Assembly: GCA_027618475.1 (NCBI GenBank)
Contig: JAQCEJ010000046.1
Location: 1 to 39,909 of the forward strand
Reading direction: 5' to 3'
From: Planctomycetota bacterium
GTDB lineage: Bacteria > Planctomycetota > Planctomycetia > Planctomycetales > Planctomycetaceae
Length of the DNA stretch: 39,909 bases
The notes below the pieces were generated by a model. It saw nothing but the letters and a program-made list of their open reading frames with translations, did not search any database and was not told the origin of the DNA. This document shows, piece by piece, positions 1 to 39,909 of the stretch. The position numbers were made by a program, and so were the translations under genes. Each line of letters opens with the position of its first letter. The first letter of the stretch is position 1.

Positions 1-1611
1 CCTTGTTTTGAAGGGCTTGGCGCAAATCGCGTGCCAAAGTTCGGGAAGTCAAATGGGAAATGCGGGATTGAAGAGGTCATCGATCATTATATTGATGCGA
101 AAATTCAAAAGGGGGGCGTGAACCCGGCCCCGCTGGTCGACGATTACAACTTTATCCGTCGGGTCACGCTCGATCTGGCGGGGCGAATTCCGCTGACGAG
201 CGAAGTCGAACAATTTGTCGCCAATACCGACCCCGCAAAGCGTGTCGCTCTGGTCGACCACCTGCTTGCCAGTCCTGATTTCGTCTATCATCAGCGCAAC
301 GAATTCTCGTTGATGTTGCTTCCTCCCGATCAGCAGGATGGGGCGTTTCGCGAATATCTGCTGCAGGCGTTTCAGCAAAATCGACCGTGGGATCGGCTCT
401 TCGCCGAGATGATGCTCAGCCGTGACAGCCAGGAGGATAAAAAAGCGGCACTCGTCTTTCTCAAAAAGCGGGCAGGAGACATCGACGATCTCACCAACGA
501 CACCAGTAAAATCTTCTTCGGCGTCAGCATCAATTGTGCGAAGTGTCACGATCATCCGCTCGTCGACGACTGGAAGCAGGATCATTACTTCGGCATGTCG
601 CAGTTCTTTCGCGGAACATGGCTGACAAAAAAGAATTTTCTGGCCGAGCGAGAGTTCGAACCAGTCTCGTTTAAAACGACCGCCGGGGAAGACAAGCGGG
701 CCCGAATGATGTTTCTCACCGGTCAACTTGCCGACGTTCCTCCGCCATTACCCGAACCGACCGAGGCCGAAAAGAAAGCGACCGACGAACGTCGCAAGGC
801 GATGGACGAAAGCGAGACTCCTCCGACTCCGGCTCTGTTCAGCGCGCGGGAACAACTGGTCGATCTCGCGTTGCAGCCCGAAGGAGCCGAGTATTTTTCG
901 AAATCGATCGTTAACCGCCTGTGGGAGAGATTACTAGGGATGGGACTCGTCAATCCCGTCGATCAAATGCACTCGGGCAATCCAGCGAGCCATCCGCAAT
1001 TGCTCCGCTGGCTGGCGCGGGATATGCGGGATCACGACTACGAACTAAAACGAATGATCCGTGGCATTGTTCTCAGCCAGACCTATGCCCGTTCGAGCCG
1101 CTGGAATTCATCGGCCGAAAAGCCGACCGACAGCCTGTTCGCCGTCGGCTCGGTGCGAGCGTTAACGCCGATGCAGTATTCGCTATCACTACGATTGGCA
1201 ACGTTCAACCCCGAACAGATTGCCCAACAGGTGCAAGACGACGCGGTATGGGTGAACCGTCGCCGGGATCTCGAAAATCAGTCGCAAGGGTTCGCCGGTC
1301 AGATCGATGTACCGGGTGAGAACTTTCAGGTGAGCATTACCGAGTCGCTCTTATTCAGCAACGGGCCGCAGGTGCAGAACGAGTTTCTCGCCGAAGGAGG
1401 AGACCGGCTGCTGACCTACATTTTAACGCTCACCGATCCGACACAGCAGATTCCCAAAGCCTCGCTCGCCGTGTTAAGCCGGCAACCAGAGGCCGATGAA
1501 ACAGCCCAATATCAGGAATTTCTCAACGCCCGAGCCGAGCGTCCCACGTTTGCATGGCAACAATTATTGTGGGCGCTGTTGGCTGGAAGCGAGTTTCGAT
1601 TTAACTATTAA
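1..1611 (+). CDS. DUF1549/DUF1553 (PSCyt2/PSD1) planctomycete surface protein, 5' end cut by window
   Basis: The frame is open to base 1, so the true start and the expected signal peptide lie upstream; the first start codon inside is a GTG at 31, which would leave 526 residues and no export signal. Numbering from that GTG, residues ~15-200 match the DUF1549 pattern (RRVTLDLAGRIPLTSEV, then a DHLLASPDF segment). They carry a CAKCH motif at about 169-173, the CxxCH of covalently bound haem. The C-terminal half has the DUF1553 hallmark, a SIVNRLWERLLGMGLVNP stretch followed by HPQLLRWLARDM and LSQTYARSS. These proteins are strongly expanded in planctomycetes, are predicted to be extracytoplasmic, and have no proven reaction. 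The DUF1501 gene follows after 63 nt, a standard pairing in the phylum, and a WD40 gene comes next. The family call is firm; haem binding is inferred from the motif only. Confidence 0.9.
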   Translation, partial: PCFEGLGANRVPKFGKSNGKCGIEEVIDHYIDAKIQKGGVNPAPLVDDYNFIRRVTLDLAGRIPLTSEVEQFVANTDPAKRVALVDHLLASPDFVYHQRNEFSLMLLPPDQQDGAFREYLLQAFQQNRPWDRLFAEMMLSRDSQEDKKAALVFLKKRAGDIDDLTNDTSKIFFGVSINCAKCHDHPLVDDWKQDHYFGMSQFFRGTWLTKKNFLAEREFEPVSFKTTAGEDKRARMMFLTGQLADVPPPLPEPTEAEKKATDERRKAMDESETPPTPALFSAREQLVDLALQPEGAEYFSKSIVNRLWERLLGMGLVNPVDQMHSGNPASHPQLLRWLARDMRDHDYELKRMIRGIVLSQTYARSSRWNSSAEKPTDSLFAVGSVRALTPMQYSLSLRLATFNPEQIAQQVQDDAVWVNRRRDLENQSQGFAGQIDVPGENFQVSITESLLFSNGPQVQNEFLAEGGDRLLTYILTLTDPTQQIPKASLAVLSRQPEADETAQYQEFLNARAERPTFAWQQLLWALLAGSEFRFNY

Positions 1612-1674
1612 ATTTCCTTTTCCCTGCATAAGAAGAGACAAGACGTCATCAACACCATCCCCCGGAGTCCTTAC

Positions 1675-2952
1675 ATGCCTTCGACTCATTCCTCTCTCAG
1701 CCGTCGTGGTTTTATCGGCACCGCCGCCCTCGGGCTGTCGGCATTTGCCAGCAACATGCGGTTCGACAGTTTGAAGCACACCGTGCTTGCGAATGAACTC
1801 AAGAAACAGGAAAAACGGGTGATACTGCTCTGGCTCGCCGGCGGTGCCAGTCAGCTCGAAACATGGGATCCCAAACCGGGGCGACCGACGGGGGGGCCGT
1901 TTCGTGCCATCGACACCAACGTCGAGGGAATTCGCATCTCAGAACTGATGCCACAACTGGCCCAGCGGCAACAGCACACGGCGATCATCCGTTCGCTCAA
2001 CACCCGCAATGCCGATCACGGCGGCGGAACGGTCCTGATGGAAACGGGTCACACGCCCGAACCAGGACTGGTCTATCCCGATATCGGAGCCGTGCTTGCG
2101 AAAGAACTCGGCCGTGCCGACAGTCATGTTCCCGATTACGTTTCGATGTATACGTCGACGGAAGGACGCCACAAGGGAGGGCCCGGTTATCTCGGTTCGC
2201 GATATGCCCCGATGTTTCTCGACAAAGGAATGATGCCCGAAAATTTACATCTGCTCGAACAGATGAGCGACATCGATCACAAAGAACGAGCCGATCTTCG
2301 CGATCTGCTTAGTGCCCGTTTCGCACGCGGAAGAGAGAATAACAGCCTCGGCAGTCATATCGGTGCCTACGAGAGAGTGCGAGGATTGATGGCGAGCGAA
2401 AAACTGTTCGACATCAACGAAGAACCGCAGTCGATGCGCGATCGATACGGCCCGACACAGTTCGGCGAACAGGTACTCGTGGCCCGTCGCTTGATTGAAG
2501 CGGGCGTACCGTTCGTTAAAGTCGCCCGCGCCTGGTGGGATAGTCACGGCCAGAATTTCGAGACTCACCTCGAACTGGTCACCGAACTCGACCATGTGAT
2601 GTCGACGCTGATCGACGATCTGCAAGAACGGGGACTGCTCGAAAACACGTTAATCATCACCGTCGGTGAATTCGGCCGCACGCCGAACATCAACGGCAGT
2701 CTGGGACGCGATCACTTTGCCTCGGCGTGGTCGGCGAGCCTGACCGGCAGTGGCGTCAAAGGGGGAACCGTCTTCGGTAAGACCGACGAAAACGGTCACA
2801 CCGTCGCCGACGGAGAAGTCGGGGCTCCGGAATTTTACGCCACCGTGTACAGCGCCCTCGGTATCGATCACGAAAAACATTATATGCTCGGAGCCCGTCC
2901 GATGCCGCTCGTCGATTCGGGAACCGAACCGATTAAAGACGTATTAGCCTGA
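1675..2952 (+). CDS. DUF1501 domain protein with Tat-type signal
   Basis: A 425-residue protein starting at an ATG preceded by GGAGTCC. The N-terminus has a twin-arginine motif (SRRGFIG, residues 9-15) and a hydrophobic stretch, pointing to export in folded form by the Tat system. The body matches DUF1501, a branch of the alkaline phosphatase/sulfatase-like fold. Visible marks are VILLWLAGGASQLETWDPKP near residue 50, an ADHGGG segment, and VGEFGRTPNINGSLGRDHF in the last third, typical metal-site regions of the fold. No DUF1501 protein has a firmly established substrate. It sits between a DUF1549/DUF1553 gene and a WD40 gene on the same strand with short gaps, so co-transcription is likely. 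The close pairing with DUF1549/1553 genes across planctomycetes suggests the two exported proteins act together, but that is inference. Confidence 0.92.
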   Translation: MPSTHSSLSRRGFIGTAALGLSAFASNMRFDSLKHTVLANELKKQEKRVILLWLAGGASQLETWDPKPGRPTGGPFRAIDTNVEGIRISELMPQLAQRQQHTAIIRSLNTRNADHGGGTVLMETGHTPEPGLVYPDIGAVLAKELGRADSHVPDYVSMYTSTEGRHKGGPGYLGSRYAPMFLDKGMMPENLHLLEQMSDIDHKERADLRDLLSARFARGRENNSLGSHIGAYERVRGLMASEKLFDINEEPQSMRDRYGPTQFGEQVLVARRLIEAGVPFVKVARAWWDSHGQNFETHLELVTELDHVMSTLIDDLQERGLLENTLIITVGEFGRTPNINGSLGRDHFASAWSASLTGSGVKGGTVFGKTDENGHTVADGEVGAPEFYATVYSALGIDHEKHYMLGARPMPLVDSGTEPIKDVLA

Positions 2953-3052
2953 TGTTAATAACGATTCCTTCAGGGTACCGCTGACAGCGTGTCTGCCAGC
3001 TCCGTTTGCATTTTGAGAACGACTACCGACCAGCACCAACGGGACCAGATCC

Positions 3053-4057
3053 ATGCCCGCAGATCCCAATCAAGTAAAGATTGCCAACACGATTGGCCGC
3101 GAAGAAATTGATTTCTGCATCGACCGGGCCGCCGGCTCGACGAAAATTTACTTCGGCGGTTCGGATGGAAAAGCGTACGAACTCGATATCGCTGCTGAAA
3201 AACCCGAAGCGGTCGCGATGGAAGGTCACGCTGGTTTTGTCACCGGCATTGCGGTTTGCGGAAATATCCTTATCACTGGCGCTTACGACGGTCAGCTTAT
3301 CTGGCGCGACGTGACGACACGCGAAATCATTCGCCAAATCCCGGCGCACGACAAATGGATTCGCAAGATCGCTTCGTCGCCCGACAAAAAGCTGATTACC
3401 AGCGTCGCCGACGACATGAAATGCCACCTCTGGAATGTCGAGTCGGGCGAACTCGTCCGGACGTTCGAAGGACACGAGCTCCTTACACCGCAGCATTATC
3501 CGTCGATGCTGTTCGCAGCGGCGTTCTCTCCCGACGGTCAATTGCTGGCAACCGCCGATAAAGTCGGCCACATTGTCGTATGGGACGTGAACACGGGGAA
3601 TCAGCTTGCGGCACTCGAGGCACCGCTGATGTATACCTGGGATCCGACGCAACGTCGTCACTCGATCGGGGGTATTCGCAGCCTGGCGTTTTCCGCTGAT
3701 GGCACGCTGCTCGCCGCGGGGGGAACAGGCCAGATCAACAATGTCGACCATCTCGAAGCGCTCGCCCGCATCGAAATCTTCGATTGGAAGGCCGGCGAGC
3801 GAACCCACGAATTCCCCGGCGATGAAGTCAAAGGGCTCGTCGAGTTTCTTGCGTTTGATCCCGAGGGAAAATGGCTCGTCGCCGTCGGAGGCGATCATAG
3901 CGGTTTTGTGAAATTCATCGATCTCAACGAAAAGAAGATCATCAAGCAAATCACGGCGCCAGGCCACATCTTCGATGCACGCTTCAACGATACGCTCGAC
4001 ACATTGTATCTCGCCGCATTTCGCAACGTGCTCGTGTGTGAATTCAAGGCGAGTTAG
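3053..4057 (+). CDS. WD40 repeat beta-propeller protein
   Basis: A 334-residue protein with an ATG start preceded by GGGA at a suitable distance. There is no signal peptide, so it is probably cytoplasmic. Repeats with the WD40 pattern are visible along its length: GHAGFVTGIAV, ending DGQLIWRDV; AHDKWIRKIASSPD, ending MKCHLWNVESG; FAAAFSPDGQLLATAD, ending IVVWDVNTG; and IRSLAFSADGTLLAAGG. Together with weaker blades at both ends this makes about six or seven, enough for one propeller. Such proteins are protein-interaction platforms with no catalysis expected. It lies 100 nt after the DUF1501 gene in the same direction. Planctomycetes often place a WD40 protein beside DUF1549/DUF1501 pairs, so a shared process is likely though undefined. 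A short inverted repeat follows the stop. Confidence 0.92.
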   Translation: MPADPNQVKIANTIGREEIDFCIDRAAGSTKIYFGGSDGKAYELDIAAEKPEAVAMEGHAGFVTGIAVCGNILITGAYDGQLIWRDVTTREIIRQIPAHDKWIRKIASSPDKKLITSVADDMKCHLWNVESGELVRTFEGHELLTPQHYPSMLFAAAFSPDGQLLATADKVGHIVVWDVNTGNQLAALEAPLMYTWDPTQRRHSIGGIRSLAFSADGTLLAAGGTGQINNVDHLEALARIEIFDWKAGERTHEFPGDEVKGLVEFLAFDPEGKWLVAVGGDHSGFVKFIDLNEKKIIKQITAPGHIFDARFNDTLDTLYLAAFRNVLVCEFKAS

Positions 4058-4075
4058 CCGCACACGATAACCGAT

Positions 4076-4091
4076 CGATTGAAATCAATCG
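4076..4091. terminator. Weak hairpin between convergent genes
   Basis: A 6-bp perfect inverted repeat (CGATTG, loop AAAT, CAATCG) lies between the WD40 stop and the stop of the gene on the opposite strand, overlapping the latter. Its position fits a bidirectional terminator, but the stem is short and there is no T tract. Confidence 0.25.
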
Positions 4092-4555
4092 ACGTGTATC
4101 GCTGCTTGCGAATGCACGCTCTTCTCGATGGCTGCGGTCCATTTATTCGATGTTTTCTCCGCCGACGCAAGCGCCGGATCGATCTCATTCCCTCCTTCCA
4201 GCCGGGCGATGCCGTGTTGACCGATGAGCAACAGCTGCAGCGTGTTCGCCGGTTCGTCATCCACTGAAGAATAGCTCACCGCCGTCAGTGAGATCGTCGC
4301 GCCACTCGCTAGCGAGGCAAGAACCGAGATTTGCCTCCCGCCGGCGTCTTGGCTGGCGTAAAGCTTTCCCGTCGAACTGTCAAACAGCTTCCCTGTCCAT
4401 TCGAGCCAGATCGCGAGTTGTTCGACAGGCCGACTCTTTGTCGACATCAGAACGCGCAGCGAAACGATCGTCCCGAGTCGCCCGCTTTTTACAGTTTGTT
4501 CGACGCTTTTATACAGCGACGTTAAAGGGATACGATTCGTCACCTGTGAACTCAT
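4085..4555 (-). CDS. Small protein resembling the C-terminal domain of Gfo/Idh/MocA oxidoreductases
   Basis: A 156-residue protein. The ATG at 4555 was chosen because a GAGG lies 7 nt upstream; a GTG at 4594 would add 13 residues but has no such site. The order of elements recalls the C-terminal substrate-binding/oligomerisation domain of Gfo/Idh/MocA dehydrogenases: VKSGRLGTIVSLRV (usual form: SGxLGxV), then PVEQLAIWLEWTGKL (where family members have HxxDxxxWL), then a beta-rich part with SGATISLTAVS and IGQHGIARLEGG (usual form: GxxGxxxLE). There is no room for the NAD-binding Rossmann half, and the catalytic His/Asp positions are not conserved. It is therefore either a remnant or a stand-alone domain without dehydrogenase activity. 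It is last in a run of three genes (HAD, GNAT, this one). The similarity is by eye and weak; treat the function as unknown. Confidence 0.7.
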   Translation of the reverse strand: MSSQVTNRIPLTSLYKSVEQTVKSGRLGTIVSLRVLMSTKSRPVEQLAIWLEWTGKLFDSSTGKLYASQDAGGRQISVLASLASGATISLTAVSYSSVDDEPANTLQLLLIGQHGIARLEGGNEIDPALASAEKTSNKWTAAIEKSVHSQAAIHVD

Positions 4556-4619
4556 ACTCGAACCTCGTATTTGCAGTGTGGACGTTTGCGTCACCTATTC
4601 CCGCTGAACTTCCGACCTC

Positions 4620-5117
4620 TCAATCCGCAAGCATCTCGGCGACCGGTCCCACGAAATGGACCTGCCGAGCGACTTCGCGAAAGCCGAGTTTGGGGTAGAG
4701 GTGATTGCCGACGTCATTCGTGGCGAGCGTTTCAATCTTGGCATGGGTCAGGTCATGCTTGTGAAAATGTTCGATGACATGCCGAATCAATCGTCGCCCC
4801 AGGCCGTGTCCCTGATAATCCGGAATCACCAGCAGGTTCGGAATATGTCCGATTCCCGCTTCGGTATCGCGCCATGAACTGATGGCGCCGACAATTCTGC
4901 CGTTAACTTCGGCGATGAAAACCCCGTCGGGATCGCGCTTCACATCGACATCGACATGTCGTCCTTTGCGCCATTGCCATGTTTTGCCGTTGATTTCGCC
5001 ATATTCGCGTTCGATTCCCTGATCGATCGACGCACCGTCGAATGCGGCAATCGTCAACTCGCGTAGCATTTCGAGATCGTCGTGACGGTAGGTACGGATG
5101 ATGATGGTGTCGGACAT
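4620..5117 (-). CDS. GNAT family N-acetyltransferase
   Basis: A 165-residue protein from an ATG at 5117 (start MSDTIIIRTYRHDD) with GAGAG just upstream; the frame continues 16 codons further but without better signals. The fold-defining features are an IRTYRHDDLEMLREL first strand and helix, GVFIAEVNGRIVGAISS (strands 3-4), and the acetyl-CoA binding segment VIPDYQGHGLGRRLIRHVIE with the Q-x-x-G-x-G/A pattern. After these comes IETLATNDVGNHLYPKLGFREV, where the 'N...LYPKLGF' element is typical of the C-terminal half. GNAT enzymes move an acetyl group from acetyl-CoA to an amine; the acceptor cannot be deduced. It lies 93 nt downstream of a HAD phosphatase gene and 64 nt upstream of the small Gfo/Idh-like gene, all on one strand, consistent with one transcript. 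Confidence 0.93.
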   Translation of the reverse strand: MSDTIIIRTYRHDDLEMLRELTIAAFDGASIDQGIEREYGEINGKTWQWRKGRHVDVDVKRDPDGVFIAEVNGRIVGAISSWRDTEAGIGHIPNLLVIPDYQGHGLGRRLIRHVIEHFHKHDLTHAKIETLATNDVGNHLYPKLGFREVARQVHFVGPVAEMLAD

Positions 5118-5210
5118 GTAGCTCTCACTATCGAAAATCGGAAATTCGGCCTGTCGTCGGGCCAATGTATCAATTCGATGGTACTCTTCTTCTCGATCGA
5201 GGAAAAGTCG

Positions 5211-5834
5211 TCAGCGATTTTCGCCGCTTGCCGTCAATATATTTCGTCGAGTGAGATGGTCTTTCAGGTCGTCGACCCCGGTAAAGACTTCGGCGTCGAA
5301 GCCGATTTTTCTCGCCGCGTCGATGTATTCCGCGATGTCGTCGGTATAGAAACATTCTTCTGGGGCGCATTTGATCTTGGAGAGCGCCGCCTCGAAAATC
5401 GCCGGTTCGGGCTTCATCGCTCCGACTTCGTACGAGAGCACAAAATCATCGAATCTGTCGAGAACGGGATATTCACTGCGGACCCAGTGAAAGTGCACTT
5501 CGTTAGTATTCGACATCAGGACCAGACGAAATCCGGCCGTTTTCAGCAACTTCAGCACTGGCAGAATGTCGTCGTTCGCCGTGAAGATATCCGAACCCGC
5601 ACGATGCAGCACTTCTTTTTCGATTCGGCAATTTCCCCAGTCCTGAAACAGCTCGTGAAATCGTTGCGGATCGATCTTTCCCCGTTCGTAATCCCACTGA
5701 AGCCCCGAATCGAGCAGCCAGGAATTGACTTCAGCTTCGGTTTTGCCGACCAGTAGACCTAATTGTTCGCACATCCGTTTGTGCGAAAAGTAAATCAGGA
5801 CGTTTCCCATATCAAATAAAATGGTACGAATCAT
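5211..5834 (-). CDS. HAD superfamily hydrolase (HAD-IA, YihX-like)
   Basis: A 207-residue protein; the ATG at 5834 is preferred because MIRTILFDMGNVL gives the standard HAD beginning, while a GTG four codons upstream has no clear ribosome site. Motif I is FDMGNV: the nucleophile Asp is present and the second Asp is replaced by Gly, as in the E. coli YihX type (DLGNV). Motif II is VLMSNTNEVH (Ser/Asn), motif III the Lys in GAMKPEPAIFEAAL, and motif IV FYTDDIAEYI with two acidic residues for Mg2+. A helical cap lies between motifs I and II. Expected activity is dephosphorylation of a small sugar phosphate or similar metabolite, in the cytoplasm. It is first in a three-gene run and divergent from the ACT-domain gene, with about 160 nt of shared upstream DNA. 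Confidence 0.92.
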   Translation of the reverse strand: MIRTILFDMGNVLIYFSHKRMCEQLGLLVGKTEAEVNSWLLDSGLQWDYERGKIDPQRFHELFQDWGNCRIEKEVLHRAGSDIFTANDDILPVLKLLKTAGFRLVLMSNTNEVHFHWVRSEYPVLDRFDDFVLSYEVGAMKPEPAIFEAALSKIKCAPEECFYTDDIAEYIDAARKIGFDAEVFTGVDDLKDHLTRRNILTASGENR

Positions 5835-5997
5835 GTTTGCAAGCACCGTCGCTTTCGATTGTCATTCTTAACGTCATGTGTCGCCACCGATTGACGGTCG
5901 GCGTGGGGAAGCTTAAAGTGATATATCAAAATGAGTTCTCCGCGAATACTCAACCCTGCGTTTAACCGCGACGAGTTCGCCGTAAGGATGCACCACC

Positions 5998-6498
5998 ATG
6001 TCGATGAACTATGGCGATGAAACTCCCGTCGAGCCCGCCATCATGCGCGATCGTAACTGGCCCTGCCTGAGACAATTCGGCGTGTTTATGGAAAATCGGG
6101 TCGGTCGACTGCATGACGTACTGCGGCATGTCGAGAAGCACGATTTGCAGGTGATGGGACTGAGCATTGTCGATTCGATTGATTATGTTGTGGTCCGTCT
6201 GATCCTCAGCGAATACGAACGGGGTCGCGAACTTTTTGAACTTTCGCAATTCACCGTGTTCGAGAACGATATCATCGGAGTGGTGCTTCCCGATTCCGAT
6301 CAGCCGTTTCTTGACATCTGCACGGCGCTGCTGCAGGCAGAAGTGAATATCCACTATTCGTACCCACTGCTGTTTCGCCCACGCGGTCGAGGGGCGATTG
6401 CATTGCTTACCGACGACGTCGATCAGGGTGTGCGGGCTCTCTCCGAAAAAGGACTTAAGCTGGTCACCGAAAAAGACATGACAGACGAACAATACTGA
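5998..6498 (+). CDS. Tandem ACT-domain protein
   Basis: A 166-residue protein from an ATG with a good AAGGA site 8 nt upstream. Two ACT-like ligand-binding units are visible. The first is LRQFGVFMENRVGRLHDVLR, then HDLQVMGLSIVDSIDYVVVRLI. The second starts at FENDIIGVVLPDSDQPFLDICTAL and continues with EVNIHYSYPLLF and GAIALLTDDVDQGVRAL. Proteins of this layout are often labelled acetolactate-synthase-like because ilvH carries an ACT domain, but there is no catalytic subunit nearby and the protein is only ACT domains. A role as a small amino-acid sensor is more likely; the ligand is unknown. The gluconolactonase-like gene follows after 70 nt on the same strand. Confidence 0.88.
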   Translation: MSMNYGDETPVEPAIMRDRNWPCLRQFGVFMENRVGRLHDVLRHVEKHDLQVMGLSIVDSIDYVVVRLILSEYERGRELFELSQFTVFENDIIGVVLPDSDQPFLDICTALLQAEVNIHYSYPLLFRPRGRGAIALLTDDVDQGVRALSEKGLKLVTEKDMTDEQY

Positions 6499-6568
6499 AT
6501 TACGAACCCGGGAAAAACGCGACGAACGTCGAAAGACATGCGTCGTTAAGATCGAAAGGTCGTTGAAG

Positions 6569-7528
6569 ATGGCGTCTGAATCGATACCTCTTCCGAAAGA
6601 GATCGTTGCCTCGGACGCCGTATTGGCTCCCGCGACGTCGATCGCCTTCACCGAAGGGCCAGCCGCACACGCCGATGGATCCGTCTTTTTCTCGGATATC
6701 ATGAATAATCGCATTTTGCGTTTCGACCCGTCGGCAAAAACGTTTTCGGTCTGGCGCTCACCCAGTCATCGGGCCAATGGGTTGTTGTTCGATCCCCAGG
6801 GCCGGTTACTGGCGTGCGAAGGAAACGAAATGGGGAGCGGCGAAGATGGTGGCCGTCGCATCACTCGCACTGACCTGGTAACAGGAGAGGTGGATGTCCT
6901 TACCGATCGATTTGAGGGAAAGCGTTACAACTCGCCCAATGATGTTGCCGCCTGTTCGAACGGATTCATTTTCTTCACCGACCCCTGTTACGGCGACAGA
7001 GCGACGATGGAACTGTCGCACGATTCGGTGTACCGCATCGATCCAGACAGTAAGGTCTCGCTGGCATTGACTCAACCGGAAATCCAGCGACCGAACGGCA
7101 TTGCCCTCAGTCCCGATGAGAAAACGTTGTATCTCGTCGACAGTTCCCCGGTCATCGGTGGCAATCGCCGGATCTGGGCATTCGATCTCACCTGCGATGG
7201 AACCATATCCGGCCAACGCTCGGTCTACGATTTTGCACCCGGTCGCGGCGGCGACGGTATGGCCGTCGATCAAAATGGGAATTTGTACGTTGCTGCCGGC
7301 ATTTCGCGTCCGCGTGGGCCGCACGAAACGGCTGACGTCGCACCGGGAATTTACGTGATGACACCCCAGGGGAAGTTACTGGGACGTATTCCGGTTGCCG
7401 AAGATGTGCTCACCAATGTAACCTTCGGCGGCAACGACCTGAAAACGTTGTACGTCACCGCTGGGAAGACGCTGTTGTCGGTCCGCGTAAACGTTCCCGG
7501 GTTCGTGGTGCATCGCCGCGCAAGCTGA
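6569..7528 (+). CDS. SMP-30/gluconolactonase/LRE family protein
   Basis: A 319-residue protein. The ATG at 6569 has GAAAGG upstream and is preferred to a TTG two codons earlier. The six-bladed SMP-30 propeller is recognisable from FTEGPAAHADGSVFFSDIMN near residue 30 (the Glu is a metal ligand in the family), YNSPNDVAACSNGFIFFTDP in the middle (Asn ligand), RPNGIALSPDEKTLYLVDSS (Asn and Asp ligands) and GDGMAVDQNGNLYVAAG. These residues bind the divalent metal that hydrolyses sugar lactones. No signal peptide is seen, so a cytoplasmic lactonase is likely; the actual lactone is unknown. It is downstream of the ACT protein and convergent with the cardiolipin synthase gene, with only 24 nt between the stops. 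Confidence 0.92.
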   Translation: MASESIPLPKEIVASDAVLAPATSIAFTEGPAAHADGSVFFSDIMNNRILRFDPSAKTFSVWRSPSHRANGLLFDPQGRLLACEGNEMGSGEDGGRRITRTDLVTGEVDVLTDRFEGKRYNSPNDVAACSNGFIFFTDPCYGDRATMELSHDSVYRIDPDSKVSLALTQPEIQRPNGIALSPDEKTLYLVDSSPVIGGNRRIWAFDLTCDGTISGQRSVYDFAPGRGGDGMAVDQNGNLYVAAGISRPRGPHETADVAPGIYVMTPQGKLLGRIPVAEDVLTNVTFGGNDLKTLYVTAGKTLLSVRVNVPGFVVHRRAS

Positions 7529-7552
7529 ATATCAGTGCAACGGTATCGTGTC

Positions 7553-9004
7553 TTAAAGTACCGGTGAAAACAATCGGCAGGTGTTTTCGGCGAGTTTGTG
7601 CACAAGCGGGCGTTTTTCCCATTCGGCTAAACGGATGGGAATAGCATCGCGCACATCCCTAACGTAATGTTCCTCGAGCAATGCGGCGATACGCGAGTCA
7701 TACATGATCACTGCATTCTCGAAATTGAGCAGCAGGCTGCGGGAATCGAGATTTGGTGTGCCGACCAGCGACCAGTCGCCGTCAATGGTCATCGTCTTGC
7801 TGTGCAACAATCCCCGCGCATATTCGTGAATCTCGATGCCGGCATGTAAAAGAGAATCGTAATACGAACGACCGGCAAGAACCGTCCAGATATAGTTGGC
7901 TTTGCCGGCTAGCAGCAATCGTACCCGCACGCCGCGCAAAGCCGCAGCAACGAGCGCGGTCACCACAGAATCGGGGGGGACGAAATACGACGTTTCGATC
8001 GTAATGCGATGCTGTGCTTCGTTGATGGCGGCGAACATCAACATGTGAAACAGCGACTCGCTTTGATCGGGACCGCCGACAACGACCTGAGCGGCGACAT
8101 TCCCCGAAGCCTCCGGTGCGGGATACAGATCAGGGTGCGTCAGTTCTTCGCCGGTGGCATAATACCAATCCTCGGCGAAGACCTGTTGCAGTTGAAGAAC
8201 GCAGGGGCCTTCCATGCGAAGATGTGTATCGCGCCAGTAACCGATGTTGCGGTTGCGTCCCAGATATTCGTCGCCGATGTTCATTCCCCCGGTAAAGCCG
8301 ACTCGTCCATCGGCGATAACGATCTTCCGATGATTACGGAGATTCACCGACCATCGTTCGCGAACCGATGCCCCCGGAAGAAACGCGGCGACCTGAATTC
8401 CGGCATCTCGCATCGAATTGAGAAACTTTTTGCGGAGATGGATCGACCCGATTCCGTCATACAGAAAGCGGATTTTGATTCCCTCTTTCGCTTTCGCGAT
8501 CAGCATATCGCGGAGACGGGTTCCCGTTTTATCAGGACGCCAGATATAATATTCGAGATGCAATGAATTCTGTGCAGATTCGATTGCCTGTTCGATGAGG
8601 GCCAATGTGCGATTGGTATCGGGAAGAAGTTCGATTTGGTTTCCCTGCGTCGGTAACGTATCAGAAAGTCGGTTGGCCAGCTGCATCAGCCGCTGCTGCT
8701 GAGCGGTGAGCCGTTCACCTGAAATGAGCTGATACGCCGCGACGCCGGGCAACAACCTTTGCATCGTCAGATTGGCATCGAGTTTACGGGCCGTCCGACG
8801 CTGGACGCGATTGACACCGAACACAAGAAAAAAGAACGCACCGATGTAAGGGAGGATGACGATCGCCATAATCCAGGCGATCGTCGAAACGGTGTGGCGT
8901 TTCTTGAGAATGATGACCCACGGGATGAGGACCATCGTCAGCAGGTATCCGCCGCTGATGAGTAACGTCCAGAAGGTATCGAAGGAAATATTGGGGGAAA
9001 ACAT
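7553..9004 (-). CDS. cls: Cardiolipin synthase (phospholipase D family)
   Basis: A 483-residue membrane enzyme, the usual length for bacterial ClsA. Two hydrophobic segments at about residues 11-33 and 39-64 form the N-terminal anchor (the IAWIMAIVILPYIGAFFFLVFG type). Two HKD catalytic motifs follow: H225-K227-D232 in NHRKIVIADGRVGFTGG, and H401-K403-D408 in HSKTMTIDGDWSLVGTPNLD. It should condense two phosphatidylglycerols, or use phosphatidylethanolamine, to make cardiolipin at the inner membrane. The gene stands alone: it converges with the gluconolactonase gene and diverges from the A2M gene over a 336-nt spacer. All expected motifs are intact. Confidence 0.95.
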   Translation of the reverse strand: MFSPNISFDTFWTLLISGGYLLTMVLIPWVIILKKRHTVSTIAWIMAIVILPYIGAFFFLVFGVNRVQRRTARKLDANLTMQRLLPGVAAYQLISGERLTAQQQRLMQLANRLSDTLPTQGNQIELLPDTNRTLALIEQAIESAQNSLHLEYYIWRPDKTGTRLRDMLIAKAKEGIKIRFLYDGIGSIHLRKKFLNSMRDAGIQVAAFLPGASVRERWSVNLRNHRKIVIADGRVGFTGGMNIGDEYLGRNRNIGYWRDTHLRMEGPCVLQLQQVFAEDWYYATGEELTHPDLYPAPEASGNVAAQVVVGGPDQSESLFHMLMFAAINEAQHRITIETSYFVPPDSVVTALVAAALRGVRVRLLLAGKANYIWTVLAGRSYYDSLLHAGIEIHEYARGLLHSKTMTIDGDWSLVGTPNLDSRSLLLNFENAVIMYDSRIAALLEEHYVRDVRDAIPIRLAEWEKRPLVHKLAENTCRLFSPVL

Positions 9005-9340
9005 CGATTTTCCACAACGACGCGGCGAGGTTGAAACGCTTTCTCCAACCGGAAACTCAAGGCCATTTAAGGCAACACTGTATTACATTCGCTTCGTTCT
9101 GAAAACAGAGGTGGACCGTTCGATACCGGTGCCTCCCTCCGGTCCATGCGATACGGCTGTTCTTCCCGAATTACCCAATATTTTTGGGAACTAAACCGAC
9201 GACCGTGCGTCCTATTGGCAACTGCACTTCAGAAATCATTCAAACCGACCGGTTAGTCTTGACTTCGCCGACCAGTATCGGCATACAACATCTCTGAGCA
9301 TACGACTCTGCGGGCTCTACATTCGCATAAGGAAGCCGAC
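9005..9340. other. Divergent intergenic region between cls and the A2M gene
   Basis: This 336-bp spacer must hold promoters for both genes. It contains a small CCCAA/TTGGG inverted repeat at 9174-9188 and a possible promoter for the A2M gene near 9259-9289. No convincing small ORF or RNA gene was seen. Confidence 0.5.
9259..9289 (+). promoter_or_regulatory. Possible promoter of the A2M gene
   Basis: TTGACT at 9259-9264 resembles a -35 box. A TACAAC at 9284-9289 with a 19-nt spacer, or CATACA with 17 nt, could serve as -10. The match is imperfect. Confidence 0.3.
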
Positions 9341-12300
9341 ATGTCTATTCGACCTGTATTCATCATGTCCCTGGTCGTGATTGGTTATATCGGGGTGCTG
9401 TGGGGCAAGGCCGAGCAGCCTGAAACCGAACGACGGAGCGAAGCGAAAAAACAGTTCGATGCCGGCAACTATAACGACTCCTATAAAATCTATCGTGATC
9501 TTGCGATCGATCCCGAATCTGATTCGTTGCAGGTCGGCGGTGATCTCAATATGGCGCGCCAATGCCTGTACAATTTGGGACGTCCCGATGAAGTCGACAA
9601 CTTCCGCGAAGAGGCCATTGTCGTTCACGCGAAAAACTGGCGATTACTCCAGACCGCAGCGCAAAGTTACATCGACGAACAACATTTTGGCTATATCATT
9701 GCAGGCGAGTTTTATCGGGGAAATCGTCGCGGCGATGGCCGGTTCGTCAGTTCGCTCGATCGCGACCGCGTCCGTGCTCTGCAGCTGATGCAGCAGGCAT
9801 CACAACTGCTCGCAGGCGAACCGAATCGCGATGCAGTCGCATCGTTCTACCTCGATGATGCCCGCATGTGGATGCAAGGACGAGAATACGGTAACGCCTG
9901 GAAGCTGCAAACGCTCACCGACCTGGCAACTCTCCCCGATTACGAAGAAAGTCCGCAGTACTTTATGTACGGTCGTCGGGGGTACGGAGGTTGGGGAGGT
10001 GGCGATACGCAGCGCGGCGCTCCCGTCGATGCCGAGGGAAACCCGGTATTTTACTCCGTCCCCGAAACTTATGAGGCCGCGACTAACGACGGCGAGCGGT
10101 GGCGATGGTTTTTGTCACGGGCAGAACAGGTGCAGCCTAATCTGAAACCGCGTGTCACACTGACGATTGCCGATTTCTTGTGGACGCAATTCGGCGTACA
10201 GACGATGGCTCAGTTCGGGTACGTTCCGCCGGCGGGGCCGGTTGATGAGGATGACGATATCCACGAAAAAACCGGACCGTATGCGTTGCATACTCTCGAA
10301 GACGACGAAACGATCGCAAGGCTGGCAACAGGGATCACGCGATTCACACTGCCGAAAGAATTCAGTTTCGTGGCGATGTATCAAGAGGTCGCCTCGGGAG
10401 ACAAAGGGAGTTATGCACAACAGGCCCTCGAAAAATTAGCGCAGGTGTTCGAAGATCGCCGTCAATATCCGCGAGCCGCCGATTACTGGAAAAAATGTAT
10501 CGCCGATTACGGGCCCGGCAACAACAACTATCGTGAACAACGTCTGCAACAAATCATCGGTAACTGGGGCCGTTTCGAGCCCGGGCAGATGCAGACGGCA
10601 GGAGAAGGGGGAATCGTCAACTATCGCTATCGCAACGGCGAGAAGGTGACGTTCGAGGCGTTTCCCATCGATATCGACAAACTCTTGAGTGACGTCAAAG
10701 CTTACATCAAGTCGCGCCCGAAACAACTCGACTGGCAGCGATTCAACCTCGACGACCTCGGTTATCGCTTTGTTCAAGAGAATCAACAGCAATATGTCGG
10801 CGAACGGGTCGCTCAATGGCAACTCGAACTCGATCCCCCTGCCGATCACTTCGACGACCAGATGACCGTTACCACGCCACTCCAAAAAGCAGGGGCTTAT
10901 CTGGTCACGGCACAACTTGAAGGGGGCAACATCAGCCGCATTATCGTCTGGCTGACCGATACCGTGATCCTCAAGAAACAGCTCGACAACGGGGTGTACT
11001 ATTTCATTGGCGACGCCGAGACCGGCCGACCCGTTTCCGATGCAAACATCGAATTTTTCGGCTATCAACAAAAGCATATCAAAGATAACAACTACGATAT
11101 CATCACATCGAATTTTTCGGAATCGACCGACGACGACGGCCAGGTCTTTCCCGATCCGAAACTTCTGCAGCAGAATTTCGCCTGGCTAACGATCGCCCGT
11201 ACGAAACAAGGCCGCCTCGCTTACATGGGATTTCGCGGCGTGTGGTACGGCCGTTATCACGACCCTGACTATCTGCAGCACAAAGTCTTTGTGATGACCG
11301 ACCGACCGGTCTATCGCCCCTCTCAGCCGGTCAAATTCAAGTTCTGGATTAATACGGCACGGTACGATCAGGAGGGGCCATCGCCGTTTGCAGGAAAGGA
11401 ATTCCCGATCGTCGTCACCAATCCTCAAGGTGAGAAAATTTTCGAACAGACACTAAAAGCGGACGACTTCGGCGGATTCGACGACGAATTCACACTCGGT
11501 GAAGAAACGATGCTCGGGCAGTATTCCATTCATCTGAATCCCGAGATGCCGGTTTATCATCCGCTCGTCGCCGGACAGAACGTCCCCGTCAATGGCGGCG
11601 GTTCGTTTCGTGTCGAAGAATACAAGAAACCCGAATACGAAGTGAAAATCGACGCTCCCTCCGAACCGGTGATGCTCGGAGAGAAAATCACCGCGACGAT
11701 TAACGCCAAATATTACTTTGGCGCACCAGTGACAAATGCGAAGGTGAAGTTCAAAGTTCAGCGCACGTCTTACGATTCGCGCTGGTATCCCGCCGGACGT
11801 TGGGACTGGTTGTATGGGTCGGGATACTGGTGGTTTTCGCCCGATTACGCCTGGTACCCCGGTTGGCACCGTTGGGGATGTGTCCGGCCGATTCCACCCT
11901 GGTGGGGTCAGTCGCACGCCCCCCCCGAACTGGTGCTTGATGAAGAAGTTGAGATCGGTCCCGACGGCACGGTGAACATCGAAATCGATACCCTTCCCGC
12001 CAAAGAACTTCATGGCGATACCAGCCATAAATATGAAATTACCGCCGAGGTCGTCGACGAATCCCGCCGAACGATCGTCGGTACGGGACAGGTACTGGTC
12101 GCGAAAGAACCGTTCAAGGTTTTCACTTGGCTCGATCGTGGACACTATCAGGTCGGCAGCAACATTCAGGCCAGCTTCAAGGCCCAAACGCTCGACGAAA
12201 AACCGGTACAAGGGACCGGTAAATTAACGTTGTATCGCATCACCTACGACGAAAAGGCAGAACCGATCGAAACGGCCGTCGAAGAATGGAACGTCGATAC

Positions 12301-15300
12301 CAACGAACGAGGAGAAGCGTCGCAAAAATTGACGGCTTCAGAGGCTGGTCAATATCGTCTCTCGTATCAGGTCACAGACGCCGCCGGCCACATGCAGGAG
12401 GGGGGATATCTCTTCGTTATTACTGGTGAAGGATTCGACGGACACAATTTTCGATTTAACGACATCGAATTGATCACCGAGAAAAAAGAATACGAACCGG
12501 GTGAAACGGTCCGTGTGCTCATCAATACCAACCGCGCCGGCAGTACGGTGTTGCTGTTTACGAGGCCGACGAGTGGTTTGTATCTCAAACCACTCGTGCT
12601 GCACCTCGACGGCAAGAGTACCGTACACGAGATTGCGGTCGTGAAGAAGGACATGCCGAACTTCTTCGTCGAAGCCGTAACAGTTGCGAACGCTTCGGTT
12701 CACAGCGAACTGAAAGAGATTGTTGTCCCTCCCGAGAAGCGGATCGTCAACGTCGAGGTGAAACCCTCGGCGGAGGAATATCAGCCCGGCAAACCGGCGA
12801 ACGTTACGGTTAAACTGACCGATCTGATGGGAAACCCGTTTGTCGGTTCGACCGTTGTGAGTATCTACGACAAGAGCGTCGAATACATCTCAGGTGGTTC
12901 GAACGTTGGCGACATCAAAAAATTCTTCTGGGAATGGCGTCGTCGTCATCATCCGCAGACCGAGAGCAACCTGACACACTATTTCTACAACCTGCTCAAG
13001 TCTGGTGAAACGGGAATGGGAAACCTTGGCACCTTCGGCAATCTCATCCTGCAAGAAGAACAATTGAACGCCGCCAATTTTCGCGGGAGCGACCGCCGTC
13101 AGAATCGAATGAGAAAGGCCTCTAGTGAAAGTCGAATGGCGGCAGGAAGCGCAGCACCAATGGCAGCTCGAGAAATGCAAATGGCCGACGGGCTGGCAGG
13201 GCCCCCGAATGCCGACAAAGACTTCAGTTCTGGTAAGCGGCAGGGCGATGGAGATGCGGTCGGAGCGGACCCTGTGGAACCGACCGTTCGAAAAAACTTC
13301 GCCGATACCGCCCTCTGGATCGGAAGTCTTACAACCGATGCCGAGGGATTGGCCACCGTCTCGCTGACCATGCCCGAAAATCTGACGACATGGAAAATAC
13401 GCACGTGGGCACTGGGTGATGGAGCCCGTGTCGGTGAAGGAACGTCTGAAGTCGTCACCACAAAAAATATCATAGTTCGACTTCAGGCCCCACGCTTCTT
13501 CACCGAAACCGACGAAGTCGTGCTCTCGGCGAACGTGCATAACTACCTCGACGTCGACAAAGTGGTTGAAGTCGTTCTCGAACTTGAAGGAGGGATGCTC
13601 CTTCCTGACGGTGTGGAACTTACCGTGCAACCAGCCGACGCAACGCAAACCGTCAGCTTGACCGAGACGGTTACTATTCCCGCCGGTGGTGAAAAACGGA
13701 TCGACTGGCGTGTGAAAGCGGTCGCCGTCGGCGAGGCCGTCGTTCGCATGAAGGCCCTCACCGATCTTGAATCGGACGCAACCGAGATGACATTCCCGGT
13801 GTACGTGCACGGTATGCTGAAAATGGAGTCGTTCACTGGTTCGATTCGCCGGGGCAAAGAGTCTACGTCCTTTATGCTTTCCGTTCCAGAACGTCGTCGC
13901 ATTGCCGAAACGCGACTCGAAGTCCGCTATTCTCCGACGCTGGCGGGGGCGATGGTCGATGCGCTGCCGTATCTGGTGAGTTATCCTTACGAAACAACCG
14001 ACACGACGTTGTGCCGCTTCCTGCCGACTGTCATCACGCAGAACATCCTTAAACGGATGAATCTCGACCTGAAAGCCATTCAGGAAAAACGAACGAATCT
14101 CAACGCTCAGGAAATCGGTGACGACGCCGAACGGGCCAAACAATGGAAGCAATACAAAGACGAAAACCCGGTCTTTGACGAAGCCGAAGTCGAACGAATG
14201 GTTAAACGGGGCGTCAACGACCTCACAAACCGCCAGCTCACCGATGGCGGCTGGGGCTGGTTCTCGGGCTTTGGAGAACACAGCCAACCCCATATGACAG
14301 CACAGGTCGTCCACGGCCTGTTCCTCGCTCAAGAAAACGGAGTTACTCTCGTCCCCGATGTCTTACAACGAGGCGTCAACTGGCTGACGAATTATCAGAA
14401 TGCCGAAGTCCAGAAGTTGAAAAACTTCCCCGACGAGAAAAAGCCTTTCAAACAGTTCGCCGACAACCTCGATGCGCTGGTGTTTATGGTTCTTGTCGAG
14501 TCGGGGGTTAACAACGACGAGATGAAAGAATTTCTATACCGCGACCGCACGCATCTGTCGGTCTCCGCGAAGGGAATATTCGGCCTCGCGCTGCACAAAC
14601 TCGACGACGCCGAAAAACTCGATATGATTGTCCGCAACATCGATCAGTTTCTCGTCCAGGACGACGAAAACCAGACCGCGTACCTCAAACTCCCCGGCAA
14701 CGCCTTCTGGTGGTTCTGGTACGACGACGAAGTCGATGCCAACTCGTATTATCTCAAACTCCTCTCGCGTACCGATCCGCAAGGAGAAAAGGCATCGGGG
14801 CTCGTCAAGTACCTGCTCAACAACCGCAAGCACGCCACCTACTGGAAGAGCACGCGAGACACGGCTCTTGCCGTCGAAGCCCTGGCCGAGTTTCTTGTCG
14901 CCAGTGGCGAAGCACAACCCGATATGACACTTGAAGTCGTCGTCGACGGCAACGTTGTGCAGACGGTAACGATTAATTCCGACAACCTGTTCCAGTTCGA
15001 TAACAAGGTTGTGCTGGAAGGGGAACAACTCACGATCGGCGAACACACGGTCGAACTCCGCCGCACAGGTGAGGGACCGTTGTATTACAACGCGTATCTG
15101 ACGAACTTTACGCTCGAAGAGTTCATTACGAAAGCCGGGTTGGAAATCAAAGTCCAGCGGAAGTTCTACAAACTGGTCAAGGATGACAAAGCTGTCGATG
15201 TCGCGGGAACGCGCGGTCAGGCCGTCAGTCAGAAAGTCGAAAAGTACCTCCGTGAAGAGATCGACAATCTGAGCACTCTCAAGAGCGGCGAACTCGTCGA

Positions 15301-15613
15301 AATCGAACTCGAAATCGACAGCAAGAACGATTACGAGTACATCGTCTTCGAAGACATGAAAGCCGCCGGTTTCGAGCCGGTCGATTTGCGCAGCGGTTAT
15401 AATTCGAATTCGATGGGAGCGTATATGCAGTTTCGCGACGAACGGGTGACGTTCTTCATCCGCCGCTTGCTGAGAGGCAAGCACAGCGTCAGTTACCGTA
15501 TGCGAGCCGAGATTCCGGGACAGTTCAGTGCCTTGCCGACCACCGGTTTCGCCATGTACGCCCCGGAACTCAAAGGGAATTCGGACGAAATCAAACTCGC
15601 GATTGAAGATTAG
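9341..15613 (+). CDS. Alpha-2-macroglobulin family protein without the thioester motif
   Basis: A 2090-residue protein starting at an ATG with AAGGAAG upstream. Residues ~5-22 are hydrophobic and can act as a signal or anchor. Residues ~30-470 are helical and TPR-like (KKQFDAGNYNDSYKIYRDLA). Macroglobulin domains follow; VFVMTDRPVYRPSQPVKFKF near 650 is the MG2 signature. An insertion at 815-857 holds ten Trp. A Met/Ala/Gly-rich linker (~1250-1310) resembles a bait region. DTALWIGSLTTDAEGLATV near 1322 opens the conserved A2M domain. The thioester domain is present (~1540-1860), but where the family has CxEQ after YPYG the sequence is TTDT (residues 1552-1555 in YPYETTDTTLCRF), so no covalent thioester trap can form. 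Bacterial A2Ms inhibit proteases in the periplasm or at the surface, often beside PBP1C; no such partner is here. Some bacterial paralogues, such as E. coli YfaS, also lack the thioester. Confidence 0.93.
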   Translation: MSIRPVFIMSLVVIGYIGVLWGKAEQPETERRSEAKKQFDAGNYNDSYKIYRDLAIDPESDSLQVGGDLNMARQCLYNLGRPDEVDNFREEAIVVHAKNWRLLQTAAQSYIDEQHFGYIIAGEFYRGNRRGDGRFVSSLDRDRVRALQLMQQASQLLAGEPNRDAVASFYLDDARMWMQGREYGNAWKLQTLTDLATLPDYEESPQYFMYGRRGYGGWGGGDTQRGAPVDAEGNPVFYSVPETYEAATNDGERWRWFLSRAEQVQPNLKPRVTLTIADFLWTQFGVQTMAQFGYVPPAGPVDEDDDIHEKTGPYALHTLEDDETIARLATGITRFTLPKEFSFVAMYQEVASGDKGSYAQQALEKLAQVFEDRRQYPRAADYWKKCIADYGPGNNNYREQRLQQIIGNWGRFEPGQMQTAGEGGIVNYRYRNGEKVTFEAFPIDIDKLLSDVKAYIKSRPKQLDWQRFNLDDLGYRFVQENQQQYVGERVAQWQLELDPPADHFDDQMTVTTPLQKAGAYLVTAQLEGGNISRIIVWLTDTVILKKQLDNGVYYFIGDAETGRPVSDANIEFFGYQQKHIKDNNYDIITSNFSESTDDDGQVFPDPKLLQQNFAWLTIARTKQGRLAYMGFRGVWYGRYHDPDYLQHKVFVMTDRPVYRPSQPVKFKFWINTARYDQEGPSPFAGKEFPIVVTNPQGEKIFEQTLKADDFGGFDDEFTLGEETMLGQYSIHLNPEMPVYHPLVAGQNVPVNGGGSFRVEEYKKPEYEVKIDAPSEPVMLGEKITATINAKYYFGAPVTNAKVKFKVQRTSYDSRWYPAGRWDWLYGSGYWWFSPDYAWYPGWHRWGCVRPIPPWWGQSHAPPELVLDEEVEIGPDGTVNIEIDTLPAKELHGDTSHKYEITAEVVDESRRTIVGTGQVLVAKEPFKVFTWLDRGHYQVGSNIQASFKAQTLDEKPVQGTGKLTLYRITYDEKAEPIETAVEEWNVDTNERGEASQKLTASEAGQYRLSYQVTDAAGHMQEGGYLFVITGEGFDGHNFRFNDIELITEKKEYEPGETVRVLINTNRAGSTVLLFTRPTSGLYLKPLVLHLDGKSTVHEIAVVKKDMPNFFVEAVTVANASVHSELKEIVVPPEKRIVNVEVKPSAEEYQPGKPANVTVKLTDLMGNPFVGSTVVSIYDKSVEYISGGSNVGDIKKFFWEWRRRHHPQTESNLTHYFYNLLKSGETGMGNLGTFGNLILQEEQLNAANFRGSDRRQNRMRKASSESRMAAGSAAPMAAREMQMADGLAGPPNADKDFSSGKRQGDGDAVGADPVEPTVRKNFADTALWIGSLTTDAEGLATVSLTMPENLTTWKIRTWALGDGARVGEGTSEVVTTKNIIVRLQAPRFFTETDEVVLSANVHNYLDVDKVVEVVLELEGGMLLPDGVELTVQPADATQTVSLTETVTIPAGGEKRIDWRVKAVAVGEAVVRMKALTDLESDATEMTFPVYVHGMLKMESFTGSIRRGKESTSFMLSVPERRRIAETRLEVRYSPTLAGAMVDALPYLVSYPYETTDTTLCRFLPTVITQNILKRMNLDLKAIQEKRTNLNAQEIGDDAERAKQWKQYKDENPVFDEAEVERMVKRGVNDLTNRQLTDGGWGWFSGFGEHSQPHMTAQVVHGLFLAQENGVTLVPDVLQRGVNWLTNYQNAEVQKLKNFPDEKKPFKQFADNLDALVFMVLVESGVNNDEMKEFLYRDRTHLSVSAKGIFGLALHKLDDAEKLDMIVRNIDQFLVQDDENQTAYLKLPGNAFWWFWYDDEVDANSYYLKLLSRTDPQGEKASGLVKYLLNNRKHATYWKSTRDTALAVEALAEFLVASGEAQPDMTLEVVVDGNVVQTVTINSDNLFQFDNKVVLEGEQLTIGEHTVELRRTGEGPLYYNAYLTNFTLEEFITKAGLEIKVQRKFYKLVKDDKAVDVAGTRGQAVSQKVEKYLREEIDNLSTLKSGELVEIELEIDSKNDYEYIVFEDMKAAGFEPVDLRSGYNSNSMGAYMQFRDERVTFFIRRLLRGKHSVSYRMRAEIPGQFSALPTTGFAMYAPELKGNSDEIKLAIED

Positions 15614-15651
15614 TCGATTATCCGGACCAACGGAAAGTCCACCCGAATAAA

Positions 15652-16716
15652 TCACTCAAACAACGGTGACAACACGTCGCTCTTCATCGCTTCGGCGGCG
15701 AGTTCGTTGGCCCGCGTGTTCGGATGAGCGTCGTATCGGTTCACAGTCAGCGATTCGTTTGCGGCGGCGAACACTGGCGTGAGATCCTGAAACGGAATGT
15801 TTCGGTCGTCCGCATAGTCGCGAAGTTGAATCATTGCCTGGGAGAATGGATTCTCCCCCTTCTGGTCATGCAGAAACGGAAACGCCACAATCTTCAATTC
15901 GATTCCGTTTCTCTCGCACAGGCTTTGTAATTCATCGAGCTTTGCTGTAAACCGACCCCACGGAGGACCGGCGTACGCTTCGTTCAAATAATCGTAATAG
16001 CCGATCGATTCGCTTCTCAGCAGTGCCTGTACGCGGTAGTACATTTGATTGTAGAAGTACGTCTCACGCAACGGCCACCACTTCGGTTCGAGAGCCGTCA
16101 GTTGCTGATAATAATCATTGGTTCGCTCGTCGAAATGTTCAATGTCGTTCAGCACGAAGACGTAGACCAACACGTCGATTTTCACTCTCTCGATAATCCA
16201 GTCGTTGACGAGATTAAATATCTCGCGAAGATCCCAGCCACAGATACCTGTGTTGTTGACCTGCCAGGATGACGGTTGCTGCATTTCGAGTTCCCGCGCC
16301 AATCGATTACTGAATCGATCCGCAGGGTCGTCAATCCCGTGCCCGAACGTAAAACTGTCTCCCACAAACACGAGTCGCTTGCGACCTCCGTCGGTAAAGC
16401 GACGCATTGGTACGTCGTCGCGAAACCCCTGATCGTTCAATTCGACATGCCTCAGAAACCACCGCTGCGAAATATTCGTCTTACTGAATGAATCGGTATG
16501 ATCGACGAACAACGCACAGTACAGCTCGGGTAACGTGAACGCCGCTAGACAGAACCAGACCGCCAGAGCGATGTGAATTCGCGTCAGAGATTGTCCGGCA
16601 ATACGCCGCCGCTGTCGCGTTTTCAGCAACCCGTAGAACGCGATGAGCCCGCCGACGATCCAGCCCCCCATCACCAGTAAATATTCGGTCGATAAGAACG
16701 ACCACAATGGTGACAT
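15652..16716 (-). CDS. Membrane-anchored SGNH/GDSL-like hydrolase
   Basis: A 354-residue protein. Two N-terminal hydrophobic segments (about residues 12-31 and 47-67) anchor it, and the rest should lie outside the cytoplasm. Block I of SGNH hydrolases is clear in RLVFVGDSFTFGHGIDDP (catalytic Ser). The region around NNTGICGWDLREIF and VYVFVLNDIEHF supplies the Gly and Asn blocks, and YDAHPNTRANELAA near the C-terminus is block V with the catalytic Asp and His. Such enzymes remove or transfer acyl or acetyl groups on glycans or lipids. The start overlaps the stop of the upstream gene: the ATG at 16716 shares one base with the TGA, and a GTG three bases earlier is also possible. Translational coupling with the YfhO-like gene suggests a shared envelope-glycan or lipid task. 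Confidence 0.88.
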   Translation of the reverse strand: MSPLWSFLSTEYLLVMGGWIVGGLIAFYGLLKTRQRRRIAGQSLTRIHIALAVWFCLAAFTLPELYCALFVDHTDSFSKTNISQRWFLRHVELNDQGFRDDVPMRRFTDGGRKRLVFVGDSFTFGHGIDDPADRFSNRLARELEMQQPSSWQVNNTGICGWDLREIFNLVNDWIIERVKIDVLVYVFVLNDIEHFDERTNDYYQQLTALEPKWWPLRETYFYNQMYYRVQALLRSESIGYYDYLNEAYAGPPWGRFTAKLDELQSLCERNGIELKIVAFPFLHDQKGENPFSQAMIQLRDYADDRNIPFQDLTPVFAAANESLTVNRYDAHPNTRANELAAEAMKSDVLSPLFE

Positions 16717-18785
16717 CACTCGTTTTTCCTCTTACCTGGTAACCAGCCACCATAAAATCGACGGTGCCCGGCGACGGCCCATATCGCTAACGACAACAGG
16801 GATAAGTACAAACCAAAGATGATCGAATGCGATCGATACGTCCAGACAATTTCATGGTCGCCTGCGGGAACATCCACGCCGCGAAACATGCCGTCGACGA
16901 GTTTCTTGTCGGCGGGTTGACCATCGATGGCAACTTCCCATCCGGGGTAATCGAGATCTGTGACAATCAACTCGTCGGCTTGAGATGCGTTCGTGCGAAT
17001 CACGACTCGGTTTGCATCGTATGTGATGAACTCTGCCGTCGATGAATTCTCAGAATCGTCCCACGCCAGTCGACCTCGACTGTCAATCAGTTCATACAGA
17101 AAAAGCGGATCGCCCGTTCCCCACGAGCGATTGAGAAACGGATCAAGTCCTCGCCAGATCAATTGGCACGGCCAATCGCTTCCGGTCATCGGCGTCATGC
17201 TGAGAATGTGCGTCACTCCCGCGCGAGATAGCCAGTCTAGCTGGTCGGCACGCGGCGGTAGTGCGGGATCGAACGGCTCGGGGAATGTCAATTTGGGGTC
17301 GTAATACTCCGCCGGACCAATGCCAAGATACACCGGCGTGCAGGTAATACCGAGAATCGTTGGCAAATTGACACCAGGCGAAAAGACCCGCGTTTCGTGC
17401 ATCTTGTCTTTAAGAATCGCGCGAACTTCGCTTTCCTCGACGTATTCGATCGGCGACGTGGGAATGATCGTGGCATACGTCACCAGTCGACTGACGACAA
17501 ACAGATCATACGTCGTTGCCAACGCTGCTCCGGCGATAACGACGCATGCAACCAGACCGACAAACCGCGTGCGAAACCAGTCGATCATCACGCCGGCCAG
17601 CAGGGCGACGGCAAACGTCGTGATGAGGCCGAAACGTCCCGGTCCGATAAAAAAACTGAAACCGGGAAGATGCCGCGTGATCGGGAGAAACCAGCCCGGC
17701 GTGTAACTCAGTGCCAATAATCCTAGAACTAGCCAGATCGCGGCAATGCGGTTTTGATGAAAGACGACTCGCGTGGCGATGCCAAAGAGAACGATGATGA
17801 TCGGGACCATTCCAAAGTACAGATGGGCTTCGACTTTGTTTGTTGGCGGCGAACCGGGGGACAGCAGCGAGTTCATGTCAAACGTCGGGTCGAGATACCA
17901 CTTCCACGGGGCAATCGCCTGCGACCAATACCACGCTGGAAGATGTCCGTAACCGGGGTCGTGTACTCCTTGAACGTCCGCCCGCTGGCTATTCTGTTTT
18001 AATTCCCACGTCGGCAGCACCTGCACGGCTGCAATGGCATATGTCGAAACGAAAACGACGAGCAACGCGGATAATATCGTCGACAACGCAGGTTCGGTTC
18101 GCTGAACCGGTGACTCAATTGATGAAACCCTGTTCGCCGATCGAAGCTGCCATGCACGGCCGGCGGTATATCCGATGACCGTCAATTGCGAGATAAACGC
18201 CAGACAAAAATGACCCGGTAGAATCTGGCAGACGAACGCCATAATCATCAAGAACAGGTATTTCCATTCGCGACGATCGAGATAACCTTCTACGGCCCAA
18301 AGCGCTAGGGGCAACCAAGCTCCCCCGAGAATGGCCCATTCGAGACAGATTCGTGAGGGGAACCAGCCATAGGTGTAAACGAGAGCTGCGAACAGCGATC
18401 CCGTCCAGCCGATTCGAATGCGTCGGCAGTACAGACACGTGAAGGCATACGCCAGAACGTAGTGCAAGATTTGAACGGTATTGTACGCCGTGTCGACAGA
18501 CATCACACGATACAGCACCAGATTGATCGGATAACAGATCCCCGTCTGGCTTTCGGCGACCATCGGATATCCGTGCCCGACGAGCGGATTCCATAACGGG
18601 ACTTCTCCCGCTTGAAGTCGCTCGGCAAGAAATGTCTTTTGCGGAAAGTAATAGGAATACAAATCGCCGCCGATTAAAGCCCCACCGGTCCACAACTCCC
18701 ACCAGAACACCATCGTCAGGGCGATCGCAACGACGGTGACGCCGACGACGATTTTTGCTGTCGTGATGAATGATGTCGACGTCAT
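16716..18785 (-). CDS. YfhO-like polytopic membrane protein
   Basis: A 689-residue integral membrane protein with roughly a dozen hydrophobic segments. The N-terminal signature is typical of the YfhO/GT-C-like group: a first membrane helix, then GGDLYSYYFPQKTFLAERLQ and GEVPLWNPLVGHGYPMVAESQ. The acidic 'GGDL' loop is where GT-C glycosyltransferases place their catalytic residues. The last ~200 residues form a soluble beta-rich domain (ELIVTDLDYPGWEVAIDGQP, as in other YfhO proteins) ending in a final membrane segment. YfhO proteins are thought to modify teichoic acids or other surface glycans in Firmicutes; the substrate in planctomycetes is unknown. The start codon overlaps the stop of the upstream DUF2079 gene by four bases (ATGA), and its own stop overlaps the SGNH gene, so the three are very probably translated as a coupled unit. 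Confidence 0.87.
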   Translation of the reverse strand: MTSTSFITTAKIVVGVTVVAIALTMVFWWELWTGGALIGGDLYSYYFPQKTFLAERLQAGEVPLWNPLVGHGYPMVAESQTGICYPINLVLYRVMSVDTAYNTVQILHYVLAYAFTCLYCRRIRIGWTGSLFAALVYTYGWFPSRICLEWAILGGAWLPLALWAVEGYLDRREWKYLFLMIMAFVCQILPGHFCLAFISQLTVIGYTAGRAWQLRSANRVSSIESPVQRTEPALSTILSALLVVFVSTYAIAAVQVLPTWELKQNSQRADVQGVHDPGYGHLPAWYWSQAIAPWKWYLDPTFDMNSLLSPGSPPTNKVEAHLYFGMVPIIIVLFGIATRVVFHQNRIAAIWLVLGLLALSYTPGWFLPITRHLPGFSFFIGPGRFGLITTFAVALLAGVMIDWFRTRFVGLVACVVIAGAALATTYDLFVVSRLVTYATIIPTSPIEYVEESEVRAILKDKMHETRVFSPGVNLPTILGITCTPVYLGIGPAEYYDPKLTFPEPFDPALPPRADQLDWLSRAGVTHILSMTPMTGSDWPCQLIWRGLDPFLNRSWGTGDPLFLYELIDSRGRLAWDDSENSSTAEFITYDANRVVIRTNASQADELIVTDLDYPGWEVAIDGQPADKKLVDGMFRGVDVPAGDHEIVWTYRSHSIIFGLYLSLLSLAIWAVAGHRRFYGGWLPGKRKNE

Positions 18786-20962
18786 AATTCACTGTCCGCA
18801 TCATCTTGGCGCTTGAGTACGATATAATAACCGTCGGTGTCATCGGAAAGCAGTTCCCAGCGGTCGGGATGTTCGCGGTATTCGCGAATCTGTGCGGGCG
18901 TTTTGATCTCGCTATAAGGGTGTTGTGTGTCGATGACGATGTATTCGGTGTCGTCAGGAACAGTCAACTCAAAGTCACTCACCTTGCGTTTGTAATGGCT
19001 ATAGTCGTACGACCTCTCGTGGTGCGTAAACCGCGGATGTATGAAATCGGTAGAAGCGACCCGGCTACCGCGCGGTATCTTCTCGAAGACTTTCGAAAAC
19101 TGGGCAGCCCGCGTGCCGGGAATGTACAGGTTTCGCCAATTCCACATTGATCCCGCATCCCAGAAAGCAATTCCTAACGGTGACAGGCTGAAGAACAGTG
19201 CCGTCGCCAATCCGCTGGTCCACGTCCAGTTTGCCAGCCACAGCCGACGACGCGTTGCCGAGACGGAATCGTGACTTTGTTCGATGCCGCGATAGATAAG
19301 TCCCAACCCTGCCGCGGCTGTCCAGAACAAGAACGGAATGATTGGAGCATGAAAGTGATGACGCGGATTGGCAGCGATTTCATTCAGACATAACGTAACG
19401 AACAGGGGAAATGAGACGAGTAATCGCCGCCATGACTTCAGCGGAAGAAACCCCAGTGGAACCAGGAGTGCCAACGCATAGACGAAGAAATTCGCATTGA
19501 CGACTACACTCAATGTCTGCATCGGATGTAACGTCACGTTTGACACGATTTCAGGAATCGTCTTACCGAACTTGCTAAAGTACGACGAATAATGAATTTC
19601 GGCACCGTCGCGAAACCATGGAATGACATATCGCAAAACGACAATCAAATAAGCGACGTTAAACAGTAACAACGCGATTCCATGACGGCGCACGTGTTTG
19701 GAAGCCGTTGTTGACGCACCGGCCTTATCTTCGCTCACACATGCACCGGGAAAAATCAGCATCCACAAGCCCCAGCAGGCGAGAATGATGCTGAAATCCT
19801 CTTGTGCCGATAACGTCAGCAGCACGCCGATCCACATCAGGCGAAAATGCCGGCGCTCGAATTGATCGATCGTCGCCAGCAGTATCGGCACTGCAAGCGC
19901 TGTCGGTCGAAACGTTTTCAAATCGATGGCGATATCGAGATAATGCATCGGGAAATACAACAGATAGGTGCACGCAAGGCAAGTTGCAGCACGCGACGAA
20001 CCGGTCTGCCGCCTGGCAATGGTGTAGACCGGTAAAGCTCCGAGCGCCAGAATTACCGACTGACACAACTCCAGCAGCAAATGTGACGGCCAGAAAATGT
20101 AGAATGGAATCAACAGCAAATGAATGACTTGTATATGCTCGCCGAGAAAGAGCCCCTGATCGAGATAGCTGCGGAATCCTTTCCCGTGCAGAAGATTCCA
20201 GAGATGTTCTTCGTACATCGCTGAATCGCCGTGCGGAATGAGCAAACCGCGATAAAGCTGCCAGTTCATGACGGTGAAGATGACGACGTACAAACTGACG
20301 GCGATCCAGAGGCTGCGCGGGAAACAACCAAGAGCAATACCCAGACGACGTATGCGTAAAGCGGGTGTTGACGATTCAGACGACACCGACACATCTTCTT
20401 CACGCGGAATTCCGATGCCGGTGAACAATTCCGTCAGCCAGCCCGCCAGCGAAATGGCTAACCAGAATTGTGGCGTAGCGATCAGAAAATCGGTCGCGGC
20501 CTCTCCTTGAAAAAGAAATGCGGTAATCCGCAAAATTTCCCACGATCCGGCCAGCCAGAGCCAGCGCCAACCATTCCATCCCAAGCGGGAAAGAGAGTCG
20601 GACCACCCGGCAGAGATCGAAGGCAATTCTCCTCGTTTGTTATTCCATTGCCAGACAAAGGCCCCCCAAAGCCATGCCGCGCATGACATGCCGAAAACGA
20701 GTCCGAAGATCGGAACGAATCCGATCTCTGCCGTCGGCCCCCCCTCGGGAAGCACGATGGTTTTCGCACCAAGTGCCTGAACGACCGATTGCCATGACGA
20801 CGGACTGATGAACGTCGCCGACCAGTCGCGGACGCTGAGCAGGCTTTGCAGCATCAACGATAACGCCATCGACCCAGTGACGACGCAGGCAAACGCCGAC
20901 CGCAACTTCAGCGCAGGGGCGAAGCGAACAGGCGACGACTCGGTTTCAGACGGGAAGGGCAT
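18782..20962 (-). CDS. DUF2079 polytopic membrane protein (GT-C-like)
   Basis: A 726-residue membrane protein; the ATG at 20962 is chosen over a TTG twelve codons upstream that lacks a ribosome site. Several membrane helices fill the first 220 residues. The DUF2079 core then begins with HGDSAMYEEHLWNLLHGKGF, an acidic loop after the first core helix as in GT-C glycosyltransferases, followed by GEHIQVIHLLLIPFYIFWPS and many further helices. The final ~110 residues (SRVASTDFIHPRFTHHERSY onward) are soluble and probably periplasmic. DUF2079 proteins are presumed to use lipid-linked sugars, but no member is well characterised. It is the first gene of a tightly overlapping set with the YfhO-like and SGNH genes, which suggests assembly and acylation or deacylation of a surface glycan. 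Confidence 0.86.
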   Translation of the reverse strand: MPFPSETESSPVRFAPALKLRSAFACVVTGSMALSLMLQSLLSVRDWSATFISPSSWQSVVQALGAKTIVLPEGGPTAEIGFVPIFGLVFGMSCAAWLWGAFVWQWNNKRGELPSISAGWSDSLSRLGWNGWRWLWLAGSWEILRITAFLFQGEAATDFLIATPQFWLAISLAGWLTELFTGIGIPREEDVSVSSESSTPALRIRRLGIALGCFPRSLWIAVSLYVVIFTVMNWQLYRGLLIPHGDSAMYEEHLWNLLHGKGFRSYLDQGLFLGEHIQVIHLLLIPFYIFWPSHLLLELCQSVILALGALPVYTIARRQTGSSRAATCLACTYLLYFPMHYLDIAIDLKTFRPTALAVPILLATIDQFERRHFRLMWIGVLLTLSAQEDFSIILACWGLWMLIFPGACVSEDKAGASTTASKHVRRHGIALLLFNVAYLIVVLRYVIPWFRDGAEIHYSSYFSKFGKTIPEIVSNVTLHPMQTLSVVVNANFFVYALALLVPLGFLPLKSWRRLLVSFPLFVTLCLNEIAANPRHHFHAPIIPFLFWTAAAGLGLIYRGIEQSHDSVSATRRRLWLANWTWTSGLATALFFSLSPLGIAFWDAGSMWNWRNLYIPGTRAAQFSKVFEKIPRGSRVASTDFIHPRFTHHERSYDYSHYKRKVSDFELTVPDDTEYIVIDTQHPYSEIKTPAQIREYREHPDRWELLSDDTDGYYIVLKRQDDADSEL

Positions 20963-21100
20963 ACGAAATTGTGTTCGAAGGGATACGGACGGAGTCAATT
21001 CAACATCATCGACGCTCTCATCTTACTTTGCCGCGTCGGACGGAGTCGAGCCCTGTCGCTGAGAGAAGCACACGAGACCAGTGAATCAGAGCTTGATCCA

Positions 21101-21147
21101 TCCGAAAAAATTGGGCCCGGCGATCGCAAGTGTGAACGCCGGGCCCA
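21101..21147 (-). terminator. Rho-independent terminator of the HtrA gene
   Basis: An 11-bp perfect stem (TGGGCCCGGCG, with its complement at 21137-21147) encloses a 14-nt loop. On the minus strand it is followed by AATTTTTTC. It lies 34 nt after the stop of the protease gene. Confidence 0.9.
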
Positions 21148-21180
21148 TGTACAAGAATCACTTCATACCGATCGTGGCAA

Positions 21181-22707
21181 TTATTTGTCCTGCTTTTCAG
21201 CGTCATCGAAGATCACCACGAAGCGAGGGCCGCGTTGAGTTCGAACGAGCAGGCGTACGCCTTTTTCCGGCGACTGCGTTTTGACCGCGTTATGAAATTC
21301 TTCGAGCGTGGCGATACTACTGTCACCAACCTTGCTGATGATGACTCCCTCGCTCAGCCCGGCGGTTTCAGCGGGACTCCCTTCTTCAACCGAAGTCACA
21401 ACAACTCCCTTCTGACTTTCCTCGAAACCGTACTTTTGAGCCAATTCTGGTATCAACTCCGCGACCTTGATACCGAGATTGTCATATTTCTCGGACTTGG
21501 TTTCTTCGACAGCCTCCGGTTCGACCGGATTCACTCCGCCTCGCAGACTATATTCTTTGGGCATCGGCTTGAAGGTGATTTGCATTTCCTGTTCCTTGCC
21601 TTCGCGAAAGATGGTCATGGGGTAAGGCTTGCCGACATCCATTTGTACGACGAGCCCCTGGAGATGGCTGGCCCCCCGAATGTCTTTACTATTCAGCGAG
21701 AGTATCACATCCCCCGGCTGAAGCTTGGCGTCCTCTGCCGGCGATCCCGGCATGATCTGACTGACCACGACACCTTTGCCAACCGGAAGTCCATAACTTT
21801 TAGCGAGTTTGTTGTCGAGTTCCTGGATACCGACCCCGAGATAGGCGCGGTCGACTTGTCCCTTTTCAATGAGTTGATCGGAAACCCATTTTGCGAGGTT
21901 GACCGGGATCGCAAAACCGACGCCGTCGTAACCGCCGCTGCGGGTTGAAATCGCCGTGTTGACGCCAATGACTTCTCCGTGAATATTAATCAGCGGGCCA
22001 CCGCTGTTTCCGGGATTGATCGCGGCATCGGTCTGTAGATAGTCCTCCTGCTCATTGATGCCCGGTCCCCGGCCTTTCGCACTGATAATGCCTGCTGTGA
22101 CGCTCAGATCCAATCCGAATGGGCTGCCGATCGCCAAGACCCAATCGGCGATTTGCACGTCGTTGCTGTCGCCCAGCGGCAAGGCCTTGAGATCGCCGGG
22201 CGCATCGATGTGGATGATAGCGACATCCGACTTCGGATCGGTCTTGATATCGTGTGCCACATATTCACGACCGTCGTGCAGCCGCACCGTCACCACTTCG
22301 GCATTCTGTACGACGTGCGTATTCGTCATGATGATTCCCGAAGAATCGATCACGAAACCCGATCCCATCCCCATGGGAACCTGGCGTCGCTGCTGCGGAG
22401 CCTGCTTCATGAATTCCCTGAACCGAGGATCATTCTTGAAGAGTTCTCCGAACGGCGAATCGTCACCAAAGGGAAACGGGTTTCCGCCGTTTACGGCGAT
22501 CGACTTTCCACGCGTTTGAATGGAGACGATGCAAGGGAGCGAGCTTTCGACAACCTGACGAAACGCGCTCGACAAATCCTGCGCGTGCTGCATCGGAGAG
22601 GGTTTCAGACCCTCATCCCGTTGTGCCCAGACCCCGGCTGCCCCGACGAGACAGACGGTTCCCAATAACAAGACCATCCAATGACTGTTTCGCTTCAATG
22701 TCGTCAT
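21181..22707 (-). CDS. Do/DegP-type serine endoprotease with two PDZ domains
   Basis: A 508-residue HtrA protein, the usual length for DegP/DegQ. A signal peptide occupies residues 1-28 (hydrophobic core MVLLLGTVCLVGAAG, then AQ), so it acts in the periplasm. The trypsin-like domain has the full triad: His131 (TNTHVV), Asp161 (KSDVAI) and Ser235 (NPGNSGGPL). PDZ1 covers about residues 285-375 (RAYLGVGIQELDNKLA and PGSPAEDAKLQPGDVI). PDZ2 covers about 405-500 (LGIKVAELIPELAQKYGF and EEGSPAETAGLSEGVI). It degrades or refolds damaged envelope proteins. The gene is monocistronic, closed by a strong terminator; upstream lies a long spacer with a perfect 12-bp inverted repeat that may be regulatory. 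It could equally be called DegQ. Confidence 0.95.
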   Translation of the reverse strand: MTTLKRNSHWMVLLLGTVCLVGAAGVWAQRDEGLKPSPMQHAQDLSSAFRQVVESSLPCIVSIQTRGKSIAVNGGNPFPFGDDSPFGELFKNDPRFREFMKQAPQQRRQVPMGMGSGFVIDSSGIIMTNTHVVQNAEVVTVRLHDGREYVAHDIKTDPKSDVAIIHIDAPGDLKALPLGDSNDVQIADWVLAIGSPFGLDLSVTAGIISAKGRGPGINEQEDYLQTDAAINPGNSGGPLINIHGEVIGVNTAISTRSGGYDGVGFAIPVNLAKWVSDQLIEKGQVDRAYLGVGIQELDNKLAKSYGLPVGKGVVVSQIMPGSPAEDAKLQPGDVILSLNSKDIRGASHLQGLVVQMDVGKPYPMTIFREGKEQEMQITFKPMPKEYSLRGGVNPVEPEAVEETKSEKYDNLGIKVAELIPELAQKYGFEESQKGVVVTSVEEGSPAETAGLSEGVIISKVGDSSIATLEEFHNAVKTQSPEKGVRLLVRTQRGPRFVVIFDDAEKQDK

Positions 22708-22753
22708 AATTTTGACTCCTTTTTTCTAAGCCCCGCTTGTATGTTGTGACGCC

Positions 22754-22785
22754 GCATGCAGATTTCATATCTAAAATCTGCATGC
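22754..22785. promoter_or_regulatory. Perfect 12-bp inverted repeat upstream of the HtrA gene
   Basis: GCATGCAGATTT and its exact complement are separated by 8 nt, starting 46 nt upstream of the protease start codon. It could be an operator or a hairpin in the 5' leader. There is no T tract, so a terminator is unlikely. Confidence 0.55.
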
Positions 22786-23146
22786 CTAGGTGCTGTATGC
22801 CTGACAGGAGATTCATAAGAGGCGTGCCGACTACATTATAGCGCGTCGCTCGTAATCCACCAAGTTCTTTACCAGCTGCGGAGGGGTCTTCATCGTGTTT
22901 TTCGGAGGGATCATCCGGGTGTACAACCCCCGGCCTGTCATCTCGCTGCAGGCGTGATACCAATTGCGGTACGTCTCATATTACGACGAGACATGCCAAT
23001 GCGTTGGAGAGACGTGATCGACAAATATAAAAAACTGTAAGGTGTGACGTCGAGAGGGATTTCTCCCATTGGAAATCTATAATTTTTACTCTGAAACCAT
23101 TCGCAGGAGGGCATCGCATCAGAACAATTCATTTCTGTGCTTCACG

Positions 23147-23175
23147 TTGACAAATATCGATAGGACCAATAGTCT
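23147..23175 (+). promoter_or_regulatory. Possible rnc promoter
   Basis: A perfect TTGACA (23147-23152) is followed after 17 nt by TAGTCT (23170-23175), a poor -10 match. If used, the leader would be about 180 nt. Confidence 0.3.
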
Positions 23176-23363
23176 GAAGTTCGGGATGTGAAGCTGAATC
23201 AAGCGGCAAATACGCAGAGGACGAACATTGTTATTTACCAGAATCTCCTCATCGACCAGCCTGCACATCACCAAAGGGGTGATAATGGTCCAAGTTCTGC
23301 TTCTTCCTGATGAGGATCGACAACACGACGTCTCTGGGAATTCTGCCCCCAGCGGGAGCGATC

Positions 23364-24104
23364 ATGAATGACGGTCAAGACGATTCCGCTCTTCCCGATG
23401 AGTTGACCGCCTGTGAAGAACTGATCGGATACCGGTTCCACGATCGCCGGCATCTGCAACTCGCGCTGACGCATGCCTCTGCCGCGAAAACCCGAACCGA
23501 ATCGAACGAACGACTGGAGTTTCTCGGGGATGCCATCTTGGGAGCGATCGTCTGTTCGCTGTTATATCGGACATACACAACATCGTTGGAAGGAGAGTTG
23601 ACGCGTCTGAAGTCGATGCTGGTGAGTCGATCGACATGTGCCCGCGTGGGGCAACGCTGGGGATTCGAACAATTCCTCATTATGGGGAAAGGGCTCAGCA
23701 GCGAAGAGACGTTGCCGTCGTCCATTCTCGCCGGGGTGGTCGAATCGCTCATCGGTGCATGTTACCTCGACGGAGGCATCGACGCCGCGCGAAGCGTCGT
23801 GATGAAGCTGATGGAAGACGATCTTTCGGTCGTCACCGACTCGACGGAAGGAAAGAACTACAAAAGCCTTCTGCAGCAGATCGCACAGAAGCATCTCAAC
23901 GAAACGCCGGTTTATCGGCTGCTCGACGAACAGGGGCCCGACCATTCGAAGTGCTTCAAAGTTTCCGCCGTCGTCGGACACCGCATCTTCCCGGCGGCAT
24001 GGGGGCCGAACAAGAAAGAAGCCGAACAACGTGCGGCCCAGAACGCGCTCGACGAATTAGAAGGAAGAGACGACCAGACGACGAACGAGATGCGTGCGAA
24101 TTAA
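23364..24104 (+). CDS. rnc: Ribonuclease III
   Basis: A 246-residue protein from the ATG at 23364, which has GGGAG at good spacing; an ATG 18 codons upstream is possible but has no such site. The nuclease domain carries the signature [13 protein letters not shown] with the catalytic acidic residues. The second acidic cluster is in [18 protein letters not shown], where the Glu of VVESLIGA is the invariant metal ligand. From about residue 170 a double-stranded RNA-binding domain follows ([43 protein letters not shown]). The enzyme cuts double-stranded RNA in rRNA precursors and regulatory RNAs in the cytoplasm. It is monocistronic here and ends before a strong hairpin. A family-typical length and all motifs make the call firm. 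Confidence 0.96.
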
Positions 24105-24144
24105 TTCGACGTTCTAAGCGTTAGAAACAGCCAGTAGAAATAGC

Positions 24145-24174
24145 AAAGGCGGTCGAACGAATTCGACCGCCTTT
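24145..24174. terminator. Bidirectional terminator between rnc and the K/A-rich peptide gene
   Basis: A 13-bp perfect stem (AAAGGCGGTCGAA and complement) closes on a CGAA tetraloop, with A-rich and T-rich flanks built into the stem ends. It lies 41 nt after the rnc stop and 43 nt beyond the stop of the opposing small gene. A second, weaker 6-bp stem (ACCGAG/CTCGGT) sits at 24189-24206. Confidence 0.85.
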
Positions 24175-24216
24175 ACTCGTTGTTGCAAACCGAGACTCAA
24201 CTCGGTGAGAAGTTCA

Positions 24217-24297
24217 TTACTTCTTCTTCTTGGCTGCCTTTTTCTTGGGTGCTGCCTTCTTTGCTGCTGCTTTCTTTTTTGCTGCTTTCTTTGCCAC
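24217..24297 (-). CDS. 26-residue Lys/Ala-rich histone-H1-tail-like peptide
   Basis: A tiny frame starting with GTG at 24297, preceded by GGAGG with a 7-nt gap, one of the best ribosome sites in the window. The peptide is built only of Lys, Ala and a single Pro after the start residue (pattern AKKAAKKKAAAKKAAP, then more Lys/Ala, ending in four Lys). This is the composition of histone H1 and chlamydial Hc-type tails and of the C-termini of some bacterial HU proteins, which bind DNA non-specifically through charge. The same frame stays open upstream to an ATG at 24477 (86 residues), but that extension lacks the composition and would place the strong ribosome site inside the gene. It is followed by hairpins. 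DNA compaction is inferred from composition only. The very small size is odd. Confidence 0.6.
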   Translation of the reverse strand: MAKKAAKKKAAAKKAAPKKKAAKKKK

Positions 24298-24966
24298 TTT
24301 CAATCCTCCTTCCAGAGAGTTTTGCGTGACAGTCTTGCCGCTGGCTTCCGGGCAAATATCGGCTTGACTTATCACACCACTACGAATCCCTTCCGGCTTA
24401 TCAACCCTGACAAGCCGCGTGTTATCTCCCGTCAGCTGATCGCGTCGTCGGTTTGTTGTTGGTGCAATGACTCGCAACTCACGGTCGACACATCTTTTCT
24501 AATCGGCGATAACACCGAATTGTGAATCATCCTAAGCATTTCTTAAATTTCTGCAACTATTTTTTGCCCTGTTTCTTGAATTCCGAGAAGGATTTTTAAA
24601 AGTCGGTTTCGCCGCACGCGCTTCGATAATGGCATCGCGCGAACATTGCGATCGAACAAACGGCGATCAACAAGCGCGCGATGCACATCAACTCAAAACA
24701 TCGCACAACAAAAAACCACAAAAAACACCATGACATTTGCATAAAAATGCGATCGCGTTTTTACGACGCCATGCGCAACGCACAATGTTGTTTGTCGACG
24801 ATAACGAATTACACATCGCGTGCGGCACAAATAATCCGATCAAAACAATGATCGATAGACCACTTCACCAATTCAAAAATTTTGAAAAATTATTACGATG
24901 CGCGCACCAAAACGATGGTTTTGACGTCTTTGCACGACGACGCGCGACCGACGACGTCGCGTGGCG
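24298..24966. other. Gene-less region of unusual composition upstream of the K/A-rich peptide gene
   Basis: About 670 bp without a credible gene. From ~24540 onward the sequence alternates A/T runs with CpG-dense words (GCGATCGCG, GCGCGATGC, CATCGCGCG, GATGCGCGC), unlike the flanking coding DNA. A possible minus-strand promoter (TTGCAG, 16 nt, TAGGAT; about 24531-24558) would give the small gene a leader of over 200 nt. A 77-codon plus-strand frame at 24737-24970 shows no recognisable family. Confidence 0.5.
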
Positions 24967-25803
24967 CTAACATGTTGAAGTGCGCACGTCGTTCAAAATT
25001 CGTTGCAGGTACTCGATGCTTTCGCGCGCGATCCGCTCGCATCCGGGGCTGTAATCAAACGGCTCTACCGAGACCCAGCCATCGTATCCGGTCTCGATCA
25101 GCGCTTGGATGATTGGACGAAAGTTGGTTTCTCCCATCCCCGGACCCAGCAGGTTCGTATCGTTGACGTGAAAGTGTCCCACTTTGCCGCGATAACGGTG
25201 AATCAGCGTCGGAATCGGATCGGATTCCGACCCGAGCATCGCTTTGACGTCCTGATGCAGCACGAAATTCGGCTGATTGACCTTGTCGATCAGCTCCATC
25301 GCGTCGGCGCAAGTCAGCACGAAGTCGGTCTCCTTCGAAGTGAGCGGTTCCATGCAAATGGTGACGTTGAGCTTCGCCAACGCCGGTAGACACCTCGAAA
25401 AAACGTCGGCAGCGTAATCGTAGGCCTGTTCGCGGCTGACACCGGGGAGCAGATTTCGCTGAAACGGAGAACCGTGAACCATCAGCGTCCCCCCCAGAGC
25501 GGCACACGCCTCGCCGAGTTGAACGAGATAGTCGGACGTCGCATGCCGGACCGCTTCATCGGGGCTGGTGAGGTAGAGTCCTTCAGTCTTCGCGAGAAGC
25601 CAGTGCAAACCGATGACTTGCAGCCCGGCGGCCTCCGCCTGCCGGCGCATCGTTTGAAGTGTCTCGCGCGGCACATCGCCGATTCGTGCAGCCAGAGTGA
25701 AAGGAGCGACTTCAATTCCCTGATATCCGGTCTTGGCAATGAATTCGCATTGCCGTTCCCAGTTCCACCCTTCGAACAATTCCTGACAGATCGCAAATTT
25801 CAT
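24967..25803 (-). CDS. Sugar phosphate isomerase/epimerase (TIM barrel, AP-endonuclease-2 family)
   Basis: A 278-residue protein of the xylose-isomerase-like TIM barrel family, the normal length. It starts MKFAICQELFEGWNWERQCEFI and has GYQGIEVAPF for strand 2. The four metal ligands of the family are in place: Glu152 (ICMEPLT), Asp185 (LHQDVKAM), His212 (GHFHVND) and Glu247 (VSVEPF). The enzyme should isomerise or epimerise a small sugar or hydroxy-acid with Mn2+ or a similar ion; hydroxypyruvate isomerase and 3-epimerase relatives share this layout, so the exact substrate is open. There is no signal peptide. It is a single gene on the minus strand, flanked by the odd-composition region downstream and 480 bp of non-coding DNA upstream. 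Confidence 0.92.
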   Translation of the reverse strand: MKFAICQELFEGWNWERQCEFIAKTGYQGIEVAPFTLAARIGDVPRETLQTMRRQAEAAGLQVIGLHWLLAKTEGLYLTSPDEAVRHATSDYLVQLGEACAALGGTLMVHGSPFQRNLLPGVSREQAYDYAADVFSRCLPALAKLNVTICMEPLTSKETDFVLTCADAMELIDKVNQPNFVLHQDVKAMLGSESDPIPTLIHRYRGKVGHFHVNDTNLLGPGMGETNFRPIIQALIETGYDGWVSVEPFDYSPGCERIARESIEYLQRILNDVRTSTC

Positions 25804-26283
25804 GGAAGGCTCACTCTGCGCTACGAGAATTCAGATCGGGTCCGTCTCGCGACGGATTCATACGGTTGAACATACCACGATCGATGCCGTGGGGCGAGTC
25901 TTCCACCACCGGCTCCCACACGCAACAAGGCCGCAGCGCCACGAAGTGTACGAGACCATTCGCAGGAAGTAACGATTGTGCCGAACGTAATGTCTGTAGT
26001 ACCCGCTCTATTTAGATCACTTAACGGGAGCGTAAGGAATTGCAGGAATCCGAGAAGTCAAACCGTTGCCCGATCGGTTCATACAAATAAGTGACTCGTC
26101 ACATGTCGCGTATCGGTTTTAACGGTTTCAACGGATAAGCAATACGTGCGAAAGAAACAGATCGAGATGTGAAGGAAGGATGCGTAGTGTGCCTCAAGTG
26201 GGTTGACTCTGTTGTCGAACATAATTGCAGGCAAGGCTATTTCTGCCGATTGATCTGGCCCCACCAATATTAGGAACCATGAA
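25804..26283. other. Divergent intergenic region between the epimerase and YTV genes
   Basis: A 480-bp spacer with no credible gene. It contains a small GTGAC-tc-GTCAC inverted repeat near 26092. A TTGACT near 26204 could be part of the YTV promoter, but no matching -10 box at the right spacing was found. Confidence 0.45.
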
Positions 26284-27783
26284 ATGAAAACGATATCAAG
26301 GACTGCCGTTGTCCTGGGGATTCTGTTCTCCGCGATGAACGGAACGACTGCCATGGCAGGCTACCTGGGTGCCGCCCGATACGCCTGCTGTCCGACGGAA
26401 GCCTGCGAGGATTCCGGGGACTATTGTGAAGCTCGAACCTGCTGCAAAACCAGGTACAAGACCGTTCGCAAGGTCGTGTGGGAGAAGAAAGAATACACCT
26501 GCACGCGCACCGTCTATGACACGGTTTGCGAACAGTGTCCCGAAACATATACCAAGAACGTGTATCGCACCTGCTATCGCGACGAAAGCTACACGGTCTG
26601 CAAACCCTGCTACAAGACTTGTTATAAAGACGAGTGCTACACGGTCTGCAAACCCTGCTACAAGACCTGCTACCGCGATGAGTGCTACACGGTCTGCAAG
26701 CCCTGTTACAAGACCTGCTACCGCGACGTCACTTGCAAGGTCCGTAAGCCTGTTTACAAGACCTGCTACAAAGACGTCTGCTACACCGTCTGCAAACCGT
26801 GCTACAAGACCTGTTACAAAGACGTCTGCTACACCGTTTGCCGTCCCGTGACGCAAACGTGCTACAAAGACGTCTGCTGCACAACGTACAAAACCGTTCG
26901 CGAGAAGCGCTACAAAGACGTCTGCTATACCATCTGCAAGCCCTGCAGAACGTACAAAGACGTTGAAGTCTGCTGCGGCGAATGGAAGACCGTGAAGGAG
27001 CACTGCCCCGGTCGAGTGATCGAAAAGTGCTGTTGTGAAAAGGGAACCTGGGAATGGGACGCTGAAAAATGCTGCTGCGTCTACAAACCCGGTTGCTGCA
27101 AGACCGTAAAGGTCCAGTGCCCCGGAACGACCGTCTGCCGCAAGGTCTGGTGCCCGAAAACAGTGACAAAGCGTGTCTGCAGCGTCACGATGGTGAAGGA
27201 AGTCAAGCACTGCCAGATTCCTTACATCGTCTGCCGTCAGATTCCCTGCACGACGACGAAGCGGGTTCCCTACTGCAAGACGACCTACGTCAAGGACGTC
27301 TGCACACGACGGGTTCCTTACACGACCTGCACGATGATTCGCCAGACCTGCACGAAACGGGTTCCTTACACGACCTGCACGATGACCGAACATTGCATTA
27401 CGCGTCGGGTTCCCTATACGACCTGCACGATGGTCAAGCAGACCTGCACTCGCAAGGTGCCGTACACGACCTGCACGATGGTCAAGCAGACCTGTACCCG
27501 CAAGGTGCCGTACACGACCTGCACGATGGTCAAGAAGACCTGCACCCGCAAGGTGCCGTACACGACCTGCGAAAAGGTTTGCTGCACCCGTATGGTGACG
27601 AAAAAACGCTGCGTACCGCGTGAGGTCTGCAAGACCTACTCGGTGTGCGTGCCACGCGTCGAATGCTGCAAAGTGCCGGTCAAGTGCCGCGTTAAATGCT
27701 GCCGAACGTGTGAACCACAAGACTGCTCGGCATCAGCTGATGCCGGGGACGTGATTGTCTCGGATGAAAGTCATGGTGGCTAA
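26284..27783 (+). CDS. YTV-type cysteine-rich repeat protein of the planctomycete cell wall
   Basis: A 499-residue exported protein with a signal peptide (residues 1-24, ending TAMA). It contains about 78 Cys by hand count, plus many Lys, Thr and Tyr. Two arrays share a 16-residue (48-bp) period. Array 1 (residues 94-221) has eight units of the form YKTCYKDECYTVCKPC, whose CYTVC core is the YTV motif described for planctomycete wall proteins. Array 2 (343-437) has six units of the form RVPYTTCTMVKQTCTR. Between them lies a segment with CCC and CC clusters (222-342), and a further Cys-rich tail ends in an acidic Ser/Asp-rich stretch. YTV proteins are thought to form a disulfide-linked protein layer outside the cell. 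The chosen ATG overlaps a shorter out-of-frame ATG. The gene is monocistronic, with a strong terminator. Array 2 is nearly identical at the DNA level, so unit number may vary between strains. Confidence 0.9.
   Translation: MKTISRTAVVLGILFSAMNGTTAMAGYLGAARYACCPTEACEDSGDYCEARTCCKTRYKTVRKVVWEKKEYTCTRTVYDTVCEQCPETYTKNVYRTCYRDESYTVCKPCYKTCYKDECYTVCKPCYKTCYRDECYTVCKPCYKTCYRDVTCKVRKPVYKTCYKDVCYTVCKPCYKTCYKDVCYTVCRPVTQTCYKDVCCTTYKTVREKRYKDVCYTICKPCRTYKDVEVCCGEWKTVKEHCPGRVIEKCCCEKGTWEWDAEKCCCVYKPGCCKTVKVQCPGTTVCRKVWCPKTVTKRVCSVTMVKEVKHCQIPYIVCRQIPCTTTKRVPYCKTTYVKDVCTRRVPYTTCTMIRQTCTKRVPYTTCTMTEHCITRRVPYTTCTMVKQTCTRKVPYTTCTMVKQTCTRKVPYTTCTMVKKTCTRKVPYTTCEKVCCTRMVTKKRCVPREVCKTYSVCVPRVECCKVPVKCRVKCCRTCEPQDCSASADAGDVIVSDESHGG
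26563..26946 (+). repeat. Tandem 48-bp coding repeat, array 1 (eight units)
   Basis: Eight consecutive 16-codon units inside the YTV gene. Units 2, 3 and 5 are most alike; units 7 and 8 have diverged most. Confidence 0.85.
27310..27594 (+). repeat. Tandem 48-bp coding repeat, array 2 (about six units)
   Basis: Units of 16 codons with the core GTPCCGTACACGACCTGCAC-like motif (encoding VPYTTC). The three units from about 27454 to 27590 are nearly identical, indicating recent duplication. Confidence 0.85.
27728..27745. repeat. 18-bp perfect palindrome at the end of the YTV gene
   Basis: CGGCATCAGCTGATGCCG lies inside the last codons of the YTV gene. Its half-sites GCATCAGC and GCTGATGC recur in the hairpin just after the stop codon. 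Confidence 0.7.
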
Positions 27784-27796
27784 AGTTGGTTTCATG

Positions 27797-27824
27797 CTCT
27801 GCTGATGCATGCGCATCAGCAGAG
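27797..27824 (+). repeat. 12-bp perfect hairpin after the YTV stop codon
   Basis: CTCTGCTGATGC, loop ATGC, then the exact complement. It has no T tract. It shares its GCTGATGC/GCATCAGC arms with the upstream palindrome, so the two could also pair with each other in RNA. Confidence 0.75.
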
Positions 27825-27860
27825 GAGTAAAGTCCGGGTCTCCGGCCTGCCTCGCCTATG

Positions 27861-27893
27861 CGGGGGTCGACACGATGTCGGCCCCCGTTTTTT
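27861..27893 (+). terminator. Rho-independent terminator of the YTV gene
   Basis: An 11-bp stem (CGGGGG, one T-G wobble, then CGAC paired with GTCG; loop ACGAT) is followed directly by six T. It is a textbook intrinsic terminator 77 nt after the stop. Confidence 0.92.
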
Positions 27894-27954
27894 CTTGGCG
27901 GACATCACAGCATCCCTTTTCCTCCACGAAAAGGCAGAGGTCTCAGGAACGTTG

Positions 27955-28917
27955 TCAGGACTGAGATCCGAATCGGTCGCCGACGGCGACGGGATATCCT
28001 CGCAGGAATTCTTCCGCTTTCATCGCCCGTTTCCCTTCGGGCTGAATCTGTAGAATCTCGATTTCGCCATCACCGGTTTGGACGAACAATCGCTTGCCAT
28101 CGCATTGCGTCACCGTTCCCGGTGCCTGGCCTGGTGTCGACGACGTGATAAGCGGATCGATCTCGAGCACGATCACACGCAGCGGTTGCCTGCCGTCGTG
28201 ATGCCAGTAACTATACGGTTTGGGCCAAGGCTGCATCGCACGCACGTGACAATCGACCAGCCGCGATTCCTTGCTCCAAACGATCTCCCCTTGCTCTTTC
28301 TTCAGTCGCGGTGCCTTTGTGACGGCCGAGGCATCCTGCATCAACGGCTGGGAGGTTCCGCTGTCGATCTGTTCGATCACGTTTAACGTCAGCGGAACCG
28401 CAAGGTCGGCCAGTCGGAGTTCGAGTTCGCCATACGTCTCTTTCGCATCGATGGGCGTCGAGACCGTTCCCAAAATCGGACCGGCGTCGAGTTGCGGATG
28501 AATGTGAAAGACCGTGATGCCCGTTTCGGTCTCGCCGTTCCAGAGGGCGTATTGAATCGGTGCCGCTCCGCGATATTTGGGCAGGAGCGAAGCATGTACG
28601 TTGATGGCCCCTCGTTTGGGAATCGACAGCAATTCGGCAGAGAGGATTTGTCCGTAGGCCGCGACAACACACAGGTCGGGTTTGAGTTCGCGGAGCGATA
28701 CCAGCCCATCGGGTAAATTGATTCGTTCGGGTTGAAAGACCGGCGTGTTGCGTACTTCGGCCAATTGCTTCATGGGATTGACATGATCGTGATGACCCTT
28801 TCCATGACGATCGGGCTGGGTGAACAAACCGACGATCTCATGAGATGTGCCGTACAATTCGCGAAATGTCGGCAGAGCAAACCGTCCGGTCCCCATCATC
28901 ACCAGTCGAAGCGTCAT
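27955..28917 (-). CDS. fmt: Methionyl-tRNA formyltransferase
   Basis: A 320-residue cytoplasmic enzyme that formylates initiator Met-tRNA with 10-formyl-tetrahydrofolate. The ATG at 28917 was chosen because MTLRLVMMGTGRFALPTF gives the usual start and AGGAG lies upstream; the frame extends 25 codons further without support. The catalytic region is intact: INVHASLLPKYRGAAPIQYA supplies the Asn and His, and HPQLDAGPIL the Asp. GITVFHI and the C-terminal tRNA-binding domain (GTVTQCDGKRLFVQTGDGEI) follow. It lies downstream of def on the same strand, the order found in many bacteria, separated by about 140 nt that contain a hairpin repeat. It converges with the YTV gene. Confidence 0.95.
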   Translation of the reverse strand: MTLRLVMMGTGRFALPTFRELYGTSHEIVGLFTQPDRHGKGHHDHVNPMKQLAEVRNTPVFQPERINLPDGLVSLRELKPDLCVVAAYGQILSAELLSIPKRGAINVHASLLPKYRGAAPIQYALWNGETETGITVFHIHPQLDAGPILGTVSTPIDAKETYGELELRLADLAVPLTLNVIEQIDSGTSQPLMQDASAVTKAPRLKKEQGEIVWSKESRLVDCHVRAMQPWPKPYSYWHHDGRQPLRVIVLEIDPLITSSTPGQAPGTVTQCDGKRLFVQTGDGEIEILQIQPEGKRAMKAEEFLRGYPVAVGDRFGSQS

Positions 28918-29034
28918 CGGTTTTGTTCTCCTGATGATGGTATCGTCACTGACCGTTTGGCTTGGGTCGAGGCTTCTGTGAGCTGTTAGCACATACTAGA
29001 CCGCAGCGCAAGTTTTGAAGTCGCGCTGTATTCA

Positions 29035-29053
29035 CCTCTCCCACCGGGAGAGG
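29035..29053. repeat. CCTCTCCC-type intergenic hairpin repeat, copy 1
   Basis: An 8-bp perfect stem CCTCTCCC/GGGAGAGG with loop ACC, between def and fmt. The same core recurs at 34821-34841, and a relative occurs at 39326-39352. Confidence 0.7.
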
Positions 29054-29056
29054 GTT

Positions 29057-29635
29057 TCACGGTTCCAGCGCTTTAAGGCGTTCTCGCAGTTCATCGTCGG
29101 AAGGGATCGTCCCTTCTTTTTGCTGCTGACGGAAGCGGTCGACGAAATCGAGAATTTTCGGATCCAGTTCATGCCGCACCGTATCGGAGACCCGCTCGAA
29201 AAACATGACTCCGTCAAGGTGATCGGTTTCGTGCTGAACAACGCGGGCCGCCATGTCGGTCAAGGTCACCTGAAATGGAATCCCCTGCAGATCAAACGCT
29301 TCGACGACGACATTGTCGGCGCGCCGGACATGGCCGTAGACTTCTGGCAGACTTAAACACCCTTCTTCGTCTTCGGCACTCCCTTTGCGGCGAATGATTT
29401 CGGGATTAATGAAAACGAATTCTTCGTCTTTTTGTTCCGGATCACATGTGAGATTAACGACGAACAGTCTCCACGGAAGCGCGACCTGGTTGGCGGCGAG
29501 TCCGATGCCGCGGGAGGAATACATAAGATCGAACATCTCGCGCACGCACTCGTGGAGTTGCGGAGATATTCCTTTTACGGGCTTGGATTTCCAAGTCAAC
29601 GCGGGGTGCGGATACTGTACGATTTCAAGCGGCAT
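29057..29635 (-). CDS. def: Peptide deformylase
   Basis: A 192-residue metalloenzyme that removes the formyl group from nascent proteins. The ATG at 29635 gives MPLEIVQYPHPALTWKSKPV, the standard beginning; the frame runs 51 codons further upstream through low-complexity sequence and is probably not translated. All three motifs are intact: GIGLAANQ (residues 43-50), EGCLS (91-95, with metal ligand Cys93) and QHETDHLDG (His135 and His139 as ligands, Glu136 catalytic). The ribosome site is weak. fmt follows on the same strand, so the two enzymes of the N-formyl-methionine cycle are probably co-transcribed. Confidence 0.95.
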   Translation of the reverse strand: MPLEIVQYPHPALTWKSKPVKGISPQLHECVREMFDLMYSSRGIGLAANQVALPWRLFVVNLTCDPEQKDEEFVFINPEIIRRKGSAEDEEGCLSLPEVYGHVRRADNVVVEAFDLQGIPFQVTLTDMAARVVQHETDHLDGVMFFERVSDTVRHELDPKILDFVDRFRQQQKEGTIPSDDELRERLKALEP

Positions 29636-30038
29636 GACCAAACGATGCACAAAAGTGGACGATAAAGACATCACCATCGCGAATACCGGGCAGGAGGTCA
29701 ACCGCCACATCCCGAATGGGGGGTCAGCCCCTCCCGGGTCATGCTGACCATGGCCAGTACCTGCGCCGGCATTGCTGCCACCGCTCATCAGTGACGATGG
29801 ACCTCAGAAATTATACGGTTCGCCATCAGTGCGGTCGAGGATCACGTCCACATACTTATTGTGTTTTTAATCGGTTGACATCCAGTGAGATCGAACCGCG
29901 AAACAGACCCATCCCACGCAGACCGAGGGTTGAAGATCCATCAACCCCGACACCGGCATTGTGGGTGCGCAACGGTAACGTATCACTTGGTCACAAGCGA
30001 TAACCGATTGACGACATCAGGACTTGCCGCACGCGTGA
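29636..30038. other. Intergenic region upstream of def
   Basis: About 400 bp with no credible gene. It contains a GGGG-TCAG-CCCC hairpin near 29717-29730. A TTGACA near 29875 on the plus strand has no -10 partner and no gene to serve. Confidence 0.4.
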
Positions 30039-30365
30039 TCAATACGTGGGGAGCGATTCGAGCGGAGCCGCCGCAGTCGCCGGGTACGAATATTGATAGC
30101 TCGGAGCCATGTACGAAGTCTGTGGCATGACCGGCACGCCGGCGGACATGGCGGGATCATACGTCGGCAGAGCTCCCTGCGGTCCCATCATCGGCTGGCC
30201 ATAACCGGCCGGGGCACCGTATTGGGGACCACACGCGCCACCGGCACATCCGGGGCTTCCCGCCCAGTTCCAGCCCAGTAGGGGACAGTACGGGCCGTAG
30301 CAATAGCAACCGGTGGATGAACAGATTAAGGCGATCCCCAGGGAGAGGCGTAAATAGGTCTTCAT
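30039..30365 (-). CDS. Small putative lipoprotein rich in Gly, Pro and Tyr
   Basis: A 108-residue protein from an ATG with AAAGGAA upstream. A short signal peptide (MKTYLRLSLGIALICSSTGC) ends in a lipobox-like SSTGC with Cys20, so it is probably lipid-anchored. The mature part has a few more Cys near the start (CYCYGPYC; CAGGACGPQYG), then a disordered Gly/Pro/Tyr/Met-rich tail with PQ and PSYQYSYP stretches. No enzyme domain is visible. Planctomycetes encode many such short proteins, and their role is unknown. The unrecognised gene upstream on the same strand starts 154 nt before it, so independent transcription is possible. Confidence 0.8.
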   Translation of the reverse strand: MKTYLRLSLGIALICSSTGCYCYGPYCPLLGWNWAGSPGCAGGACGPQYGAPAGYGQPMMGPQGALPTYDPAMSAGVPVMPQTSYMAPSYQYSYPATAAAPLESLPTY

Positions 30366-30519
30366 TGTCGATTCCTTTCGAACTGAGAGAGGTCATAACG
30401 GGGGTAGGTACAGCTCAAATCGCATGTCGACTGTCAACGAACTAAGGCATGTGATGCACTGAGAACATTCAGGGTTAGTACTCAAAGACATGATTTCACA
30501 GGCCGTGGGCAGGGAGCCT

Positions 30520-31440
30520 TCAGGCAGTTCGTTTCAAGCCGACTTCAAAACCAGAGTAATGAGATTGCTCCGACATTCTGGCGAGACAGAAAAGTCCCGC
30601 GGGATGTTTGTGTTGTTCCTTCTTCCAGACATGTTGACCGGTTTTCCACAAGTAATCGTGGCCGACCCAGGGAAGTGTCGCCACATGATTCTCTTTCCAG
30701 ACTTCGATAGCGGGTCGCCATTGCTTCGAATCGCCGGTGCACCGCACGACGAAACCTTGCGGATGCCGAGCCAGAGAAAACTGAAGTTGTTGACGGAGAC
30801 GCCACCATTTCTCGAAATCCCGGAAATTTGTTTGCCATAACAGCGGCATGTGACCCGGTCCGCTGGTGTCATCCGAAAAATAACCCGGCGTCGGCAAGAC
30901 TGTTTCGCGCGGACGAAAGATGATTCCGCCATCGAGATAGTGACGGTACCGTCGATCATCTTCGTTGATTTCATCGGTTTCGGACCGCCACATAGCAGGC
31001 AGACCGAGGGTACTCGCAAGTTGATCACGTTCGGCGCGTGTCGCTTCACAAATAGCGGCTCGATAGGGATAGGGAAAGTCGGCAACACGCGCCCAAAGGC
31101 CTCCCCCTTTTTCGATGGCTGACTTCAATTCCAACAGAAACGTTTCTGCCCGGGACATGGACGAAATCGCGTTGTCGTTGGCCAGCGATTGAACATCAAT
31201 CACATGCAATCGACCCGAACGCGAGAGTTGTTTCGAACTCACGACGATACCCGTGGAAAGCGTCTCGTCTGATTCTGAACAACGATTGTCGGTCAATAAA
31301 AATCGCGTTTTCTGGCGAAATACGGGATCATTATTATGAACATCAACACAGGGAAGACCGGCGTACCCCAGCGCATGCCGTACCGTGGGAGAGATCTCCT
31401 CACAGGCTAACGGCAATAGAAACGGCAGGTCGGTACGCAT
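30520..31440 (-). CDS. Unrecognised 306-residue protein
   Basis: The ATG at 31440 has AAGGGA at good spacing and is preferred to a TTG five codons upstream. There is no signal peptide or membrane segment. Base use resembles the neighbouring genes, and the frame is long and uninterrupted, so it is very probably real. Visible features are VRHALGYAGLPCVDVHNNDP near residue 25, RLHVIDVQSLAND near 80, a helical part with GGGLWARVADFPYPYRAAI, an acidic TDEINEDDRRYRHYLDGGI stretch, and a Trp-rich end (WQTNFRDFEKWWRLRQQL; PWVGHDYLWKTGQHVWKKE). No family could be named. The FPYPYRAAICEATRAER element recalls sequences seen beside polysaccharide deacetylases, but that is too weak to use. Confidence 0.75.
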   Translation of the reverse strand: MRTDLPFLLPLACEEISPTVRHALGYAGLPCVDVHNNDPVFRQKTRFLLTDNRCSESDETLSTGIVVSSKQLSRSGRLHVIDVQSLANDNAISSMSRAETFLLELKSAIEKGGGLWARVADFPYPYRAAICEATRAERDQLASTLGLPAMWRSETDEINEDDRRYRHYLDGGIIFRPRETVLPTPGYFSDDTSGPGHMPLLWQTNFRDFEKWWRLRQQLQFSLARHPQGFVVRCTGDSKQWRPAIEVWKENHVATLPWVGHDYLWKTGQHVWKKEQHKHPAGLFCLARMSEQSHYSGFEVGLKRTA

Positions 31441-32031
31441 TGCGTCCCTTTTCAAACGGAATTTGAGTAAGTGTGGATTGTGACTCTGCGAGTTGGAAAT
31501 CGAGATGACAGGGAGCCGGAGTGATGGGCTGGCTCGCAGGAAGTGGCAGTATCGACCGGTTCGTTCACTTCCGCGAGACTCTGGTGACGGGCGGAACTTT
31601 AGGAAATCTATGAAATTCCGTCAACAGGAATTCAAATGCCCAAAAAACAGGGGGTTTTATGCCCAGATCGGCATCATTTGCCGATTGGAATGGGCCCGGC
31701 AAGACGAGCGACGGGGGATTCGAAAAATGGATGTCCCGTGAAATTGACCACAAAACTGTAGCACCACAATTCGTACCCCCTCAACAATCCTTAGTCCATG
31801 AACACGACCGCAAGGGATTCCCTTCTTGACGGCGGCAAAAACCAGGCGGCTTACTGAGGCTGCGCAATCGGCACAACAATCTTAATCAGAAAAGTTCGCC
31901 AGGAGTTTCTGAACTAACACGCAATTCAAAGCAGCAGATGTATTTTGCCTCCACTGGTCGTGTCGATGAACGTAGCGTCATCATCTAAATGGATTTAATT
32001 CCGATGAACCACACAGGAAGGGGTAATTGAG
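31441..32031. other. Divergent intergenic region upstream of csrA
   Basis: About 590 bp between the unrecognised gene and csrA. A 7-bp perfect inverted repeat (ATCGGCA, loop TCATT, TGCCGAT) lies at 31667-31685. An 82-codon plus-strand frame (31493-31741) crosses this repeat and has no family resemblance. No clear promoter boxes were seen. Confidence 0.45.
32013..32023 (+). promoter_or_regulatory. csrA ribosome site with a CsrA-like binding motif
   Basis: ACAGGAAGGGG lies 8 nt before the csrA start codon. ACAGGA with a G-rich continuation resembles the known CsrA target core (A-C-A-G-G-A). If CsrA binds here it would block the ribosome site, a form of autoregulation known in other bacteria. 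Confidence 0.4.
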
Positions 32032-32247
32032 ATGCTAGTCTTGTCGAGACAACGCGACGAAAGCATCATTATCGGGGATAACATTGTCATCACCGTCGTG
32101 GATATCCGCGGTGACAAGGTTCGTCTGGGCATTCAGGCTCCGACGGAAATCTCCGTACATCGTCAGGAAGTTTACGAAGCGATTCAACGGGAACAGCAGC
32201 GAGCCGGCACCGGCGAGCAGGCTAATACCGCCGCAACCGAAATGTAA
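32032..32247 (+). CDS. csrA: Carbon storage regulator CsrA
   Basis: A 71-residue RNA-binding regulator. The N-terminus [20 protein letters not shown] is a near-perfect CsrA start, followed by [26 protein letters not shown]. This contains the strand 1 and strand 5 residues that bind GGA motifs (Leu4 and Arg6 at the N-terminus; IQAP, then VHRxEV near 43-47). The C-terminal tail is a few residues longer than in E. coli and rich in Gln, Ala and Thr. CsrA dimers bind mRNA leaders and alter translation or stability of genes for carbon flux, motility and biofilm. The GGDEF gene follows after 34 nt on the same strand. The AGGAAGG ribosome site is strong. Confidence 0.96.
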
Positions 32248-32281
32248 ACGTTGTTTATTCAGCTCAGATTGGTTCCCCCGC

Positions 32282-33220
32282 ATGACGGAACCCGATCTCC
32301 ATGTCATGGATGAGTTGTTTCAACGTCCTGCGTTGCTGTCGGCGTACCGATGGTTTCGCATGCTGCGGTTGCGGTCACCAAAGTTCCTTTGGTTGATCGC
32401 GGTAGTCATTCCGGCGATGGTGACCATCGTACTCGAGCGATTCGTTCCTCTGCCGGTCTCCTGGCTGGTTCTGCTGACTCCATCAGTCCTGTTCATCGGC
32501 ATCATTTTTTCTATCGCGCAGGCGTGTTTCCTTTGCCTGCTGATTCCCATTCTCTATCTCCTCATAAAGGAATGGTATGATCCTTCAGCTGCTGCAGTGG
32601 CATGGCAGGTGGCAATCTGGTCTCTCTTCCATTTCGGAACGTGCACGGCATTATTGGCAGGATGGAAAACAACAACCCGGCGAGCTGCAAAAATCGCCGA
32701 ACGGGACGCTCTTACCGGTGCCGGTAACTCGACGTCCTTCTTCCGCATCGCGAAAGATGCGATAAAACGCTGCCTCGCCGCAGGCCGGCCGTTGTCGATC
32801 GCCGTCATGGACTGCGACGGTTTTAAGCAGTTCAACGACGCACACGGGCACCTCGCAGGGGACCGCTTTTTGCAACAGTTGGCTCAAGCGCTCCAGGAAA
32901 GGCTCAGCCCCGACGACCGGCTCATTCGCTGGGGAGGCGACGAATTCGTCATTCTGTTTCCGTACTGTGGAGCCGATCGAAGCCGACCGATCGTCGACTT
33001 CTTGCGGGTGGGAATCACCACCGAGCTCAAACCATTCGCCGGACCGGTCACCTTCAGTTGGGGGCTCGTCTCATACGACCTGCCTCACGGCAACGCCGAG
33101 TCGCTGCTGAAAGACGCCGACCAGTTGATGTACGATGCCAAGCGTGCCGGAGGAAACCAGATTTGCTTTCGACATGTCGTCGGACCCAAGGCGTCCCCCC
33201 CTCCTGGCGAACCGACTTGA
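32282..33220 (+). CDS. Membrane-bound GGDEF protein (predicted diguanylate cyclase)
   Basis: A 312-residue protein. The ATG at 32282 lies 34 nt after csrA; the same frame is open back into csrA but only as an overlap. Residues ~36-127 contain about four hydrophobic segments that form a membrane sensor or anchor. The GGDEF domain follows: DALTGAGN (145-ish), MDCDGFKQFNDAHGHLAGD (metal and GTP site) and RWGGDEF with GGDEF at 218-222, all intact, so it should make cyclic di-GMP from two GTP. The RxxD inhibitory site normally found five residues before GGDEF is absent (SPDD in its place), suggesting no product inhibition. The tail is Pro-rich. Co-location with csrA suggests joint control of the sessile/motile choice. 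Confidence 0.92.
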   Translation: MTEPDLHVMDELFQRPALLSAYRWFRMLRLRSPKFLWLIAVVIPAMVTIVLERFVPLPVSWLVLLTPSVLFIGIIFSIAQACFLCLLIPILYLLIKEWYDPSAAAVAWQVAIWSLFHFGTCTALLAGWKTTTRRAAKIAERDALTGAGNSTSFFRIAKDAIKRCLAAGRPLSIAVMDCDGFKQFNDAHGHLAGDRFLQQLAQALQERLSPDDRLIRWGGDEFVILFPYCGADRSRPIVDFLRVGITTELKPFAGPVTFSWGLVSYDLPHGNAESLLKDADQLMYDAKRAGGNQICFRHVVGPKASPPPGEPT

Positions 33221-33653
33221 GCGACAATCGATAAACCGGTTCAGGATCTGAGAGCTAACCGGTACATTTTATCTCAGTTGACTGACTGGAAACCGTTGGC
33301 ACGACTGGGATAACGATCAGGCAAGACATACGGTGCATCTCAGCCACAAGTCATTTAATCGACAGAAACAAACCGATAGAAAGGTCATCACGATCGCGAA
33401 ACGTCCCCGCGACCTAACGCGAACACCAACTTCCCCACCCAATCAAAAGACTTGCCAAATCCCACATTGATTGAACCATTTCCACGAACGGCTATAATAA
33501 GAGGTTCACTCTTTGGGGGGAGTGAGTGAGTCCAAACGTGTCTCTTTCATCAATGATTGTTTCTGTCGTGCGTATCGTCCACTTCATCGAATTCGGACAC
33601 ATCGCACACGAACTCCGCGACAACGATTAACGTAAAGGTTAACGGAAAAGCTT
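33221..33653. other. Intergenic region with promoter and leader of the SDR gene
   Basis: A 433-bp spacer. It contains the promoter listed at 33471-33498 and a 6-bp TCACTC/GAGTGA stem at 33506-33525 at the start of the predicted leader. Nothing else was recognised. Confidence 0.5.
33471..33498 (+). promoter_or_regulatory. Promoter of the SDR gene
   Basis: TTGAAC (33471-33476) and a perfect TATAAT (33493-33498) are separated by 16 nt. This is the best sigma-70-type promoter in the window. Transcription would start near 33505, giving a leader of about 150 nt. Confidence 0.6.
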
Positions 33654-34805
33654 ATGACGGCGATTGAGCACGTGAAGGCCGGTACGGGACTTCTCGGACG
33701 TTATCTGATTAAAGACCTCAGCCAAGCGGGTGTTCCCCTCGCGGTTCTTGTTCGCCCAACGCGGCGACAGTCCGTAGACGAACGCATCGATTCGATCCTC
33801 GGGTACTGGGAATCGCAACTCGGTTGCGAGATCCCTCGTCCGATGGTTCTCGAAGGAGATATCTGCGAACCGGGGCTCGGTCTCGACGCTGCTTCGCTCG
33901 ACTGGGTCTCTAAGAATTGTGACGCCGTCATTCACAGTGCCGCCAGTCTGCAGTTCGTCAGCACCAGCGACCAAAGCGAACCGTGGCGTTCCAACGTTCA
34001 AGGAACGCAAAACATTCTCGATCTGTGCCGGAAGGCCCACATCGAAAAACTGCACCATGTCGGTACGGCCTACATCTGCGGTTTGCGAACCGGACGCGTA
34101 ATGGAAACCGACGTTGACGTCGGCCAAACACTCGGCAACGACTACGAGAAAAGCAAACTCCAGGCCGAAAAACTCGTACGCGCCGCCGACCATATTAAAA
34201 GCCTGACGGTGCATCGACCGGCGATTATCATCGGCGATTCGAACACCGGCTTTACGAATACATTCCACGGTTTCTACGCCGCGTTGCAACTTGCCTATAT
34301 GCTCACAAAAGCATACGACCACTCGGTCAACGAAACCGGTTTACTCGGCGGCGAACGCGTGCAGTTCAAACTGTCCGGCAAAGAATCGAAAAATCTGATT
34401 CCCGTCGACTGGGTCTCGGAAGTGATGTCTCACGTTATTACCAATCCCGAACATCACGGGAAAACGTATCATCTCACGCCGCTGCATCCCGTCACGACGC
34501 GGTTGTTCCGCGACGTGCTGGAAGAAGTCTGCGGTTTCTACGGAGCAATGTTCCTCGGGCCGGACGCCGAATTCGATCATCCGACCGAAGCTGAGAAACA
34601 CTTCTACCAGAATATGACGGTCTACAATTCATACTGGCGTGATGACCCGGTGTTCGACTGTACGAACACACTCGCCGCGGCACCGCATCTTCCTTCGCCG
34701 TTAATCAATCGCGAGATGCTGGTTCGACTGGCCCAGGTTGCCGTCGACATGAATTTCTCATGGTCCGACCGCGGCAAAGGCCCCCGCAAAATGGCAGTGG
34801 TGTAA
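33654..34805 (+). CDS. Extended SDR / NAD-dependent epimerase-like protein (thioester-reductase type)
   Basis: A 383-residue protein of the extended short-chain dehydrogenase family, closest by eye to the NAD_binding_4 type found in thioester reductases. Marks are AGTGLLGRYLIKDLSQAGV at the N-terminus, VLEGDICEPGLGL, CDAVIHSAASLQF, NVQGTQNILDLC, HHVGTAYICG, and the catalytic YEKSK (YxxxK) near residue 162. The C-terminal part (KNLIPVDWVSEVMSHVI; TYHLTPLHPVT) binds the substrate in related proteins. One oddity is the first Gly of the TGxxGxxG nucleotide motif: it is Ala, preceded by Lys instead of Thr (VKAGTGLLG), and the first strand is weakly hydrophobic. NAD(P) binding may be altered. The gene has its own promoter and is followed by a hairpin. 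Confidence 0.88.
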   Translation: MTAIEHVKAGTGLLGRYLIKDLSQAGVPLAVLVRPTRRQSVDERIDSILGYWESQLGCEIPRPMVLEGDICEPGLGLDAASLDWVSKNCDAVIHSAASLQFVSTSDQSEPWRSNVQGTQNILDLCRKAHIEKLHHVGTAYICGLRTGRVMETDVDVGQTLGNDYEKSKLQAEKLVRAADHIKSLTVHRPAIIIGDSNTGFTNTFHGFYAALQLAYMLTKAYDHSVNETGLLGGERVQFKLSGKESKNLIPVDWVSEVMSHVITNPEHHGKTYHLTPLHPVTTRLFRDVLEEVCGFYGAMFLGPDAEFDHPTEAEKHFYQNMTVYNSYWRDDPVFDCTNTLAAAPHLPSPLINREMLVRLAQVAVDMNFSWSDRGKGPRKMAVV

Positions 34806-34820
34806 GAATTCCGACGTTCT

Positions 34821-34841
34821 CCCTCTCCCACCGGGAGAGGG
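34821..34841. repeat. CCTCTCCC-type intergenic hairpin repeat, copy 2
   Basis: A 9-bp perfect stem CCCTCTCCC/GGGAGAGGG with loop ACC between two convergent genes, a position that suits a terminator. Confidence 0.7.
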
Positions 34842-34899
34842 CCTGCGCGTGAGGCGCTCTCCACGACGCAATTCCTCTGCGTCGCGGCTAACCATTAAG

Positions 34900-36264
34900 T
34901 TATTCCGACTTCGCTCGCGTTTTCTCGAATAACGCATGCACCGTCTCGACGATCTGATCTTCCAGCCCCGTCCGCCAGGGAGAGGGCTGATTGTAGACGA
35001 TCATCGAACTCGCCCCTTCATAGCCCCCTTCTTTGAGCACCCGCTCCGACGGGATGTAACACATTACATCATTGGCGTAACCGGTAACCCAGGTTTTCCC
35101 CTGGCCGAGTTCTGCTTTGATGCGAATCGAATAGTCGACGACGACCTCACCCCCGAGCGTTACCCACGTCAACTGATCGCCGAATCGCCAGACCTGCACC
35201 GGGTACGGATAGACCGGCGAAAGTTCGCCTTCTTTTTCGATTCGATCGAGCAGAAATTTTCCACGCCGTTGATCATAAACATTCGATGACGCCACCGACG
35301 CCTGCAATTCCTCGGTTGTGGGAACGTGATCCCACGCCAGATCGATATTCTGAAACGCCGATGAAACGTTTTCGGTGAGCGGGGTCATCGGATCGCGAAT
35401 CACTTCTTCAACGGCGATGCCCAGCATTCGACCATATTTCTCGGCGAGTTCAATCTTGCGTCGCGGCAGCGGATTCTGATCGGCACCACACCCGGCGAAG
35501 AACATCGCAACTGTGTCGGGATGCCGCTCTTCCAGATAGATCATCGCGAAGCCGGGATAGTCACCCGAAAACTGATAAAAACTGAGAACCGTCGAATGGC
35601 AGGCGTAACCGAAGATCAGGCCTCGAAGCGTCTTGCCGTCGAGCGACGAGATTTTCAAAACCGGGACTTCATGATCATAAGGACCGATACCGATCGGTGG
35701 ACGCCGCGGCGTGGCAAAGTTCGTGCGGCCGTTGCCGAATTCCAGCTTGGCCGGTTTCATGTCGGCGAGCGCCTGCTCGATAACAGTGATCACCTTTCGA
35801 TTCAGCCGGTCCTGGTAAGCGAGGACTTTATTCCAATCTTCGTCCGACATGTCCAGCATATGACTGAGGTTATGATCGAGCGCCGGTCCGGTGTGGGTAT
35901 GCGAACACGAATACATCAACTGATCCCGTTTGAGACCGTGACGCTTTTCGATTTCCGCTGAGACGAAATCAGTCATCTTGATCGGCACGCCGACGAGATC
36001 GAGACCGACGAAGACTACCGTATGCCCGTTTGGTGCTTTCATAGCGGTGGCTTTGGCCCACAGATCGTGAAGCGTTCCCTCAGCGGGATGATCGCGTCCG
36101 CCGTATCCGTCCATGAAAATCGGTTCTTCGGGGGTAATCACAATCTTGGCGACACCCGCTTCCCAATCAGCCGCTGGAACGGTGGCTGCCGCACCAGAGA
36201 GACTCAGTGTGAGGGTGACGATCGTTACGAAAAAACTTCGTCGGTGTAAGTTCACAGAGATCAT
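34900..36264 (-). CDS. Neutral/alkaline ceramidase-like hydrolase
   Basis: A 454-residue secreted protein. The ATG at 36264 has GAGGAG ten nt upstream. The signal peptide runs to about residue 30 (hydrophobic VTIVTLTLSLSGAAATV, then PAAD). The N-terminal catalytic domain of the non-lysosomal ceramidase family is recognisable: WEAGVAKIVITPEEPIFMDG, VVFVGLDLVG, then SCSHTHTGPALDHNL (zinc-binding His), FGYACHSTVL and FFAGCGADQNPLP. The C-terminal immunoglobulin-like domain of true ceramidases is missing; the protein is shorter than the ~650-700-residue enzymes. Planctomycetes encode many such short members annotated only as ceramidase-like. The real substrate is uncertain: an N-acyl amide is expected, and sphingolipid use is not shown. 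Confidence 0.87.
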   Translation of the reverse strand: MISVNLHRRSFFVTIVTLTLSLSGAAATVPAADWEAGVAKIVITPEEPIFMDGYGGRDHPAEGTLHDLWAKATAMKAPNGHTVVFVGLDLVGVPIKMTDFVSAEIEKRHGLKRDQLMYSCSHTHTGPALDHNLSHMLDMSDEDWNKVLAYQDRLNRKVITVIEQALADMKPAKLEFGNGRTNFATPRRPPIGIGPYDHEVPVLKISSLDGKTLRGLIFGYACHSTVLSFYQFSGDYPGFAMIYLEERHPDTVAMFFAGCGADQNPLPRRKIELAEKYGRMLGIAVEEVIRDPMTPLTENVSSAFQNIDLAWDHVPTTEELQASVASSNVYDQRRGKFLLDRIEKEGELSPVYPYPVQVWRFGDQLTWVTLGGEVVVDYSIRIKAELGQGKTWVTGYANDVMCYIPSERVLKEGGYEGASSMIVYNQPSPWRTGLEDQIVETVHALFEKTRAKSE

Positions 36265-36384
36265 AGAGGTCAAACTCCTCGTCGGTGGTGTCGTCGTGTC
36301 GGGACGCTACGAATCGAATCCAGTCTAAAGCATCCGCACCAAAATCAAAAGAGACCGGCTGGTTGATCCCCCCCTCCTTACATA

Positions 36385-36411
36385 TTGCCCCTGTCGCGAC
36401 TCTCGGATAAT
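36385..36411 (+). promoter_or_regulatory. Possible cstA promoter
   Basis: TTGCCC (36385-36390) and GATAAT (36406-36411) lie 15 nt apart, about 65 nt upstream of the start codon. The spacing is short, so the call is tentative. A small GTGGA/TCCAC stem follows in the leader. Confidence 0.3.
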
Positions 36412-36480
36412 GTGTATGTGGTGGACAGCTCCACTTGCCCACCTGTGGTTCCCGCTGACTCTTCACCAAAAAGGTCTGAG

Positions 36481-38265
36481 ATGCAACTGATCACCGTTGT
36501 CCTCTTTTCCGCCGTTGTGTTGTCGATTGCTTACCGTGTCTACGGCCGCGTTTTGAGTCGCTGGTTGAACCTGCGTCCCGACGTCGCCACCCCCGCCGTC
36601 GAGATGCGCGACGAAGTCGATTTCGTCCCCATCGATGCCAAATTTCTGATGGGGCAGCACTTCTCCGCCATTGCCGCTGCGGGACCGATCGTTGGGCCGA
36701 TTCTCGCCGGCATTACATTCGGCTGGTTGCCCGCCCTCATCTGGATTCTCGTCGGTTCGATCTTCATCGGCGGGGTACACGACATGACGTCGCTGGTCGC
36801 ATCGATTCGCCACAAGGCCCGTTCGATCGCCGAGGTCGTCCGCGAGCATATGACCCGCCGAAGTTACGTGCTCTTCCTGATGTTTGTCTGGCTTGCGCTT
36901 GTGTACATCATCGTCGCGTTTACCGACGTCACCGCGAGATCGTTCGTCGGTGCGCAGGTTCTCGAAAATGGTGAAACGATCACCGGCGGGGGCATTGCCA
37001 GTTCGTCGCTGATGTACCTCATCCTGCCGCTCATCATGGGATGCCTGTTGCGTTACACGAAAATGGGGGTCGGACTGGCAACGGCGATCTTTTTGCCGCT
37101 CGTCGGCGTGTCAATAGTGGTCGGGCAATGGATCCCCTTCGACGTCGGCCACATCTTCGGCATGGACGAAGCGCAGGCGCTTCGCGTCTGGAATGTCAGC
37201 CTGCTCGTCTATTGCGTTATCGCTTCGGTGATGCCGATGTGGTTGCTGCTGCAACCTCGCGGTCATCTCGGCGGTTATTTTCTCTATATAGCCTTGGCGG
37301 CGGGGATGCTCGGCGTGATTTTCGGCGGCAAAGAGATCGCCTATCCGGCATTTCGTGGTTGGTCGGTGACCGCTGCCGACGGGTCGACGCTGACGCTCTT
37401 TCCGCTGATGTTCATCATGATTGCCTGCGGCGCGTGTTCGGGATTTCATTCGATCATCGCGTCGGGGACGACCTCCAAACAACTCCGTACCGAACCCGAT
37501 GCCCGCGTGATCGGCTACGGAGCGATGCTGCTCGAAGCAATGGTCGCCGTCGTTTCTCTTTGCTGTGTGATGATGCTCACGCCTGATACCGGGCTGCTCG
37601 CGGGCAAAACGCCGCCGCCAAATTACATTTACGCCCAGGGCATCGGCAGCTTCATGCAGGTGATCGGTGTCCCTGCTGCCTTCGGTGTGTCGTTCGGCCT
37701 GATGGCCTTCACCACCTTCGTGTACGATACGCTCGATGTTTGCACGCGACTGGGGCGATACATTCTGCAGGAACTCTTCGGCTGGACCGGTTCGCTCGGC
37801 CGCTGGGTTTCGACGGCAATCACTGCCGGTGTGCCGGCCATTTTTCTGATCTGGCAACCGAATAGCGAAAAACCGGCGTGGCGTATTTTCTGGGACTTGT
37901 TCGGTGCCTCGAATCAACTGCTCGCCGCCCTCACGCTGCTCGGCGTAACCGTCTGGCTCGCGAAGACGATGCGGGCCAGATGGGTCTGGTTCGCCGTGGG
38001 GCTGCCGTGCGCATTCATGTATGTGATGAGTATGTGGGCGCTCTTCCGCATCTGCTGGCCGTTGTTGGAGTCGATCAAAGCATTCGCCGTCAGCCTCGCT
38101 GAAGGACAACCCATATGGGAAGGGGCATCGGGAAATCCGGTGCCGTGGGTCTCGATGATTCTTATCGCGCTCGGCCTCTTGATGCTCGCCGAGGCGCTTC
38201 GCGTTTTCAAAGGAGGCTGGACGCCGCCGCATCCGTCCGACAGCAAAGTCGCAGCAACAGCGTAG
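36481..38265 (+). CDS. cstA: Carbon starvation protein CstA (peptide/pyruvate transporter family)
   Basis: A 594-residue integral membrane protein with about sixteen hydrophobic segments. The ATG at 36481 is preceded by AAGGTC; the frame extends 32 codons upstream into the leader without support. CstA signatures are AIAAAGPIVGPILAGITFGW near residue 60, GGVHDMTSLVASIRHKARSI, CGACSGFHSIIASGTTSKQL in the middle (conserved substrate-site region) and FTTFVYDTLDVCTRLGRYIL. E. coli CstA and its relatives import peptides or pyruvate when carbon is scarce. The protein is shorter than the ~700-residue enterobacterial form, as is common in other phyla. The ThuA-domain gene follows after 93 nt on the same strand. 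Confidence 0.93.
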   Translation: MQLITVVLFSAVVLSIAYRVYGRVLSRWLNLRPDVATPAVEMRDEVDFVPIDAKFLMGQHFSAIAAAGPIVGPILAGITFGWLPALIWILVGSIFIGGVHDMTSLVASIRHKARSIAEVVREHMTRRSYVLFLMFVWLALVYIIVAFTDVTARSFVGAQVLENGETITGGGIASSSLMYLILPLIMGCLLRYTKMGVGLATAIFLPLVGVSIVVGQWIPFDVGHIFGMDEAQALRVWNVSLLVYCVIASVMPMWLLLQPRGHLGGYFLYIALAAGMLGVIFGGKEIAYPAFRGWSVTAADGSTLTLFPLMFIMIACGACSGFHSIIASGTTSKQLRTEPDARVIGYGAMLLEAMVAVVSLCCVMMLTPDTGLLAGKTPPPNYIYAQGIGSFMQVIGVPAAFGVSFGLMAFTTFVYDTLDVCTRLGRYILQELFGWTGSLGRWVSTAITAGVPAIFLIWQPNSEKPAWRIFWDLFGASNQLLAALTLLGVTVWLAKTMRARWVWFAVGLPCAFMYVMSMWALFRICWPLLESIKAFAVSLAEGQPIWEGASGNPVPWVSMILIALGLLMLAEALRVFKGGWTPPHPSDSKVAATA

Positions 38266-38358
38266 CATCCCCGTTTTGCCGCGACGCAACGCGGAGCGCT
38301 AGCCCGTCCCTTAAATTTCAACAAGTACAACCATCTCCCGACAAAAAGGATCACCATC

Positions 38359-39294
38359 ATGACGCTTCGCATTCTCTCGCACTCCCTGCAAAGACGTATT
38401 GCCGCTCGACTGTGGGTGATCTGGCTTGTCGGCTGTGCCGCGGTCTGGGGGGGATTGTGCGATTCATCTCTCCATGCCGCTGAAAAACTGTCGGTCCTGC
38501 TGATCGACGGTCAGAACAATCACGACTGGAAAGCGACAACGCCGGTCCTCGTCAATGCCCTCGAATCGACTGGCAAGTTTACTGTGACCGTTGCCACAAC
38601 GCCCCCCGCGAAATCTCCCGACGCCGCGTGGAGCGATTTTCGTCCCGACTTTTCGACGTACGACGTCGTGATGAGCAACTACAACGGCGAACTCTGGCCG
38701 GAAGCGGTGCAGAAGTCACTTGAAAATTACGTCGGCGACGGGGGGGGCCTGGTGATCGTCCACGCCGCGAATAACGCCTTTCCTCAATGGTCCGCCTGGA
38801 ATGAGATGATCGGCCTTGGCTGGCGCGGTGCCGACTTCGGCCCCCGCGTGACTGTCGACGACAAAGGCGAAGTCGTCGAAACAGCCAAAGGAGAAGGCCC
38901 CGGAGCTGGGCACGGTCCGCAACACGAATACCCGATCATCGTCCGCGACCGTAAACACCCGGTGATGGATGGCATCCCCGCCGAATGGATGCACGCCAAA
39001 GACGAACTCTACCACGGCCAGCGCGGCCCCGCGGCGAACATGCACATTCTCGCGACGGCGTATTCATCGACCGACCAGGGAGGGACCGGCACCAACGAAC
39101 CGATGGTCTGGTGGATTCCGTTCGGCAAAGGAAAAGTCTTCACAACCGTGATGGGCCACGCCGACTACTCGATGAAATGCATCGGCTTCCAGACAATCTT
39201 AGGTCGAGGAACGGAATGGGCATCGACCGGTAAAGTGACGTTGCCCGTACCGAAGAATTTCCCGACGGCGGAGGGGGCGAGTTCGGTGGAGTGA
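38359..39294 (+). CDS. Secreted ThuA-domain protein
   Basis: A 311-residue protein starting at an ATG with AAGGATC upstream. A long signal peptide (to about residue 41, ending SSLHAA) indicates export. The ThuA domain, a glutamine-amidotransferase-like fold, is clear from LSVLLIDGQNNHDWKATTPV, YDVVMSNYNGELWP, the central GGGLVIVHAANNAFPQWSAW and HPVMDGIPAEWMHAKDELYH near residue 210. The end is GKGKVFTTVMGHADYSM. ThuA proteins are linked to trehalose and other sugar use, and in planctomycetes they are numerous and often secreted, but no reaction is known. It lies downstream of cstA, perhaps on one transcript, and converges with the truncated PQQ-propeller gene. Confidence 0.9.
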   Translation: MTLRILSHSLQRRIAARLWVIWLVGCAAVWGGLCDSSLHAAEKLSVLLIDGQNNHDWKATTPVLVNALESTGKFTVTVATTPPAKSPDAAWSDFRPDFSTYDVVMSNYNGELWPEAVQKSLENYVGDGGGLVIVHAANNAFPQWSAWNEMIGLGWRGADFGPRVTVDDKGEVVETAKGEGPGAGHGPQHEYPIIVRDRKHPVMDGIPAEWMHAKDELYHGQRGPAANMHILATAYSSTDQGGTGTNEPMVWWIPFGKGKVFTTVMGHADYSMKCIGFQTILGRGTEWASTGKVTLPVPKNFPTAEGASSVE

Positions 39295-39325
39295 GTACAC
39301 CAACGTGGAAAGGCATGGCCTGAGT

Positions 39326-39352
39326 CCACCTTCTTCCCGAGAGAGAAGGTGG
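39326..39352. repeat. Intergenic hairpin repeat, diverged copy 3
   Basis: A 9-bp stem CCACCTTCT/AGAAGGTGG with loop TCCCGAGAG, between convergent genes. The inner part resembles the CCTCTCCC element of copies 1 and 2. Confidence 0.6.
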
Positions 39353-39366
39353 TGACCATCGACTCG

Positions 39367-39845
39367 CTATTTTCGCTCTCCGATGCAGTACAAATTCTGA
39401 TACGTCCGCACGAACAATTGCCCGTCGGTCGGGGCGACGTTGGCTTTCATGTGTTCGCCCATTTCGTTCTTGGCGATGAGCTGATACTCGGGGGTCGCGG
39501 CGAGGACGAAAATCTCTCCCTGCTTGTTGCCGATGTAGAGGTGCTCACCGGCCCGAATAACACCTCCCCACAAGTCGCCGCCGAGACGTTCTTTCCAGAC
39601 GGTTTCGCCGGTCGCGACATCGATACACTCGGCGATGCCAGGGGCATCGGAGACGTAGAGGTGTCCGTTGTAAACGACTCCCGAACCGATCCGCTGCGGC
39701 GACTGTTCGACATGCCACAGGCGATGCGTCTTCGTGATATCCCCCGTGCCACCGAGTTTGACGGCCATCATCGATTTGAGAAAACCGCTCACGCCGATCA
39801 ATACGCCGTCGCCGACTGCGGTATCGGGATAATTGCTCGGCCCTA
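39367..39845 (-). pseudogene. PQQ-like beta-propeller protein, 5' part lost at an apparent IS junction
   Basis: The C-terminal ~159 codons of a BamB/PQQ-type propeller protein. Clear repeat features are VGDGVLIGVSGFLKSMMAVK, LGGTGDITKTHRLWHVEQSP, QRIGSGVVYNGHLYVSDAPG, ATGETVWKERLGG and GDLWGGVIRAGEHLYIGNKQ, ending ...QLFVRTYQNLYCIGERK and a TAG stop. Planctomycete members of this family are usually over 400 residues with a signal peptide. Here the frame runs without a start codon of its own straight into sequence that looks like an IS end at 39846. The only start codons inside are internal (a TTG at 39801). The gene is therefore probably inactivated, unless the IS supplies a promoter for a fragment. 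Such proteins are exported and bind partners or PQQ-like ligands. Confidence 0.75.
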
Positions 39846-39909
39846 GAGCCTGTTATGCACTTTGGATGGCGATTTTCGAGAGTAGGAGTCCGAGGAAGGC
39901 AAGCCAGTG
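39846..39909 (-). mobile_element. End of an insertion sequence, probably IS5-like
   Basis: From 39846 the sequence GAGCCTGTTATGCACTTTGG looks like a terminal inverted repeat. It contains the stop codon of a minus-strand frame that fills the rest of the window. Placing the stop codon inside the terminal repeat is common in IS5-type elements. The adjacent TA or CTA could be part of a target duplication. The other end is outside the window, so the boundary is an estimate. Confidence 0.55.
39853..39909 (-). CDS. Transposase C-terminus (partial)
   Basis: Eighteen codons and a TAA stop read on the minus strand: HWLAFLGLLLSKIAIQSA. A hydrophobic LAFLGLLLSKIAI ending just inside a putative terminal repeat is characteristic of DDE transposases of the IS5 type. 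The rest of the gene, including the catalytic residues, lies beyond the window edge, so the family is provisional. Confidence 0.5.
   Translation of the reverse strand, partial: HWLAFLGLLLSKIAIQSA

Follow-up and report, generated by a model that had tools for sequence, protein, structure and literature searches.

The Lys/Ala gene and its neighbours

A very short open reading frame (ORF) coding almost exclusively for lysine and alanine is located on the minus strand of the window (the whole analysed stretch of 39,909 nucleotides from a member of the Planctomycetaceae) at positions 24217 to 24297. It starts with GTG and comprises 26 codons followed by the stop codon TAA. The encoded peptide, (M)AKKAAKKKAAAKKAAPKKKAAKKKK, contains 14 lysines, 10 alanines and one proline after the start. 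A Shine-Dalgarno sequence, AAGGAGG, is found upstream on the same strand (24305 to 24311), with 7 nt between its GGAGG and the GTG, and downstream of the ORF lies a strong terminator-like hairpin of 16 pairs (24142 to 24177, minus strand; folding of 91 nt gave −36.1 kcal/mol and z −5.06). The 26-codon, almost pure Lys/Ala frame (minus strand, 24297 to 24217), the ribosome site and the hairpin after the ORF had all been pointed out in a first-pass annotation made from the sequence alone, and all were borne out. The hairpin is terminator-like on the plus strand as well (24145 to 24174), where it could serve the neighbouring gene rnc. A search of the minus strand between 24050 and 25000 revealed no sigma-70-like promoter.

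The gene product of rnc (23310 to 24104, plus strand), the convergent neighbour, is ribonuclease III. Upstream, on the strand of the Lys/Ala ORF, a sugar isomerase/epimerase-like TIM barrel protein (PF01261) is encoded at 24967 to 25803 (minus strand). A spacer of approximately 550 bp (24420 to 24966) separates the epimerase gene from the leader RNA described below; no repeat of at least 12 nt was found between 24400 and 25000.

In the family sample of 150 Planctomycetaceae genomes, rnc was found in 141, including the genome of the window. A total of 140 rnc loci were read (the rnc of G060 lies outside this set), two of them having no sequence beyond rnc. A Lys/Ala ORF convergent to rnc is present in 22 of the 140 loci, with 69 to 464 nt between the two stop codons, and all 22 ORFs have a ribosome site ahead of a GTG or ATG start. 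The ORF of the window is among the shortest of them; relatives of 20 to 25 amino acids are encoded in five other genomes.

A structured leader RNA with compensatory base changes

When the sequences upstream of the 22 rnc-linked ORFs were aligned, conservation of a kind not expected for a protein became visible. It belongs to a conserved structured leader RNA of approximately 100 nt, located in the window at 24322 to 24419 (minus strand). Two covariance models were used for searching: R1 was built from 18 leaders without the ribosome site or the ORF, and R2 from those 98 of 100 source sequences that were matched (L020 and L122 were not). The leader of the window scores 85.7 bits with R1 and 84.5 bits with R2. 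It consists of a first hairpin, P1 (24394 to 24417, minus strand; 10 pairs, NGGU-type loop), in which the stem varies and the loop is conserved, a linker, and a second hairpin, P2 (24326 to 24375, minus strand), with six lower and three upper pairs. P2 is tipped by GCCCGGT..CAGCGGC, in the window GCCCGGAAGCCAGCGGC (24337 to 24353, minus strand), the columns of which are invariant or nearly so. Near-invariant amid varying stems, this tip resembles a binding site.

The base pairs of the leader are held by compensatory changes. In a MAFFT alignment of 18 leaders, 14 of the 19 pairs show two-sided changes and 92.9% of the cells are paired, compared to 81.3% after shuffling and 27.5 to 52.2% when the partners are slid by one to three columns. 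Two-sided changes affect 8 of 10 pairs in P1 (helix 1, 94.4% of cells paired) and 6 of 9 pairs in P2 (helices 2 and 3, 89.5% and 94.3% paired). With 88 distinct rows from 98 leaders, in an alignment fitted to the model, all 19 pairs show two-sided changes, and 93.1% of cells are paired versus 75.5% after shuffling and 22.6 to 43.1% with slid partners. Single sequences of eight loci did not always fold into an unusually stable structure (z 0.27 for L062 and −0.23 for L075) or into the consensus shape.

Neither in the window nor in 20 other loci did any Rfam 15 family reach its gathering score. A scan of 24150 to 24700 gave matches to L20_leader (E 0.044; 22.6 bits, the gathering score being 58.7) and to Pseudomon-groES (E 4.1). 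Both matches were taken as chance; the former lies where the ORF ends and the terminator hairpin follows. The existence of both the gene and the leader RNA is well supported.

Occurrence of leader and ORF in the Planctomycetaceae

At E ≤ 0.1, R1 matches 114 of the 150 family genomes, once in 112 and twice in two of them. In the 103 matched genomes that were examined, a Lys/Ala frame starting with (G/A)TG follows approximately 25 nt after the leader without exception (one frame being cut by the contig end). Nineteen of these 103 loci were already known as Lys/Ala loci linked to rnc, 18 of which had been used for training R1; the other 84 were not selected for their content, and in five of them the ORF had already been found by the peptide search. 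Eleven matched genomes (G080, G082, G084, G093, G102, G106, G119, G121, G138, G145 and G147) and the second match of G143 lie outside the examined set. Of the 36 genomes negative with R1, those matched by R2 at E ≤ 0.01 all carry the ORF (16 of 16), and among 20 weaker matches it was present in 3 of the 14 examined. R2 thereby adds 19 genomes with leader and frame, so that the leader is found in 133 of the 150 genomes; the ORF was seen in 122 of these, the remaining 11 being those outside the examined set. One further genome, G013, has a Lys/Ala ORF adjoining rnc (L122) and a P2-like motif, and its leader was missed by the model. No recognisable P1 is present at this locus, and its leader could be either a variant or an evolutionary intermediate.

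Neither a convincing leader nor an ORF next to rnc was detected in 16 of the 150 genomes. As near-complete genomes (G007, G050 and G060) are among these, the locus can be lost, or diverged or moved beyond detection. Behind matches at chance level (E 0.24 to 4.2; 41 rows), no ORF was found in any of the 30 cases examined. Sampling at the level of the order gave 132 matched genomes out of 150 at E ≤ 0.1, all of them belonging to the same family. A phylum-wide sample of 392 genomes gave 35 matched genomes, 25 within the family and 10 weak ones outside (E 0.002 to 0.045); an ORF was found at none of the five examined among these 10. Laxer filters applied to 12 class-level genomes yielded only matches with E ≥ 0.24, with no ORF where examined. 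Used as a protein query, the peptide itself finds only 7 of the 150 genomes, its own included, and is therefore a poor probe for the Lys/Ala family.

For comparison between loci, a set of 114 loci was compiled from 95 R1-matched genomes and the 19 R2 loci kept for carrying the ORF; 11 R2 matches lacking the ORF (E 0.053 to 0.86) and six weak R2 rows were left out, and eight further R1-matched genomes were examined separately. Among these loci, the succession of leader, ribosome site and Lys/Ala frame starting with (G/A)TG recurs in 47 genera. The position of the leader ahead of a single gene family is fixed, and the pairing of leader and ORF, like its family-wide occurrence, is established by computation. 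At the same place throughout, 85 of the 114 loci have GTG and 28 have ATG as the start codon; in the last one (L223), where the frame begins 20 nt from the contig end, it is GTG too. A Shine-Dalgarno-like tetramer ending 6 to 9 nt ahead of the start was found in 111 of the 114 loci. It is missing in L179 and L228; the third locus, L223, was misread in this count.

These loci also decide which start is used. According to the first-pass annotation, translation might begin at an ATG at 24477, and conservation of 59 upstream codons as protein would make the short form a mere tail, in this case of an 86-amino acid protein. The frame of the window is indeed open up to 24477, the codon at this position being TTG and not ATG. 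In 104 of the 114 loci, however, a stop codon interrupts the frame between the start of the leader and the start codon of the ORF; the window belongs to the other 10, in which the frame happens to be open. The distances from leader start to start codon are spread over all three classes modulo three (40, 44 and 30 loci), the conservation upstream of the ORF is that of base pairing, and the 59 codons overlap the structured RNA at 24322 to 24419. The long form is ruled out by the in-frame stops, leaving it a negligible probability, and the short form is the real one, as computed over the whole set.

The epimerase gene is located upstream on the same strand in 88 of the 114 leader loci (36 genera; 159 to 1294 nt between), and 18 of the 88 also have the convergent rnc. 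The first-pass suggestion to look between rnc and the epimerase gene in related genomes thus held good for these 18 loci, and 70 more have the epimerase gene alone. In G085, the leader stands apart from the epimerase gene. In a search with the epimerase against named genomes, a leader was found downstream on the same strand within approximately 0.8 kb in 64 of the best 80 of 537 records, and the ORF was present in all 63 loci checked (L312, which ends inside the leader, was left out). Eight rows had first been dropped from the epimerase alignment (L186 and L209, which held a stop, and six others). The best 80 of 537 records include Schlesneria, Fuerstiella, Planctomicrobium, Planctomyces, one Rhodopirellula sp. 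and Thalassoglobus neptunius, and some of their titles look misassigned (e.g. Candidatus Kuenenia). The NCBI taxonomy places Thalassoglobus and Schlesneria in the Planctomycetaceae.

Downstream of the ORF, no gene on the same strand was found in more than two genera (top 25 clusters, flanks of approximately 1.5 kb), frames over the convergent rnc aside. A short ORF behind a structured leader and ahead of a hairpin would also be expected of a leader peptide or attenuator, in which lysine-rich translation stalls ribosomes and controls a downstream neighbour. The lack of a common downstream gene on the leader strand speaks against this explanation, which also misfits the loci with a convergent downstream gene, the window included, and an ORF length spanning 19 to 125 amino acids; we regard it as highly improbable.

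Properties of the encoded proteins

The 110 complete proteins of the set (the ORFs of L192, L195, L215 and L223 run off the contig end) have 19 to 125 amino acids with a median of 51.5, which is a more than sixfold spread in length. The ORF of the window belongs to the short end of this range, together with others among the 24 proteins of 30 amino acids or less. Lysine (49.4%) and alanine (33.7%) are followed by proline, threonine and valine, and neither aspartate, glutamate nor cysteine occurs in any of the 110 proteins. Lysine is encoded by AAG (2324) more often than by AAA (598), and all four alanine codons are used. Eight close pairs differ by 33 synonymous and 17 nonsynonymous changes, corresponding to a pN/pS of 0.17, a crude estimate as a single pair contributes 13 of the 17 nonsynonymous differences. 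The close pairs show purifying selection. This suggests that genes for Lys/Ala proteins as short as about 20 residues can be genuine and under selection. A gene this tiny could easily be missed by annotation, and low-complexity filters would tend to hide it.

These data also bear on the question of whether the RNA, as a regulatory or dual-function RNA, might be the main product and the Lys/Ala frame secondary. The length of the leader (81 to 107 nt) is kept better than that of the ORF, and its apical motif is near-invariant, as would be expected in that case. On the other hand, an ORF follows each well-scoring leader examined, its codons change synonymously under protein constraint, and a leader kept beside a destroyed ORF was not seen in any of the genomes examined. 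An RNA acting mainly by itself therefore appears improbable.

The peptide of the window has no match in Pfam or NCBIfam. Eight members of the family were compared with the profiles of lysine-rich, H1-like proteins, and none reached the cut-off of PF07382 (HC2; 40 bits), NF038053 (80) or NF038052 (135). The best scores were 30.9 bits (PF07382) and 24.9 bits (NF038053), both for L048, which weakly resembles these profiles, and 20.6 bits for NF038052. Hc1 (PF07432) was not matched in any of four genomes searched (G000, G073, G085 and G135) nor by the Lys/Ala proteins themselves, and a 91-amino acid member has no sequence match among solved structures. In the first-pass annotation, the peptide was likened to a free-standing histone H1/Hc tail. 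A free-standing gene it is, while the likeness to H1 and Hc2 is one of composition and stays below the cut-offs of Pfam and NCBIfam.

Similar to HC2/Hc2 of Chlamydia (PF07382, NF038052) and to NF038053, the proteins consist of Lys/Ala-rich repeats varying in number. They differ from these HC2/H1-like proteins in size (19 to 125 amino acids, compared to profile lengths of 194 to 201) and in that their gene has a dedicated structured leader RNA. Eukaryotic linker histones have C-terminal tails rich in lysine, alanine and proline; the Lys/Ala proteins lack a globular domain, are far shorter, and resemble them in composition only. To our knowledge, the manner in which the condensed nucleoids of planctomycetes are packed is an open question. 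In the main text of a transposon-sequencing study on Planctopirus limnophila, the word histone does not occur (PMC10632474).

Possible roles of peptide and leader

The reading we favour, and consider moderately probable as a whole, is that of a gene for an H1-tail-like polycation, usually present as a single copy in Planctomycetaceae, the translation of which is tuned by its own leader. The very small, highly cationic and presumably disordered protein would act as a free-standing histone H1 (Hc2-like) tail, neutralising and condensing DNA or another polyanion. Binding to polyanions is expected because the polycation contains neither acidic residues nor a foldable core. The histone-tail reading is plausible. 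The mRNA would start with, or contain, the dedicated leader of approximately 100 nt, followed by a short segment that may partly hide the ribosome site. Most likely, the leader would tune translation of the peptide upon binding of a protein or ligand to the putative binding site at the tip of P2. A tiny Lys/Ala gene behind a conserved folded leader suggests a peptide for DNA or polyanion packing that is under control.

The partial masking of the ribosome site is consistent with its computed accessibility. In 107 distinct sequences, the site is unpaired with a probability of 0.42, compared to 0.57 with shuffled surroundings, and the value is lower in 41 of 47 genera. The pairing is mostly local, with the segment just before the site rather than with the leader. 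A third covarying hairpin around the ribosome site was considered and rejected, as strong covariation was not found at fixed columns (91 sequences); the lowered accessibility alone remains. In the segment between leader and start, small inverted repeats (e.g. AACTC/GAGTT, CTCTT/AAGAG and GTAA/TTAC) were observed around the ribosome site, for instance in L183, L188 and L197. Their registers change and some are mutually exclusive; they could be alternative conformers.

The target of the peptide might also be polyphosphate, rRNA or the ribosome instead of chromosomal DNA, with the leader still acting as a regulator. A pure Lys/Ala chain is expected to bind without sequence specificity, and a precedent exists in AlgP of Pseudomonas aeruginosa, which has an H1-like, lysine-rich, low-complexity C-terminal tail with KPAA repeats and localises to polyphosphate granules or, in a strain deleted for the polyphosphate kinases, to the nucleoid region (PMC9239181). 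The tail of AlgP is described there as the C-terminal domain of a larger protein (PMC9239181); the Lys/Ala protein, in contrast, is all tail. Against such a target it may be held that the only widely conserved neighbours within 1.5 kb (top 25 clusters) are the epimerase gene and rnc, a weak argument, as the neighbourhood need not tell. Overall, such a target in place of chromosomal DNA seems unlikely, if clearly less so than an RNA acting mainly by itself.

More tentatively, and with doubt prevailing, the leader may represent a new class of regulatory RNA that gauges the amount of free polycation in the cell, or else that of a free polyanion (for example polyphosphate, rRNA or naked DNA). The Lys/Ala protein or a partner would then bind the GCCCGGT..CAGCGGC tip of P2 and hide the ribosome site. 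A single RNA and a single unfolded peptide would thus form a minimal autoregulated thermostat of chromatin charge. In its architecture, the leader resembles the cis-regulatory leaders and riboswitches of Rfam, with a structured 5′ element in front of one gene family, covarying helices and a conserved loop motif, and it constitutes an RNA class for which no counterpart was found in Rfam 15. The Rhodopirellula-1 candidate motif, compared here only by its entry in the published listing, is given there for Proteobacteria and Planctomycetes and may be identical to the leader (PMC2864571). In contrast to that entry, the leader of the Lys/Ala gene was found in a single planctomycete family in the genomes searched. 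Among the open-access papers listed, no title or abstract described the gene or the leader, most subscription papers and all supplements being outside the scope of this search.

With a candidate packing peptide encoded in about nine in ten of the sampled family genomes, usually as a single copy, a direct deletion test is possible. Elsewhere in the window, a cysteine-rich protein with YTV repeats (PF07639, four stretches) is encoded at 26284 to 27783 (plus strand), and a formyltransferase (PF00551/PF02911) beside a peptide deformylase (PF01327) at 27955 to 29788 on the strand of the Lys/Ala gene (minus). An open reading frame of 2090 amino acids spans positions 9341 to 15613 (plus strand).
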